Program-made: the position numbers and the translations under genes
The notes under the pieces: generated by a model
Told to the model about the DNA's origin: nothing
What the model saw: the letters and a program-made list of their open reading frames with translations, nothing else
Databases searched by the model: none
Part shown: in pieces, positions 1-64,000 of the stretch
How positions within the stretch are numbered: the first letter of the stretch is position 1
How the letters are laid out: each line of letters starts with the position of its first letter
Source of the DNA: Photorhabdus heterorhabditis
Lineage (GTDB): Bacteria > Pseudomonadota > Gammaproteobacteria > Enterobacterales > Enterobacteriaceae
Direction of reading: 5' to 3'
NCBI RefSeq assembly: GCF_018448905.1
Contig: NZ_RCWA01000025.1
Coordinates: forward strand, 1-64,000
DNA length: 64,000 nucleotides

Positions 1-114
1 TTTTTGAAAGGTAATCGACGTATTGCAACACGCTATGAAAAAACAGCACGAAACTATCTGTCGATGGTGAAATTAGGCTGTATTCGACTCTTTTGCCGGA
101 GATTATATAATTAA
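1..114 (+). CDS. IS5-family transposase, C-terminal end (partial)
   Basis: The window opens inside a reading frame whose last 37 codons end at a TAA at 112-114. The tail contains RRIATRYEKTARNYLSMV followed by a short basic and aromatic end. This resembles the C-terminus of IS5-family transposases of the IS427/IS1031 type, where an R-x-I-A-T-R-Y-[DE]-K motif precedes the last helix. Only the 3' end of the element is visible, so neither intactness nor inverted repeats can be judged. It lies beside a defence-type operon, which fits a mobile-element-rich variable region. Confidence 0.7.
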   Translation, partial: FLKGNRRIATRYEKTARNYLSMVKLGCIRLFCRRLYN

Positions 115-299
115 GGGACACTACCTAGTAATACCCCCTCGGTGATAAGAACAATTTCGCATTTCCGCTCCTCGCTCAGATCGGACGTTTCTCACAAAAT
201 AGCAAGTTAATCCTTGGAAGGCACAAAATCTCTATTGAGAATTTTTATTAAATATTAATATAGAGGGCTTCCCTCTTAAACCTTTAAAGGATAACTATT

Positions 300-428
300 A
301 TGGGTCTTAAACCTGGTCCTAAACCAATTGCTAAATCGACAGGAAAACCGGATCAACGTCGACGTGATAATAAAGATACTCCTGGTAATACTCCGGAGTT
401 AAAGCCTAGTAAATCCACAGGGAAATAA
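300..428 (+). CDS. Small hypothetical protein, 42 aa
   Basis: This short frame starts at an ATG preceded by AAAGGAT at good spacing and ends at TAA 426-428. The product is very polar and basic. It begins MGLKPGPKPIAKSTGK and ends with KPSKSTGK, so a K-S-T-G-K element occurs near both ends. It has no hydrophobic segment or signal peptide. I do not recognise a family. The ribosome binding site and compact composition favour a real gene, but the length makes it uncertain. It lies between the IS5-family fragment and an ERIC element. Confidence 0.45.
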   Translation: MGLKPGPKPIAKSTGKPDQRRRDNKDTPGNTPELKPSKSTGK

Positions 429-441
429 AAAACTCAGGGTA

Positions 442-568
442 TATACCCAATAGATTTCAAGATGCATCGCGACGGCAAGGGAGCGAATCCCCGGGAGCAT
501 AGATAACTATGTGACTGGGGTGAGTGAGTGCAGCCAACAAAGAGGCAACTTGAAAGATAACAGGTATA
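442..568 (+). repeat. ERIC element, full length (127 bp)
   Basis: Enterobacterial repetitive intergenic consensus element. The outer ends TATACCCAATAGATTTCAAG and CTTGAAAGATAACAGGTATA are inverted repeats, and the centre contains the diagnostic GAATCCCCGGGAGC and GTGACTGGGGTGAG arms. Its 127 bp matches the classical ERIC length. It lies just downstream of the helicase gene of the minus-strand operon, in its 3' untranslated region. Confidence 0.93.
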
Positions 569-602
569 GATAATTTATTTATACCCTGATTACGAAGCCA
601 GA

Positions 603-2801
603 TTACTGAAGATTTTCCTGCAGCCAGATGCGCGTGCCTTCGATGTCATACGCCTTTGCCCCATATCCTTTGGCAAGCAGGTGCTCTGGTAGATATTCGT
701 CATATTTATCCAGATACTTTTCTGGAACATCAGCAGCAAGCTCAAAATCTGAAGGTAAGCCCGAGAATAGCATTTCTTTAAGCACATGCTGGACTGAGGC
801 TACGCTTGAGTCCTCTATCTCTATAACACCTGCAAATGAACTGGCTTTAAAGCCACAGCGCATGAGCAAGGCCGTTATCGTATTGACGACTTTATCTCCC
901 ATCCAAGGGAGCACGTAACAGTGCTGACCGCTGGCAATAAAATGGGCGTTTTGGAGGTTGTAACGCTGGAAGTTGCTACTGCCTTCCGCAAAGAGGCTTC
1001 TGGCTGCGGTATCAGCATAATCAACTCTCTTGTTACCTACCGCGATACGGTAATCATTATCCCTGTAGATAGCGAGCATTTCCTTGCGAACAACATCATG
1101 AACAGACATCCCTCCACCACTAAATTGTGGCGGCTGGCCACCTTTGGTCGCCTCAACAGATATAACCTTTTTTTCCACCTCGATCTCTGTAACTTTCCAA
1201 CGTCGTCCACCAAAGATTATATGCTGATCAGGCAGAAGCGGTGAGTCCACAGGCACTGTGCCAAGGGTTCGGCTTCCCGTGACAATGCGGAACTCCTCTG
1301 GCGTATTGAACACTACGTAAAATGTGTAGTGATTAGTCAGTTTCTCTCCCTCTGCCCCGACAACCATTTCACCGCTAGCAAGTTGAGTGAGCAGGCCACA
1401 TGCCCCCATATGCTTTAGCAAACTTTTGAAATCGTCTAAATCGACATTTCGGAACGGACCTGTCTGGCATAGTTGTGACCAGAGCTGATCAGCACGAACT
1501 CCGCCCCATTGCGCAGTAATTGACAGAATCTGGTGCAGCAGCGTGGAGTAATGCTTCTGCCGTAAATCAGCAGGTTCGAACCATTGCTTAGAGATCATCA
1601 GCCTGATCATCGCCATCGACTGGACCAACTGAAGCCGCAGGTGGTCCACGATGCTGCTGGTTGCTGTAAGCTCATGTTCAGTAATTAGCATTCTAAGCAC
1701 CGATGGGGAGTCGCGCCGCCCTGAACGCCCCATACGCTGACGCAGACTAGAAACAGAATGCGGAGGCGTTACTTGTATAACCGACTGCACCTTACCGATA
1801 TCAATACCCAATTCAAGCGTCATCGTACAAACAGCTGTTGTGGGCAAATTCCCTTTCTGTAGACGGGCTTCAAGGGTCTCGCGTAATTCCTTGGCCAAGG
1901 ATCCATGATGGGGAAAGAATTCATTGGGAACAACATTTTCCTCACACATATCGCCCAGCGTTGCCGCAATGCCTTCAGTACGCTTTCGACTGTTTGCAAA
2001 GACCAGGTGGGAGTCACCACGGCAGAGTCTGAAAATGTCAGAGCAAACTTGTTGTTCGGCTGAGCTCTGAAGTTCTTCTCCTTTTTCGATCACCCGCTCC
2101 AGATAACCTTTTACCTGCACCTGCAGTGTGGCCGTGCTATTACTGTCTGTCACCGTGACGCAGGGCAGACGCTTATCCGGGCGCAGCAGTTCAGGCACTT
2201 TATCCAACTCGCCCAGTGTGGCACTCAACGCAACTCGGGGGACAGGATTTGTGTGGCGTCCCAGAACATGATCAATTCTGTTGAGCAGAGAAAGCAGTTG
2301 CATACCCCGCTCTGAACCAATAAAGGCGTGAAACTCATCAATCACAATGAAAGCAACTGACGAAAATGCCTGTTTGAGCCAGCCTGATGAGTTTATGAGT
2401 AAAGACTCGAGTGACTCCGGTGTGATGAGCAGGATGCCAGATGGGTTAGCACGGATCTTATTCTTTTTGCTTTGCGGTACATCCCCATGCCAAGGCGTCA
2501 CCGGCATATCCAACGCTTCGCCGAGGCTCTCAATACGACGGTACTGATCGTTAATCAATGCCTTAAGCGGGCTGATATAGACAATACCAAATCCACTGGT
2601 GAGATCTGCAACCGCTGAACAGGCAGGCAAAAAGAAAGCCTCTGTTTTACCCGCTGCCGTACTTGCACTAATTAGCACATCTCGGTCACGGGCTAAAACT
2701 GCCGGGATAGCGCTCTCTTGCAGGGGCCTTAATACAGACCAGCCCTGCTCATAAACCCACCTACGGACGCGGGGATCGAGATTATCGTACGCGCTGCTCA
2801 T
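603..2801 (-). CDS. sngC: Lhr-like DEAD/DEAH-box helicase of a Shango-type defence operon
   Basis: A 732-aa superfamily 2 helicase. Motif I SASTAAGKT is at residues 45-53, the DExH box DEFH at 155-158, motif III SAT at 193-195 and motif VI QRMGRSGR at 355-362. The C-terminal half resembles the extended region of Lhr-like helicases. It is the last gene of a three-gene minus-strand operon. Its ATG overlaps the stop of the ATPase gene, implying coupled translation. The combination of TerB-like protein, ATPase and DEAD/DEAH helicase matches the published Shango anti-phage system (SngABC). Assignment of this operon to Shango is inferred from domain order. All core helicase motifs are intact. Confidence 0.8.
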   Translation of the reverse strand: MSSAYDNLDPRVRRWVYEQGWSVLRPLQESAIPAVLARDRDVLISASTAAGKTEAFFLPACSAVADLTSGFGIVYISPLKALINDQYRRIESLGEALDMPVTPWHGDVPQSKKNKIRANPSGILLITPESLESLLINSSGWLKQAFSSVAFIVIDEFHAFIGSERGMQLLSLLNRIDHVLGRHTNPVPRVALSATLGELDKVPELLRPDKRLPCVTVTDSNSTATLQVQVKGYLERVIEKGEELQSSAEQQVCSDIFRLCRGDSHLVFANSRKRTEGIAATLGDMCEENVVPNEFFPHHGSLAKELRETLEARLQKGNLPTTAVCTMTLELGIDIGKVQSVIQVTPPHSVSSLRQRMGRSGRRDSPSVLRMLITEHELTATSSIVDHLRLQLVQSMAMIRLMISKQWFEPADLRQKHYSTLLHQILSITAQWGGVRADQLWSQLCQTGPFRNVDLDDFKSLLKHMGACGLLTQLASGEMVVGAEGEKLTNHYTFYVVFNTPEEFRIVTGSRTLGTVPVDSPLLPDQHIIFGGRRWKVTEIEVEKKVISVEATKGGQPPQFSGGGMSVHDVVRKEMLAIYRDNDYRIAVGNKRVDYADTAARSLFAEGSSNFQRYNLQNAHFIASGQHCYVLPWMGDKVVNTITALLMRCGFKASSFAGVIEIEDSSVASVQHVLKEMLFSGLPSDFELAADVPEKYLDKYDEYLPEHLLAKGYGAKAYDIEGTRIWLQENLQ

Positions 2802-4111
2802 AATTTGAAGTTGGCCAAGCCGTTATCATCTTCTTCCTGCTCAATGGGGTTATCCATATCGCTGGGCCTGTCATCTTCAATCGCCACACCCGAAATAAGC
2901 GTCTGCCAGTTTATCGTTCTGTTTTGTTCCAGCACGGCCAGCATGTCGAGGAAACCTTTGATGGTATTACGGGGAGTACGGAAGTAAGCATCCCCAATGG
3001 TTTTACTGCAGTGGTGTAGAAAACCGGTAAGTGCGTCATCTGACACCAAGTACTTCTCGGGCTCTCCGCCCGCATAAACATGGCGAAGATTCTTCAGTAA
3101 AATATACAGTTCCTCAGGGGTGAGGCTGGCAAGATGCAGCGTGGGTGACGAGTAGTCAATCACCCCTGCTTTCTGTGCAAACCGGTTTTCAGCCAAACGC
3201 GATTGCAGCGCCTCATAACTGTAAAGTCCTTTACGCGGATCAAACAGGAACTCGGGAGTACCCCCAAGGATAAAACCAATATTCTCGGCAGAGCCCTGTA
3301 GGCAGTCATTCAGGATCCGCAGAATCTGTTCGTAGTTCGCTGTTCTTGCTTGCGTGTTATTCAGCTTATATAGGTTCACCATTTCATCGAGGCTGACTAA
3401 TAGACCGGCATAGCCTGCCTGACGGACAAAAAGGCTCATCAACTTCAACGCATCATAGAACGAAGCGTCTGAGATAATCGTCCGGACGTCGAGATCGTTA
3501 CGGGCATCGGTTTTGGTAGTGTATTCTCCCCGCAGCCAGCGAATGGCATTGGATTTTAACGTTTCGTTATCCTGCTCGTGTCCGCGCCAGAATGCATCAA
3601 TGACCTTCGCAAAGTCATATCCGCCGACCATGTCTGACAAAGCAGCCAGGCGTTTATGAATAACCGATGAAACCAAGGAGTCGTCCGCATCTGCTTCCTT
3701 CCTTGCCTCAGTGACGAACCTTTCCACAACGCTAAGTAACGCATTGCCCTCCGGTTTGTTTCGGGTGGACATGTTTTTCATAAGCTCTGAGTAGAGATTA
3801 CGCGCTTGACCTCCCGATGAGTGAATACGTCTGTCTGGAGAAAGGTCGGCACTGACTGATACCAGCTTTTTCTCCAGCGCAATAGAGCGCACTACACTCA
3901 TAAAAAACGTTTTGCCAGACCCGTATTCACCGATGATAAGTCTGAAGCTTGCGCCGCCGTCCGCAATCCGCTCAATATCTTGGTGGAGAGCAGTTATCTC
4001 ATTCACGCGGCCAACCTGGATATGCTGAATACCTATCCTTGGCGTTACGCCTGACTTCAATGACTGAATAATAGCGTCGCGTTCTTTAGCTCTTATGCGT
4101 GTTACAGACAT
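2798..4111 (-). CDS. sngB: P-loop ATPase (DUF2791/BrxD-like) of a Shango-type operon
   Basis: A 437-aa AAA-like ATPase. Walker A GEYGSGKT is at residues 61-68, and a hydrophobic strand ending in LDEM at 241-244 forms Walker B. The N-terminal part, with a GR-x-x-E-I motif before the P-loop, is typical of the BREX BrxD/DUF2791 family of ATP-binding proteins that work with helicases. It starts 3 nt after the stop of the TerB-like gene and overlaps the helicase start by 4 nt. Its role in defence is inferred from the family and operon; the motor motifs are read directly. Confidence 0.8.
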   Translation of the reverse strand: MSVTRIRAKERDAIIQSLKSGVTPRIGIQHIQVGRVNEITALHQDIERIADGGASFRLIIGEYGSGKTFFMSVVRSIALEKKLVSVSADLSPDRRIHSSGGQARNLYSELMKNMSTRNKPEGNALLSVVERFVTEARKEADADDSLVSSVIHKRLAALSDMVGGYDFAKVIDAFWRGHEQDNETLKSNAIRWLRGEYTTKTDARNDLDVRTIISDASFYDALKLMSLFVRQAGYAGLLVSLDEMVNLYKLNNTQARTANYEQILRILNDCLQGSAENIGFILGGTPEFLFDPRKGLYSYEALQSRLAENRFAQKAGVIDYSSPTLHLASLTPEELYILLKNLRHVYAGGEPEKYLVSDDALTGFLHHCSKTIGDAYFRTPRNTIKGFLDMLAVLEQNRTINWQTLISGVAIEDDRPSDMDNPIEQEEDDNGLANFKL

Positions 4112-4114
4112 TAA

Positions 4115-6424
4115 CTATCCCTCTAATTCTTTGGCAATTTCAAGGTCTACCCAGATATCATCATCGGCATCGTCCAGCACTGGCGCATCAACCACTGCAT
4201 AGGACCAGTCATTGATCACCTCAAGCGCACCGCCGAGCATCAAATTCCAATTACCGCACAACTCTGTCGCCTCTTTGCGGGACCACTGTTCCTTCTCCAG
4301 CAACCTGCGATAAAGTTGGCTATGTGCAGAGTCAAGCCCCACTTTCTCCATTAAGGGGACAGGAGCGCTCTCTGGCTGCTCCGGTTCGTCTTCATTGAAA
4401 ATCGTGCTCAGTAACTTACGGACATCATCTGTGGCCGATTCGTGCCGTGCCAGTACGTTAGCATCCAGAGTGAACTCTGCAATAGACTGACTTACTGGTG
4501 CAGATGAAACGGGAGTAATTTCAGCTGTGGAATGCTGATGGATACTGCCAGCGACAGTAGAAGGATCCAGCCCCAGGCTTGAATACATCTTCTCTAGCTG
4601 TTTGATTTCAGCAGGGTCGATTCTGCCATCTGAGCAGGCAACACTTACGATAACCTTACCCACTGCTAATTTTTCCGCCGCGCTCAGCAGCGCAATCCTG
4701 TTTTTCATCCCCGCCATATTGGCCGGAGTATGAAGCTGCCAAGTTAAATACGCGTGCAGAGAGCGTTTTTCAGCATCGGTGAAACCAGTATTATTATTGA
4801 TGGCATTCTCCAGCACTTTCTTTTCAGCTTGATCAAGTGTGTTGTCGATTAAGGCTACCATCACGCCTAATCTGAGCGTCATTACCGCTGAGATAAATTC
4901 TGGAGAAGGTGAGAAGCGCGCACCTTCACCGGCAGGGAATAGAACCAGACTACCATCAACTTCTGCCTTCACATGGTGGTAATACGGGTCAGGTGCCAGG
5001 CAGTAACCCATCTTCTGTGCAAAAGCCTGCATCAAGTCAGCCTCTTTTTTATTAATCTTCGCCGGACAGATGGCATTCATATGTGCCCAGAAGTCAGCAA
5101 CCGGGGCTAACCCTTCTTTACCGAGTATCACCTCATCAGCCCAGCGTTTGAATGAGCTTAATACTTTTTCTGCGCTTTCATTAACGATCTCTGCAGGCAG
5201 CAACATAATTGCGGCAGTATCATCTGTTGACGTGCCTTTCCTGCCGAGGTAGCGACTGTAAGCATCAAGTTCATCAGTACAGACATCTGCAAGGGTCGTA
5301 ATTTTCTGGACGGGCCCCTTCAATGCACTTGGGTCTGGCAAGTCGGGTACAGGAAGCCGAACACCTCGCAAACTAGGGCTTGCAGGGGTGTAATCCAACC
5401 GCAGGCGCGTTTTATTCGCCTTGACGACCATCCCTTCACCATATTTGAGGGTGTAACACCGTTTGAAAAGCACAGCAAACTCTTTGGCACAGCGGCGAGC
5501 GGGGGTTCGTAGCGCATACTCGGTATGGTTTGTTACCCAAGTCAGTGCCAGTTCGGCTGATACAGGCACTCCTTGATCCACAGCTTTTGCCAGAGCCAGC
5601 TTAAAATGCATGCCATTGCTAAAACCTGATTCGCGGTCGAGAGCAGTGGCTAAATCCATGTCCGGACGCAGAATAGACATGGCTTCGAGTAATTGGGACG
5701 AATATCCACGGAAGGAGCGGTTCTCACTGAATACCGATCTTAACCGGCAGACTTCATTGAATAGGTTACGGAATTCAACGTCAGGTAAATTTTCGTTTCT
5801 GGAGTCAACAAGCGCTCTTCTTTCCAGGCCGTACAGATAGATAAAAACGTAGCCTATAGGGCACGATGGGTCGCACCTATCACTAGCAAGCCAACTTACA
5901 TACGCACCGCGAGCTTCTGGGGTAAGGGAGGAAAAACTGGGCCAGTATCCTAATGAACCGTCTTCGTAAAGATATGAAGTGGGCTTTATCTTACACGAGC
6001 CATCAACTAGTGATGCCTCGCTTCCATCGTCGTAATAGCCGGTTAAATTCTTCCCTGCGGGCTTCATCCGCTGGCCGAAGTAGAAGTGACCACCGAAAAT
6101 TTCTACACCACCTACAGCAATCCCCTCCCCCATCTGCACCCATCGGGCCAGGGCATCTGCCGTTTTTGAATTTTTCGGATGTTCAACAGGCGTTATGCGG
6201 AATTCGACACTCCGGCCACTGCTGAGTGTAAAAGTGGCCAGATTGTCATCCTCACTTTCATCATCTTGCACAATAGCCTCTTGTTTCTTGATGTCAGCAA
6301 GCCATTCTTTAGGGGGCGCTTTCGCTGGTTTTGGAGAATAAGTTACTGCAGATTTATGTTTTTTCTTTTTGAAAAACAATAGGTAAATAACATAAATCAC
6401 CGCTATGAATATCCATAACTCCAT
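4115..6424 (-). CDS. sngA: TerB-domain membrane-anchored protein of a Shango-type operon
   Basis: A 769-aa protein counted from the ATG at 6424-6422, which has AAGG 9 nt upstream. A longer frame from a TTG at 6472 lacks this support. The N-terminus MELWIFIAVIYVIYLLFF followed by lysines is a single membrane anchor. The middle resembles TerB-N modules. Further on, ACSDGRIDPAEIKQLEKMY carries the acidic D-G-x-I-x-x-x-E signature of the TerB fold, and the C-terminal part looks TerB-C-like. It is the first gene of the operon and would place the ATPase and helicase at the inner membrane. The promoter should lie in 6425-6647, but I see no clear boxes. No tellurite-resistance genes are nearby. Confidence 0.78.
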   Translation of the reverse strand: MELWIFIAVIYVIYLLFFKKKKHKSAVTYSPKPAKAPPKEWLADIKKQEAIVQDDESEDDNLATFTLSSGRSVEFRITPVEHPKNSKTADALARWVQMGEGIAVGGVEIFGGHFYFGQRMKPAGKNLTGYYDDGSEASLVDGSCKIKPTSYLYEDGSLGYWPSFSSLTPEARGAYVSWLASDRCDPSCPIGYVFIYLYGLERRALVDSRNENLPDVEFRNLFNEVCRLRSVFSENRSFRGYSSQLLEAMSILRPDMDLATALDRESGFSNGMHFKLALAKAVDQGVPVSAELALTWVTNHTEYALRTPARRCAKEFAVLFKRCYTLKYGEGMVVKANKTRLRLDYTPASPSLRGVRLPVPDLPDPSALKGPVQKITTLADVCTDELDAYSRYLGRKGTSTDDTAAIMLLPAEIVNESAEKVLSSFKRWADEVILGKEGLAPVADFWAHMNAICPAKINKKEADLMQAFAQKMGYCLAPDPYYHHVKAEVDGSLVLFPAGEGARFSPSPEFISAVMTLRLGVMVALIDNTLDQAEKKVLENAINNNTGFTDAEKRSLHAYLTWQLHTPANMAGMKNRIALLSAAEKLAVGKVIVSVACSDGRIDPAEIKQLEKMYSSLGLDPSTVAGSIHQHSTAEITPVSSAPVSQSIAEFTLDANVLARHESATDDVRKLLSTIFNEDEPEQPESAPVPLMEKVGLDSAHSQLYRRLLEKEQWSRKEATELCGNWNLMLGGALEVINDWSYAVVDAPVLDDADDDIWVDLEIAKELEG

Positions 6425-6647
6425 GGGTAGTAACCTTAAACATGACTTTTCGCATACACCGAAAGATGGCAATGAGAAACAGGGAAAGTGGATTAGTCTG
6501 AAAATGATACTGCTATATTGCGAGGGTTAAAACTAAAACATAACCAAAACAAGCCCGCTGTTTTAATTTTTAAAACAGTTAGTTAAATATTTCACCAGTA
6601 AGAAGCCCAAGATGTGACAGACGGATGGCTCTGTGCGAAAAGAGGTA

Positions 6648-7748
6648 TATACCCAAGAAACTTCAAGATGCAGTTTTTAGCACCTGAAAATGGTCGTTAA
6701 TTCTAGACGTCAGCGAGTCCGCTATATCCGGTAGCGTTGTGGTGAAAAATTTGAAAACGTTGTCTCGAAATTCATGTTTATCCGCGAAATAACGGTTATT
6801 TCGAACCTGTTCATTCATGACCTTCCATAATCGTTCTATCGGGTTTAAATTTGGTCTATAGGGAGGAAGGTAATGTCACTCAATATTGCTAACATAAGCC
6901 CACTCCTTCACGAGATGAGCTTTGTTGTAACCCGCCCCATCCACAATAAGGTGAATTTTTTGATGATAGTCAGGATAAGACTTTCTTATTTCATTGAAAA
7001 AACAGCAAATGTTGTAGTCGTTGATGGTTTGATATTCCTGGAACACCGTACGACCAATGGCATTCAGGTTGAGCGCGCCCAATATATTCAGGCGAGTCCG
7101 GCTTCCTGTTGTCTTGACGGTTTTTTTCTCACCTTTTCGCATCCAGCCATAACTGAGTTTAGTACCTTGCGTCGGGTGAACAGCGTCAAGAAAAAGGATG
7201 GGTTCGTCTTTCGCGGTAACTTTAAGATTTTCGTCATATTCAATAAATTGTCGCTGTTTTTCTGCATCGAATTTATGAGGGACACCACAAGGTTTTTTAT
7301 AAGAAAACCCCTGACGGTGTAGCCATTTATTCATGCCGGGAATGCTAAAGGTCATCTTCCAGAGCTGAGCAACATAGGCCACGATTTCATGGGTGTGATG
7401 GAAAAGATGTTGAGATAAGTGATTGATTAAAAAATTAGTTTGTTCTTAAGAAAGTAAACTATCAGACCCCCCATTATCAGATTGAAGTTTCCCCTGATTG
7501 AGGTAATCACCGATATGGCGGTCAACGGTGGTCTGATGGAGTCGCAATGCCTGGGCTATCATCACAGAACTCCACCCTTCAGAAGCCAGAAGGATCGCTT
7601 TTATTCTGTCTCGTACCTGACCATCACGAGTGGTGTCGTGAAGACGTTCAAGTTTGATTTTTTGTTCTGATGTAATAAATATTTTCATAGCGAGGATAAT
7701 GATCTCCATTTCGGATAAAATCAAGCATCTTCAATGATTACGGGTATA
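6648..7748 (-). mobile_element. IS630-family insertion sequence, about 1.1 kb, inactive
   Basis: The element is bounded by terminal inverted repeats. The left end is TATACCCAAGAAACTTCAAG. The right end, read inward on the other strand, is TATACCCGTAATCATTGAAG. TA dinucleotides flank it on both sides, matching the TA target duplication of the IS630/Tc1 group. It carries one transposase gene with two internal stops. It sits between the defence operon and the 3' end of nadA; its right end is only 6 bp from the nadA stop codon. The ends closely resemble ERIC ends. Confidence 0.85.
6663..7688 (-). pseudogene. IS630-family transposase, two in-frame stops
   Basis: One continuous frame of about 341 codons runs from the ATG of MKIFITSEQ at 7688 to the stop at 6663-6665. 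It is interrupted by TAA at 7446-7448 and TGA at 6876-6878. The N-terminal part is a helix-turn-helix region (ASEGWSSVMIAQALRLHQTT). The catalytic part has LFLDAVHPTQGTKLSYGW and LIVDGAGYNKAHL carrying the two aspartates, then HYLPPYRPNLNPIERLWK with the final glutamate of the DDE triad, which lies beyond the second stop. Both stops are one substitution from a sense codon (probably CAA or TTA, and TTA). No indel is needed, so decay looks recent and purely by point mutation. Confidence 0.85.
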
Positions 7749-7754
7749 TACCCA

Positions 7755-8807
7755 TTATTTGATTTTCCATCTTAACTGAGTTGCAAAATCAAGCATCCTA
7801 TTTAAAGGAATAAGCGCCTTTTCACGTAATCCTCCTTCAACAAATATTTCATGCTGACTCCCCCCCTGCTCCAATCCCTGAACAATAGACTGTAACCCAT
7901 TCATTGCCATCCACGGGCAATGAGCGCAACTACGGCAACTTGCCCCTTCTCCAGCGGTAGGCGCTGCAAATAATTGCTTCTCAGGGCATGCTTGCTGCAT
8001 TTTATAGAAAATACCTTGATCTGTTGCCACAATCAGTTTCTGATGCGGCAAAGACTGCGCTGATTTAATTAACTGACTGGTCGAACCAACAGCATCAGCC
8101 AAATCAATAACGGCTTGTGGTGATTCAGGATGAACCAATACCGCAGCATCGGGATATAAACCTTGCATCCTGATCAAAGACTGAGTTTTAAATTCATCAT
8201 GGACAATACAAGCCCCCTGCCAACAAAGAACATCCGCTCCTGTTTGCTTACGGACATAATTCCCCAAATGCCGATCCGGCGCCCAAATTATTTTTTCGCC
8301 CTGACTGTCTAAATGATCTATCAACTCAACAGCAATACTTGAAGTCACAACCCAATCAGCCCGTGCCTTAACCGCAGCTGATGTATTTGCATAAACCACC
8401 ACGGTACGATCAGGATTGTTATCACAAAACTTAGAGAACTCTTTTTCAGGGCAACCCAGATCCAGTGAACATTCAGCTTCCAGCGTTGGCATTAAAACCC
8501 GCTTTTCAGGATTGAGAATTTTGGCGGTTTCTCCCATAAATCGTACACCAGCCACTAATAAAGTAGCCGCTGGATGATTATTACCAAAACGCGCCATTTC
8601 CAGCGAATCTGCTACACATCCACCGGTTTCTTCAGCCAAAGCCTGAATCTCTGGATCGGTGTAATAGTGCGCAACCATAACTGCATCCTGCTGTCTTAAA
8701 AGCTGTTTGATTTTTTTACGGCAGTATTTCTTTTCTTCAGTACTGAGAAAAGCGGGCTTCGGTGGGAATGGATAAATGGTTGAATTAAAATCAATATACT
8801 CACTCAT
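7755..8807 (-). CDS. nadA: Quinolinate synthase
   Basis: A 350-aa NadA, which condenses iminoaspartate (from NadB) with dihydroxyacetone phosphate to quinolinate in de novo NAD synthesis, using a [4Fe-4S] cluster. The cluster ligands of the E. coli enzyme are present at the same numbers: Cys113, Cys200 and Cys297, the last within [21 protein letters not shown] near residue 44 and [12 protein letters not shown] near 87 are characteristic. An AGAGG ribosome site precedes the ATG. A perfect NadR box lies 75 bp upstream. In E. coli nadA follows the lysT tRNA operon; here the same neighbours are separated by a 3.6-kb accessory insertion, and an IS630-family element abuts the 3' end. Confidence 0.97.
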
Positions 8808-8881
8808 TACTTTAGCCTCTATTTAGTATATGGTTTCAAAATCGATAACTTTGGTTTTTAGTCCGAAAATACTCCCAACTT

Positions 8882-8899
8882 TGTTTAATATACTAAACA
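8882..8899. promoter_or_regulatory. NadR box upstream of nadA
   Basis: TGTTTAATATACTAAACA is a perfect palindrome matching the enterobacterial NadR consensus TGTTTA-N6-TAAACA. It is centred about 83 bp before the nadA start. NadR represses nadA and nadB when NAD is plentiful, so nadA here is very probably under NadR control. Confidence 0.85.
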
Positions 8900-9535
8900 A
8901 AATGACCGATTTATAGTCATTTATCGAAAAATATTTTATTTGTGGCAGATTTAACTCAACAAATGCACTTTTTATAATTACACGCAATCGAAACTCATTA
9001 ACCATTGCCAAAGAGTTGAAAACAAATCGATATAAAAAATAATATTCTTTGAATAGCACAATATTTTAGAGTTTTCTCGCTGTTATTTTACGAAGCAAAC
9101 CATAAAAAATAGCATAATAAAAAAATGGATAAAACAGTTAATATGGCATGATGATGATTAAGTTTAATAAAATGCAGACGAAAAAAGTGGTAAAAATAAC
9201 GGTTAAAAATTCACATCAATTAAATTCAGAAGTTAAAAAAATGACTTTTCATAATAGTTTTAAATATGCCCATTATAAAACCATCAGTAAAAAAACAACA
9301 AACAAAAATCAATTTTATTAAAACTTATGTTCCATACAGAAAGACAAATAAAGATATAAATAAGTTAATCAGAAAGTTTATTTTCAAAAATAACTGGCTC
9401 TAATAACGTTTTAAACTTTTTCATAAAACAATTAGATCTTCAAACAAATGATTTAATATAATACGACTTAGTATTCACAAAGCTAAACATGGCATATAAT
9501 GGCACATTACCCTTTCTCTGTTTTCAGAATAAAAA
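8900..9535. other. AT-rich intergenic stretch without a convincing gene
   Basis: Between the nadA promoter and the terminator of the tail-fibre gene. It is very AT-rich with many short homopolymers. A 78-codon frame at 8823-9059 crosses the NadR box and is not supported. Positions 8944-9125 share scattered blocks (GGCAGATTTAACTCA; TTATTTTAC; CATAAAAA) with 39046-39150, so part of it looks like a diverged repeat. I see no other structure. Confidence 0.6.
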
Positions 9536-9562
9536 AATAAAGCCGGACTAACCGGCTTTATT
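9536..9562 (-). terminator. Rho-independent terminator of the tail-fibre gene
   Basis: Perfect 11-bp stem AATAAAGCCGG / CCGGCTTTATT with loop ACTAA. Read on the minus strand it continues into a run of T residues. It lies about 30 bp after the stop of the tail-fibre gene. Confidence 0.88.
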
Positions 9563-9591
9563 CTTACTTCAAGTTGCTTCGGCCACTAAAA

Positions 9592-10506
9592 TTATGCCGC
9601 CCTTACAACGTAGTTAAATGCGATATTACGGGGCCTATTTTCGTGAGCAGTTGGGACTTGTCTTGATGCATCAATGTCAAAAAATGTAAGATCAGTACTA
9701 CTACCGCCATTTGCTGAACGTGTTTCTCGCGTACCATATCGCAACGATGCCATGACCCCATTCACGATAGGCGTCTGGGGAAGGCCAGCCATCTGAGCAT
9801 GTACAGCTTGAGTTGTCCCTGTAATATTTCTGATTGCATCTCCCTGCCAAGACAAAAGCCCACGACCACTATCAACGCCTCGATTATCATCCCATCCGCG
9901 GATAAATTCTCCTCTTAAATCAGGTAATCTACCGCTAGGATAAGCTTCCGCCAACTTCGGATATTGTAATTTATTAAAAGGTGAACCATTACAAATGAAA
10001 TAACCGATAGGTGGATAGGACAACGGCCACGGAATAGGGGAACCAGCAGGAATTTCACTGGTAGATTTAATCCGGTTATCTATCTCTTCACGGGGATAAG
10101 TATACTCACGTAATGAATTTATTTCTTTCTGAACGAGCTGTTGCGTCACTGCCAATGTGTCACTATTACCCATCACATTTGTCAGCTGAACAACACCTTT
10201 TTGGGTTAATGAAGCACTGGGAATATCTGTTGTAATTTTTTGTTCTAATGCTTTATTTAATTGAGTGGTCAGATTGGCTATATTTCCATCATCAATAACA
10301 TCATTGCCAGATCGTGTCGCGATAAAATCAGCGACGACAGAGGATATGGTTGATGACTGACGTAACACCTTATTTAACAAGTGTGTGGAAATATTATCTG
10401 GAGGAAATCCAGTCTGCAAGCTCTGGTTTCCTTCATATTTTTCTTGACTGACTACATTCGCATTATCACTAATAGAAAAAGCCTTAAAATCATTTTTAGA
10501 ACTCAT
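9592..10506 (-). CDS. Phage tail-fibre / tail collar domain protein
   Basis: A 304-aa tail-fibre-like protein. The start is the ATG at 10506 with AAGGAG 5 nt upstream. A GTG two codons earlier overlaps the ribosome site and is unlikely. The N-terminal 140 residues (NHLL-like segment NKVLRQSSTISSVVADFIAT, then ASLTQKGVVQLTN) match the attachment region of short phage tail fibres. From about residue 155, PIPWPLSYPPIGYFICNG and GRLPDLRGEFIRGWD are the tail-collar (PF07484) signature. No other tail genes adjoin it, so it is an orphan. A paralogue at 23720 shares the N-terminal region and about 140 bp of leader. A terminator follows. Confidence 0.88.
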   Translation of the reverse strand: MSSKNDFKAFSISDNANVVSQEKYEGNQSLQTGFPPDNISTHLLNKVLRQSSTISSVVADFIATRSGNDVIDDGNIANLTTQLNKALEQKITTDIPSASLTQKGVVQLTNVMGNSDTLAVTQQLVQKEINSLREYTYPREEIDNRIKSTSEIPAGSPIPWPLSYPPIGYFICNGSPFNKLQYPKLAEAYPSGRLPDLRGEFIRGWDDNRGVDSGRGLLSWQGDAIRNITGTTQAVHAQMAGLPQTPIVNGVMASLRYGTRETRSANGGSSTDLTFFDIDASRQVPTAHENRPRNIAFNYVVRAA

Positions 10507-10667
10507 ATACACTCCTTAAATTAAATAATATTCTTTTATAATCAACACATTAAAAGATTGAAAAAAAACTTCAATAATTCATATCAATCACAGTCTAGTT
10601 CAGAAAAATAACAATAGAGTGTTCTTATTACTTATAAGGTTAACCGTTTTTGTATCATTGGCAGTAA

Positions 10668-10749
10668 TATACCCTTCATCTTTCAAGCTGCTGCTTTGTT
10701 GGCTACGTTCACTTGCCACCGCACTGCAACTTGAAATCTATTAGGTATA
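10668..10749 (-). repeat. Short ERIC-like element (82 bp)
   Basis: Ends TATACCCTTCATCTTTCAAG and CTTGAAATCTATTAGGTATA are ERIC ends. The central CCCCGGGAGC / GGGGTGAG arms are missing, leaving CTTTGTTGGCTAC and a short core. It is exactly as long as the short copy at 41759-41840. It lies upstream of the tail-fibre gene. Confidence 0.75.
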
Positions 10750-10897
10750 AATAGTTAAACATTTGAGAATCTAAAATACATCCTCAATTTATATTTAATA
10801 TCTGTAAATTATTTTTCTCTTATTCTTTCTATCTCATCCTATAATTTTTTCTGTTTTAAATTCCAAACTGAATATTCTGGCATTTAGACAAAAACAT

Positions 10898-11029
10898 CTA
10901 AGCGGCAATGCTCAGGAATATCATAGGATTCCCTACCTTTGTAGAAAAACGCGCATTGTTATTATCGATACCCTTAAGTTGCCAGTTCTGAAAACGTGTC
11001 GGTAAATGAAAGTGCTGAGATACCATCAT
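10898..11029 (-). CDS. Small hypothetical ORF, 43 aa
   Basis: A 43-codon frame starting at tandem ATGs (11029 and 11026), with GAGG 5 nt before the first, and ending at TAG 10898-10900. The product reads MMVSQHFHLPTRFQNWQL and ends NPMIFLSIAA. It has no recognised domain or membrane helix. It may be a real small gene or the end of a decayed one; the ribosome site is its main support. It sits between the tail-fibre gene and the higB relic. Confidence 0.3.
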   Translation of the reverse strand: MMVSQHFHLPTRFQNWQLKGIDNNNARFSTKVGNPMIFLSIAA

Positions 11030-11156
11030 ACACACCTCATTCCATACCTACTCTATAGCTTGTGATATTGTAGTTAATATATTTCACCCATAAAAAAACC
11101 GCAGTTAAGCGATATAATACTTGCCACAGTCCCATGACGGGATTAAGGTGACTGTG

Positions 11157-11309
11157 ATGAAAATAATATCCATTGCATCATCGAAAACGTTCTGAGAAAA
11201 ACACCCAGATGCAAAACAACCACTAAAGGCTTGGTTTGACGAGGCAAAAAATGCCTCATGGAACCGGCTACTTATCGAAAAATCCACACAATTTTGTTTT
11301 ATATACTAA
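11157..11309 (+). pseudogene. higB: HigB-family toxin fragment with a nonsense mutation
   Basis: The frame from ATG 11157 reads MKIISIASSKTF, then TGA at 11193-11195, then EKHPDAKQPLKAWFDEAKNA and a short tail to TAA 11307-11309. HigB mRNA interferases begin with a similar strand followed by F-W-E-K-H-P-D-A-E-x-P-L-x-x-W, so the TGA replaces the conserved Trp codon TGG by one base. The catalytic C-terminal half and any higA antitoxin are missing. It is a relic of a toxin-antitoxin module. Its end runs into a NadR-like box. Confidence 0.7.
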
Positions 11310-11312
11310 ACA
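11295..11312. promoter_or_regulatory. Second NadR-like box
   Basis: TGTTTTATATACTAAACA has one mismatch to the NadR palindrome and the same central ATATAC as the nadA copy at 8882-8899. Homology continues about 50 bp to the right (ACCAATTTATA and TATTTTA shared), so this looks like a duplicated or displaced nadA promoter segment. Whether NadR still binds it, or controls the nucleotidyltransferase gene 128 bp downstream, is unknown. Confidence 0.6.
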
Positions 11313-11439
11313 AAGTAACCAATTTATAACAATTTGTCGCGGAGTATTTTACCTGTTATAAGTTATTACATTACCTGCTAATTTATGAGATTAGTCTCAC
11401 TCATCAATCATTACTAAAGTTAAATAGGAACTTCATATA

Positions 11440-12291
11440 ATGGAAGACCCGGTAATCCTTCTGGAAAAAATCCTGACTTTTGCCCATAACGATCCCCGTA
11501 TTGATACAGTTATCCAAACAGGTTCCCGTGCCAGAAATGCACGTGTAGATAAATTCTCAGATCTAGATATAGAACTGATTGGTTCAGGAACAGATGAATT
11601 AATAGGCAACGATTTATGGTTTAAGCAGTTGGGTGATGTTATGGTTGCATTGCATCTGGCTAATGAAAAAGAGGATGAACCAGATTGGCCAACTTGTCTG
11701 GTCGTTTTTAACGGCGGTCGTAAGGTGGATTTCACACTGGCAAGTGTTAAACGCCTGAAAGATATGAAACAAAGAGGCTTGGATGAACTTTATCAACGCG
11801 GCTATAAGATCCTCCTTGATAAGACTGGCCTTACAAACGGACTTCCTGAAATCACTCACCAATTGACTAAATCACATATTCCATCATCAACAGAGTTTAA
11901 TGAAAACCTGCACGAGTTCTGGTTCGAGGCAACACAAGTGCCTGTTTATATCACTCGTGGTGATTTATGGCCTGCAAGAATGAGGGATAATGAGATGAAA
12001 GACTTATTGCTGGCAATGATGGAGTGGTACGTCTCGATAAAAAGTGATGGAAAGACGGACGTCTGGTACAACGGCCATCATTTGCATGAATGGCTGCCTG
12101 AGAAGTTCAGCAAACATATTCAAGGGATTTTTAGCAGTTATGGCAAAGAAGAAGCGATACGAGCATTGCTGGAAACCACAGAGCTTTATACGGAGATTTC
12201 TGCTGAAGTGGCAGAAATGAAGGGGTTTGAGTTCGATAGTGAGCTACCCAGTAAAGTCAGGAAGCATATTATGCAAGTTTGTTATGGTTAA
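11440..12291 (+). CDS. Aminoglycoside 6-adenylyltransferase-like protein (AadK/ANT(6) family)
   Basis: A 283-aa protein of the streptomycin adenylyltransferase family (PF04439), which transfers AMP to the 6-hydroxyl of streptomycin. The nucleotidyltransferase motif G-S-R at 28-30 followed by FSDLDIELI at 39-47 supplies the metal-binding D-x-D. PTCLVVFNGGRKVDFTLA contains the third acidic position. The C-terminal helical half has MKDLLLAMMEWYVSIKSDGK and WYNGHHLHEWL, typical of the family. AGGAA precedes the ATG. The length matches AadK proteins, so it looks intact. It stands alone in an accessory segment. The substrate is not proved by the sequence; family members also occur in sensitive environmental strains. 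Confidence 0.85.
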   Translation: MEDPVILLEKILTFAHNDPRIDTVIQTGSRARNARVDKFSDLDIELIGSGTDELIGNDLWFKQLGDVMVALHLANEKEDEPDWPTCLVVFNGGRKVDFTLASVKRLKDMKQRGLDELYQRGYKILLDKTGLTNGLPEITHQLTKSHIPSSTEFNENLHEFWFEATQVPVYITRGDLWPARMRDNEMKDLLLAMMEWYVSIKSDGKTDVWYNGHHLHEWLPEKFSKHIQGIFSSYGKEEAIRALLETTELYTEISAEVAEMKGFEFDSELPSKVRKHIMQVCYG

Positions 12292-12452
12292 TCTCATACA
12301 GTTACGATCAAGGAAGTAGTTATTCAGTGGAACGATGAAGAGAATACAGAACAAAGTGACCCGGTACCACCCATCGAAATGTCAGTCAGTATCGCTTCGC
12401 CCTTATATGGACTCCCCTGAACGATCAACAGATTTTACACGGGTATAGATGG

Positions 12453-12554
12453 CCTTCGGGCCAACGCTGTCGCGTTGTTGTCTCGCTTCGCTCGGCTCGA
12501 ACCTGCAACCCATTGATTAAAAGTCAACGGCTCTACCGACTGAGCTAACGACCC
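12453..12554 (-). pseudogene. tRNA-Lys-like unit, truncated inside its insert
   Basis: The 5' part up to the T loop is present with intact acceptor 5' strand, D arm and TTT anticodon arm. The insert stops near its second hairpin (CCTTCGGGCC on the plus strand), and the acceptor 3' strand and CCA are missing. Beyond the break the sequence is unrelated. It marks the distal end of the array. Confidence 0.75.
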
Positions 12555-12590
12555 ATCCAAGGGAATTTGTTTTTGACCGAAGCTTCAAGA

Positions 12591-12730
12591 TGGTGGGTCG
12601 TGCAGGATGACTCGGCCTACGGCCTCGCCCTTCGGGCCAACGCTGTCGCGTTGTTGTCTCGCTTCGCTCGGCTCGAACCTGCAACCCATTGATTAAAAGT
12701 CAACGGCTCTACCGACTGAGCTAACGACCC
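12591..12730 (-). pseudogene. tRNA-Lys-like unit with a 64-nt T-loop insert (unit 1)
   Basis: Without the insert at 12609-12672 this would be a 76-nt tRNA-Lys with a complete acceptor stem, D arm, TTT anticodon arm and encoded CCA. It differs from the canonical copies by GCCG for GCAG before the anticodon stem and by GGGTTGC at the variable loop/T stem. The insert interrupts the T loop between TTCGA and ATCC. Whether the RNA is processed is unknown. Confidence 0.75.
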
Positions 12731-12766
12731 ATCCAAGGGAATTTGTTTTTGACCGAAGCTTCAAGA

Positions 12767-12906
12767 TGGTGGGTCGTGCAGGATGACTCGGCCTACGGCC
12801 TCGCCCTTCGGGCCAACGCTGTCGCGTTGTTGTCTCGCTTCGCTCGGCTCGAACCTGCAACCCATTGATTAAAAGTCAACGGCTCTACCGACTGAGCTAA
12901 CGACCC
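12767..12906 (-). pseudogene. tRNA-Lys-like unit with a 64-nt T-loop insert (unit 2)
   Basis: Matches unit 1 closely, including the insert at 12785-12848, the intact acceptor and D stems and the GGGTTGC T-stem change. The near identity of units 1 and 2 over 176 bp points to recent duplication or gene conversion. Confidence 0.75.
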
Positions 12907-12942
12907 ATCCAAGGGAATTTGTTTTTGACCGAAGCTTCAAGA

Positions 12943-13082
12943 TGGTGGGTCGTGCAGGATGACTCGGCCTACGGCCTCGCCCTTCGGGCCAACGCTGTTG
13001 CGTTGTTGTCTCGCTTCGCTCGGCTCGAACCTGCGACCCATTGATTAAAAGTCAACGGCTTTGCCGACTGCGCTAATGACCT
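12943..13082 (-). pseudogene. tRNA-Lys-like unit with a 64-nt T-loop insert (unit 3)
   Basis: Has the same insert, but the 5' half has decayed. The acceptor 5' strand reads AGGTCAT instead of GGGTCGT, creating two A-C mismatches with the 3' strand. The D arm reads GCGCAGTCGGCAAAGC, which breaks D-stem pairs. The T stem keeps GGGTCGC. It is unlikely to be a working tRNA. Confidence 0.75.
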
Positions 13083-13117
13083 ATTCAGGGAATTTGTTTT
13101 TGAATGAAGCTTCAAGA

Positions 13118-13257
13118 TGGTGGGTCGTGCAGGATGACTCGGCCTACGGCCTCGCCCTTCGGGCCAACGCTGTTGCGTTGTTGTCTCGCTTCGCTCGGCT
13201 CGAACCTGCGACCCATTGATTAAAAGTCAACGGCTTTGCCGACTGCGCTAATGACCT
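13118..13257 (-). pseudogene. tRNA-Lys-like unit with a 64-nt T-loop insert (unit 4)
   Basis: Matches unit 3 closely, with the same acceptor and D-arm defects, the same insert and the same 35-nt spacer containing TTTGAATGAAGC rather than TTTGACCGAAGC. Confidence 0.75.
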
Positions 13258-13292
13258 ATTCAGGGAATTTGTTTTTGAATGAAGCTTCAAGA

Positions 13293-13432
13293 TGGTGGGT
13301 CGTGCAGGATGACTCGGCCTACGGCCTCGCCCTTCGGGCCAAAGCTGTCGCGTTGTTGTCTCGCTTCGCTCGGCTCGAACCTGCGACCCATTGATTAAAA
13401 GTCAACGGCTTTGCCGACTGCGCTAATGACCT
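13293..13432 (-). pseudogene. tRNA-Lys-like unit with a 64-nt T-loop insert (unit 5)
   Basis: Same defects as units 3 and 4. Its insert has one change, AAAGCTGTCGCG for AACGCTGTCGCG on the plus strand, which weakens one pair of the AACGC/GCGTT hairpin. It is the insert-bearing unit nearest the canonical genes. Confidence 0.75.
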
Positions 13433-13467
13433 ATTCAGGGAATTTGTTTTTGAATGAAGCTTCAAGA

Positions 13468-13543
13468 TGGTGGGTCGTGCAGGATTCGAACCTGCGACCA
13501 ATTGATTAAAAGTCAACTGCTCTACCGACTGAGCTAACGACCC
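13468..13543 (-). tRNA. tRNA-Lys (TTT)
   Basis: On the minus strand it starts GGGTCGTTAGCTCAGTCGGT, has the anticodon loop CTTTTAA with anticodon TTT, a T loop with GGTTCGAATCC and an encoded CCA end. All four stems pair. It is the second gene of the cluster, 36 nt downstream of the first copy, and has the same body. Confidence 0.97.
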
Positions 13544-13579
13544 ATCCAAGGGAATTTGTTTTTGACCGAAGCTTTAAGA

Positions 13580-13655
13580 TGGTGGGTCGTGCAGGATTCG
13601 AACCTGCGACCAATTGATTAAAAGTCAACTGCTCTACCGACTGAGCTAACGACCC
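13580..13655 (-). tRNA. tRNA-Lys (TTT)
   Basis: First gene of the tRNA-Lys cluster and apparently identical to the copy at 13468-13543. The acceptor GGGTCGT pairs with ACGACCC, the anticodon is TTT and CCA is encoded. It lies just downstream of a tRNA-type promoter and 147 bp from the end of cpoB, the same neighbourhood as E. coli lysT. Confidence 0.97.
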
Positions 13656-13672
13656 ATCTTGTGACTTCTCTC

Positions 13673-13714
13673 GGCAACGGCGGCATATATTACTGATTTT
13701 TCAGAACAACGCAA
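13673..13714 (-). promoter_or_regulatory. Promoter of the tRNA-Lys cluster
   Basis: Read on the minus strand: TTGCGT (13709-13714), 16-nt spacer, TAATAT (13687-13692), then the GC-rich stretch GCCGCCGTTGCC at the start point. A GC-rich discriminator is typical of stringently controlled tRNA promoters. Confidence 0.55.
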
Positions 13715-13802
13715 CGGTTATTTTTTCAAATTACGTTTAAATGCTTACCAAGCACTCAATCAACCCCGAAAACGTGTTAATACGCCCTTCCGGGGCCAAT
13801 AA

Positions 13803-14570
13803 TTACAGCGTAGAAAGCTTTTTTTCAGCCAGTTTAGCTGCGTTCGAACCAGGATATTGCTTCATAACCTGCTGGTAAACAGATCTCGCTTTATCCTTCT
13901 GACCCTTGTCCTGCATGATTAAACCAACTTTGTAAAGCGATTCACCACTCTTCTGTGACTTCGGGTACTCTTTTACTACCGTAGCAAAGTAGTAAGCAGC
14001 TTCGTCTTTCTTACCCTTGTTATAGTGAAGTTGTCCTAACCAGTAGTTAGCATTAGGTATATAACTCGACTTCGGGTAATTCTTTACAAAACTCTGAAAA
14101 GAAATAATCGCTTTATCATATTCTTTGGTATTCACTGCCAAGTGAACAGCTGCATCATAATCGCCTTTCTCGCTGCCAGTGCTGACAGTTGAAGACGCTC
14201 GATTGCCACTATTACTTGCAGTTGGAGAAGGCGGGGCCGCCGTAGGCTTACTGTCTGAGGAACCTGTAGCACCTTCCAGTTGCTGATAAATGTCTTTCTG
14301 CCGCTCTATCACTTGATTAAGCTGATACTGGTTCTCCTGTATCTGACCACGGAGCATGTCAATATCACGCTGAGAATCGGCGAGTTGTTGTTGAAGCTGA
14401 GTTAACAGTTGGCTGTGAGCGTTGGAAATACGCTCTAATTGGGTAAGGCGCTCATCGGTAGAACCTGAGCCGACATTACTGATTGGCGCTTGGGCAATAG
14501 CGGCCCAAGGAACCGCTACGCCAACCAGTAACGACAGACCCAAAAAATGATGTCTGAAGTTACTGTTCAT
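13803..14570 (-). CDS. cpoB: Cell division coordinator CpoB (YbgF)
   Basis: A 255-aa periplasmic protein. An N-terminal signal peptide (HHFLGLSLLVGVAVPWAAIA, cleavage after AQA) is followed by a trimerising coiled coil at about residues 35-95, a Ser/Pro-rich linker and TPR repeats from about residue 130 (YPKSSYIPNANYWLGQLHYN; YPKSQKSGESLYKVGLIMQD). CpoB binds TolA and PBP1B and couples peptidoglycan synthesis to outer-membrane constriction. It is the last gene of the tol-pal cluster, starting 9 nt after the pal stop. The tRNA-Lys cluster follows, as in E. coli. Confidence 0.96.
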   Translation of the reverse strand: MNSNFRHHFLGLSLLVGVAVPWAAIAQAPISNVGSGSTDERLTQLERISNAHSQLLTQLQQQLADSQRDIDMLRGQIQENQYQLNQVIERQKDIYQQLEGATGSSDSKPTAAPPSPTASNSGNRASSTVSTGSEKGDYDAAVHLAVNTKEYDKAIISFQSFVKNYPKSSYIPNANYWLGQLHYNKGKKDEAAYYFATVVKEYPKSQKSGESLYKVGLIMQDKGQKDKARSVYQQVMKQYPGSNAAKLAEKKLSTL

Positions 14571-14579
14571 GAACTACTC

Positions 14580-15077
14580 TTAATATGCCAGTACTGCGCG
14601 ACGGTTTTTCGCATAAGCCGTTTCGTCATGACCCAGTACAGCAGGTTTTTCTTTACCGTAAGAGACGATAGAGATTTGCTCACCGGAAACACCTTTGCCT
14701 TGCAGGTACATTTTCACTGCATTAGCACGGCGTTCACCTAATGCGATGTTGTACTCAGGAGTACCACGTTCGTCAGCATGACCTTCTACAACAACTTTAT
14801 AAGATGGGTTGCTGCGCAGGAATGCTGCGTGAGCGTCTAACAGCTGAGAAAAATCTGAGCTGATGTCGTATTTGTCAAAACCAAAATATACGATGTTGTT
14901 GTTTTGCAGCTCTTGCATTTGCTGACGAGCTAATTCCTCTGCTGACAGACCCGCATTAGTTTCGTTAACAGTGCCTACACCAGTCTGATCGTTATCAGCA
15001 TTTTTGTTAGAACTACACGCTGCTACAGCCATAACTGGTAAAGCTAACATCAGCCCTTTTAGCACTTTGTTCAGTTG
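14580..15077 (-). CDS. pal: Peptidoglycan-associated lipoprotein Pal
   Basis: A 165-aa outer-membrane lipoprotein. I take the ATG at 15077 ([12 protein letters not shown]), which matches the enterobacterial N-terminus; an in-frame ATG ten codons upstream is less likely. The lipobox ends at Cys22 (MAVAAC). The C-terminal OmpA-like domain contains [10 protein letters not shown] and [20 protein letters not shown], which bind diaminopimelate in peptidoglycan. Pal anchors the outer membrane and interacts with TolB and TolA during division. It sits between tolB and cpoB in the expected order. Confidence 0.97.
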
Positions 15078-15122
15078 CATCTCTTTGATCCTTTTAAAGT
15101 TTGCCATACATATTATTATGCA

Positions 15123-16415
15123 TCACAGATACGGCGACCAAGCAGGGAATTTTACCTGCCCATCAGTCGCCGGAAGACGCGCTTTGAAACGCCCGTCAGT
15201 CGAAACTAGCTGCAATACAGTCCCCAACCCTTGGGTGGAGCTATAAATCACCATAGTGCCGTTAGGTGCGATACTCGGCGTTTCATCCAGGAACGTGTCC
15301 GTCAAAATTTGAACGGCTCCCGTTGCCAGATCTTGTTTAGCAATGTGCTGCTTACCACTCTCTGAGCTGACCATTACCACAAAATTACCCTCTGCACTAA
15401 CATCAGCATCCTGGTTTTGTGTGCCTTCCCAAGTGAGGCGTTGCGGAGCACCGCCATTGATATTGATTTTATATAACTGTGGACGACCACCCTGGTCAGA
15501 GGTATAAACCAATGTCTGGTTATCCGGCATCCAACTTGGCTCAGTATTGTTACTGCGACCATCCGTAACCTGATGGATCTGCGCTGAACCCAAATCCATC
15601 ACGTAAAGATTCAAACTACCCGATTTAGACAGAGCAAAGGCCAGTTTGCTGCCATCAGGCGAAAATGCAGGTGCTCCATTATGACGCGGGAATGAAGCAA
15701 TCTGGCGTACCTCACCACTCGCCAAGGTCTGAATCACTAAGGCAGAGCGACCACTTTCAAAAGTGACATAAGCCAGCTTAGCACCATCAGGAGACCACGC
15801 CGGTGACATCAGTGGCTCTGGTGAACGGTGAACAGTGAACTGGTTGTAACCATCGTAATCCGATACCCGCAGTTCATACGGATATTTGCCGCCATTGGTC
15901 TTTACAATATAAGCCAGACGGGTACGGAATGCGCCTTTGATGCCAGTCAGTTTTTCAAATACTTCATCACTGGCTGTATGCGCAGCATAACGCAACCACT
16001 GTTTCGTTACTTTAAACTGATTCTGGGCAAGCACTGTGCCTGGAGCACCCGCAGTATCAACCAATTGATAAGAGATCAAGAAACTACCATCTGCACTTGG
16101 CTGAATCTGTCCAACAACAACAGCATCAATACCTAGCGCTGACCATGCAGCAGGCGTCACCTCAGATGCAGTCGTTGGTTGCTGTGGCATACGGCTAGCA
16201 TCAATAGGATTAAATTTACCACTGTTGCGAAGATCGGCTCCAACGATGGTTCCTATCTCTTCAGGCGCATTGCCAGCCCCAGTCCATTTAAATGGCACAA
16301 TGCCAATAGGACGAGCAGAATCGACCCCTTGAGTGATTTCAATACGAACTTCTGCATGAGCCACCGTGACCCATAACATCAAAATACTCAGCATTACTTT
16401 AAAAGCCTGCTTCAT
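15123..16415 (-). CDS. tolB: Tol-Pal system protein TolB
   Basis: A 430-aa periplasmic beta-propeller protein. The start [21 protein letters not shown] is a signal peptide ending before EVRIEI, as in E. coli TolB, so I do not use the upstream ATG at 16478. The N-terminal domain is followed by propeller blades with repeated [18 protein letters not shown]-like units. TolB links Pal and TolA and moves the complex at the division site. It is the site used by some colicins in E. coli. The gap to tolA holds an ERIC element. Confidence 0.97.
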
Positions 16416-16489
16416 CATGTCTCCCTTATCGCGATGGAATCGCCGCAATAATTCGCGGATATTAACAAACGTTAACAAACAAAACTAGA

Positions 16490-16616
16490 TATACCCGTTA
16501 TCTTTCAAGTTGCCTCTTTGTTGGCTGCACTTGTTCATTCCGGCCACATAGTTAGCTATGCTCCCGGGGATTCATTCCCTTGCCGTCGCGAAGCATCTTG
16601 AAATCCATAAGGTATA
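16490..16616 (-). repeat. ERIC element, full length, inside the tol cluster
   Basis: TATACCCGTTATCTTTCAAG at the left end and CATCTTGAAATCCATAAGGT near the right, with GCTCCCGGGGATTC in the centre. It is 127 bp long and fills most of the gap between tolA (stop 16671) and tolB (start 16415), so it is probably transcribed inside the operon. Confidence 0.92.
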
Positions 16617-16670
16617 GCTTAATAACATTGAATGGTTTTGTTTGTTATTAATAATCTCTATATAACAACC

Positions 16671-17711
16671 TTATTGAGGTTTAAAATGAACCGGAGCATT
16701 TTTAAACTCTTCGTAAACCTCTCTGCTTGGTGGTTTCGGAATTTTCGCTTGTTTAGCAGCCGCTACCGCTGCCTGACACAACGCCTGATCTCCCTCTTCT
16801 GGTTTTACATCAATTAATAAGCCATCAGGAGCAAGCTTAATCCGTAATGTACAGGTACGCCCACGATACATGTCCGCATCGTAAAACTTATTCTGTATCG
16901 CTATCTGGATCTGCCCCAGATAGTTATTAATGTCGGCATTTGAAGCGCCACTTTTCTTACTGCCCCCTTTACCCGCGGCAGAAGCTCCCCCTTGTTGTTT
17001 CGGCGTATTGGAAGTTAAGCCACCCAATAAATCATCAACTTCACTTGCCTGTTTGGCAGCTTGTGCAGCGGCTTTTTTCTTGGCATCCGCTTCGGCCTTA
17101 GCTTTAGCCTTTGCATCTGCTTCCGCTTTGGCCTTTGCTTCAGCCTCCGCTTTAACTTTTGCTTCTTCTGCCGCTTTTTGTTTAGCCACAACAGCTTCAG
17201 CTTCTTTTTTAGCTTCAGCTTCGGCTTTCTTCTGCATTTCAGCCTGCTCTTTAATCAGCCTTTCTTTTTCAGTTTTAGCTTTGGCCGCCGCTTCTTCTGC
17301 CAGTTTTTGCTCTTCACGGGCTTTTTTCGCTGCTTCCTCAGCTTGCTTTTTCTGTTCTTCCGCAGCCTGTTGCACTTTAATTCGTTCTTCTTCTACCGCT
17401 TTCAGACGCTCCTGCTCTTCCGCCTGTTTTTCTCTTAATTCAGTTGCTTGCTGCTCCGCTTTCTTCTTGCGTAATTCTTCTGCACGTTTAGCGTCGGCCT
17501 GCTGCTGTTGGTGCTGATTGTATTGTTGTACTACCGCATTCGGATCGACCATAACAGCATCAATAATAGAACCATCCTGTCCGCCACCACCCATTTCGGT
17601 TTTTTGCGTCAGGGAACCCCAAATAAGCAACCCTATCAAAATGATATGTAACACAACCGAAACGATAACGGCGCGATTTAGCTTATTGTTTTGTCCGCTT
17701 GTCTTTCCCAC
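16671..17711 (-). CDS. tolA: Tol-Pal system protein TolA
   Basis: A 346-aa inner-membrane protein. The membrane anchor covers about residues 13-33 (RAVIVSVVLHIILIGLLIWG). A long Ala/Lys/Glu-rich helical domain II (about 65-230, with KAKAEADAKAKAKAEADAKK) spans the periplasm. The globular C-terminal domain III (about 255-346) includes YRGRTCTLRIKLAPDGLLID and ALCQAAVAAAKQAKIPKPPS. It is driven by TolQR and contacts TolB, Pal and CpoB. It is about 75 residues shorter than E. coli TolA, mostly in domain II, a length-variable repeat region. Confidence 0.96.
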   Translation of the reverse strand: MGKTSGQNNKLNRAVIVSVVLHIILIGLLIWGSLTQKTEMGGGGQDGSIIDAVMVDPNAVVQQYNQHQQQQADAKRAEELRKKKAEQQATELREKQAEEQERLKAVEEERIKVQQAAEEQKKQAEEAAKKAREEQKLAEEAAAKAKTEKERLIKEQAEMQKKAEAEAKKEAEAVVAKQKAAEEAKVKAEAEAKAKAEADAKAKAKAEADAKKKAAAQAAKQASEVDDLLGGLTSNTPKQQGGASAAGKGGSKKSGASNADINNYLGQIQIAIQNKFYDADMYRGRTCTLRIKLAPDGLLIDVKPEEGDQALCQAAVAAAKQAKIPKPPSREVYEEFKNAPVHFKPQ

Positions 17712-17755
17712 GCTCGATATCCAAAATCTTTAAATGACAGCAATTTTGACCAAAC

Positions 17756-18181
17756 TCAGATAGGCTGAGTCATTAAGCCAACGGATTTCACACCTGCCCG
17801 ATGCAACATATTCAATGCCTTAATAATCTCATCGTAAGGCACCTCTTTTGAACCACCAATCAAAAAAACGGTCTTCGGGTTCTCTTTTATCCGCGCCTGT
17901 GCTTCGGCAATAATCTGCGGCTCAGGTAATAATTCCAATCGTTCATGGTTAACCACCATGGTGTACTGACCAACACCAGAAACTTCCACTATTACCGGCG
18001 GGTTGTCCGAACTAGAAACCGTTTTGGAATCTACCGCATCAGGTAGATCAACTTCTACGCTTTGAGTGATAATCGGTGCTGTTGCCATAAAAATAAGCAA
18101 TAGCACCAGCAATACGTCCAGTAAGGGAACGATATTGATTTCGGATTTCAGCTCACGCTTGCGACTACGAGTGCGCGCCAT
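17756..18181 (-). CDS. tolR: Tol-Pal system protein TolR
   Basis: A 141-aa ExbD/TolR family protein. One transmembrane helix at about 16-38 (NIVPLLDVLLVLLLIFMATA) carries the essential Asp22 used for proton-driven motion. The periplasmic domain ends with the conserved AGVKSVGLMTQPI. It forms the proton-motive-force motor with TolQ and energises TolA. It begins 14 nt after tolQ. Confidence 0.97.
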   Translation of the reverse strand: MARTRSRKRELKSEINIVPLLDVLLVLLLIFMATAPIITQSVEVDLPDAVDSKTVSSSDNPPVIVEVSGVGQYTMVVNHERLELLPEPQIIAEAQARIKENPKTVFLIGGSKEVPYDEIIKALNMLHRAGVKSVGLMTQPI

Positions 18182-18195
18182 AGCCTCTCCCCTTA

Positions 18196-19298
<1,103 letters not shown>

Positions 19299-19408
19299 TC
19301 CTATATAAGGCGAATTAACGCTGCCACTATACTCAAGACAATGCGGCTTTGGAATAATGCGCCAATAAAAATTTTATGGGCTAAATAACCCATAATATGC
19401 AGAGCTGG

Positions 19409-19678
19409 CTAACAGAAGAATTGGCACAAGCCCCAAATTAAAATTAAAAATGCCGGTAGAGGGCAGAAAAAGATACGCCAGACGATACTTCTTGGATGAA
19501 AACCTATCCCGAAAGTAACACCTGTGCATACAGCCCATATCAGCAAAATACCTTGCCAAATGTGCAATGAGCTAGTATTGGCTGCAAAACGCGCAGCAGG
19601 CGCCCAAAATACACAACAAGCAACCACCAATGCCAGAATAAGGATAAGGCCCCTTATAGAGCCTTTATCCATCAACAT
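19409..19678 (-). CDS. ybgE: Cyd operon protein YbgE
   Basis: An 89-aa small membrane protein with three hydrophobic segments (GLILILALVVACCVFWAP; GILLIWAVCTGVTFGIGF; PLPAFLILIWGLCQFF). It is the last gene of the cydABX-ybgE operon in enterobacteria. Its ATG overlaps the cydX stop (TAATG). Its function is not established. It lies between cydX and ybgC, as in E. coli. Confidence 0.9.
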   Translation of the reverse strand: MLMDKGSIRGLILILALVVACCVFWAPAARFAANTSSLHIWQGILLIWAVCTGVTFGIGFHPRSIVWRIFFCPLPAFLILIWGLCQFFC

Positions 19679-19794
19679 TACTTTTCGCCATTTTCAGCAG
19701 CTTTTTCTGCTTCATTATGTTCAAGCGCTAAGGCAGCAATTATAGCGAAACTACAAGCCAAGAGCGTTCCGAGTATCCAGGCAAAATACCACAT
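19678..19794 (-). CDS. cydX: Cytochrome bd-I oxidase small subunit CydX
   Basis: A 38-aa single-span membrane peptide beginning MWYFAWILGTLLACSFAIIA and ending with an acidic/lysine tail. The length and MWYFAWILG-T start match E. coli CydX (37 aa), which stabilises the haem d centre of cytochrome bd. It begins 12 nt after the cydB stop and overlaps ybgE by one base. Confidence 0.95.
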   Translation of the reverse strand: MWYFAWILGTLLACSFAIIAALALEHNEAEKAAENGEK

Positions 19795-19806
19795 GCTTTA
19801 TGCTCC

Positions 19807-20946
19807 TTAGTACAATGAATGTTTGTTATCTTCAATAAAGCTTTTGTCCAAACGCCCGAACATTTTGTAGTAACACCAAATGGTATATCCCAAAACGATG
19901 GGAACAAAAATCAATGCAACCACAGACATAACACGCAGTGTCATCAAGCTTGAAGTCGCGTCCCACATTGTCAGGCTGACATTAGGATCAGTGATTGAAG
20001 GCATCACAAATGGGAACATCGTCACACCGCAGGTCAAAATGATGCATGTAACTGTCAGTGAAGAAAACAGGAAAGCCCATCCAGCTTTATTCATGCGGGT
20101 CATCAGCATAGTCAGCAAAGGAGAGACAACACCCAATGCAGGTAAAGTCCACAGCCACGAATAATTATTGAAGTTAGTCAACCAGGCACCAGCCTGATGG
20201 GAAACTTCTTTATGTAATGGATTAGACTGAGCCATAGTATCCAGACCACCCGTCACAACATAACCATCGATACCATAAATCAGCCATACACCTGCTAGCA
20301 GGAAAGCTACCATAGTCACCAGCGCACATATATATGTTGCCACACGGGAACGCAGACGCAGCTCACCAGTAGTACGCATTTGCAGATAAGTTGCGCCCTG
20401 AGTCACAATCATCATCAGGCTGATCACCCCGGCCAATAGGCCATACGGGTTCAGCAATCCAAAAAAGGAGCCGGCATAGAACAAACGTAACTGGGAATCA
20501 ACGTTAAACGGCACGCCTTGCAAAAGGTTCCCGAATGCAACACCGATAACCAATGGCGGCACAAAACTGCCGACAAATATTGCCCAATCCCACATGTTAC
20601 GCCACTTGCGATTTTCCAGTTTTGAACGGTAATCAAAACCCACCGGGCGAAAGAATAATGCGGATAACACCAGAATCATGGCAACATAGAAGCCTGAAAA
20701 CGCAGCGGCATAAACCATCGGCCAAGCTGCGAACAGTGCTCCACCAGCAGTAATTAACCAAACCTGATTACCGTCCCAGTGTGGTGCCACTGAGTTAATC
20801 ATGATGCGGCGCTCAGTATCATTTTTACCAATGATTCGTAACAGGATACCCACTCCCATGTCGAAACCATCAGTTACTGCAAAACCGATTAGCAACACAC
20901 CAATCAGCAGCCACCATATAAATCGTAGTACTTCATAATCAAACAT
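19807..20946 (-). CDS. cydB: Cytochrome bd-I ubiquinol oxidase subunit II
   Basis: A 379-aa polytopic membrane protein, the CydB subunit of cytochrome bd, which reduces oxygen to water under low aeration without pumping protons. The N-terminus with RFIWWLLIGVLLIGFAVTDG and GVGILLRIIGKNDTERR is diagnostic. PHWDGNQVWLITAGGALFAA follows near residue 57. It has about eight to nine predicted helices and full length. It lies 15 nt after cydA in cydABX-ybgE. The E. coli operon is controlled by ArcA and FNR; I cannot assign those sites here. Confidence 0.97.
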   Translation of the reverse strand: MFDYEVLRFIWWLLIGVLLIGFAVTDGFDMGVGILLRIIGKNDTERRIMINSVAPHWDGNQVWLITAGGALFAAWPMVYAAAFSGFYVAMILVLSALFFRPVGFDYRSKLENRKWRNMWDWAIFVGSFVPPLVIGVAFGNLLQGVPFNVDSQLRLFYAGSFFGLLNPYGLLAGVISLMMIVTQGATYLQMRTTGELRLRSRVATYICALVTMVAFLLAGVWLIYGIDGYVVTGGLDTMAQSNPLHKEVSHQAGAWLTNFNNYSWLWTLPALGVVSPLLTMLMTRMNKAGWAFLFSSLTVTCIILTCGVTMFPFVMPSITDPNVSLTMWDATSSLMTLRVMSVVALIFVPIVLGYTIWCYYKMFGRLDKSFIEDNKHSLY

Positions 20947-20961
20947 AAGTGGACTCCCGTT

Positions 20962-22530
20962 TTACTGAGCATCATGTGCTGAAGTTGTTTTCTGTTCAAA
21001 GTGGTAACGGCCAGTATTCAGGCTACTTGGACCACGACGTGCGAATTTGAACATCAAAAACATTTCTGCGATCAGGAACAAGGTGTAAAGACCACAAATC
21101 AGTGCCATCGAGAATAGGATATCGCTGGCTGCCAAGTTAGAGCTCGCTACAGCGGTTGGTAAAACCTCACCAATTGCCCAAGGCTGACGGCCATACTCAG
21201 CCACAAACCAACCTGACTCTATGGCGATCCATGGCAATGGGATACTGTACAGCGCTGCGCGCAGTAACCATTTTTGCTTACCAATACGGCCACGGATAAC
21301 ACTCCAAAATGCCAGACCAATCAACAGTAACATCAGAAAACCAGCAGCAACCATAATACGGAATGCAAAATACAGTGGAGCAACACGAGGAATTGAATCC
21401 TTCGCAGCGGCCTTAATTTGCTCTTCGCTGGCATCAGTCACCTGGCTGGTATAGCGTTTCAGCAACATGCCATAACCAAGGTCTTGTTTGTTTTCATTGA
21501 ATGCAGTACGAACCGTCGGGTCTGTATTACCTGCACGCAATTCTTCTAACAATGCATAAGCTTTTATCCCATTACGAATACGCAGCTCATGCTGATCCAT
21601 GAGATCACGCAAACCAATTACCGGGGTATCAACGGAACGAGTAGCAATCAGCCCCATAAGGTAAGGGATCTGAATTGCATATTTGTTTTCCATTTTGTCC
21701 TGATCCGGGATACCTATCAGTGTAAAGGCTGCCGGTGGTGGCTGAGTTTCCCATTCGGCTTCAATTGCAGCCAGCTTGGTTTTCTGTACGTCACCCATTT
21801 CGTAACCGGATTCATCACCCAGCACAATAACAGACAACACAGCGGCAATACCAAAACTTGCAGCAATCGCAAATGAACGTTTAGCAAATGGAATATCACG
21901 GCCTTTAAGCAGGTAGTAAGAACTGACACCAAGAACGAAGATCGCCCCCGTCACATAACCTGCGGCAACGGTATGAACAAATTTCACCTGAGCCACTGGG
22001 TTCAGTACCAGTTCAGCGAAACTCACCATTTCCATACGCATGGTTTCAAAGTTGAAGTCAGAAGCAATCGGGTTTTGCATCCAACCATTAGCAACCAGAA
22101 TCCAAAGAGCAGAGAAGTTAGACCCTAGTGCAACCAACCAGGTTACCGCCAAATGTTGCTTTTTACTGAGACGATCCCAACCGAAGAAGAACAGACCTAC
22201 GAATGTGGACTCCAGGAAAAACGCCATCAGACCTTCGATCGCCAGAGGGGCGCCAAAAATGTCACCGACGTAGTGAGAGAAGTATGACCAGTTAGTTCCA
22301 AACTGAAACTCCATGGTCAACCCTGTTGCAACACCCAGAGCAAAGTTAATACCAAATAACTTGCCCCAGAATTTTGTCATATCTTTGTAAATTTGTTTAC
22401 CGGAAAGCACATATACCGTTTCCATAATCGCCAGCAAAAACGCCATACCGAGCGTTAGTGGAACGAACAGGAAGTGATACATTGCAGTTAAGGCAAACTG
22501 TAATCGTGACAGTTCGACAATATCAAACAT
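20962..22530 (-). CDS. cydA: Cytochrome bd-I ubiquinol oxidase subunit I
   Basis: A 522-aa subunit I carrying haems b558, b595 and d. The N-terminus [20 protein letters not shown] places His19 at the haem b595/d ligand position. [13 protein letters not shown] in the C-terminal half and [14 protein letters not shown] are invariant family segments. The Q-loop, the quinol-binding region, lies between about residues 255 and 390. It is the first gene of the operon, and an ERIC element lies about 95 bp upstream. Confidence 0.97.
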
Positions 22531-22623
22531 CTTGACTCCTTGCTCCTAGCAGGAAGGCATCGACTTGCAGCAACCTGGCTTCGTAATAAGAACCTGTCTC
22601 AAGGCACTAAAACAAAAGCCTTA

Positions 22624-22749
22624 TATACCCGTTATCTTTCAAGTTGCCTCTTTGTTGGCTGCACTCACTCACCCCAGTCACATAGTTCTCTATGCTCCCG
22701 GGATTCGCTCCCTTGCCGTCGCGATACATCTTGAAATCCATTGGGTATA
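22624..22749 (-). repeat. ERIC element upstream of cydA
   Basis: 126 bp with ends TATACCCGTTATCTTTCAAG and GAAATCCATTGGGTATA and the central GCTCCCGGGATTCGCTCCC arm (one G fewer than other copies). It lies in or near the cydA promoter region, so it may affect or overlap the transcription start. Confidence 0.92.
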
Positions 22750-23570
22750 ACTACCAGCAATAAATGCCTATAAAATAACAACTTATTACCAAGTAAATTA
22801 AAAACATAATTAGACTAATAGTATAGTACGCTTATATTCCCATACAATAAATAGGTTTTACGTGATTCAGATTAGAATTCCGAATATGGATCAAAAATTT
22901 CGGTTATTACTTAATGAAAATGAATTTGATCAGGATCAATTTAAGCAAATTAAAAAAATAATGCTATAGGTAATAACCTGATTTTAGTCACTTATTTCTG
23001 GCTAGTGTTAACTACTTTGTCTATTATTTCATTTTGGTTGATATATTGTTAAAAATTTGTTTATTTAGATAGTCATTGATTTCTATATTGCTGTGAAATG
23101 ATTTTTAAAATTAACTTTTTATTTTCATACTTAAGAAAATATTATTATTAGCATTGCATTGGCAATGAAAGCACCACTGTTTGACTGTCACTCAGATAGC
23201 ATAATGGTCCCCAAGTTCACGCCAGTCACCACCATGAATACGCTGCTGAAACTAATATGCAGTCAGAAGTTAAAAAAGCGTTGTTACTGGGCTGGAAAAA
23301 AATATTAGGTATTACTCAGTCGAACTAATATTTCATTAGCACCAAATATTAACTGACCTAAATGGAATTTTTGAGAAGTTTAAGACTGAGTATATATACC
23401 ATCATTAAATGAATAATTATTTTTCTGGTCATCCATTCGAAAATTAAATTTACGTGAAATTTTACCTTATCAATCTTTTCACTGTAAATTGATTATTAGG
23501 GTGAATTACAATAATAAATAGAGAGAAAACAATAGTTTTCAAATATTGATTTTTTCATTTTTACCAATTA
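22750..23570. other. AT-rich gap upstream of the second tail-fibre gene
   Basis: No gene with good support. A 36-codon GTG-initiated frame at 22862-22969 (IQIRIPNMDQKFRLLLNE) has no ribosome site. A fragment ending KKALLLGWKKILG (about 23256-23327) might be a decayed coding end. The rest is AT-rich and apparently empty. This looks like an eroded accessory segment. Confidence 0.5.
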
Positions 23571-23719
23571 ACTAAAAACAGTTAATCCTTTAATTTATAA
23601 GAACATTTAATTATTAATCAACTGAACCAGACTGTAATTTATGTGAATTATTAAAGTGTTTTTTTCAATAATTCAATATATTGATTATAAAAGAACGTTA
23701 TTTAATTTAAGGAGTATCC

Positions 23720-24151
23720 ATGAATCAAAAAAATGATTTTAAAGCTTTTGCTATCAGCAATAATGCTAATATATTGGCTCAAGAAAAGTATGAAAAAGAT
23801 CCGAGTTTGCAAGAAGGGATTCTACCCGGTGAGATTCCCAATCATTTGTTAAATAAAGTATTACGTCAATCGTCAACCATATCATCTGTGGTGGCTGATT
23901 TTATTGCGACACAATCTGGTGAAGATGTTCTCGATGATGGTGATGAAAAGAAACTCATCGAGCAATTAAATAAAGCATTAGAAAAAGTCACCACAACAAA
24001 AATTCCCAATGCCTCATTAACACAAAAGGGAATCGTTCAACTGACAAATGAAATTGGCAATAATGACACGCTGGCAGTGACACAGAAATTTGCTCAGGAA
24101 ATCATAAATTCATTACGTGAAAATATTAATGAAAAGCACCCAACACCCTGA
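23720..24151 (+). CDS. Tail-fibre N-terminal protein, truncated paralogue
   Basis: A 143-aa protein starting MNQKNDFKAFAISNNANILA with AAGGAG before the ATG. It closely parallels the first 140 residues of the tail-fibre protein at 9592-10506 (NHLLNKVLRQSSTISSVVAD and ASLTQKGIVQLTNEIGNNDT), then stops at KHPTP before the collar domain. About 140 bp upstream are also shared with the other copy, so gene and promoter were duplicated together. It may be a truncated remnant or an independent short protein carrying only the baseplate-attachment part. It is followed by a frameshifted gene of unknown type. Confidence 0.8.
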   Translation: MNQKNDFKAFAISNNANILAQEKYEKDPSLQEGILPGEIPNHLLNKVLRQSSTISSVVADFIATQSGEDVLDDGDEKKLIEQLNKALEKVTTTKIPNASLTQKGIVQLTNEIGNNDTLAVTQKFAQEIINSLRENINEKHPTP

Positions 24152-24340
24152 AAATAAATGGAAAAGTGTTGACATAAGATATTACTATTAATACTGAGGA
24201 TGTGGGAGCGATATCAACTAATAATGTGCACGGCAAGCAGGTCATGACTGAGACAAAAAAACAGCAGGCAAGGAAGTACGGAGCTTTTCTATATAATCCA
24301 GTAAACTTCATCGTACTGATATTAAACCAGATGCTAAAAT

Positions 24341-25062
24341 ATGGTTTGTTGTTCTTTTCCACAGGAAAAAAACGGGCGTTCGTTATCTGTTAATGGGACG
24401 TATGGACCAATATTAGAAAGTAAAAATACACGGATAAACAATGACGACATTCTTAAGCAGTTTATGCCTATTGCGAATGGTATGCATAATACAGCACCGG
24501 TTCGTATAAAGAATTTAGACAAACGTAATCCATTAATTGTTTGCTTGAATAGAGCAAACCCTGAAAAAATGCTCCTAGCTTATGCGATTATGGCCCAACA
24601 TCACCCGGTAAACCAAATCATGAATCAACAATCAAGCTGGAAATAGCAGGTAATGTTACATTCAATAACCCTATCGCGATTGATGAAAAAGGGAAACCTA
24701 CAGAAGTTCAAGGAGATAAACCATTCGTAGATCTGACACTAATTGGTCTTGATACTGGAGGGGCATGTAAAGTAAGAACAATAGATAACGATGGATTTTG
24801 GAAACATACAAAAGTCAATAATGATCCTGCCAAAGGTAATAATACAAATTTATCATGGGATTTTTCTAAAAACACAGGTTACGCTGATTTTGGACCAATA
24901 TGTTGGAAAAATAATGAAAGATATATATTAGACCTACAGGCTACTATTATAACGACTAAAGATGATAACGTATTTCCTGTCATGTTTTCTTATACCAATA
25001 ACCCCTATAGTAAAGAAAACACATCACAATTCATCTATCCACCCCTTCAAATCCAATATTGA
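24341..25062 (+). pseudogene. Unrecognised protein, frameshifted at an A6 run
   Basis: Two abutting frames look like one gene. The first ends its sensible part at ...CLNRANPEK at the A6 run 24564-24569. With one extra base there, reading continues NAPSLCDYGPTSPGKPNHES and then about 145 residues (GNVTFNNPIAIDEKGKPTEV; TNLSWDFSKNTGYADFGPIC; ENTSQFIYPPLQIQY) to TGA 25060-25062. The total would be about 240 aa with a beta-rich, secreted-type composition. The 5' end has no ribosome site, so it may also be damaged. I do not recognise the family. Confidence 0.55.
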
Positions 25063-25149
25063 AATCCAATGGAGAAAATCAATCGGCAAAGATGAATTAT
25101 GAAATTTTCGATGCTGAAAAACTATTTTTAACCCGCTTTTTTAACGATC

Positions 25150-25173
25150 TGAGGCCACTTTACAGCGGCCTCA
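25150..25173 (-). terminator. Stem-loop after sucD
   Basis: TGAGGCC / GGCCTCA with a 10-nt loop, 25 bp beyond the sucD stop on the minus strand. The T tract is weak, so it may act as an RNA 3'-end stabiliser rather than a classic terminator. Confidence 0.5.
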
Positions 25174-25197
25174 TAGATAAGAATTTATTATTAGTGA

Positions 25198-26073
25198 TTA
25201 CTTGCCAGCGAGTAAATCCTTCACTGCATCACCGATGTCTGCCAGACTGCGAACCGTCTTCACGCCAGCCGCTTCCAGAGCAGCAAATTTTTCATCTGCG
25301 GTTCCTTTACCACCCGCAATAATGGCACCCGCATGACCCATACGTTTACCTTTTGGTGCAGTCACACCCGCAATGTAGGCAACAACCGGTTTAGTGACGT
25401 GCTGTTTAATGTAGGCTGCCGCTTCTTCTTCCGCAGTACCACCAATTTCACCAATCATTACGATAGCTTCTGTTTGCGGATCTTCCTGGAACAATTTCAG
25501 AATATCGATGAAGTTAGAACCTGGAATTGGGTCACCACCAATACCAACGCAGGTAGATTGTCCTAAACCTGCATCAGTCGTCTGTTTCACTGCTTCATAA
25601 GTCAGTGTACCTGAACGGGAAACGATACCGACTTTACCCGCTTGATGAATGTGGCCCGGCATAATACCGATCTTACATTCATCCGGTGTGATAACACCCG
25701 GACAGTTAGGGCCGATCATACGCACACCTGCTTCATCCAGCTTCACTTTAACCACCAGCATATCCAGCGTCGGGATGCCTTCAGTAATCGTGATGATCAG
25801 TTTGATACCTGCGTCGATCGCTTCCAGAATAGAATCTTTACAGAATGGAGCCGGAACATAGATAACAGATGCCGTTGCCCCTGTTGCTTCTACGGCTTCA
25901 CGAACGGTATTGAAAACAGGTAATCCCAGATGTTCAGTGCCGCCTTTACCCGGCGTTACCCCGCCAACCATTTGGGTACCGTAAGCAATCGCTTGTTCCG
26001 AATGGAAAGTCCCCTGGCTGCCAGTGAAACCTTGACAGATAACTTTGGTGTTTTTATCGATTAAAATAGACAT
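25198..26073 (-). CDS. sucD: Succinyl-CoA synthetase alpha subunit
   Basis: A 291-aa subunit that binds CoA and carries the phosphohistidine. [15 protein letters not shown] near residue 15 begins the CoA-binding Rossmann domain. [20 protein letters not shown] lies near 120. His247, in [17 protein letters not shown], is the phosphorylated active-site residue. With SucC it converts succinyl-CoA to succinate with nucleotide triphosphate formation. It overlaps sucC by one base and ends the sdhCDAB-sucABCD series. Confidence 0.98.
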
Positions 26074-27239
26074 TATTTTGCCCCCACTGCTGCTACTGCT
26101 TGCTTAGCTGCGTCTGTCAGGCTGGTTGCCGCAATGATATTCAAACCACTGTCAGCCAGTTTTTTCGCTCCCAGCTCAGCATTGTTCCCTTCCAAACGAA
26201 CAACAACCGGTACGTGAACACCAACTTCTTCCACTGCACCAATAATACCGTCAGCAATCAGGTCACAACGGACAATACCACCAAAGATGTTAACCAATAC
26301 TGCTTTCACATTTTCATCTGACAGAATGATTTTAAACGCTTCTGTAACACGTTCTTTAGTTGCGCCACCACCTACATCAAGGAAGTTTGCTGGTGCACCA
26401 CCATGCAACTTAACGATATCCATCGTTCCCATTGCCAGACCAGCGCCGTTAACCATACAGCCAATATTGCCATCCAGTGCGACATAGTTCAGTTCCCACT
26501 GTGCCGCCTGAGCTTCACGGGGATCTTCCTGAGATGGGTCATGCATTTCACGCAATTCAGCCTGACGGAACAGTGCGTTGCCATCAGCGCCTAGTTTACC
26601 ATCCAGACAAATTAGATCACCTTGAGTCGTGATAACCAATGGGTTAATTTCAACCAGAGCTAGATCACGCTCCAGGAACAGGTTTGCCAATCCTAAGAAA
26701 ATTTTGGTGAACTGACTAATTTGTTTACCGGTTAAACCCAGTTTAAACGCCAGTTCGCGCCCTTGGTAAGGCATAGGGCCAGTCAATGGGTCAATAATGG
26801 CTTTATGAATCAGTTCCGGGGTTTCTTCCGCAACTTTTTCAATTTCAACGCCACCTTCAGTAGAGGCCATGAACACTACACGACGCGTACCACGATCAAC
26901 CACAGCACCGAGATACAGCTCCTTCGCAATATCAGTTGCCCCTTCTACCAGAATCTGGCGAACAGGCTGTCCTTGCGCATCTGTTTGGTAAGTGACCAGA
27001 CGTTTGCCTAGCCATTGTTCAGCGAAAGCGCGAATTTCTTCCTTACTGTTAACCACTTTCACGCCGCCCGCTTTACCGCGACCGCCAGCGTGAACCTGAC
27101 ACTTAACCACCCAAGGGCCAGCGCCGATTTTAGATGCAGCTTCTTCTGCTTCACGCGGTGTCGTGCAGGCATAACCAGCCGGAGCGGGCAAACCATACCG
27201 TGCAAAAAGCTGTTTTGCCTGATACTCGTGTAAATTCAT
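26073..27239 (-). CDS. sucC: Succinyl-CoA synthetase beta subunit
   Basis: A 388-aa ATP-grasp protein. [18 protein letters not shown] is the standard start. [16 protein letters not shown] near residue 46 belongs to the nucleotide-binding loop. [20 protein letters not shown] and [18 protein letters not shown] lie in the C-terminal domain that contacts SucD. The length equals E. coli SucC. It is separated from sucB by 161 bp that contain several stem-loops, and overlaps sucD. Confidence 0.98.
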
Positions 27240-27267
27240 GATGTTCTATCCATAGTTAGTCTGATAA

Positions 27268-27390
27268 GAGCAAATTAACAAATTGCTCCCTTATTTTTTT
27301 GTTGCTCTGGATATAGCCAATCTCTAAAGATTGGCTGTTCATATACATTTGTTTACTTCAGACCGGGCAGATATTAGCGCGTATCTGCCC
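27268..27390 (-). other. Three stem-loops in the sucB-sucC gap
   Basis: Reading the plus strand: GAGCAA/TTGCTC (27268-27288), AGCCAATCT/AGATTGGCT with a CTAA loop (27315-27336), and GGGCAGATA/TATCTGCCC with an 8-nt loop (27365-27390, 10 bp after the sucB stop). No T tract follows on the coding strand. They may tune mRNA stability or stoichiometry within the operon. Confidence 0.55.
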
Positions 27391-27400
27391 TATTCTGTTG

Positions 27401-28624
27401 CTATACGTCCAACAGCAAACGTGCGGGATCTTCCAGCATTTCTTTGATGGTCACCAGGAAGCCTACAGACTCACGTCCATCGATCAGACGGTGGTCATAA
27501 GACAGTGCCAGATACATCATAGGAAGGATCACTACTTGACCATCAACCGCCATTGGCCGATCTTTAATGGCATGCATACCAAGAATCGCACTCTGTGGTG
27601 GGTTAATGATTGGTGTAGACATTAAGGAGCCGAATACACCGCCATTGGTAATCGTGAAATTACCGCCAGTCAGCTCTTCTACGGTCAATTTGCCGTCGCG
27701 ACCTTTAATTGCCAGCTCTTTAATGCGTTTTTCAAGATCAGCCATGCTCAACGCATCCGCATCACGCAACACTGGCGTTACCAAGCCACGCGGTGTAGAT
27801 ACTGCAATACTGATATCGAAATAATTGTGATAAACCACATCAGTGCCATCAATAGAAGCATTCACTTCTGGATAGCGTTTTAATGCTTCAACCACCGCTT
27901 TCACATAGAAAGACATAAAGCCCAAGCGCACACCGTGACGTTTTTCAAACACATCACCGTACTGTTTACGCATATCCTGAATTGGCTTCATGTTAACTTC
28001 GTTGAACGTTGTCAACATCGCAGTGTTATTTTTTGCTTCCAACAGACGTTCAGCCACGCGCTTACGCAAGCGAGTCATTGGAACCCGTTTTTCGCTACGA
28101 TGTGGCAACAAAGAATCCTGAGCAGAAAGAGAAAGTGCAATTCCAGCTGGTTGACTATCCGCTTTTTTGTTATTAGCCATGTATTTTTCCACGTCTTCAC
28201 GGACGATACGTCCACCAACGCCACTGCCTTTAATCGCGCTGGCATCAAGATCGTGTTCTGCAATCAGGCGACGAACCGCCGGGCTAAGTGCATCATTGCT
28301 CTCTTCTTCTAAACTCGCAGTCTGGCGTTTTGCTGAAGTTGCTTCAGTTTTTTCTTTGACTTCTGCCGCCTTACCTGTGCTATCACCCAAACGGATACGC
28401 CCAAGAAGCTGACGGGACAGAACTGTTGCATCTTTAACTTCCAAAATGGCTTCCAGAACTCCTGCTTCACTAGCAGGGACTTCTAGTACAACTTTATCCG
28501 TTTCGATTTCAACCAGTATTTCATCACGCTCAACATAATCACCCTCTTTTTTGTGCCAGATTGCAACAGTGGCATCAGCAACAGATTCAGGCAAATCAGG
28601 AACCAGAATATCTACGCTACTCAT
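27401..28624 (-). CDS. sucB: 2-oxoglutarate dehydrogenase E2 (dihydrolipoyl succinyltransferase)
   Basis: A 407-aa E2 core protein. The lipoyl domain (about 1-80) has the lipoylated Lys44 in [11 protein letters not shown]. An E1/E3-binding segment lies at about 110-145 ([20 protein letters not shown]). The catalytic domain ends with [11 protein letters not shown], carrying His378 and Asp382. It transfers the succinyl group to CoA in the 2-oxoglutarate dehydrogenase complex. It begins 14 nt after sucA. E3 (lpd) is not in this window. Confidence 0.98.
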
Positions 28625-28638
28625 TTTCTATCCTTTAT

Positions 28639-31446
28639 TTATTCGACGTTCAGTGCGTCATTAACCAGCTCTTGCTGTTGCTGCTGGTGAACTGACGTAT
28701 ATCCAACTGCCGGGGAAGCAGACGCAGGACGACCTGCATAACGTAAAGAAGCCCCGAATGGGATCACTTCACGGAAATTGTGCTGACTGCAATACCAGGC
28801 CCCTTGGTTTAACGGCTCTTCCTGGCACCAGACAAAATCGTGCACATGGGCGTACTGTTCCAGTGCTGACTGAACATCCTGATGAGGGAATGGATACAGT
28901 TGCTCAACACGTACAATAGCAACATCGATTTGTTCATTTTTGCGGCGTTGTTCTAGCAGATCGTAGTAAACTTTACCCGCACAGAGCACAACCCGTTTAA
29001 CGTCTTTAGGATCTAGCTCATCAGCTTCACCGATAACCGTCTGGAATTTACCATTAGCCAGTTCATCCAAGCTGGAAATAGCCAATGGATGGCGCAACAG
29101 TGATTTCGGTGACATAACAATCAATGGACGACGCATACCGCGTAGAGCCTGACGGCGGAGCATGTGGTAAACCTGCGCCGGCGTTGACGGCACACAAACC
29201 TGCATGTTCTGTTCTGCACACAATTGCAAATAACGTTCCAGACGAGCGGAAGAGTGTTCAGGCCCCTGACCTTCATAGCCATGAGGTAGCAGCATAACCA
29301 AGCCACACATACGGCCCCATTTCTGCTCACCCGAACTGATGAACTGATCAATAACAACTTGTGCACCGTTAGCAAAATCGCCGAACTGTGCTTCCCAGAT
29401 TGTCAGAGCGCGTGGTTCCGTTGTGGCATAGCCATACTCAAACGCCAACACCGCTTCTTCAGACAGAACAGAATCCCAAACATTAAATGCGCCCTGGCCG
29501 TTATGAACATTCTCCAGAGGAACATAAACAGAACCGTTAGCCTGATTATGGATAACAGCATGCCGATGGAAGAAAGTACCACGGCCCGCATCTTCACCAG
29601 ACAGACGCACTGGAATCCCTTCATCAACCAAAGTCGCATAAGCCAACGTTTCCGCAGCACCCCAGTCAAATAGTTTATCGCCGTTCGCCATCTCTGCGCG
29701 GTCGTGATAAATTTTCGTGACCCGCGAGTGCATTTCCACTTTTTCAGGGACAGAGCTGATACGTCTGCCCAGATCTTGCAAACGCTTCATATCGACTTTA
29801 TATGGGTATTCTTCATCCCATTCGTGATTAAGATAGGGTTCCCATGTAAAGGAGTGCAGCCCCATTGAACGCCACTCTTCAACGACACAGTCACCACGGT
29901 CGAGGGCATCACGATACAGATTAACCATCTCGATCACATCATCGACTGATATCAGATTCTCAGCAACCAGCTTATCAGCATAGATTTTACGTGGAGTTGG
30001 ATGTTTCTTAATTTTCTGATACATCATTGGCTGAGTGGCACTTGGCTCATCAGCTTCGTTATGACCATGACGGCGGTAACATACCAGATCGATCATCACG
30101 TCACGTTTAAAGGCATTACGAAAATCTAAAGCCAGACGGGTAACAAATGCCACCGCTTCTGGATCGTCTGCATTAACGTGGAAAATAGGTGCCTGTACCA
30201 TTTTGATGATATCGGTACAGTATTGTGTTGAACGGGCATCTTTCGGGTTAGACGTTGTAAAACCAATCTGGTTATTGATTACGATACGAATTGTACCACC
30301 AACTTCATAACCACGAGCCTGAGACATGTTCAGGGTTTCCTGCACAACCCCTTGACCAGTAACCGCAGCATCACCGTGGATAGTGATTGGCAATACCATG
30401 TTGCTACGGCCTTCATCCAGACGATCACGGCGGGCGCGCACTGAACCGATAACCACCGGGCTGACAATCTCAAGATGAGATGGGTTAAATGCCAGTGCCA
30501 AATGAACTTTTTCACCTTCGGTTGCAAAGTCAGACGAGAAGCCTTGATGGTATTTCACGTCGCCAGTTCCAAGGTGCTCTTTATGTTTACCCGCGAATTC
30601 ATCAAACAAATCAGCAGGTTTTTTACCTAAGATATTAACCAGAACGTTTAGACGACCACGATGAGCCATCCCCAGCACAACTTCCCGTGTGTCATGTTTA
30701 CCCGCATGGCGGACAAGATCCTTCAACATTGGGATCAGGGCATCACCACCCTCAAGAGAGAAACGCTTCGCTCCCGGAAACTTGGCTCCCAAATAACGTT
30801 CCAAACCTTCGGCTGCCGTCAGTTCTGCCAAGAAGCGCTGCTTTTCTTCTGCGCTAAACTGAGAGCTGACAGTAACAGATTCCAAACGTTGCTGAATCCA
30901 ACGTTTTTCTTCCGTATTGGTGATATGCATGTATTCAGCACCAATAGAACCGCAATAAGTGCGTTTCAGAGCTTCATACAAATCAGCCAGTTTCATCGTT
31001 TCTTTGCCGACAGCAAAAGAACCTACGTTAAATGTTTCTGCAAAATCAGCTTCCGTCAGATTATGGAAAGCAGGATCTAAATCAGGAACATTATCCTGTT
31101 GCCATAATCCCAACGGGTCAAGATTAGCGTTTTGATGACCACGGAAGCGGAATGCGTTAATGAGCTGCAAAACTTTAACTTGTTTTGCATCCATTGCCGG
31201 ATCGCTGACAGAGGAGTGATAACGCGTAGTATCTTTCGCAAGGCGGCGGAAGTAATCACGCGTCTGCGAGTGGAGTTGTTCACCGTTTAGTCCCGCATTC
31301 GGCAATTGTTGAAAGATTTCTCTCCAACTTGCATCAACGGAGTTTGGATCGGTTATATAGTCTTCATAGACTTGCTCTATGTAAGACTGGTTTGAACCAG
31401 CTAAGAAGCTCGAATCTAGCCAGTCCTTCATTGCGCCGTTCTGCAT
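28639..31446 (-). CDS. sucA: 2-oxoglutarate dehydrogenase E1
   Basis: A 935-aa thiamine-diphosphate-dependent E1 that decarboxylates 2-oxoglutarate. MKDWLDSSFLAGSNQSYIEQ near the start is the typical N-terminal motif. MAHRGRLNVLVNILGKKPAD and HGDAAVTGQGVVQETLNMSQ contain substrate and ThDP/Mg-binding residues. YEGQGPEHSSARLERYLQLC is in the C-terminal part. The length matches E. coli (933). An in-frame ATG five codons in (MKDWLD) could also serve as the start. It is the first suc gene and follows a long hairpin after sdhB. Confidence 0.98.
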   Translation of the reverse strand: MQNGAMKDWLDSSFLAGSNQSYIEQVYEDYITDPNSVDASWREIFQQLPNAGLNGEQLHSQTRDYFRRLAKDTTRYHSSVSDPAMDAKQVKVLQLINAFRFRGHQNANLDPLGLWQQDNVPDLDPAFHNLTEADFAETFNVGSFAVGKETMKLADLYEALKRTYCGSIGAEYMHITNTEEKRWIQQRLESVTVSSQFSAEEKQRFLAELTAAEGLERYLGAKFPGAKRFSLEGGDALIPMLKDLVRHAGKHDTREVVLGMAHRGRLNVLVNILGKKPADLFDEFAGKHKEHLGTGDVKYHQGFSSDFATEGEKVHLALAFNPSHLEIVSPVVIGSVRARRDRLDEGRSNMVLPITIHGDAAVTGQGVVQETLNMSQARGYEVGGTIRIVINNQIGFTTSNPKDARSTQYCTDIIKMVQAPIFHVNADDPEAVAFVTRLALDFRNAFKRDVMIDLVCYRRHGHNEADEPSATQPMMYQKIKKHPTPRKIYADKLVAENLISVDDVIEMVNLYRDALDRGDCVVEEWRSMGLHSFTWEPYLNHEWDEEYPYKVDMKRLQDLGRRISSVPEKVEMHSRVTKIYHDRAEMANGDKLFDWGAAETLAYATLVDEGIPVRLSGEDAGRGTFFHRHAVIHNQANGSVYVPLENVHNGQGAFNVWDSVLSEEAVLAFEYGYATTEPRALTIWEAQFGDFANGAQVVIDQFISSGEQKWGRMCGLVMLLPHGYEGQGPEHSSARLERYLQLCAEQNMQVCVPSTPAQVYHMLRRQALRGMRRPLIVMSPKSLLRHPLAISSLDELANGKFQTVIGEADELDPKDVKRVVLCAGKVYYDLLEQRRKNEQIDVAIVRVEQLYPFPHQDVQSALEQYAHVHDFVWCQEEPLNQGAWYCSQHNFREVIPFGASLRYAGRPASASPAVGYTSVHQQQQQELVNDALNVE

Positions 31447-31573
31447 TGTGATCCCTTAAGCTTTAAAAGCTTTAGTTTTCGCCGTGGTTAACTTACCGCT
31501 TAAATGCGGTATCGATAAAAGGTTCATTTGGACGTGCTTTATGCATGTTCTATTTTGGGTTTCGGAACCCTTC

Positions 31574-31616
31574 AAGGAACCTTTAAAAACCCTTTAACGG
31601 TTTTTAAAGGTTCCTT
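31574..31616 (-). other. 18-bp perfect hairpin in the sdhB-sucA gap
   Basis: The arm AAGGAACCTTTAAAAACC (31574-31591) and its exact complement (31599-31616) flank a 7-nt loop. It lies between sdhB (stop 31710) and sucA (start 31446). No T tract follows on the minus strand, so it is more likely an RNA-stability or partial attenuation element than a full terminator. Confidence 0.7.
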
Positions 31617-31709
31617 GCCTCAAAGCTTTAATCATCATTAGCAGTTGGCAACTCACAATTCTCAATTCTTTGTGCCCTCCGCAGATAAACTTCACGGAGG
31701 GCTAGCCAA

Positions 31710-32426
31710 TTATGCACTATGTTTTAACAACATAGACTTAATATGGCCAATAGCTTTTGTTGGATTCAACCCTTTAGGGCACACACTGACACAGTTCATG
31801 ATACTATGGCAGCGGAAAACGCTGAAAGCATCATTCAGATTATCTAATCGTGAATCTGTTTCAGTATCACGGCTGTCGATCAGGAAGCGATACGCTGCCA
31901 GCAAGCCCGCAGGTCCGATAAACTTATCAGGATTCCACCAAAATGACGGACAAGACGTTGAACAACATGCACACAGAATACACTCGTACAGACCATCCAG
32001 TTTTTCCCTTTGTGCAGGTGACTGTAAGTGCTCACGAGCCGGCGGATTTTTACCATCATTCAGCAAATATGGGCGAATTTTCTCATATTGTGCATAAAAC
32101 TGCCCCATATCTACAATCAGGTCACGGATAACCGGTAAACCTGGCAGAGGACGGATAACAATTTTCTTGCGGCCACGCCGCAAAGCCGAAACAGGTGTAA
32201 TACAGGCCAGACCATTTTTACCATTCATATTAAGGCCATCAGAACCACAAACACCTTCACGGCAAGAACGACGAAAAGAGAGTGTCGGGTCCTGCTCTTT
32301 AAGCTGAATTAATGCATCCAGCAACATCATGTCACGCCCTTCTTCTGCTTCCAGCGTGTAATCCTGCATACGAGGTGCGCTGTCAACATCCGGGTTGTAA
32401 CGATAAATCGAAAATTCAAGTTTCAT
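31710..32426 (-). CDS. sdhB: Succinate dehydrogenase iron-sulfur subunit
   Basis: A 238-aa electron-transfer subunit. SCREGVCGSDG holds the [2Fe-2S] ligands. CILCACCSTSCPSFWW and CHSIMNCVSVCPKGLNP hold the [4Fe-4S] and [3Fe-4S] ligands. It carries electrons from SdhA to ubiquinone at SdhCD. The length equals E. coli SdhB. It starts 37 nt after sdhA and ends the sdh genes; suc genes follow after a hairpin-containing gap. Confidence 0.98.
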   Translation of the reverse strand: MKLEFSIYRYNPDVDSAPRMQDYTLEAEEGRDMMLLDALIQLKEQDPTLSFRRSCREGVCGSDGLNMNGKNGLACITPVSALRRGRKKIVIRPLPGLPVIRDLIVDMGQFYAQYEKIRPYLLNDGKNPPAREHLQSPAQREKLDGLYECILCACCSTSCPSFWWNPDKFIGPAGLLAAYRFLIDSRDTETDSRLDNLNDAFSVFRCHSIMNCVSVCPKGLNPTKAIGHIKSMLLKHSA

Positions 32427-32463
32427 AATCTATTCCTCCGCAACTGGATTATTCAGCAACTCA

Positions 32464-34230
32464 TTAGTAAGTACGCGCTTTCGGCGGGAATGCTTCACGC
32501 AGTTTTGGCTGCATGTTGACATTACGACGAGTCATAGTTTCAGTTTGCGGTAGATAGAGGGTATGACATAACCAGTTCGCATCATCACGATCAGGATAGT
32601 CGAAACGGCTGTGAGCACCACGACTCTCAGTACGGAAATTAGCAGTAACAGCTGTAGAAAATGCCGTTTCCATCAGGTTATCAAGCTCTAAACACTCAAT
32701 ACGTTGGGTATTAAACTCTGATGAAGTATCATCCAAACGCGCACTCTTCAAACGTTCACGGATAACCTTCAGCTCTTCTAAACCTTTCGCCATTGCATCA
32801 CCTTCACGGAATACAGAGAAGTTGTTCTGCATACAAGCCTGCAAATCTTTACGAATTTTAACTGGATCTTCACCAGTACGGCAGTTATTCCAACGGTTCA
32901 GACGCTGCATTGATGCTTCAATATCAGATTCGCTGGCTTCACGGCTGGTACCTTGCTCCATCAGAGACTCTTTCAGGTGCAAACCGGCAGAACGGCCAAA
33001 CACTACTAAGTCCAACAGTGAGTTACCCCCCAAACGGTTTGCGCCATGAACTGATACACAGGCAATTTCACCCACAGCGAACAAGCCCGGAATAACAACA
33101 TCTTCGCCTTTCTCGTTAATAGTCAGCGCTTGACCGGTAACTTTAGTCGGGATTCCCCCCATCATATAGTGACAAGTTGGAATAACCGGAATAGGTTCTT
33201 TTACCGGATCAACGTGTGCAAAAGTACGGGACAGTTCGAGAATGCCCGGCAGACGAGACTCCAACACATCTTTGCCCAAATGATCCAGTTTTAGCTTAGC
33301 ATGAGGCCCCCAAGGACCTTCACAACCACGGCCTTCGCGGATTTCGATCATAATGGAACGCGCGACCACATCACGACCCGCCAAATCTTTGGCATTTGGC
33401 GCGTAACGCTCCATAAAGCGCTCGCCATCCTTATTGAGCAAATAACCACCTTCACCACGGCAACCTTCTGTCACCAGAACACCCGCGCCTGCAATACCGG
33501 TTGGGTGGAATTGCCACATTTCCATATCCTGCACCGGTACACCTGCACGCAGCGCCATACCTACACCATCACCGGTATTAATGTGAGCATTAGTTGTAGA
33601 TTGATAAATACGACCAGCACCACCTGTTGCTAAAATAGTTGCCTTCGCCTTGAAATAAACGACTTCGCCGGTTTCAATACTGATAGCAGTGCAGCCAACA
33701 ATACTGCCATCCTGATTTTTAACCAGATCCAACGAATACCATTCAGAAAAAATAGTGGTGTGATTTTTTAAGTTCTGCTGATACAGAGTGTGCAACAGTG
33801 CATGACCGGTTCGGTCTGCGGCTGCGGCTGTACGTGCGGCCTGTTCACCACCAAAGTTTTTTGACTGGCCGCCGAATGGACGCTGATAAATACGACCATC
33901 ATCTAGACGAGAAAATGGCAATCCCATGTGTTCCAGTTCCAGAATTGCCTCTGGACCGGTCTTACACATGTATTCAATCGCATCCTGGTCACCGATATAG
34001 TCAGAACCTTTCACCGTGTCATACATATGCCATTCCCAGTTATCTTCGTGGGAATTACCCAACGCAACAGTGATACCACCCTGCGCGGATACTGTATGAG
34101 AACGGGTTGGGAATACTTTAGAAATTAAAGCACAGGATAATCCCATTTGTGAAATTTGCAGCGCGGCACGCATACCTGCCCCACCTGCACCAATAACGAC
34201 TGCGTCAAACTCTCTTACTGGCAGTTTCAT
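32464..34230 (-). CDS. sdhA: Succinate dehydrogenase flavoprotein subunit
   Basis: A 588-aa flavoprotein. [13 protein letters not shown] (about 14-26) is the FAD dinucleotide-binding motif. His45, in [11 protein letters not shown], is the covalent FAD attachment site. [13 protein letters not shown] and [19 protein letters not shown] are substrate-site segments. It oxidises succinate to fumarate at the cytoplasmic face of the inner membrane. It begins immediately after the sdhD stop. Confidence 0.98.
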
Positions 34231-34578
34231 CTATACACCCCACACCACAATTGTTCCGTAAATTAAGTAAGCCATAAGTGCAACGACAATCGCCAGTTGC
34301 AACACCAAACGCAGTGCCAGCGGCTTTACATAGTCAGTTAGTACTTGCCACATACCAATCCAAGCGTGAGCCAGAATGGAAAACAGCGCCAGCACAGTGA
34401 AGACTTTAGTGATGGATGAGGAAAAGAAACCCCGCCAGACTTCATAAGTGATATCCGACGTTACAGCAACAAAGCCCAAAATATAGATAACATATAGAAC
34501 AATAATGATTGCGGACGCGCGCAACAATAACCAATCATGGATACCCGTGCGACCCAATGCAGATGCGTTACTTACCAT
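34231..34578 (-). CDS. sdhD: Succinate dehydrogenase membrane anchor SdhD
   Basis: A 115-aa protein with three transmembrane helices ([60 protein letters not shown]). [13 protein letters not shown] contains the haem b ligand His and the residues that help form the ubiquinone site. It overlaps sdhC by 7 nt and abuts sdhA. Confidence 0.96.
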
Positions 34579-34961
34579 ACCAGTACTCCAGCCAGAATCG
34601 ACAAGATAACGGAAAGCGCGATTGCCACTTTGGCAGAAGCACTACCGACCGCTAAGTTTTCTTCCAAATAGCCGAAATCCATCAGCAAGTGGCGGATACC
34701 ACCACAAATATGGTAAGCCAGTGCAGTCAGAATACCCCACACAATAAACTTAGCAAAAAAGCTCGTCATAATATCGGCGGCTTGCTGAAAACCTTCTTGC
34801 GAGGAAAGAGACATCCCTAACAACCAGAGGAGAATTCCTACTGCTATGAAAGTGATGACGCCAGAGACACGGTGCAAGATCGAGGCTACTGCAGAAACTG
34901 GGAAGTGTATCGTCTGCAAATCAAGGTTGACAGGTCTTTGTTTTTTCACAATTTTGCCCAC
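34572..34961 (-). CDS. sdhC: Succinate dehydrogenase cytochrome b556 subunit SdhC
   Basis: A 129-aa membrane subunit. [20 protein letters not shown] and [10 protein letters not shown] are the SdhC signature, with quinone-site Ser and Arg. [14 protein letters not shown] carries the haem ligand His. It has three helices. It is the first gene of sdhCDAB-sucABCD, transcribed divergently from gltA. A CRP-like palindrome lies about 240 bp upstream. Confidence 0.96.
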
Positions 34962-35832
34962 ACAGCTCTTTTATTATTTTCCTTCCTCCGGACCTGGGCG
35001 GAAATCAGACAGCGATAAGGGGATACAAAGACACAACATTTAATCAAACGGTAGATCCTTCATGTTAAAAAATGTTGTGATTTGGTTACGCTGGGTGCTC
35101 CTACATCAGGGTAATCCGGAGACCTGGCGGCAGTATATGTGCTTCACATTATTATTACAATTCCAACACAATATGATTAGCTACATTTCCACTGAACAGT
35201 GATTGAGATCACGATTCAAACATATTGCACAAAATTAATTATCTTGTTTGACAAACTTTAAACATTTATCTTACATATATGGTTGAAAACACTTTTGAGA
35301 TTGATTTCCGATAAGAGGAAAGACTTCCCGAAAAGCTAAAGTTATGTAACTGTGTAGTCCGCACGAATCATAATGGTTTTTGTAGTCAATGCATAAAACA
35401 TAACACACAAAAACTCGCTAACAATCTAAAAATCATTGTTGCCCGGGGTGAAATTTCAGCCTTAAATGTGATATTAGCCTGATTTCAAATTTTCTCCGGT
35501 AGCACAATGCCAGGAAGGCGCAGTATAAGAACCTATTCCAATAGGCATCATTGGCGTAGGCCATTCTGGTCAATAAATTAAGGGCGCAGCCGCATGCAGA
35601 AACCAGAATATGCACGGCAGTATGTGAGAAGCGATTCATTGATAAATCGCTCACTTGCGCGGGCCACACTAAGGTGCATTCAAAAGCTAGCGCTTTTGTC
35701 AGAGCACTACCCAGGTCAGCTCTTAACGACAAAGAATGGCAAATAGAATAGCCTGATGAGATAGACTTTACATCGTGTCTTTCCGCTGCGGTTGTTAAGA
35801 GTTATAAAAATGAAAGTGCTAAGGAGACTGTA
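34962..35832. other. sdhC-gltA divergent intergenic region
   Basis: 871 bp of regulatory DNA between two divergent TCA operons, unusually long. A CRP-like palindrome is at 35198-35213. A 100-codon frame at 35433-35732 on the minus strand starts at TTG without a ribosome site and matches nothing I recognise; I treat it as unproven. The gltA ribosome site is AAGGAG just before 35833. Confidence 0.6.
35198..35213. promoter_or_regulatory. Candidate CRP site upstream of sdhC
   Basis: AGTGATTGAGATCACG fits the CRP pattern TGTGA-N6-TCACA with GTGA and TCAC arms exact. E. coli sdh is activated by CRP, which supports the assignment. It lies in the sdhC-gltA divergent region. Confidence 0.5.
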
Positions 35833-37116
35833 ATGGCAGATAACAAAGCAACTCTAACCCCAGATGGTACAGTTGCTATTGAATTGGACGTGCTAACACC
35901 TACCCTGGGGTCTAAAGTAATCGACGTTCGTACTCTCGGCTCCGAAGGTTTTTTTACCTACGACCCTGGTTTTACTTCAACAGCATCTTGCGAATCCAAG
36001 ATCACCTACATTGATGGCAACGAAGGCATATTACTTCACCGTGGTTTTCCTATCGACCAACTAGCGACAAAATCCAATTATCTGGAAGTCTGCTATATCC
36101 TGCTGTATGGCGAAACACCAACACAAGAACAGTTTGATAAATTCAAAAAAATCATTACCCGTCATACGATGATCCACGAACAGATCAATCGGTTGTTTAA
36201 TGGCTTCCGCCGTGATTCCCACCCGATGGCGGTGCTGTGCGGTGTCACGGGCGCTTTGGCTGCTTTCTATCACGATGCTCTGGATGTGAACAATCCGCAT
36301 CACCGTGACATTACTGCATATCGTCTGCTGTCCAAAATGCCAACAGTGGCGGCAATGTGCTACAAATACTCTATTGGTCAGCCATTCGTTTATCCACGCA
36401 ATGATCTTTCCTATGCAGGAAACTTCCTGCACATGATGTTCGCTACACCATGCGAAGAGTACAAGGTGAACCCGGTACTAGAACGTGCTATGGATCGCAT
36501 TCTTATTCTGCATGCCGACCATGAACAGAACGCATCTACCTCTACAGTACGTACTGCGGGTTCTTCCGGTGCTAATCCATTTGCCTGTATTGCCGCGGGT
36601 ATCGCTTCACTTTGGGGACCGGCTCATGGTGGCGCAAACGAAGCTTGCTTACGAATGCTGGAAGAAATTCAGTCGGTTGAACACATTCCTGAATTTATTG
36701 CCCGCGCCAAAGACAAAAACGACGCTTTCCGCCTGATGGGATTTGGTCATCGTGTTTACAAAAACTATGACCCACGCGCAACAGTCATGCGTGAAACCTG
36801 CCACGAAGTGTTAGATGAGCTTGGGCTGAATGACAGTCTGCTAGAAGTTGCTATGGAACTTGAGCGTATTGCTCTGCATGACCCGTATTTTATTGAGAAG
36901 AAACTGTATCCGAACGTGGATTTCTACTCTGGTATCATCCTGAAAGCAATGGGGATTCCATCCACTATGTTCACTGTCATTTTTGCAATTGCCCGTACCA
37001 TCGGCTGGATTGCCCATTGGAACGAAATGCATGATGACGGTGTAAAAATCGCCCGTCCTCGTCAACTCTACACTGGCTATACACAGCGAGATTTCCAAAG
37101 CCAGTTGGAAAAATAA
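35833..37116 (+). CDS. gltA: Citrate synthase
   Basis: A 427-aa type II (hexameric, NADH-sensitive) citrate synthase, which condenses acetyl-CoA and oxaloacetate. The active site is [10 protein letters not shown] with His265. [13 protein letters not shown] holds the second catalytic His. The Asp is in the late [13 protein letters not shown] segment. The length equals the E. coli enzyme. AAGGAG lies just before the ATG. It is divergent from sdhCDAB, as in E. coli. Confidence 0.98.
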
Positions 37117-37404
37117 TAATTAAATCCGATTACGATAAGGGCAAAGCTGTGACTTGATAGTTAGGGCTTTTATTTAATTGGACAGATATTCGATAAGATT
37201 TAGTGCCAATACAATCACTACTGAAATTGATCTGGCTATCTTACTTGTGTATGCTCGTTTTAAGAGCAGGTACTAAGCTACCCTGTTCTCTAAATGATCG
37301 AACGTAGCCTCCCGTTTGCGTGTGTAGCCAGATCACCGAGATCAAAACTCACAATTCTATGAAGCGGATAGAACAACGCTAGTTAAAAAGTTTATAAAAA
37401 CTTT

Positions 37405-37427
37405 GAAGCCCACTTTCGGTGGGCTTC
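37405..37427. terminator. Stem-loop between gltA and ybgI
   Basis: GAAGCCCAC / GTGGGCTTC with a 5-nt loop. It lies 30 bp after the ybgI stop (minus strand), where the continuation AAAGTTTTTATAAAC is T-rich. It is 290 bp after gltA. The remainder of 37117-37456 shows nothing else clear. Confidence 0.65.
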
Positions 37428-37456
37428 GCTTATTCCTGACTAACGTATAAACCGAA

Positions 37457-38203
37457 TCAAACCGGGTTTGGAATATCGATAAAAGTAACATCTAACCCAT
37501 AATTATCCGCCAACCACTCACCTAAAGCTTTAATGCCATAACGTTCAGTGGCATGATGACCAGCCGCATAAAAATGCAGTCCCATCTCACGGGCAGTATG
37601 AACCGTCTGTTCCGACGCTTCACCAGTAATAAAAGCATCAACACCGAATTCGGCCGCCTGCTGAATAAAACTCTGACCTCCACCAGTACACCAGGCAAGA
37701 GTGCGAATCTCTGCGGGTGCGTTATCGCCCACATGCAACGCTTTGCGACCAAGCACCTGTTCAATACGTGCAGCTAACTCTACCGGCGTCAGTGGCTGCT
37801 CAAATTCCCCATATGGTACATACGTATCAATCAGTCCGACAACTTTTGCACCAATCTGACGAGCCAGTTGTACGTTATTTCCCAATACTGAATGAGCATC
37901 AAGCGGCAGATGATAGCCATATAAATTTATATCATTACAAAGTAGCGTTTTCAGACGATTACGTTTCATATTACGAATCACCACCGGCTCATTTTTCCAA
38001 AAATAGCCATGATGAACGATCACCGCATCAGCCTGATAGCGAACCGCTTCATCCAATAAAGCCTGGCAAGCTGTGACACCAGTAACGACCCGCTGAATAT
38101 GAGCACGCCCTTCAACCTGTAGGCCATTGGGCGCATAATCCTGAAACTCTCTGATATGCAATTCTTCATTAATCACGTTTTCCAGCTCAATATTATGCAT
38201 CAT
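37457..38203 (-). CDS. ybgI: Nif3-like dinuclear metal centre protein YbgI
   Basis: A 248-aa Nif3/GTP cyclohydrolase 1 type 2-like protein. The start is the first of tandem ATGs (38203), with AGGA 5 nt upstream, and gives MMHNIELENVI matching E. coli YbgI. A much longer upstream extension is not supported. Metal-ligand motifs are VIVHHGYFW near the N-terminus and AGHHATERYGIKAL near the C-terminus. E. coli YbgI forms a toroidal hexamer; the substrate is unknown. A stem-loop follows. Confidence 0.95.
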   Translation of the reverse strand: MMHNIELENVINEELHIREFQDYAPNGLQVEGRAHIQRVVTGVTACQALLDEAVRYQADAVIVHHGYFWKNEPVVIRNMKRNRLKTLLCNDINLYGYHLPLDAHSVLGNNVQLARQIGAKVVGLIDTYVPYGEFEQPLTPVELAARIEQVLGRKALHVGDNAPAEIRTLAWCTGGGQSFIQQAAEFGVDAFITGEASEQTVHTAREMGLHFYAAGHHATERYGIKALGEWLADNYGLDVTFIDIPNPV

Positions 38204-38386
38204 ATTCGTCCTATATTTTAATTGTGTGGAAGTAACATACTCATCCACACCCGCTATAGTAAATAGGCTTGATTGATTTTTCTGATCCCTGAAAACAAAA
38301 CGCCCTGCCAGAATCAACGGGCAAGGCGTCAAACTATTTATCAACCGCAGAAAACCAAGTTAACTTGATATCCCGCTAACCAAACA

Positions 38387-38596
38387 TTAATTATTTCTGA
38401 CTGTAATAACCAACTCTGATTGTGCTAACCATACTGGCTTATCACTGGTTTTTATCCATACACGGTACAAATAACTGTAAAAACGCGTGCGATCACGGCG
38501 GAACAGCATAATCGGTAGCGCCAACACACCTAACGTCACAGCACTGATACGACGTAAGAGAACCTGATGCCAAGGATATTTACGATATACAGACAT
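38387..38596 (-). CDS. ybfA: YbfA family protein (DUF2517)
   Basis: A 69-aa small protein starting [20 protein letters not shown], with a hydrophobic segment near 18-32 and [20 protein letters not shown], closely resembling E. coli YbfA. GGAGG lies 7 nt before the ATG. Its function is unknown. In E. coli ybfA lies beside kdpFABC; here a toxin-antitoxin segment and ERIC copies separate them. Confidence 0.9.
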
Positions 38597-39116
38597 ATAG
38601 ACCCTCCTTTAAAAAGACCCCACTTTTTTGCGGAATCTCAAAAACAACAATCTGTAAATTGTCTAAAATTTTATCGGATAAAATGAAAATTTACCACTTT
38701 CAATCCCCATTTTTAGGGTTATTTATCGTTACTTTTTTCACTATATGTAATTTCATTACAAAAAACATGATAAGAATGTAATATTAAAAACAAATTATAA
38801 ACATTTTATTAACGACGGGTGAAAACGTTAATAATAAACAATACCAAAGTTCAGTGTTTTGCTGCCTGACTGTCCAATAATCATCGTCAAAATCACTTTT
38901 TTATGAAAGAGAATAATCAGATCATTTTAATGACGAAAAGTTCTATAAAAAGTAAGATCCGGTCCTTTGCTTATTTTACATTTATCCAACCTGCTATAAC
39001 CATTTAAAAACACAAATACAGAGAAATTAAAGCTTTATATAAAAGGTAGATTTAACTCAGTTCACTCTCTTTTTAGCGGGATATACTCAAGTGTTTTTTC
39101 GCCATTATTTTACAAA
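38597..39116. other. AT-rich gap upstream of ybfA
   Basis: No gene supported. Positions 39046-39150 share blocks (GGTAGATTTAACTCA; TTATTTTAC; CATAAAAA) with 8944-9125. Otherwise I see only AT-rich sequence. Confidence 0.55.
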
Positions 39117-39281
39117 TTAATTCATAAAAATAACGTAATGAAAAAGGGATATAGAGTTCAGATCGGGCTGCTCCTTCAAATCCCAAATAAACGCATTTTC
39201 TGGCAACCATTGGAACAACAAGGAATTTTTTTCCAACATAGGCATAATCTGTGTAGCATTTCGAATCTGAGTAATTCTCAT
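39117..39281 (-). pseudogene. Possible metallo-beta-lactamase-fold hydrolase remnant
   Basis: The 54-codon frame from ATG 39281 begins MRITQIRNATQI. This matches the usual start of a family of MBL-fold metallohydrolases (M-K-I-T-x-I-R-N-A-T-Q). It then diverges at once and ends FHYVIFMN. The metal-binding HxHxDH motif is absent. It is probably a leftover N-terminus; this is a weak assignment. Confidence 0.35.
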
Positions 39282-39530
39282 ATTCTTCTCCTTAAACTCT
39301 AGTGACAGAGATGCTACAACACTCATGCCTGATAGTGATTTAAGCACCTCTCTTAAAATAATTAATTTTTTGCTCAAACTTCTGTGAACAAATATTATTC
39401 TCTTAGTAAGGTCCCCCCATATTTCTAAGCTTGATAGGGGCTGTTATTTCAACGTTTTTCCAATAGACCAAGTCCTATAAAAAACTCAGAGTGAATCCAG
39501 ATACGAAATGTATAGCTATTAGTTACACGA

Positions 39531-39562
39531 TTGCTACAATGACTATCTGCCAATTTGCTACA
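39531..39562 (+). promoter_or_regulatory. Direct repeat in the tacAT promoter region
   Basis: TTGCTACA occurs at 39531-39538 and again at 39555-39562, 24 bp apart and just before the antitoxin ATG. TA operons are autoregulated by the antitoxin-toxin complex, so this may be the operator or contain the -35 element. Confidence 0.35.
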
Positions 39563-39572
39563 CAGGTGATTT

Positions 39573-39845
39573 ATGAGAACACAACCTAAAGAAACTCCGA
39601 TCAACATCCGGGCGAAAGCCTTCCAGCGGGAGCTTATTGACCATGCAGCAAACCTGCACTCAAAGACCCGAACTGATTTCATCTTGGATGCTGCCTGTCG
39701 CGCAGCCGAGGAGGCAATACTCAATCAGCGCCACTTTTTCGTTAACGACGAAAAATATCATGCGTTCATGCAGATGCTGGAGCAACCGCTTTCTGATAAT
39801 GCAGGTTTCAAAAAACTCATGGAATATAAAGCACCATGGGAATAA
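39573..39845 (+). CDS. tacA: TacA-type antitoxin (DUF1778, ribbon-helix-helix)
   Basis: A 90-aa DUF1778 protein. The N-terminal ribbon-helix-helix (TPINIRAKAFQRELIDHAAN, then KTRTDFILDAACRAAEEAIL) binds the operator. The C-terminal tail (KYHAFMQMLEQPLSDNAGFK) is the usual toxin-neutralising segment. It overlaps the GNAT toxin gene by 10 nt, the standard layout of TacAT/AtaRT-type modules. The ribosome site is weak. Confidence 0.9.
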   Translation: MRTQPKETPINIRAKAFQRELIDHAANLHSKTRTDFILDAACRAAEEAILNQRHFFVNDEKYHAFMQMLEQPLSDNAGFKKLMEYKAPWE

Positions 39846-40324
39846 GCGCACCTGAAATATTAACGGCTGAACATAATATAAATGATTTTTATTGCCAGCA
39901 TGAAACATTAAACGAATGGCTTTCACGCCGGGCTTTAAAAAATAATAAGCTCGGCGCGAGCCGCACATTTGTTATTTGCAAGGAAGGCAAAAAAGACGTT
40001 ATCGGTTATTATTGTCTAAGCGCCGGTTCAATTAATCATATTGAATCTACACCATCACTTAAACGCAATATGCCAGATCCTATCCCTGTAGTGCTTCTTG
40101 GCCGTCTGGCTGTCGATGTGGAATATCAGGGGAAGAAGCTCGGGGCATTGCTTCTCCAGGATGCTTGGAAGCGTGTCGCCAGCACAGCGGAACAGGTGGG
40201 CATTTCAGCTATAATCGTCCACGCACTTGATGAGAGCGCCCGAACGTTCTACACGCGTCTTGGCTTCGCCCAGTCACCGTTGGAACCATACACGCTGATG
40301 CTCCCATTAGGCAAACAGAACTAA
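39836..40324 (+). CDS. tacT: TacT-type GNAT acetyltransferase toxin
   Basis: A 162-aa GNAT acetyltransferase. FYCQHETLNEWLSRRALKNN and RTFVICKEGKKDVIGYYCLS are typical of TacT/AtaT toxins, which acetylate aminoacyl-tRNA and stop translation. The acetyl-CoA loop is RLAVDVEYQGKKLGALLLQD. The C-terminal FYTRLGFAQSPLEP includes the conserved tyrosine. The gene looks intact and overlaps tacA. A second, broken copy of the C-terminal part follows directly. Confidence 0.92.
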   Translation: MGISAPEILTAEHNINDFYCQHETLNEWLSRRALKNNKLGASRTFVICKEGKKDVIGYYCLSAGSINHIESTPSLKRNMPDPIPVVLLGRLAVDVEYQGKKLGALLLQDAWKRVASTAEQVGISAIIVHALDESARTFYTRLGFAQSPLEPYTLMLPLGKQN

Positions 40325-40326
40325 TT

Positions 40327-40440
40327 GTTGGTATTAAGGCCATCATGGTTCATGCTATGAACGAAAGCTCCTGAACGTTCTATGGGCGGTATGGATTTGT
40401 ACACAGGCGATTACTGTCCATTCCCACTATTTCAACCCCA
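40327..40440 (+). pseudogene. Second GNAT-toxin C-terminal fragment with a stop
   Basis: Reads VGIKAIMVHAMNESS, TGA (40372-40374), then TFYGRYGFVHRRLLSIP. It parallels VGISAIIVHALDESARTFYTRLGF of the intact toxin just upstream. The TGA stands where the intact gene has Arg (CGC; CGA to TGA would be one step). It starts 3 nt after the intact toxin's stop and lacks its own N-terminus, so it is the leftover of a second related toxin or of a recombination event. Confidence 0.7.
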
Positions 40441-40528
40441 AAAGTGGTACTATCCAATCTTACACAAATTATTTACAATACTTACTCCGCTAGATCTTTC
40501 ATTATTTTCATAATTATCAAACACCGTA

Positions 40529-40666
40529 TATACCCAATAGATTTCAAGATGGATCGCGACGGCAAGGGAGTGAATCCCCGAGAGCATAGAGAACTATGTC
40601 ATAGCTAACTCTGTGACCGGGGTGAGTGCAGCCAACAAAGAGGCAACTTGAAAGATAACGGGTATA
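40529..40666 (+). repeat. ERIC element with internal duplication (138 bp)
   Basis: Normal ERIC ends, but the centre reads GAACTATGTCATAGCTAACTCTGTGACC where other copies have only one half. The copy is 11 bp longer than the 127-bp form. It lies downstream of the toxin fragment. Confidence 0.92.
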
Positions 40667-41095
40667 AATGTTATTTTGTTTTTCACACTCATATTAGCAT
40701 CATCAAATAGTTTTTAATCTTCAATAACCCATATAAGTTTATTTTTTCTTTTTGTTATTCTCTATTTTACATTACCACCAAAAGGACTCACAAAATAAAC
40801 ATCAGAAACATTACCATTTATATCCCCTTTTATATTTAACACATCATTACCCTCACAATCCATTATTTCAGGACAGTTCAGTGATGACAAAAACATAATT
40901 ACCTTTATCTTACAACGAGTTATTTTATAACAACGAACAAGACGTATTATCTTCATACTGACAATATATAATAAAACTGGAGTAAGAAAAGAATGATTAT
41001 CAATTTAAGAAAATAAGAATAAATGCAGTTATACAAGTCATCTGAGAATAGAGGCAAGGATTGCCAATATGAAAATTTTCATTGATATTGTTATA

Positions 41096-41222
41096 TATAC
41101 CCAATAGATTTCAAGATGGATCGCGACGGCAAGGGAGCGAATCCCCGGGAGCATAGATAACTATGTGACCGGGGTGAGAGAGTGTAGCCAACAAAGAGGC
41201 AACTTGAAAGATAACAGGTATA
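41096..41222 (+). repeat. ERIC element, full length (127 bp)
   Basis: Ends TATACCCAATAGATTTCAAG and CTTGAAAGATAACAGGTATA with the central GAATCCCCGGGAGC arm. It lies 79 bp before the lipoprotein gene, so its right arm is close to that gene's promoter. Confidence 0.93.
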
Positions 41223-41301
41223 GATACGTAAAAATGATACGAACCGTTGCACCATATTATTTTTTTAGAATATTCATAGATTGGCTATAACCGGAGGAAA
41301 G

Positions 41302-41682
41302 ATGAAAGCATTTACTCTTATGTTATTAATATTATTAACAAATATCTCAGGTTGTGTTCCCAAAAAACACTCTTTTTCTATTGACTATAAAGCAAATGGC
41401 GAAACTTTTCATTTGACTCCGCCATGTATAGAGGAAATCAGCCCGAAAAAAGGAAGTGACTACTATTCCATTTTCATCAAAGTAAAAAATAACTCTCATT
41501 GTAGCAAACCATTTAATCTTTTTATAAAGCAAAACGTAGGAAAAAAAATATCTGTTTCTTTTAACAATAAACCAATATTGAAAAATACCAATATAATTAC
41601 GCCAATACATGTCGAAAATGGTTTCTATCAGGCAATAGATTCGAATACAACATTTGAAGAAATAGTCAACTATTTGAATTGA
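41302..41682 (+). CDS. Putative small lipoprotein, 126 aa
   Basis: Start MKAFTLMLLILLTNISGC with GGAGG 4 nt upstream; an ATG 21 nt earlier is unsupported. The signal peptide ends in LTNISGC, a plausible lipobox with Cys18. The mature part is lysine-rich and mostly beta (KKHSFSIDYKANGETFHLTP) and ends TFEEIVNYLN. I do not recognise the family. It stands between two ERIC elements, upstream of kdp. It is likely an envelope lipoprotein of unknown function. Confidence 0.75.
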   Translation: MKAFTLMLLILLTNISGCVPKKHSFSIDYKANGETFHLTPPCIEEISPKKGSDYYSIFIKVKNNSHCSKPFNLFIKQNVGKKISVSFNNKPILKNTNIITPIHVENGFYQAIDSNTTFEEIVNYLN

Positions 41683-41758
41683 TGAAAATCTATGGCTTAT
41701 TCTCCTTCCAGAAAAAAGCCATAGATTAATTAAATGTTTTCTTAAAACAATTCATATA

Positions 41759-41840
41759 TATACCCAATAGATTTCAAATTGCAGCGCGGCGGCAAGTGAA
41801 AGCAGCCAACAAAGAAGCAACTTGAAAGATGACGGGTATA
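41759..41840 (+). repeat. Short ERIC-like element (82 bp)
   Basis: ERIC ends TATACCCAATAGATTTCAAA and CTTGAAAGATGACGGGTATA with GCAGCCAACAAAG, but the central clamp is deleted. It is the same length as the copy at 10668-10749. It lies about 100 bp upstream of the KdpE box. Confidence 0.8.
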
Positions 41841-41939
41841 TACTCAACAGTGATTATTTGTCCTTGTGAATGACTTTTGAAACAAATGAGCTAAGTAGCC
41901 TTTGACGGAGGCTCTTTTTAACTTCACTTATTATTGTCA

Positions 41940-41959
41940 TTTTTATACTTTTTTTACAC
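41940..41959 (+). promoter_or_regulatory. KdpE-binding box of the kdpFABC promoter
   Basis: TTTTTATACTTTTTTTACAC closely matches the T-rich KdpE site upstream of E. coli kdpFABC as I recall it. It lies about 80 bp before kdpF. Phosphorylated KdpE, encoded at the end of this cluster, would activate from here at low potassium. Confidence 0.7.
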
Positions 41960-42037
41960 ATCCACTCACTCTTTTATCAGCTTCTTTTCATCTGCCTGCT
42001 TAACCTTATACCTATCCAAATCCTAAGGAGATAAGCA

Positions 42038-42127
42038 GTGAGCATATTCTTCATTTCCGGCGCGTTATTGATAGCCCTGTTATTAGTTTATCTGATTTAT
42101 GCGTTACTCCATGCGGAGGATTTTTAA
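42038..42127 (+). CDS. kdpF: Potassium-transporting ATPase subunit KdpF
   Basis: A 29-aa single-helix peptide from a GTG start with AAGGAG 7 nt upstream. The body FISGALLIALLLVYLIYALL followed by HAEDF matches E. coli KdpF in length and pattern. It stabilises the KdpABC complex. Its stop abuts the kdpA ATG. Confidence 0.93.
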   Translation: MSIFFISGALLIALLLVYLIYALLHAEDF

Positions 42128-43834
42128 ATGGCTGCATCCGCTTTTTTACTGATCGCAAGTTTCTTACTGATTTTACTGCTGTTAGCAAAACCGCTTGGAA
42201 GTATTATTGCCAATATGATCGAAGGCGATATTCCACGCTGGCTAACGAGAACAGAGTCTGGCCTTTGGCGTTGCTGTGGTTTACAGAAACCTGGCGGCAC
42301 AGTTAAAGAGATGAACTGGTGGCAATACGCATTAGCTATCATTATTTTTAATCTGACTGGGCTATTACTGTTATTTACCCTTTTAGTCACACAAGGCAGT
42401 CTCCCACTTAATCCTCAACATTTCCCCGGGCTTAAGTGGGATCTGGCACTGAATACAGCGGTCAGCTTTATTACAAATACCGATTGGCAAGCATACAGTG
42501 GGGAAAACACGCTCAGTTACTTTAGTCAAATGACTGGCCTGACAGTACAGAACTTTCTTTCTGCGGCAACCGGGATCGCGGTGGCATTTGCCCTGATACG
42601 CGCATTTTCCCGTCATGGTGTGAAAACTGTGGGAAACGCCTGGGTTGATATCACACGCATTACACTGTATCTGCTGTTACCGCTGTCTATGATTATCGCG
42701 CTGGTTTTTGTCAGTCAGGGCGTGATGCAGAATTTCGAACCTTATCAGCTCATTCATACCATTGAAGACCAACAACAATTAATCCCGATGGGACCCGTTG
42801 CCTCTCAGGAAGCAATTAAATTGTTGGGAACCAATGGCGGTGGATTCTTTGGGGCTAATTCATCTCACCCTTTTGAAAATCCAACCGCTATCAGCAATTT
42901 TATTCAGATCTTGTCGATCCTCCTTATCCCCAGCGCACTCTGCTTTGCCTTTGGTCAAGTCATTGACGATAACCGTCAGGGACACGCTTTATTGTGGGCA
43001 ATGTGTATCATCTTTGTCATTGCCACTTTGGGGGTCATGTATGCCGAATTGAAAGGCAATCCACATCTCAGCCTGTTAGGTGCTGACAGCAATATCAATC
43101 TGGAAGGTAAGGAGAACCGCTTCGGTATTCTTGCAACCTCAATTTATGCCGTAGTGACAACCGCCGCTTCCTGTGGTGCCGTCAACGCTATGCATGACTC
43201 CTTCACCGCACTTGGCGGTATGATCCCAATGTGGCTGATACAAATTGGCGAAGTCGTGTTCGGTGGTGTGGGTTCCGGTTTATACGGCATGTTGCTGTTT
43301 GTTCTGCTAACCGTTTTTATCGCCGGTTTAATGATAGGGCGTGCTCCTGAATATCTCGGGAAAAAAATCGAAGTATTCGAGATGAAAATGGTTGCACTGG
43401 CGATTCTGGTTACCCCTACACTGGTGCTTTTAGGTACTGCTCTTGTCATATCAACAGAAAATGGACGCGTGGGTATTCTAAACCCCAGTGCTCATGGTTT
43501 CAGTGAAGTACTTTATGCCCTTTCCTCTGCGGCCAACAATAACGGCAGTGCCTTCTCTGGCCTCAGTGCAAACAACCTGTTCTACAACCTGCTGCTGGCA
43601 ACAGTGATATTTCTTGGCCGCTTTGGTGTCATCCTGCCAGTACTGGCTATTGCTGGCTCTTTGGTAACAAAAAAACGTCAGCCTGCCAGCAACGGCACAC
43701 TACCAACCGATAGCCCGCTGTTTATCGGCTTACTAATCCTGACCATTATGTTAATCGGTGCATTGACCTTTATTCCAGCTCTGATCCTTGGCCCGGTCAT
43801 TGAACATTTACAAATCTGGCTGATATCCCGGTAA
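42128..43834 (+). CDS. kdpA: Potassium-transporting ATPase, K+-binding subunit KdpA
   Basis: A 568-aa polytopic membrane protein of the K+ channel superfamily that forms the selectivity filter of the KdpFABC pump. [20 protein letters not shown] and the other pore-loop segments ([55 protein letters not shown]) each carry the conserved filter-region glycine or asparagine. It is about 10 residues longer than E. coli KdpA. It follows kdpF directly and precedes kdpB by 19 nt. Confidence 0.98.
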
Positions 43835-43853
43835 GTGCCAAAGTGAGGAACAT

Positions 43854-45920
43854 ATGACAAACAAACAACAGGCATTATTCGAACCCTCTTTAATTCGTAA
43901 TGCACTTATTGATTCAATAAAAAAATGCCATCCGGCGGCGCAATGGCGTAATCCAGTGATGTTTGTGGTCTATCTGGGTAGCGGGTTAACCACCATTTTA
44001 TGGATTGCTATGCTGGCTGGTCAGCTTAAAGAAAATACGCTGTTTACTGGCAATATCGCCTTATGGCTGTGGTTTACCGTGCTGTTCGCTAACTTTGCAG
44101 AAGCATTAGCAGAAGGCAGAAGCAAAGCTCAAGCAGCGAGTCTTAAAGGCGTGAGAAAAACCAGCTGGGCGATTAAACTCACCTCAGCCAGTCGTGATGC
44201 AAGCCGAGAGAAAGTTCCCTCTGATAGCCTGCGCAAAGGTGACATTGTCATTATTGAAGCCGGTGAAACTATCCCTTGTGATGGTGAAGTTATTGAAGGT
44301 GGCGCTTCCGTTGATGAAAGTGCTATCACCGGAGAATCTGCCCCGGTTATCCGCGAATCTGGCGGTGACTTCTCTTCTGTTACTGGCGGTACACGCGTGC
44401 TGTCTGACTGGTTGGTGGTTGAATGTTCGGTCAATCCCGGTGAAACTTTTCTTGACCGCATGATTTCAATGGTAGAAGGCGCTAAACGTCGCAAAACCCC
44501 CAATGAGATTGCCCTGACCATTCTGCTTACCGCGCTGACGATTATCTTCCTGTTGGTGTGTGTCACTCTACTGCCATTCTCAATATTTAGTGTGGAGGCT
44601 AACCAATCTGGTCAACCGATCACCATCACTGTATTAATCGCGTTATTAGTCTGTCTTATTCCTACGACTATCGGCGGCTTACTTTCTGCCATTGGTGTCG
44701 CGGGTATGAGCCGTATGCTGGGTGCTAATGTCATTGCCACCAGCGGACGGGCGGTTGAAGCAGCGGGTGATGTGGATGTCCTGCTGCTGGATAAAACCGG
44801 CACAATCACATTGGGGAACCGTCAGGCATCTCAATTTCTGCCTGTGTCCGGTGTGACGGAACAACAGCTGGCAGATGCTGCTCAGCTCTCTTCTCTGGCA
44901 GATGAAACGCCGGAAGGACGCAGCATTGTCATTCTGGCAAAACAGCGATTCAACCTGCGTGAACGTGATCTGCACTCACTGAATGCAACTTTTGTTCCTT
45001 TTTCCGCCATGACCCGCATGAGTGGCGTTAATGTGGAAAATCGCCTGATCCGCAAAGGCTCGGTAGATGCCATTCGCCGCCATATTGAAATCAATCACGG
45101 AAAGTTCCCCGAGGCAGTAGAAGTTTTGGTTCAAAACGTGGCACGTAAAGGGGGGACACCACTGGTTGTAGCAGAAAATCAACGAGTATTGGGTGTTGTG
45201 GCGCTGAAAGATATTGTTAAAGGTGGCATCAAAGAGCGATTCAGTGAGATGCGCCGCATGGGGATCAAAACCGTCATGATTACCGGCGATAACCGCCTAA
45301 CCGCAGCGGCTATTGCCGCAGAAGCAGGCGTGGATGATTTTCTGGCTGAGGCGACCCCCGAAGCCAAACTGACCCTTATCCGCCAATATCAATCCGAAGG
45401 CCGTCTGGTCGCCATGACCGGTGATGGAACTAACGATGCGCCGGCACTTGCTCAGGCTGATGTTGCGGTTGCCATGAATTCAGGCACTCAGGCCGCCAAA
45501 GAAGCTGGCAATATGGTGGATTTGGATTCCAACCCAACCAAACTGATTGAAGTGGTTCATATTGGTAAACAGATGCTGATGACACGCGGTTCTCTGACCA
45601 CATTCAGTATCGCCAATGATATTGCAAAATATTTTGCCATTATCCCGGCGGCGTTTGCCATCACTTATCCACAATTAAATATCTTGAATATCATGCACCT
45701 GTATTCACCCACTTCGGCGGTTTTATCGACCGTTATCTTTAATGCACTGATTATTGTGTTTCTGATCCCACTGGCTTTGAAAGGTGTTAGCTATCGGCCG
45801 ATGCATGCGTTGTCACTGTTACGCCGCAATCTGTGGATTTATGGTCTGGGTGGTCTGATAGCGCCTTTCATCGGCATCAAACTGATAGATATGTTGCTGA
45901 CTTTGCTGATATTTAAATAA
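43854..45920 (+). CDS. kdpB: Potassium-transporting ATPase, ATP-binding subunit KdpB
   Basis: A 688-aa P-type ATPase subunit. TGES at 159-162 is in the actuator domain. DKTGT has the phosphorylated Asp313. [20 protein letters not shown] is the hinge. [17 protein letters not shown] leads into the membrane helices. It hydrolyses ATP to drive K+ uptake through KdpA at low external potassium. The length is close to E. coli KdpB (682). It lies 19 nt after kdpA. Confidence 0.98.
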
Positions 45921-45931
45921 AGGTGATGAAA

Positions 45932-46513
45932 ATGACTTGGTTACGTTCTTCTGTTGTATTGTTGATATTCCTGACTCTGATTACTGGCGTAGCTTATCCA
46001 TTGCTGGCAACGGGTTTGTCAGAGCTGATGTTCCCTTATCAGGCACAAGGTTCTATGGTGGAACAAGATGGTCAGGTAGTTGGCTCTGAATTGATTGGTC
46101 AACCCTTCACAAAAGATATCTATTTCCAAGGGCGCCCTTCCGCTACCGCAGACCACTCTTATAACCCCCAGTCATCCGGTGGCAGCAATTTGTCTGTCGC
46201 CAATCCAATACTGGCTGATGAAATCAAACATAGAGTTGAGCAACTGCGCAAATTTAACTACCAACCAGACATTCCAGTGCCCGTTGATCTGGTGACCGCA
46301 TCCGGTAGTGGCCTTGATCCTCATATCTCGCCCGCAGCCGCTAACTTTCAAGCCCAACGTGTCGCTGATGCACGCCATTTACCCGTTAAAGTGATAAAAC
46401 AGTTAATCAGAGATAATACGGAAACACCCCCATCAGAATTTCTCGGTGAACCGGTTATTAATGTGTTAAAACTCAATCTTGCTCTGGATAATTTGCAAAA
46501 GAAAAAACAGTAA
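45932..46513 (+). CDS. kdpC: Potassium-transporting ATPase subunit KdpC
   Basis: A 193-aa subunit with one N-terminal helix (VVLLIFLTLITGVAYPLL) and a periplasmic domain. FQGRPSATADHSYNPQSSGGS and VTASGSGLDPHISPAAANFQ are the family signatures. I prefer the ATG at 45932, with AAAGG at normal spacing; ATG 45926 or GTG 45923 would add two or three residues. It stabilises KdpAB and increases ATP affinity. Confidence 0.96.
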   Translation: MTWLRSSVVLLIFLTLITGVAYPLLATGLSELMFPYQAQGSMVEQDGQVVGSELIGQPFTKDIYFQGRPSATADHSYNPQSSGGSNLSVANPILADEIKHRVEQLRKFNYQPDIPVPVDLVTASGSGLDPHISPAAANFQAQRVADARHLPVKVIKQLIRDNTETPPSEFLGEPVINVLKLNLALDNLQKKKQ

Positions 46514-46522
46514 GGCTGGAAT

Positions 46523-49222
46523 ATGGATCAACACGAACCACAACGTCCTGACCCTGATGAATTACTGACACTGGTTAATGAGAAACAGCGCGGTAAATTA
46601 AAAATCTTTTTTGGTGCCTGCGCTGGCGTGGGGAAAACTTATGCCATGTTACAAGAAGCTCATAGATTGCGTGCTCAAGGGCTGGATGTGGTTATCGGTG
46701 TGGTAGAAACTCATGAGCGGCAGGGAACTGCCGCTTTGCTTGATGGTCTACCACAGCTGTCACCTAAACAGATGCACTACCAAAGACGGAAAATCACCGT
46801 CTTTGATCTTGATGCCGCCATTGCCCGCCATCCGGCTATGATTCTAATGGATGAACTGGCCTTTAGTAATCCTCACGGCAGCCGCCATCCCAAACGCTGG
46901 CAAGATGTTGAAGAGTTACTTGAAGCTGGAATAGATGTGCTAACGACCATTAACGTTCAGCATCTGGAAAGCCTTAATGATGTCGTTGGTGACATTACCG
47001 GCATCCGAGTCAGAGAAACCGTTCCTGATCATATCTTTGATCAAGCTAATGAAATTGTGTTGGTTGATCTGCCTCCCGATGATCTGCGCCAGCGGCTTAA
47101 TGAAGGCAAGGTCTATATTCCCAGTCAGGCAGAACGCGCCATTGAACACTTTTTCCGTAAGGGAAATTTGATTGCATTGCGAGAGCTGGCTTTACGTCGT
47201 ACTGCCGATCGCGTTGATGATCAAATGCGTGCATTCCGCGATACACAAGGACATGAGCCGGTCTGGCATACCCGCGATAATCTTCTGCTATGCATCGGTC
47301 ACAGTTCTGGTAATGAAAAACTGATCCGTACCGCAGCCCGCCTTGCCGCCCGGCTAGGTTGTATCTGGCATGCAATTTATGTTGAAACGCCAAAACTGCA
47401 CCAATTGCCAGAAGGTAAACGGCGCACCATCTTAAAAGCGCTCAGATTAGCGCATGAATTGGGGGCTGAAACAGCGACACTCTCCGATCCAAACAAAGAA
47501 AAAGCAGTATTACGTTATGCAAGAGAACATAACCTTGGCAAAATTTTGATAGGCCGTCGTTGTGAATCCCGCCGGCAGCTGTTTGGCTGGAAATGGTTGC
47601 CCGGTTTTGCTGACCGATTAGGAAAATTAGGGCCAGATCTGGATTTGGTGATTGTCGCCCTGGAAGCGCGTGGTCAATGGGATAAAGAACAGGACAACCG
47701 CCCTGTCAGTGAAAAATGGCAAGGACAAATTCAAGGTTGCCTGGCTGCTATCACTCTCTGCACGCTTATCACCTTGTTCTCCCGTACTCTACTGCTAACC
47801 CTTGATAAAGCTAATCTTGTCACGCTTTATCTGCTTGGTGTCGTTATTATCGCGCTATTTTATGGACGCTGGCCGTCAGTCTTTGCCGCTTTTATTAATG
47901 TCATCAGTTTCGATATTTTCTTTGTGCAACCACACTGGTCTCTTGCTGTCACGGATATGCAGTATCTATTGACCTTTACCGTCATGCTAATAGTGGGTGT
48001 CGTGGTAGGAAACCTGACAGCGGGAATCAGATATCAGGCGAACATTGCCCGTTACCGCGAACAGCGAACCCGACATCTGTATGAAATGACCCGCGAATTT
48101 AGCCGAACACTGAATGAAGAGGATATTGCCCGGACCAGCTACCATTTCCTTGCCAATGGTTTTCAGGCTAAAACCGGCCTATTTTTACCCAATGATGATG
48201 GTGAATTGCGCCAGCTCACAACAAATAATGGCGGTCATATGTTGATTGATAATGCCATTGCGAAATGGAGTTTTGATAAGAATCACCCCGCAGGCGCGGG
48301 AACCGATACCTTGCCTAGCGTACCTTATCAATTACTGCCAGTGGCAACACCTTCACAGACTTTTGGTGTACTGGCTATTGAACCCGCCTATTTACGCCAG
48401 CTACTTATCCCTGAACAGCAGCGATTACTGCAAACTTTTACCCGATTGATTGCCAACGCACTAGAAAGATTACAACTCTCCCGTCAGGCAGAATTGGCTA
48501 AATTGGATACAGAACGGGAGCAATTACGTAACTCACTTCTGGCAGCCCTTTCACACGATTTACGTACCCCTCTGACGGTGCTTTTCGGTCAGGCAGAAAT
48601 CCTGATGCTAGACTTATCTGCTGACGGCTCTCCGCATACTAAGCAAGTGAATCAAATCCGTCAGCAAATTCTCAGCACTTCCCGTCTGGTCAACAATTTG
48701 CTGGATATGGCACGTATCCAATCCGGGGGTATTCAACTCAATCTGGAATGGCAATCACTGGAAGAGATCGTCGGCAGTACCTTGCGTTCACTGGAATATG
48801 CGCTCAATCGTCACCCGGTCACCGTTTCCCTACCATCGGGCTTATTGCTGCACTGTGATGGCAGTTTACTGGAACGGGTTTTTATCAATCTATTAGAAAA
48901 CGCCATCAAATATACGGCTGAACAAACCCCATTGGGCATTAAAGCAACAACAGAAAAAAATCAGATTCACATTGAAGTTTGGGATGCCGGCAACGGCATT
49001 CCACCACAACAGGAGCAATTAATTTTCGATAAATTTTCCCGCGCCCGCAAAGAATCCGCCATTCCTGGAGTCGGCCTTGGATTAGCAATCTGTCGCGCAA
49101 TTATTGAAATTCATAGTGGAAATATTTGGGCTGACAACAACGAAAAAGGTGGAGCAAGCTTTCACTTTGTTCTACCGTTAGAGAAGCCACCTGAGATTGA
49201 AGAGCTCACTGAGGAGATGTGA
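46523..49222 (+). CDS. kdpD: Potassium-sensing histidine kinase KdpD
   Basis: An 899-aa sensor kinase. The N-terminal KdpD domain has Walker A GACAGVGKT at 31-39. A universal-stress-protein-like domain follows (about 250-375). Four transmembrane helices lie at about 400-500 (LVTLYLLGVVIIALFYGRWP and neighbours), then a GAF-like domain. The kinase core has the H-box LSHDLRTPL with His678 and ATP-binding GVGLGLAICRAI. It phosphorylates KdpE. It starts 9 nt after kdpC and overlaps kdpE. Confidence 0.97.
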   Translation: MDQHEPQRPDPDELLTLVNEKQRGKLKIFFGACAGVGKTYAMLQEAHRLRAQGLDVVIGVVETHERQGTAALLDGLPQLSPKQMHYQRRKITVFDLDAAIARHPAMILMDELAFSNPHGSRHPKRWQDVEELLEAGIDVLTTINVQHLESLNDVVGDITGIRVRETVPDHIFDQANEIVLVDLPPDDLRQRLNEGKVYIPSQAERAIEHFFRKGNLIALRELALRRTADRVDDQMRAFRDTQGHEPVWHTRDNLLLCIGHSSGNEKLIRTAARLAARLGCIWHAIYVETPKLHQLPEGKRRTILKALRLAHELGAETATLSDPNKEKAVLRYAREHNLGKILIGRRCESRRQLFGWKWLPGFADRLGKLGPDLDLVIVALEARGQWDKEQDNRPVSEKWQGQIQGCLAAITLCTLITLFSRTLLLTLDKANLVTLYLLGVVIIALFYGRWPSVFAAFINVISFDIFFVQPHWSLAVTDMQYLLTFTVMLIVGVVVGNLTAGIRYQANIARYREQRTRHLYEMTREFSRTLNEEDIARTSYHFLANGFQAKTGLFLPNDDGELRQLTTNNGGHMLIDNAIAKWSFDKNHPAGAGTDTLPSVPYQLLPVATPSQTFGVLAIEPAYLRQLLIPEQQRLLQTFTRLIANALERLQLSRQAELAKLDTEREQLRNSLLAALSHDLRTPLTVLFGQAEILMLDLSADGSPHTKQVNQIRQQILSTSRLVNNLLDMARIQSGGIQLNLEWQSLEEIVGSTLRSLEYALNRHPVTVSLPSGLLLHCDGSLLERVFINLLENAIKYTAEQTPLGIKATTEKNQIHIEVWDAGNGIPPQQEQLIFDKFSRARKESAIPGVGLGLAICRAIIEIHSGNIWADNNEKGGASFHFVLPLEKPPEIEELTEEM

Positions 49223-49911
49223 CTATTACCAATAACAGTACCATCTTAATTATTGAAGACGAAAAAGAGATCCGACGCTTTGTTCGGCTAGCGCTGGAAG
49301 GTGAAGGCTGTCGCGTATTTGAAAGTGATACGCTGAAACGAGGTCTGATTGAAGCAGGAACCCGTAAGCCTGATCTGATTATTCTTGATTTGGGATTACC
49401 CGATGGTGACGGTATTAATTTGATCCGTGATCTGCGCCAATGGAGTTCAATTCCAGTTATTGTTCTCTCTGCCCGTGATACAGAAACCGTTAAAGTGGCG
49501 GCACTGGATGCCGGCGCTGATGATTATCTGAGTAAACCGTTTGGCATTAGTGAATTGTTAGCAAGAGTTCGGGTCGCCTTGCGCCGTTTTGCCAGAACCA
49601 ATCAGGAAGAGTCTATCGTTCATTTTTCTGATGTCACTGTCGATCTCATTAATCGCCGGATAACTAAAAATGAGAAAGAACTACATCTGACTCCCATTGA
49701 GTTCCGTTTGCTGGGCGAATTATTAGCAAATAGCGGTAAAGTACTCACCCAACGCCAGCTACTGAATCAGGTTTGGGGTCCTAATTATGTCGAACATAAC
49801 CATTATTTGCGGATATATATGGGACATCTGCGACAAAAACTGGAAACTGACCCAACCAGACCAAAACATTTGCTCACTGAAACCGGCGTTGGCTATCGTT
49901 TTATGCCGTGA
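49219..49911 (+). CDS. kdpE: Response regulator KdpE
   Basis: A 230-aa OmpR/PhoB-type regulator. The receiver domain has IIEDEKEIRR at 11-20, phospho-acceptor Asp57 in LIILDLGLPDGDG and the conserved Lys in LSKPFGISELLAR. The winged-helix domain ends with YLRIYMGHLRQKLETDPTRP. It starts at a GTG that overlaps the kdpD stop by 3 nt, with GAGGAG upstream. Its likely target is the box at 41940-41959. Confidence 0.97.
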   Translation: MTITNNSTILIIEDEKEIRRFVRLALEGEGCRVFESDTLKRGLIEAGTRKPDLIILDLGLPDGDGINLIRDLRQWSSIPVIVLSARDTETVKVAALDAGADDYLSKPFGISELLARVRVALRRFARTNQEESIVHFSDVTVDLINRRITKNEKELHLTPIEFRLLGELLANSGKVLTQRQLLNQVWGPNYVEHNHYLRIYMGHLRQKLETDPTRPKHLLTETGVGYRFMP

Positions 49912-50156
49912 CTCGCTCCCGCTGCTAAGTCACAAGATTCTGGTTTGCAGCAACCCGCTTTTGAAATATCGCAAGCCTGCATTTATTTATTGCGTTTTTC
50001 AGTGCATATTAGCTGTAATTCACTGGAGCTAAAATTCAGAATAACTGCAAAGTTTGAACAAATCTGTAAGTTCATTATGAAGATATAGTGAGATCACGGG
50101 GTAAGAATATTTTGAATTAATAAAGGGGAAATAAATTCCCCCAAAGGTGACGCTGT

Positions 50157-50182
50157 TTTTAGCCATTTCCAGATGGCTAAAA
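50157..50182. terminator. Stem-loop between kdpE and the MACPF gene
   Basis: TTTTAGCCAT / ATGGCTAAAA, 10 perfect pairs around a 6-nt loop, in the convergent gap 10 bp beyond the MACPF stop. The U-rich arm on both strands could end transcripts from either side. Confidence 0.65.
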
Positions 50183-50191
50183 CTCACTCAT

Positions 50192-51742
50192 TTAGATTTT
50201 CCAGTTCCACCCGGCGCTATAGATAAGATAATGAACATGAGCGTTGTCAGTATTAACTCTCTCACCTCTTTCATCCAAAACATCGTTATATCCATAAGGC
50301 AGTATCATACTGGAGCTATACTGATTGCATAGCACTTGAATGTCCTTTATCGCCTTCTCAGCGGAATATTTTGCTGGTAAGTAACACAAATATAAATAGT
50401 TACTGGATGAGTTATAAATATTTTGAGGGATCTTAACCCAATCTCCCCCCGGACTTTTGTCTTTTACAGTAATAAACTTCAACTCAGTGATGCAATCTTT
50501 ATTATCAATAGCGGGATCATATTTTGCTTTATGCATAAAAAGACAAATATTTATCTTGTCCTGGTAATTCAGCCATGTTTCTGAACCTTTACCGTTTTCT
50601 AATCCAATATATCCTTCAGGAGGAGAGCCGTAATTCCCAATACCAATAATAATCTTATCAATATAATCCACATGCACACGTCGTTTAGCCGACTCCGCCG
50701 GAGCCCAGACAGTTTCAAAATGCTTTTTAAGTTTGGCCTTTTGTGTTCTGTCTGAACACAGTTCCCAAATCCCCGTCAAGGGGTTGGAATCTGCAAAGTT
50801 AACTAATTCAGGGGAATTGGGAACACTGGCTTTCCAGTCTTCAAAGGCTTTTTTCGCTGCAGCTATTTCTTCTGCGGAAGGTTGTTCTGAGCTTGTCGCG
50901 CTACCAAAAGGATCAAATCGAGACAAGTCACCGCCAATGGCGTGGGTTTTTATGTTGGATGCTGAACGAAACTTCTTTATATCCTCCTTAAATGAATTGT
51001 CTGTACGAACAGAGAGACCGATAAATCCCGCAAATGAGGCTGCGGCAACCACGTCAAAAGAGTTTGTTAGATTCGACGTATATTTGTTCGTAGATGATGA
51101 ATATTGCGCGCAGCCACCCATGACCACGCCACTCAGAAAGTGAGAGCCCCAAGTATTAAATAGGTCATTCATATCCTCCTCAGTATCCGCCTTATCAAGG
51201 GCCGTTTTAACACTCTCTTTAAGAAACTCTTTTAACGCTTCTGCTGAACTTTTGAGTATATAAAGATCATAAGTATACTGAATGCGGGAAAACGCATTTT
51301 CAAAAGCCGTCAGACTATCTGTATCAAAATCGACTTTCAGTGATGCACTAAAGAATAAATAGTTACCTTTAATGCGGCTTTTACTGGAAATACTGCTTTG
51401 ATATGACTCAATAGATTCGCCTGATGCATTGGTATATTTTAAGTCCCCGACACTATAACAATCGACATAATAAGGGACTTTTAGGGTTTTGCCGAGAATA
51501 GTGATTTTTTTGAAATTATCTTCACTTGAGTTAACTTTCCGCTCATCGAAAAGCGAATTCATACAACTTCCCACATTGCAATATTTACCAAAAACATCAT
51601 AACTTGTGCCGATCATTTCAGCACCAGCTATAACAGTATCATCGAATAGGGACAGTTTTCGAAAATAATTTCGGCCACATATTTCGACATCTCTTTCGCT
51701 GTTTTCCTGTTCTAGTGATTTTCCTGTTTTATCGTTAGACAT
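50192..51742 (-). CDS. MACPF-domain protein (Plu-MACPF type)
   Basis: A 516-aa MACPF/CDC superfamily protein. The signature WGSHFLSGVVMGG is at residues 198-210 (pattern Y/W-G-T/S-H-F/Y-x6-G-G). The two flanking helical clusters that would form membrane-spanning hairpins are around 140-190 and 225-290. The last about 140 residues (RRVHVDYIDKIIIGIGNYGS onwards) correspond to the beta-prism domain of Plu-MACPF from P. luminescens, which this closely resembles. There is no signal peptide. Plu-MACPF was reported to bind insect cells without clear lysis, so a pore-forming role is not certain. It is a single gene between kdp and pgm. Confidence 0.93.
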   Translation of the reverse strand: MSNDKTGKSLEQENSERDVEICGRNYFRKLSLFDDTVIAGAEMIGTSYDVFGKYCNVGSCMNSLFDERKVNSSEDNFKKITILGKTLKVPYYVDCYSVGDLKYTNASGESIESYQSSISSKSRIKGNYLFFSASLKVDFDTDSLTAFENAFSRIQYTYDLYILKSSAEALKEFLKESVKTALDKADTEEDMNDLFNTWGSHFLSGVVMGGCAQYSSSTNKYTSNLTNSFDVVAAASFAGFIGLSVRTDNSFKEDIKKFRSASNIKTHAIGGDLSRFDPFGSATSSEQPSAEEIAAAKKAFEDWKASVPNSPELVNFADSNPLTGIWELCSDRTQKAKLKKHFETVWAPAESAKRRVHVDYIDKIIIGIGNYGSPPEGYIGLENGKGSETWLNYQDKINICLFMHKAKYDPAIDNKDCITELKFITVKDKSPGGDWVKIPQNIYNSSSNYLYLCYLPAKYSAEKAIKDIQVLCNQYSSSMILPYGYNDVLDERGERVNTDNAHVHYLIYSAGWNWKI

Positions 51743-51823
51743 AATGGAACCTCATATTGATAGGGAATAAATTGACAATAGATATCGCCGCATTCTGGAT
51801 GAGGATTCGGAGTTTAATACCTA

Positions 51824-51946
51824 TATACCTGTTATCTTTCAAGTTGCCTCTTTGTTGGTGGCACTCACCCCGGTCACAGAGTTAGCTATGCTCCCGGGGA
51901 TTCGCTCCCTTACCGTCGCGATCCATCTTGAAATCTATTGGGTATA
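51824..51946 (-). repeat. ERIC element (123 bp) upstream of the MACPF gene
   Basis: Ends TATACCTGTTATCTTTCAAG and CTTGAAATCTATTGGGTATA with central GCTCCCGGGGATTCGC. It lacks a few bases in the GCAGCC...CACTCACCCC arm. It lies about 80 bp before the MACPF start codon. Confidence 0.92.
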
Positions 51947-52299
51947 AAAAGAATAGAGTAGAAGTAAGAAATATCAATAAAGTGATGGTAAAAATAATAA
52001 TGTGCGCCCTGAAATAGATGCTATTCGACAATAAAACAAAATTACCATCAAAAGTAATAATTTGTCATATTATGTATTTATAAACTTAATTTACCAGCGC
52101 CATTCAGTTTATTTAAAATATCAATCACTATCGACAATATCATGTTTTTTCTTTAAATTCATAGCGAAAAATTAGCATATCATTTCTTTATTCATTATTT
52201 CCACATTGAATATTCATAACTATTAATTTGCAAATTAAAACAATAGGAATAATTTTACAAAATAATTAATAGACGGGATATATAACAATTAAATTGTTA
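51947..52299. other. AT-rich gap with no gene
   Basis: Between the ERIC element and an ERIC end fragment. Very AT-rich, with no frame carrying a ribosome site. I see nothing else. Confidence 0.55.
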
Positions 52300-52319
52300 T
52301 ATACCTGTTATCTTTCAAA
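52300..52319 (-). repeat. ERIC end fragment
   Basis: TATACCTGTTATCTTTCAAA matches about 20 bp of one ERIC end. The rest of the element is missing, and GGGCGCCAAGATC follows. It lies just after the HAD phosphatase gene. Confidence 0.65.
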
Positions 52320-52356
52320 GGGCGCCAAGATCTGAATCCTGACGCCTCAAGTTTAC

Positions 52357-53160
52357 CTAACACATATTTTCAGATAAATAATGGGCCACGGATTCTTCGC
52401 GGCAAGAACCGATAACATCAGCGTGAGGAAGCGCTTGTTTAACCCTATCATGCGCAGTTCCCATTACCACGCCCTTAGCCACCGTTGAAAGCATTTCCAC
52501 ATCATTCATTCCGTCGCCAAATGCAATAGTTTGACTGATTGGAATGCCAAGAAACTCAGCTAACTGAGTTAAAGCCCATCCCTTTGAAACAACACTATCC
52601 ATTACTTCCAAACACCAAGGGAATGAGAAAGCGATATTGGTACTATCAGAAAATAGATTAATTAAATGATGTTCTAATTTAACCAACTCATCATGATCTC
52701 TTCTCTTATGAATGAAAAAAATTTTTTCAACCATCTCACAAGGCATTTCATCAGCTGATTTGACTATTGGACTAAAATTATCATTCTGATTAAAGTCGCT
52801 GAAACTATGGTGTATTTCACTGGTTAACCATTGAGAACCACAATACATATTGATCACTAAATCATTATCCGCCTGCGTCTCTTCAATCAGTTGTTTTACG
52901 ATGTGGCTTGGTAGATATTGTCTGATATCCAGGTTCTTACAAGCCGTTGTTAATCTGGCCCCGTTAGAAGTAATCAAGTGTATCGGTATATCAAAGTCAT
53001 CCACAAGGGAACTTACATCCGTATGATGCCTGCCAGTAGCAAACACAATTTGCTTTTCCATATTTGATAAATCAGTTAACACCTGGCGGGTAAACTTACC
53101 AATCGTATCCCCTTGAAGTAAAAGCGTTCCATCAAGATCTGTAGCAATAAGATTATACAT
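52357..53160 (-). CDS. Cof-type HAD phosphatase (YigL-like)
   Basis: A 267-aa HAD-superfamily sugar-phosphate phosphatase of the Cof subfamily. ATDLDGTLL has the nucleophile Asp8 and Asp10. FATGRHHTDVSSL and LITSNGARL follow. The C-terminal FGDGMNDVEMLSTVAKGVVM carries the metal-binding aspartates. Overall pattern and length (CLEVMDSVVSKGWAL) are closest to E. coli YigL, a pyridoxal and sugar phosphatase. It is monocistronic, in a place where E. coli has no such gene, so it may be a paralogue acquired here. Confidence 0.88.
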   Translation of the reverse strand: MYNLIATDLDGTLLLQGDTIGKFTRQVLTDLSNMEKQIVFATGRHHTDVSSLVDDFDIPIHLITSNGARLTTACKNLDIRQYLPSHIVKQLIEETQADNDLVINMYCGSQWLTSEIHHSFSDFNQNDNFSPIVKSADEMPCEMVEKIFFIHKRRDHDELVKLEHHLINLFSDSTNIAFSFPWCLEVMDSVVSKGWALTQLAEFLGIPISQTIAFGDGMNDVEMLSTVAKGVVMGTAHDRVKQALPHADVIGSCREESVAHYLSENMC

Positions 53161-53454
53161 TAGCGTATTCCAATACAGTAAAAACAGTTATTATCTAAAA
53201 TTTACTAATAAATTCAAGAAATAATTACTTATCAATATCATGCTTTCTTCCAAACTATAATTAATGTTTTCACAGTAAATACTTTTTAATCTGGTATATT
53301 TAATTTTTTTAAAAATAGAAAACAGAATCTGATTCACCATTGAATACGCGTAATGATTATTTACTCATTAGATGAAACATCGGCGATAAAAACTGGAAAC
53401 CATCCAACCAAATTAAAATATCTACTAACCGAAATGATTTATCAATTTTAAATA

Positions 53455-53493
53455 AAAATCCGCAAAAAACCATTACAGCCGATTGCGGATTTT
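53455..53493 (-). terminator. Rho-independent terminator after pgm
   Basis: AAAATCCGCAA / TTGCGGATTTT, an 11-bp stem with a 17-nt loop and T runs on both strands, 18 bp after the pgm stop. The remaining gap 53161-53454 is AT-rich, with no gene seen. Confidence 0.82.
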
Positions 53494-53510
53494 TTTAATT
53501 GAATAACATA

Positions 53511-55151
53511 TTAACCGGCAGCAAAAACCTGATTAACAATATTCAGTGCTTCCTGTTCAATCTTTTCCCTATGCTCAGGGCCAAGGAAACTTTCACAGTA
53601 AATTTTATAAGCTTCTTCTGTCCCCGATGGGCGGGCCGCAAACCAACCATTCTCTGTCATCACCTTCAAACCACCGATTGATGCTCCATTACCAGAAGCT
53701 TTCGTTAACCGGGCGGTGATTGGATCACCCGCAAGTTTGTCCGCTTTCACCATGTCTGGCGACAGCTTGGCTAATAGCGCTTTTTGCTGATGACTTGCCG
53801 ACGCCTGAATACGGCTGTAGCTCGGTGTACCGAAACGGGCAGCTAACTTATTGTAACGCTGCTGTGGGTTTTCCCCTGTCACTGCCGTCATTTCTGCCGC
53901 CAGCAAACACAAAATAATGCCGTCTTTATCCGTGGACCATGGCGTACCATCGAAACGCAGGAAAGAAGCGCCAGCACTCTCTTCACCACCAAAGCCCAAT
54001 TCACCTTTATGCAGACCGTCAACAAACCACTTGAAACCAACCGGAACTTCCACCAATTCACGCCCCAAATCGGCCACGACGCGATCAATCATTGCACTGG
54101 AAACCAGTGTCTTACCTACCGCGACATCTGCTGACCACTGTGGACGATGGCGAAACAGGTAATCTATTGCCGTTGCCAGATAGTGATTTGGGTTCATTAA
54201 CCCCGCAGGAGTCACAATACCGTGGCGGTCATAATCAGGATCGTTTGCAAAAGCCAGATCAAACTTATCGCGCATTGACAGCAAACCGCTCATTGCCCAA
54301 GGGGACGAGCAATCCATGCGAATGACACCATCGTGATCCAGATGCATAAAACGAAATGTTTGATCTACCTGATCATTAACCAATGTCAAATCTAAATGGT
54401 AGTACTCACCAATACGCTGCCAGAACGCAATACCGGAACCACCCAAAGGATCAATGCCGATTTTCAACCCTGCTTTCTGGATAGCAACCATATCAACCAC
54501 ATCCCCAAGCGCAGCAACATACGGCTCCACTAAATCTTGCTGGTGTAGATATTCACTACTCAATACTTGAGCAAATGGCAGACGTTTAACGCCTTTCAGA
54601 CCTTCTTCAAGCAACTCATTCGCACGACGTTCAATAATCGCGGTCAGATCAGTATCTGCGGGGCCACCATTAGGCGGATTATATTTAATACCGCCATCTT
54701 CCGGTGGATTATGGGATGGCGTAATAATAATCCCATCAGCCAACTCTCCCCTCTGGCGGTTATAGCAGAGGATGGCATGAGAAATCGCAGGCGTTGGAGT
54801 AAACCCGTTATTTTCCTGCACAATCACATCTACATGGTTAGCCGTCAGTACTTCCAGCACAGAAATAAAAGCCGCTTCTGACAAAGCATGAGTATCTTTA
54901 CCCACGTAGCAAGGGCCATTTATCCCCTGCTGCTTGCGCACTTCTGCTATTGCCTGAACAATGGCCAGAATATGAGCTTCATTAAAACTACTACGCTGAG
55001 AGCTACCACGATGGCCGGATGTCCCGAATTTAACCTTATGCAGCGGATTTTCTGGCTGAGGATGTAAGGTGTAATACTGCGACGTCAGTTGTGCTACGTT
55101 TATCAGATCACTTTGGCGGGTAAGCTGCCCCGCTCGCGAATGAATTGCCAC
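53511..55151 (-). CDS. pgm: Phosphoglucomutase (alpha-D-glucose phosphate-specific)
   Basis: A 546-aa alpha-phosphohexomutase interconverting glucose 1-phosphate and glucose 6-phosphate. [16 protein letters not shown] is near residue 43. The phosphoserine loop [14 protein letters not shown] has Ser146. [11 protein letters not shown] is the metal loop. [19 protein letters not shown] is the sugar-binding loop. [15 protein letters not shown] is the phosphate-binding loop. The length equals E. coli Pgm. It lies 59 bp downstream of seqA, probably co-transcribed, with a strong terminator after it. Confidence 0.98.
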
Positions 55152-55210
55152 TTTAATTTCTCCTGGATAGCTGCACCGTTTTGCCTATTTCGCAGCGCAG
55201 CTTTAATCAG

Positions 55211-55735
55211 TTAAATCGTGCCACACACCTTTTCAATAAGATTGGCTGAGAATTTCATATCCTGCATAATTTGCTCAACCATATTACGCTTACGGTCAGT
55301 ATTGGTGTTAGTAATTACCCAAAAAGGTGTACCTGGAATGTGACGTGGTTTGGTTTGTTTACCACTAGCAAGCAATGTCTGTTGATCACCGGCAAAATAA
55401 ACCCGGGTGCGGCCATGCATCTCATCGGTAGTCTGAGAAAAACTTTCGCTGTTCAAACTATATAACGTGGACAAGATCAACATAAAACGATCAACTGATT
55501 TTTTCTTCTCAGCATAATCATCTGAAAGCAGCAATTCACGTATAACGCGAACAGAATCACGCGGGCGGGCTACTGGCGCTTTCTCCACAGCGCTGGCAGA
55601 CTGTGCACTTTGTACTGGCTGTTCGGCGTTAAAATTCAGCATTCGCCGTAAAATATCAGATGCACTTTCACCAATATGCTGTGTATGGCTGGCAATATAG
55701 CGGTAAAGGTCTTCATCAACTTCTATTGTTTTCAT
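55211..55735 (-). CDS. seqA: Negative modulator of replication initiation SeqA
   Basis: A 174-aa SeqA. The N-terminal oligomerisation domain is MKTIEVDEDLYRYIASHTQH. A Ser/Ala/Pro linker follows at about 52-75. The C-terminal domain with GKQTKPRHIPGTPFWVITNT and NTDRKRNMVEQIM binds hemimethylated GATC sites. It sequesters oriC and organises newly replicated DNA. It lies upstream of pgm, as in E. coli. Its ybfF neighbour is displaced about 5.5 kb away by inserted genes. Confidence 0.98.
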   Translation of the reverse strand: MKTIEVDEDLYRYIASHTQHIGESASDILRRMLNFNAEQPVQSAQSASAVEKAPVARPRDSVRVIRELLLSDDYAEKKKSVDRFMLILSTLYSLNSESFSQTTDEMHGRTRVYFAGDQQTLLASGKQTKPRHIPGTPFWVITNTNTDRKRNMVEQIMQDMKFSANLIEKVCGTI

Positions 55736-56914
55736 TTCTATCCAGTACTGTTCTAAATAAAAAATTTAGCTGGATTATAAAGTATAAATAGGGAAAACAA
55801 AACAAGTAAAATTTCAATAACTTAAAAGTATTTCCGTGGGGAAAACAACGTAACAAAATAGACTCTTTTCATCTAAAACAAATCAATTAGTTACATAAAA
55901 TTTCAGAAAATATAATCAACCCAAATTTGCAGCGGCTTCAATTACCTTTCAAAACCGCTGGAGAGTAAGAAAAACCCAAGTAACAATGAGCATTTGGTCA
56001 CTCCGCGGCCAAAAAACGATAAAAAGGATTCATTACAGACATTCGTTATTTACCTTGCATGTCTGATTTGTCAGAAAAGTAAAAATAATAAATGCAGGTT
56101 ATAATATGCCATTCAAGCTGACAAAAATACGGATTCAGATGGTGATAGACAAGCCTGGAGTCATAACGCCATGTTGGACGAATTACGGTTTAAACGGAAA
56201 ATAATATAGTGGGTGTTTCCGAATTCTGAGGCCAATACCCAATCGGCCCAAAACTTAATCTAGAAATAAACTGTTTTTCATGATGAATAAGGATATTTTT
56301 ATATTCTTTATTTATCGTTATGAATGAATTTCCTCTGTGGAAACAAAAAATCCGAATAAAATATCAATTAACACTGTTATCAGTTAACACTATAGAAAAT
56401 TTATTAACACGTTCGTAGCTTAGGAAACCAAGGCGGGTTACTTACTTCGTGGGGTGAAATTGTTATTCAATCAATGTTGTTTCATTTCTCAATAATTTCC
56501 CAACGGTGGATATATAAATTTACGATATTAGCAGCTGGATAGCGCATTATACTAACGTCCACCATACCATTCAGACTCAATTGAATCATCAGGGCATTAT
56601 CTATGTCTAACAGAAAATCGGCCAACAACGGGTTGGGTAAGATAGCCAATATCTCCGGTATTTAATGCCAGCGGTGTTATCTTAGAAATAAGTTATTTTT
56701 ATTATTTTATCCTTATATAAGATTGCCGATAACTCAATCTCTATTGAGTTTGTAACACTTTCTTACAAAATTTACTGTTCATAAATTAAAAAAATGAAAA
56801 TTTTTCTTGCCATTTGGTGATGATTTAATAATCATAACTTAAGTTCCATCGTATGGTCAGTATGAAGGAAACTTCAAACTCCGTTCCCCTTGTTCAAAGG
56901 GATTAATCTGATAG
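55736..56914. other. Long non-coding gap upstream of seqA
   Basis: About 1.2 kb with no frame I can support. It contains the divergent upstream region of seqA and scattered AT-rich sequence. No repeats, ERIC elements or clear terminators are visible. It looks like an eroded insertion next to the lipase module. Confidence 0.55.
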
Positions 56915-57112
56915 GGATACATTTCTGTATTCCTGTCGTTCAGCTCACTATTGTCACGGCTTTTTGTCTGTGGGATAGGATTTTTACTACCTTATTTCTT
57001 TGGTAATGAAATCAATCATTTTCATTTCTGGCGGGATATCTATATTGGTTTCATCAGCACAGGTGCTTTTCTGAGGATGAAGGTGATTGATAGACGGGCA
57101 GAGGTCTTATGA
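56915..57112 (+). pseudogene. Possible membrane-protein remnant
   Basis: An open frame without a start codon reads GYISVFLSFSSLLSRLFVCG, then GFLLPYFFGNEINHF and ends MKVIDRRAEVL at TGA 57110-57112. It contains one or two hydrophobic segments. It lies 66 bp before the lipase gene and may be the tail of a lost upstream gene. The assignment is weak. Confidence 0.3.
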
Positions 57113-57178
57113 GACTTTCAATCCATGATGTTTGGGTTGCACGCCTATATGTAATAGCAAGCAAAGGAAACAACACTG

Positions 57179-59092
57179 ATGAGTACATTAAATCCGCTAG
57201 ACTGTTTTGATTGTAGGATACTGAAACACTGGGTGGAATTTCAGTTGGTGGATGAACAAGGGAAACCCTTGGTCAATATGCCTTATGGCCTGATAAGCAG
57301 AGGACTACCGAATCATGTGCGCCGTGGGAGGACAGATGGTTTCGGGGTACTCCGGGAAGAAGATCTGTCAGCTTATCCCGTGAAATTGTATATCCATGCC
57401 CAATCGCTGGCTGATGAGATGGAACAACGGCCATTGCGAGAAATACGGGGAGAAGAGGCATCGGTGGTGAAACCAAAAGCCGAAGCCGAAGGCCATCAAT
57501 ATCGTTATGTGACTATCGGGCAAATCAGTGATGGGCTGCCGGTGATTAAAGGATGGGACCCCAAAGATATCCCACCCCCCTATCATTTTCCTGATCCGGA
57601 ACCCAAAGGCTATCAGGTCCATCCGTTAAATCAACGGTATGTATTGGAAGTCTGTCCATACCGGGCCTGGGTTTTGCTGTTGCATCATCAGAAAGAGTAT
57701 TCCATTGTGAATGCCTATAATCAGTGTTTGATGAGCGTATTGGCTTATGCGGGCGGGGATGTTGATATTGAAGGTTCTGTTAAACATTTTTTTAACCGGC
57801 AAATGGTGGATGTTTCCAAACTGCCTTATCAGGTGGAAAAAGCGTCGGCGGCACCTGTGGTTTATAATGTGCCATTTAGTGAACGTTATACTCAGGTGGA
57901 GTTTATTGATTCACAAGCAGGGGATCATAAACAGGGTGATACCAAACTGTTTTATGCTGCCAGTAAGAAAGATGTGATTATCAGTTGGCGGGGTACGGCT
58001 ACTCTGGAAAATTACCTGACTGATGCCACCTTCCAGCCATTAGCTTTAAGCTGCGATGATGACAAAGCATTATGCAGTGGGTTTATCCATAGTGGTAAAG
58101 TGCACAAAGGATTTTGGGAAGCGTTTAATTTGGTTGGAGAGTTAATAGTCCCCAGTGATAAGGATAAAAAAGTATTCAGTGACATTATTAACTTAGTTAA
58201 AAACAAGCGATTATTTATTTGTGGCCATAGTTTGGGAGGCGCGTTGGCATTATTGCACAGCGCACAACTGAAAGAACATAATCCTTGTCTCTACAGTTAT
58301 GGGATGCCAAGAACATTGACCCGCAGTGCGGTAGAGGAATTGTCTGCCATTACCCATTATCGTCATGTAAATGAAGATGACCCGATCCCTTCGGTGCCTT
58401 TTGAACAGGATATGGATAATAGATTTTTTAATTACTGGGTGCCGGTGGGGTATGAATGGGCAATGATAAAGTTGTTGCCACCGTCACCGATTGTTAAAGC
58501 CATTAAACAAGCGACTAACAGTAAAGAAATCTATTTGCATCATGGTAAGGTTGTTCATTTTTTTCAAGCCAACAGTTGCTCGGAATGGCTGATTTCCGCT
58601 AGGAATGCCCTCCTTATAACGGCTGTGACCGAAGAAGTATTGAATAACACCACTAAGCTTTATTTAATTCCTGAATTAAACCCGGAAACAGAAAAGGATT
58701 TTTCTCTGGCCGGTGAGCGGCAAAATGCGTTATTTAATCAGCTCAGTCAACAAGAAAAAGATAAACTGTTTGTTGAAAACAGAGGGGCTGATTTAAAAGG
58801 GGGATTTGGCTTTTCTAATCATAGCTCGTATAAATATGCGGGTTATATAGATGAGCGCCTCAGAGAGTTATGCGAACCGGATAAGATTACGGTCTATCAG
58901 GACAGTCAGCGTCAATTTAAGGCGACAATGGATAATGATAAGATGCTTATCCCTGACAACATTTACTATCGTAATCTCTATTTTCTGGAGATGGACAAAC
59001 AGTTAATAAAATCACTGACCGTCAGCCAACAGGAAGAACAAGGCACACTGGCCTTACAACATTACTGCGATAAGAAGGAACTATCAGTATGA
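57179..59092 (+). CDS. Class 3 lipase, candidate type VI secretion effector
   Basis: A 637-aa protein. The lipase nucleophile motif GHSLGG has Ser351 in RLFICGHSLGGALALLH. ISWRGTATLENYLTDATF upstream resembles the oxyanion region of the lipase_3 fold. HVNEDDPIPSVPFE supplies the acidic residue, and a later His completes the triad. The N-terminal about 170 residues (HWVEFQLVDEQGKPLVNMPY and HPLNQRYVLEVCPYRAWVLL) resemble adaptor regions of effectors loaded on VgrG. There is no signal peptide. AAGGAAAC precedes the ATG. An overlapping membrane-anchored small gene follows, the usual effector-immunity layout. The effector role is an inference. Confidence 0.78.
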   Translation: MSTLNPLDCFDCRILKHWVEFQLVDEQGKPLVNMPYGLISRGLPNHVRRGRTDGFGVLREEDLSAYPVKLYIHAQSLADEMEQRPLREIRGEEASVVKPKAEAEGHQYRYVTIGQISDGLPVIKGWDPKDIPPPYHFPDPEPKGYQVHPLNQRYVLEVCPYRAWVLLLHHQKEYSIVNAYNQCLMSVLAYAGGDVDIEGSVKHFFNRQMVDVSKLPYQVEKASAAPVVYNVPFSERYTQVEFIDSQAGDHKQGDTKLFYAASKKDVIISWRGTATLENYLTDATFQPLALSCDDDKALCSGFIHSGKVHKGFWEAFNLVGELIVPSDKDKKVFSDIINLVKNKRLFICGHSLGGALALLHSAQLKEHNPCLYSYGMPRTLTRSAVEELSAITHYRHVNEDDPIPSVPFEQDMDNRFFNYWVPVGYEWAMIKLLPPSPIVKAIKQATNSKEIYLHHGKVVHFFQANSCSEWLISARNALLITAVTEEVLNNTTKLYLIPELNPETEKDFSLAGERQNALFNQLSQQEKDKLFVENRGADLKGGFGFSNHSSYKYAGYIDERLRELCEPDKITVYQDSQRQFKATMDNDKMLIPDNIYYRNLYFLEMDKQLIKSLTVSQQEEQGTLALQHYCDKKELSV

Positions 59093-59448
59093 AGATATTG
59101 AAAATAATGTTGCTCTTATTATTTCTCTCTTTTATTTACTGGGCGTTTGGTGATACCTTTTTTAACTGGCTATTTCCCTTTTCATCTGCCGGAAAGGGGC
59201 CATCAATTACCGTGGAGGGTGTCGCGCCGAAATACACCAAACCGTATATATCTGCTTTGTATATCTCAAAAGACTGCCTTAAATATCAGTTGGATGCGGG
59301 TATGTCACCTTTTAAAGTACCAACTTATAACGGATTGCGCCTGGATGTAAAGGCAGACCCACAAACCGGTTATTTTCAGGCTAAACTATCCCCGTACAAT
59401 AACAGGAAAACCGAATCATTATCTGACCCGGCTTTCCTGAACGGCTAA
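59089..59448 (+). CDS. Candidate immunity protein to the lipase, 119 aa
   Basis: Starts within the lipase stop (ATGA overlap), so the two are co-translated. The N-terminal helix (IMLLLLFLSFIYWAFGDTFF) is a membrane anchor or uncleaved signal. The remaining about 85 residues would lie in the periplasm, where lipase effectors act (GPSITVEGVAPKYTKPYISA; GLRLDVKADPQTGYFQAKLS). I recognise no family. An immunity function is inferred from overlap, size and topology. Confidence 0.65.
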   Translation: MKILKIMLLLLFLSFIYWAFGDTFFNWLFPFSSAGKGPSITVEGVAPKYTKPYISALYISKDCLKYQLDAGMSPFKVPTYNGLRLDVKADPQTGYFQAKLSPYNNRKTESLSDPAFLNG

Positions 59449-59538
59449 CTTATCAATCAATTTATTATAGTGTTAGCTAACAAACATTGGTCCTAAAGAC
59501 CGAATTTGTCATCGGTAAGTTAAAACCAACTCATTAAT

Positions 59539-60792
59539 TTATTTAGCATTTAATGCTTGGTTTAATTTATCTTCATCAAGCTGACGACAACGTTTTGCTA
59601 CTACGATAGTTGCAACTCCATTGCCAATTAGGTTTGTTAAAGCTCTTGCTTCCGACATGAAACGATCTATGCCCAGAATCAACGCCAACCCTGCTAATGG
59701 TAAATGCCCAACAGCAGAAATTGTTGCCGCTAATACAATAAATCCACTACCTGTCACGCCAGCGGCACCTTTAGAGGATAAAAGTAACACAACCAATAAT
59801 GTTATTTGATGCACGATATCCATATGAGTATTTGTTGCCTGTGCAATAAATACGGCTGCCATTGTCAAATAAATAGAAGTGCCGTCCAGATTAAATGAAT
59901 ATCCTGTCGGTATAACCAAACCAACAACAGATTTCTGACATCCCGCCTTCTCCATTTTATCTAACATACGAGGTAATACAGATTCAGAAGAGGATGTGCC
60001 CAATACGATTAATAATTCTTCTTTAATGTAATTAATAAACCGGAAAATATTAAATCCTGTGGCTTTAGCTATTGTTCCTAAAACAAATATGACAAAAAGA
60101 ACACAGGTGATATAGAAACAAACGATTAATTGCCCTAATTGAACTAATGTACCAATACCATATTTTCCGATGGTAAATGCCATTGCCCCAAAAGCCCCCA
60201 AAGGCGCTAATCGCATTATCATATTGATAATACCGAATATCACATGAGAGAAACCATCAATAATATTAAAGATTGGTTTTCCTTTATCGCCTAAACGATG
60301 AAGTGCAAAGCCAAATAACACCGCAAATAACAAAACCTGCAAAATATTACCACTGGCAAATGCCCCTATTACACTGTTCGGAATAACGTCAAGCAGGAAT
60401 GCAATTGTGCCTTGTTCAGACGCTTTCTCCGCATATATAGATACAGCCTTAGCATCTAATGTGGATGGATCAATATTCATCCCTGCACCAGGCTGCATAA
60501 CATTGACAACTATCAGCCCAATAATCAAAGCAATTGTGCTAACTATTTCAAAATATACCAGTGCAATAGCGCCTGTTTTACCAACAGCTTTCATACTTTC
60601 CATACCTGCAATTCCTGTCACAACAGTACAGAAAATAACAGGTGCAATAACCATCTTGACTAATTTTACAAATCCATCTCCCAACGGCTTCATTTCTGTC
60701 CCAAGCTCAGGATAGAAATGCCCCAGAAGAATACCGATAGTTATTGCAACCAAAACTTGAAAATAAAGACTTTTTAGTAAATTTTTTTTCAC
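59539..60792 (-). CDS. dctA: Aerobic C4-dicarboxylate transporter DctA
   Basis: A 417-aa sodium/proton:dicarboxylate symporter (DAACS family) importing succinate, fumarate and malate. [59 protein letters not shown] (the serine-rich loop) and [20 protein letters not shown] are highly conserved with E. coli DctA. It has eight helices and two re-entrant loops. The C-terminus is about 10 residues shorter than in E. coli. It sits between the lipase module and ybfF. A CRP-like half-site lies upstream. Confidence 0.97.
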
Positions 60793-60948
60793 TATTAATT
60801 CCTAATCCATAGTATAAAATCAGATTCTATTTATTCTTATTAGAACAGTATGATTACTGTTTAATTTACCTTATGTATTAATTTGTACAAAATATAACAT
60901 AACCATTATCATTTTTTCACAAAATTTTAAAACCAACACACAATTTTT

Positions 60949-60964
60949 TAAGATATAGATCACA
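60949..60964. promoter_or_regulatory. Candidate CRP site upstream of dctA
   Basis: TAAGATATAGATCACA has one good half-site (TCACA) and a poor left half against TGTGA-N6-TCACA. dctA is CRP-activated in E. coli, which makes it plausible. It lies about 160 bp before the dctA start. The rest of 60793-61225 is AT-rich intergenic sequence. Confidence 0.35.
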
Positions 60965-61261
60965 TAAACACACAATGAATAACCATACTAAAGTGACTGA
61001 ATCAATAATCATCTCACAAGTTATTTATAACTTCCTATTTAAAAATATTTGTTATTTGAAGAGTTTTTATCTTTCAATCCATTAAGCATTACTGTTGGAA
61101 AATTAACAAATTTTTGACACCTTGAACATTTTCAGAACAATTTAATTAAAAAAGATTATTAACTATAATTGCATTCTGGTTGCTTTTTCGCTCTTTAAGC
61201 AACAGTATCCCTGACAATATGTAGCATGACATTTAATACCCAGAGGAAAAAATTTTTCATC

Positions 61262-62071
61262 ATGAAATTAGACAGCCAGCTAAATTATCATATACAAGTA
61301 CCGGAAAATCCGGTCTCTACCACACCTGTTGTATTGATCCACGGTTTATTTGGTGATCTAAATAACCTTGGCGTCTTAGCCCGTAATTTACAGCAATATT
61401 ATCCAGTCATTCAAGTTGATGTACGCAACCACGGTTCATCCCCGTGGGTCAATAACATCGATTACCGCGATATGGCTCAAGATATTATTTCTCTGCTGGA
61501 TCATCTGAAAATTCAGTCAGCCATTATTATTGGTCATTCAATGGGCGGTAAAATCGCAATGACAATGACCGCACTGGCACCAGAACGAATAGAAAAAATT
61601 ATCCTTATTGATATAGCACCTGTCGCCTACCAGGTTCGCCGCCATGATAAGATATTTACAGCATTAAATAAAGTCACGAAAGCGGGAGTTAAAACCCGTC
61701 AAGATGCCATTGAAATTATGCGGGAAGATATTCAGGAAGAAGGTGTCATTCAGTTTTTACTAAAATCATTCCGTCAGGGAGAATGGAAATTCAATTTACC
61801 AGTATTAATTAATCAATATGAAAAGATTATTGGCTGGCAGGAAATTCCCGCATGGCCTCACCCCGCTCTATTTATTCGTGGTGGCCTTTCTCCTTATATT
61901 CAGGAAGAGTACCGTGATGATATCGCCAGACAATTTCCACACGCTAAAGCTTGGGTTATCGCCGATTGCGGTCATTGGGTTCACTCAGAAAAACCAGATG
62001 CGGTTTTAAGAGCAATTCATCGTTTTCTGAACACTGATGTAGGATCATGTGAGAAACAAAAAATCAGTTAG
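61262..62071 (+). CDS. ybfF: Esterase YbfF
   Basis: A 269-aa alpha/beta hydrolase. LIHGLFGDLNNLGVLAR near residue 25 is the oxyanion region. IIGHSMGGKIAM has nucleophile Ser93. DCGHWVHSEKPDAVLRAI has the catalytic His. It hydrolyses short-chain acyl esters and acyl-CoAs. I take the ATG at 61262 (MKLDSQLN), which matches E. coli YbfF, although GAGG is rather far upstream; an in-frame ATG at 61226 would add 12 residues. It diverges from dctA. In E. coli it is next to seqA. Confidence 0.95.
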   Translation: MKLDSQLNYHIQVPENPVSTTPVVLIHGLFGDLNNLGVLARNLQQYYPVIQVDVRNHGSSPWVNNIDYRDMAQDIISLLDHLKIQSAIIIGHSMGGKIAMTMTALAPERIEKIILIDIAPVAYQVRRHDKIFTALNKVTKAGVKTRQDAIEIMREDIQEEGVIQFLLKSFRQGEWKFNLPVLINQYEKIIGWQEIPAWPHPALFIRGGLSPYIQEEYRDDIARQFPHAKAWVIADCGHWVHSEKPDAVLRAIHRFLNTDVGSCEKQKIS

Positions 62072-62086
62072 TTAATGATAAAGAAC

Positions 62087-62107
62087 GGCTCACCTACTCT
62101 GTGAGCC
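62087..62107 (+). terminator. Stem-loop after ybfF
   Basis: GGCTCAC / GTGAGCC, 7 pairs around a 7-nt loop, followed by a moderately T-rich stretch, 16 bp after the ybfF stop. Confidence 0.65.
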
Positions 62108-62647
62108 ACTTCATTATTTTATCCCAGAACTATGGGAAATGAACGCTCTTCTTTTTAAGGTCAACATCCGACATAGTTGAGCAACGATGCTTAAACAAAC
62201 CGTTCGCAATGAGCTGTTGATGACAATAGGGATATTTTATTTAATATTATGAATATTAGATAAAATACAGAGTTAATCTTATCTGGTGAATAATGCAAGA
62301 TCTATAAACCGGCGAAGACGAATGTACTTAATTCGGATTCTTACTATTTAATTTAATTAAAAGGGGTTTTCAGCGAAATCATCGGCATTATTTCGTGATT
62401 GCCATCACATTTTATTAAATTAATGGGGGATGAATTTGTCTGACAATCAAGACACCGCAGACTTTTTGTTATATCTTTTTACCTGAATATAAAATGGATA
62501 GCATGACTGATTGTGTATCTTTATTGATGACTATGAAGATGCCCCCCTTAAATATATTCAATTTTAGTTATCAATTCAGTATTGCTGTTAATTCTACCTG
62601 ATTGATATGACTGAATGATTGAATAAAAATAAGACAAAAAGACATAT
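62108..62647. other. AT-rich gap before the chaperone-Rhs genes
   Basis: About 540 bp with no frame I can support. It should contain the promoter of the EagR-Rhs pair, but I cannot assign boxes. The base composition changes sharply to higher GC at 62690, where the Rhs module begins. Confidence 0.55.
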
Positions 62648-63073
62648 ATGGATAATCACCCACGTTGTCGGTTCACTGAAGGCAGCATTATGTTGCCGGC
62701 AGGCTATCAGGAACAGACCGTAAACATCATTACCGCACCCGATGCTCCCGTACTCAACATCTCGCGCGACTCGTTGACCGAAGGCGAAGATCTCGCCAGT
62801 TACCTCACCCGCCAGAAAAGTCTGCTGAAAAAGGGTCTGCGTGACTGGCAATTACTGGAAGAACAACCTGCAATTCTGGGTGATAACCTGTTGCAAGGTA
62901 TAGCATTGTTCTCCCGTTATCGTCCCCAAAAAGGGCAGCAAGTCTATCAATATCAGGCGGTATTCCTGTCAGATGAGAAAAAAGCGCTGATTTTCACGCT
63001 ATCATCCCGGCAGGTATTCACCGAGGTTCAGCGGCAGTGGCTGGATGATTGCCTGAAAAGTTTCCAGTTCTAA
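62648..63073 (+). CDS. DUF1795/DcrB-like Eag chaperone for the Rhs effector
   Basis: A 141-aa DUF1795 protein (EagR/EagT6 type). It is a cytosolic chaperone that shields the transmembrane segments of prePAAR-Rhs effectors until they are loaded on VgrG of a type VI secretion system. CRFTEGSIMLPAGYQEQTVN at the start and ISRDSLTEGEDLASYLTRQK are characteristic, and the C-terminus QRQWLDDCLKSFQF is intact. It ends 12 nt before the Rhs gene, whose transmembrane region it would bind. The ribosome site is weak. GC content is clearly higher than in the flanking gap, suggesting transfer with the Rhs gene. Confidence 0.87.
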   Translation: MDNHPRCRFTEGSIMLPAGYQEQTVNIITAPDAPVLNISRDSLTEGEDLASYLTRQKSLLKKGLRDWQLLEEQPAILGDNLLQGIALFSRYRPQKGQQVYQYQAVFLSDEKKALIFTLSSRQVFTEVQRQWLDDCLKSFQF

Positions 63074-63085
63074 GGAGGGGATACA

Positions 63086-64000
63086 ATGCCAGAAGCGGCG
63101 CGAGTGGGGGACACAATCGGTCATTCCAGTGCCATGGCGGGATTGATTGCGGGCACAGTCATAGGTTCATTAATTTCAGCTGCCGGGGGAATTTTATCAG
63201 GCGCCCTCTTTGTCGCGGGGTTGGCCGCATCCTGTATCGGGGTAGGTGTTTTGCTGATTGGCGCCTCTATTGCGGTGGGAATGGCAGCGGGATATTTAGG
63301 TGACATGGCGCGTGATGCCTGCGTCTCTGCGGGGGCCTCCTCGCGAAGTCCCTGCGGGGAAATCAAGGAGGGTTCCCCCAATGTTTCTATCAACAACAAA
63401 CCCGCTGCTATAGCGACACGCAGTCAGGTGGAATGCAGCAAAGAGAACGGCATTCGCCAGATGGCGGAGGGTTCTGATTCCGTTTTCATCAATGGCTATC
63501 CTGCGGTGCGGGTCGGAGACAAAACGGTCTGTGATGCGGCAGTCATGACCGGTTCATCTAATGTCTTCATCGGCGGGGGAACGGCGCAGACGGCCCAAAT
63601 TGTGCCGGAAATCCCCCCATGGGCGTATACCGTTTCCGATTTAACGATGTTTGCGGCAGGGTTAATCAGTTTCGGTGGTGCGGCAGCCAAAGGCCCCGGC
63701 GCTTTGCAAAAGCTGTTCAGCAAGATACCGGGGGCGGATAAAATCCGCAAAATCGCCTGTCGGCTGGGTCCGCTGGCTGTGGCTGTGCCTGTCGTGGGGA
63801 TTCTCATGAACCCCGTGGAAGTCATTGCCGGACAAAAGTTCCTGAACGATGAGGACGAGCTGGATTTTGTGCTGGAGAGCGAACTGCCGCTTGACTGGCA
63901 ACGCAGCTACCTGAGCAGCTATCGCTATGACAGCGTACTCGGACCGGGCTGGAACTTGTTCTGGGAAAGCCGCCTCACGCGCGTGGAGGACGGGTTGCTC
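63086..64000 (+). CDS. prePAAR/PAAR-domain Rhs toxin (partial, runs off the window)
   Basis: The open frame has 305 codons to the window end. Residues 4-13, AARVGDTIGH, are the prePAAR motif A-A-R-x-x-D-x-x-x-H. A glycine-rich double transmembrane region follows (about 18-75, GTVIGSLISAAGGILSGALF). A PAAR domain at about 80-175 contains SPNVSINNKPAAIATRSQVE and SDSVFINGYPAVRVGD. From about residue 235 the start of the Rhs shell appears (NPVEVIAGQKFLNDEDELDF and LDWQRSYLSSYRYDS). GGAGG precedes the ATG. The C-terminal toxin and its immunity gene lie beyond 64000. It is likely delivered by a type VI secretion system. Confidence 0.92.
   Translation, partial: MPEAARVGDTIGHSSAMAGLIAGTVIGSLISAAGGILSGALFVAGLAASCIGVGVLLIGASIAVGMAAGYLGDMARDACVSAGASSRSPCGEIKEGSPNVSINNKPAAIATRSQVECSKENGIRQMAEGSDSVFINGYPAVRVGDKTVCDAAVMTGSSNVFIGGGTAQTAQIVPEIPPWAYTVSDLTMFAAGLISFGGAAAKGPGALQKLFSKIPGADKIRKIACRLGPLAVAVPVVGILMNPVEVIAGQKFLNDEDELDFVLESELPLDWQRSYLSSYRYDSVLGPGWNLFWESRLTRVEDGLL

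What the first reader, a model, noticed from the sequence alone, without database searches (positions are those of the whole stretch)
12453..13432. Tandem tRNA-Lys-like units carrying an identical structured insert in the T loop
Five complete units and one truncated unit look like tRNA-Lys genes interrupted at the same place, between TTCGA and ATCC of the T loop, by 64 nt. On the RNA strand the insert can form tiny hairpins: AACGC-GACA-GCGTT, GCCC-GAA-GGGC and GGCC-GTA-GGCC. The outer tRNA body, TTT anticodon and encoded CCA are kept in units 1 and 2. Known tRNA introns at this site occur in archaea, not enterobacteria. Possibilities are a processed or permuted tRNA, a small-RNA array using tRNA ends for maturation, or an insertion element amplified with its host tRNA.
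Basis: partly seen in the sequence, partly recalled or inferred. Interest (0 to 1): 0.85.

Follow-up and report, generated by a model that had tools for sequence, protein, structure and literature searches.

The report
Lysine-tRNA repeats carrying RtT elements
A bacterial lysine-tRNA gene cluster is followed by a tandem array in which a long-known small RNA element (RtT, also called a tRNA-linked repeat) sits inside the T loop of copied tRNA genes; the element is known, but its fusion with a whole tRNA body looks like a new variant.

Summary
On the minus strand, after cpoB and two intact tRNA-Lys genes, lie five complete units and one truncated unit, each a tRNA-Lys body cut after T-loop position 58 by a 64-nt core. 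The reading as an archaea-like intron or new element does not hold: every unit matches Rfam RF00391, RtT, the family called tRNA-linked repeats (TLR) in E. coli and first described in 1978. The unusual part is the form. In the E. coli loci read here the element keeps only the T-arm half and 3' tail of its tRNA. At the Lys and Tyr loci of Photorhabdus it often carries the whole tRNA body, in Lys arrays of up to 14 units. All 13 held genomes of the genus have such Lys units (11) or remnants (2) at this locus. Cores stay with their host tRNA type, which argues against a free mobile element; three of the four core hairpins covary clearly. Half of the Lys bodies (35 of 70) cannot form a full acceptor stem, so they are unlikely to be intron-bearing tRNA genes. 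Best model: a tRNA copy was joined to an existing TLR at the shared T-arm half, then amplified in tandem and read through as a tRNA-operon trailer. Function is unknown; no expression data were available.

The parts
13580..13655 (-). intact tRNA-Lys(TTT), first of the operon
   Evidence: ARAGORN; Rfam tRNA 79.2 bits
13468..13543 (-). intact tRNA-Lys(TTT), second of the operon
   Evidence: ARAGORN; Rfam tRNA 79.2 bits
13293..13432 (-). hybrid unit 1: tRNA-Lys-like body 13375-13432, RtT core 13311-13374, 3' tail with CCA 13293-13310; acceptor and D stems broken
   Evidence: same body
13118..13257 (-). hybrid unit 2: body 13200-13257, core 13136-13199, tail 13118-13135; acceptor and D stems broken
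12943..13082 (-). hybrid unit 3: body 13025-13082, core 12961-13024, tail 12943-12960; acceptor and D stems broken
12767..12906 (-). hybrid unit 4: body 12849-12906, core 12785-12848, tail 12767-12784; all tRNA stems can pair
12591..12730 (-). hybrid unit 5: body 12673-12730, core 12609-12672, tail 12591-12608; all tRNA stems can pair
12453..12554 (-). truncated unit 6: body 12497-12554 and the first 44 nt of the core (12453-12496); tail missing
13803..14570 (-). cpoB (ybgF) gene upstream of the tRNA operon, same strand; the locus matches the cpoB-lysT-nadA locus of E. coli at its cpoB side
   Evidence: ORF; CpoB_ybgF thermometer at 14541-14679; E. coli order; gene name from those two calls and the translation

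Best explanation
The array is a tandem set of RtT / tRNA-linked repeats (TLR) in hybrid form. An ordinary TLR consists of the 5' half of the host tRNA's T arm, a core of up to four small hairpins and the host tRNA's last 18 nt (positions 59-76, CCA included), and lies just downstream of the tRNA. In an ancestor of Photorhabdus a whole tRNA-Lys copy was joined to such a TLR at the T-arm half that both share (inferred: deletion or crossover between these short direct repeats, or gene conversion of the core into the tRNA copy). The resulting unit, spacer + tRNA body + core + tail, then multiplied and shrank by unequal recombination between units (inferred from copy-number differences between species). 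The array is presumably read through from the tRNA-Lys promoter; the tail, being the tRNA's own 3' end, would guide 3' processing and so release RtT-like RNAs (inferred from E. coli). The tRNA bodies are passengers that decay, acceptor 5' strand first, while the core keeps its hairpins. Shown here: family membership, anatomy, locus, conservation, locus-bound cores, covariation. Inferred: joining event, transcription, processing. Biological role: not known; the likeliest is that of other TLR RNAs, short-lived trailer RNAs that reflect tRNA transcription, perhaps binding a regulator.
For: All six units score above the RF00391 cut-off (54.4-84.6 bits, cut-off 45); the Rfam model itself pairs the T-stem halves across the core. 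E. coli lysT and proK TLRs have T-arm half | core | 18-nt tail without a tRNA body. At this locus 11 of 13 held genomes of the genus have complete hybrid units (1-14 each), G430 a truncated one and G424 a remnant. In the same genus the tRNA-Ser TLRs fetched have no body, and Tyr TLRs without a body occur in three genomes while seven loci have Tyr hybrids. The Tyr cores with and without body are 92-100% alike, Lys-Tyr cores 65-76%: the core in a hybrid is that locus's own TLR core. The nearest core in another genome has the same host tRNA in 85 of 95 cases (shuffles within genomes: mean 39.3, highest of 200 = 56). Unit length equals tRNA repeat length plus 64. Hairpins: 10 of 19 pairs change on both sides, 41 cells, 0 of 500 shuffles reach either. 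Tails: acceptor 5' strand is the most divergent part of 58 distinct units (0.227), core hairpin 1 the least (0.002), tail 0.019. A published E. coli relative is processed near a repeated 3' end, and the authors propose RNase E recognition of it (PMC8144298 discussion).
Against: No expression data for Photorhabdus; no promoter- or terminator-like site was found at 12280-13860 (the strict scan also missed any promoter of the intact tRNAs, so it says little). The minimum-energy fold of a unit shows hairpins 2-4 but not the tRNA cloverleaf nor hairpin 1. 'Further standard pair types' do not exceed shuffles (14 against mean 14.5). G-T pairs are not commoner than A-C mismatches in the core helices (8 against 10 cells, corrected by hand, pair 2-17 left out), so nothing shows that RNA rather than DNA hairpins are selected. 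A first-base marker of the T-arm half favours the joining model for Tyr but not cleanly for Lys. Outside Photorhabdus the closest cores are sometimes of another tRNA type (Tyr of G097 0.83, Pro of G018 0.81 for Lys), so exchange between loci over longer times is not excluded.
Confidence: 0.66

Rival explanations
1. Neutral or selfish tandem repeat: the units have no function. Copies multiply by recombination between repeated tRNA pieces, and the hairpins stay perfect because template switching at quasi-palindromes keeps correcting them at the DNA level (the mutation process is recalled, not looked up).
For: Copy number at this locus runs from 0 complete units to 14 among 13 genomes; two genomes kept only remnants; G-T is not in excess over A-C (corrected); bodies decay.
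Against: Hairpin 1 (tandem G-A, GNA loop) is nearly invariant: 1 variable column of 17 in 58 distinct units and G-A/G-A in 56 of 57 cores. The family is widespread: matches at E<=0.001 in 28 of 148 genomes of the order and 51 of 274 of the class sample, 22 and 19 over the cut-off.
Confidence: 0.2
2. tRNA-scaffolded small RNA: units with intact stems are cut by RNase P and 3' enzymes like a tRNA, giving an RNA with a tRNA-shaped frame, CCA end and the hairpin core in place of the T loop; it may even be bound by tRNA enzymes.
For: 26 of 70 bodies can form all four stems, 68 of 70 keep anticodon TTT and 68 of 70 end in CCA; units 4 and 5 of the window are of this kind.
Against: 35 of 70 have a broken acceptor stem, and it is the most divergent part; the predicted fold is not a cloverleaf.
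Confidence: 0.1
3. tRNA intron: the core is removed from the T loop to give functional tRNA-Lys.
For: Insertion point and clean joining of the exons; six of 70 bodies are identical to the intact tRNA.
Against: Four intact tRNA-Lys genes exist in the genome; half of the bodies lack a paired acceptor stem; the same core and tail occur elsewhere without any tRNA body; bacteria are not known to have the archaeal splicing enzyme (recalled).
Confidence: 0.02
4. A mobile element that inserts its core into T loops at a fixed site.
For: The same site in tRNAs of several types and many genera.
Against: Cores follow the host tRNA type, not the genome (85 of 95); no core copy outside tRNA operons in the own genome apart from a 15-nt chance-level match; no gene within the unit.
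Confidence: 0.02

Closest known systems
RtT RNA (Rfam RF00391), released from the tyrT operon of E. coli
   Same: Same family by covariance model, all six units above cut-off; T-stem halves, hairpins, GA-rich links, 18-nt tRNA tail.
   Different: Whole tRNA-Lys body in front of the core instead of the short block with an inverted T-arm copy seen in E. coli; longer arrays.
tRNA-linked repeats (TLR) of E. coli K-12 (Egan and Landy 1978; Rudd 1999, both as cited in PMC8144298)
   Same: Downstream of tRNA genes, tandem, 18-19 bp of the 3' end equal to the upstream tRNA's 3' end.
   Different: 22 TLRs at ten loci there, one to five per locus; here 5 plus a fragment, up to 14 in a relative, with tRNA bodies.
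RrA, RrB, RrF sRNAs of E. coli rRNA operons
   Same: TLR family; hairpin modules; repeated 3' end; co-transcribed trailer.
   Different: 5S rather than tRNA host; GGA motifs for CsrA there, while only 2 of 56 Lys-type cores have GGA in a hairpin loop.
Arrc20 and Arrc21 of Actinobacillus pleuropneumoniae
   Same: RtT-family RNAs beside tRNA genes, seen on Northern blots (PMC4986893, passages).
   Different: Single elements described there as upstream of tRNA-Asn and tRNA-Lys genes; no tRNA-body hybrids mentioned in the passages seen.

Membership tests
RtT / TLR (RF00391) | Score above the curated cut-off of the covariance model | tested here: met
   Six units, 54.4-84.6 bits, cut-off 45
RtT / TLR (RF00391) | 18-19 nt of the 3' end identical to the 3' end of the adjacent tRNA | tested here: met
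   Five complete units have the exact 18-nt tail of tRNA-Lys; the truncated one has lost it
RtT / TLR (RF00391) | Located downstream of a tRNA or rRNA gene in the same operon | tested here: met
   Same strand, directly after two tRNA-Lys genes; co-transcription itself not tested
RtT / TLR (RF00391) | Conserved hairpins with covariation | tested here: met
   57 distinct Lys cores, 10 of 19 pairs with changes on both sides, 0 of 500 shuffles
RtT / TLR (RF00391) | Released as a stable or processed RNA | not testable with these tools
   No expression data held
Bacterial or archaeal tRNA intron | Exons conserved as a functional tRNA | tested here: not met
   Acceptor stem broken in 35 of 70 units, D stem in 24 of 70
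Bacterial or archaeal tRNA intron | Splicing enzyme or self-splicing structure | not tested
   No enzyme search was run; the Rfam scan of the window found no intron family
T-loop-targeting mobile element | Copies move between loci independent of host tRNA type | tested here: not met
   Nearest core has the same tRNA type in 85 of 95; longer-term exchange not excluded
CsrA-binding sponge RNA | GGA motifs in hairpin loops | tested here: not met
   GGA in a loop in 2 of 56 Lys cores, 19 of 110 cores overall; binding itself not testable

The most novel reading that the evidence does not exclude
In Photorhabdus the T loop of a duplicated tRNA gene serves as a cargo site: intact-stem hybrid units mature like tRNAs and yield tRNA-framed, CCA-ended small RNAs whose multi-hairpin core replaces the T loop, made in proportion to tRNA-Lys transcription and to array length.
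Probability: 0.1. Interest if true: 0.72.

Novelty: new variant of a known kind. Interest (0 to 1): 0.36.

Why it matters
TLRs have been known since 1978 without an agreed function (PMC8144298). The Photorhabdus hybrids show at which point of the tRNA the element is joined (T loop 58/59), give a natural series of units with intact and broken acceptor stems, and vary in number between close species. That makes two questions testable: how TLRs arise from tRNA genes, and whether tRNA-processing enzymes shape their RNAs. Annotation also gains: ARAGORN calls three of the units in this window as tRNA-Lys genes, which they probably are not.

Tried and rejected
Intron, mobile insertion and assembly artefact were considered and set aside for the reasons in the rivals. 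A test of RNA against DNA hairpins by G-T versus A-C cells gave no signal (in one search my script counted letter pairs written A-C twice, so its printed 'AC' total of 19 is wrong and the true number is 10). A CsrA sponge reading, suggested by E. coli RrB, is not carried by the Lys cores. The scan for promoters and terminators found nothing and is not informative. 'The core always sits in a T arm' is not universal: of 179 distinct repeated tails, 161 had a T-arm half within 130 nt, and some of these were the half of the intact tRNA itself (for example L011 at 825 and L187); Arg-linked copies have no T-arm half. Unit counts (145) contain the same units fetched twice and were replaced (71 units, one gapped unit dropped from the pairing count).

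Literature: PMC8144298 was read in its introduction, one results section and part 1 of 2 of the discussion; PMC4986893 and PMC7657543 only as passages; the 1991 paper on the tyrT RNA is not held. Searches found no paper on RtT or tandem tRNA-Lys repeats in Photorhabdus in this open-access library; subscription papers were not searchable, and Rudd 1999 was not seen.

Full report
What is there. The minus strand of 12453-13655 reads: tRNA-Lys, tRNA-Lys, then five complete units and one cut-off unit. Each unit is a tRNA-Lys body of 58 nt ending in TTCGA (position 58 of the T loop), a 64-nt core, and the last 18 nt of tRNA-Lys with CCA (positions 59-76). The repeat is 175-176 bp, the tRNA-Lys copies beside it repeat at 112 bp, and the difference is the core. 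The finding's coordinates and anatomy are right, with the small corrections given under the observation check.

What family it is. Rfam RF00391 (RtT) matches all six units above the curated score. The model's own structure pairs the two T-stem halves across the core. The E. coli literature calls the same things tRNA-linked repeats: 22 copies at ten loci in K-12, each ending in 18-19 bp identical to the upstream tRNA or rRNA, no agreed function, an earlier claim for the tyrT copy later withdrawn (PMC8144298 introduction). So the insert is not new, and the 18-nt tail described there is exactly tRNA positions 59-76.

Where it occurs. At E<=0.001 RF00391 is found in 28 of 148 genomes sampled from the order (22 over the cut-off), 51 of 274 from the class (19 over the cut-off) and 13 of 13 of the genus, 1-26 matches each. 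The first two searches scored only the best candidates per genome, so the numbers are lower bounds. A DNA pattern for the T-arm junction hit 44 stretches, 27 from Photorhabdus and 17 from Dickeya, Lonsdalea, Pectobacterium, Yersinia, Serratia, Brenneria, Oceanospirillales-type bacteria, an Aeromonadaceae bin and an Enterobacteriaceae bin.

What is unusual. In the E. coli loci read here the T-arm half is preceded by an inverted copy of itself and a terminator-like hairpin, not by a tRNA body. In nine of the 15 E. coli rows listed the query's two parts match in two pieces 217-226 bp apart end to end, that is, not as one contiguous unit. In Photorhabdus, Lys units carry the whole body at the cpoB locus in 11 of 13 genomes (1 to 14 units), G430 keeps a truncated hybrid and G424 a remnant (the remnant was read by eye). 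Tyr units carry the whole body in loci L205, L208, L210, L212, L214, L220 and L223, where they lie before the intact tRNA-Tyr, whereas the Tyr elements of L117, L184 and L219 lie behind it without a body. The Ser elements fetched have no body. Outside Photorhabdus I saw the hybrid form only in L080, an Enterobacteriaceae bin with two units; other rows with a 'body' outside the genus are overlaps with the intact tRNA just upstream.

Locus-bound cores. Among 95 distinct genome/tRNA/core combinations the nearest core in another genome belongs to the same tRNA type in 85; shuffling types within genomes gives a mean of 39.3 and at most 56 in 200. Within Photorhabdus, same-type cores average 0.91-0.96 identity, different types 0.58-0.72. 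This is against a core that jumps between tRNAs. Against full strictness: the closest outsiders to Photorhabdus Lys cores include a Tyr (0.83) and a Pro core (0.81), and those to its Tyr cores are E. coli Lys cores (0.77).

How the hybrids arose (inferred). The T-arm half is the only stretch shared by a tRNA gene and the 5' side of its TLR, and the tail the only one on the 3' side. A deletion or crossover between the two T-arm halves in a cell with a spare tRNA copy yields the hybrid in one step. For Tyr the first base of the T-arm half in five of six hybrid rows is the tRNA's own G, while the body-less Tyr elements have C or T; the sixth row (L065, first copy) has T. For Lys, 68 of 71 hybrids have G and three A, while body-less Lys elements have T in L052, L064, L072, L075 and L079 but G in L011, L041 and L071, so this marker does not decide for Lys. 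Clean insertion of the core into a tRNA copy by gene conversion would look the same.

State of the bodies. Of 71 Lys hybrid units from the fetched loci of the 13 genomes (not every second Lys operon was fetched), 70 align without gaps: 35 have a broken acceptor pair, 24 a broken D pair, 3 anticodon-stem, 7 T-stem; 26 can pair in all four; 6 are identical to the tRNA; 68 keep TTT and 68 CCA. Pairwise difference in 58 distinct units: acceptor 5' strand 0.227, variable loop 0.191, D arm 0.083, anticodon arm 0.032, core 0.070 (hairpin 1 0.002), tail 0.019. The bodies decay unevenly; short gene-conversion tracts from the intact tRNA could also produce that pattern.

Core structure. On a sequence-only alignment of 57 distinct Lys cores, 19 named pairs: 92.7% of cells pair, 10 pairs change on both sides, 41 cells do, covariation score 0.132 against 0.060 in shuffles, with 0 of 500 shuffles reaching any of these; the count of further pair types (14) does not exceed shuffles (14.5). 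Helix 1 is the weakest (81.8% of cells paired, pair 2-17 unpaired in 49 of 57), helices 2-4 are at 95.6-97.7%. The tandem G-A of hairpin 1 is kept in 56 of 57, a motif reported for RtT (PMC7657543 passage). G-T cells (8) do not outnumber A-C cells (10) outside pair 2-17 (corrected by hand), so the hairpins may be kept as RNA or as DNA.

How it probably works. The array has no recognisable promoter or terminator of its own (weak evidence), lies on the tRNA strand, and is most simply a trailer read from the tRNA-Lys promoter. For E. coli RrB, a TLR behind 5S rRNA, a processed transcript ends 3 nt past the repeated tail and the authors propose that the tail is a processing signal for RNase E; that RNA binds Hfq and CsrA in vitro, with modest phenotypes. 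Two RtT RNAs of Actinobacillus pleuropneumoniae are seen on Northern blots. I therefore expect RtT-like RNAs from this array, with the tail as the 3' signal. A CsrA role is not suggested by these cores, which mostly lack GGA loops (2 of 56 Lys cores; 19 of 110 overall). Whether any unit is cut by RNase P at its tRNA-like 5' end is open; the predicted folds of two units (z -2.9 and -2.2) are more stable than shuffles but are not cloverleaves.

Verdict. A known element in a new form: tRNA body and TLR fused in the T loop and amplified, Photorhabdus-wide at the Lys locus. The element's function is an old open question that these arrays may help to test.

Noticed in passing
window 11440-12291 (+): A 283-aa protein matching PF04439, streptomycin adenylyltransferase (E 1.9e-71), ends 161 bp from the truncated end of the array; a similar stretch lies in five other genomes of the genus (94-99%).
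   Followed up: partly
window 12399-12452: The sequence joined to the truncated unit recurs elsewhere in two genomes (98% and 90% over about 45 bp), so the array was probably cut by a small repeat or mobile-element remnant.
   Followed up: partly
window 9592-10512 (-): ORF with phage tail collar and tail fibre repeat domains, left of the array.
   Followed up: no
L080 1120-1560: Two Lys hybrid units in an Enterobacteriaceae metagenome bin outside Photorhabdus, with a different body and spacer: a second origin or an old shared one.
   Followed up: partly
L033, L038, L036, L095, L100, L104, L107: TLR cores behind Ser, Tyr and Gln tRNAs of other bacteria often have a long first hairpin with an AGGA or GGGA loop that resembles a CsrA site (seen by eye; 19 of 110 cores by script).
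   Followed up: partly
L165 1437-3020: The array of G420 alternates two unit types, as if pairs of units had been duplicated together.
   Followed up: no
L200, L196, L190: Arg-linked elements keep only the later hairpins and the 18-nt tail, without T-arm half or first hairpin.
   Followed up: no
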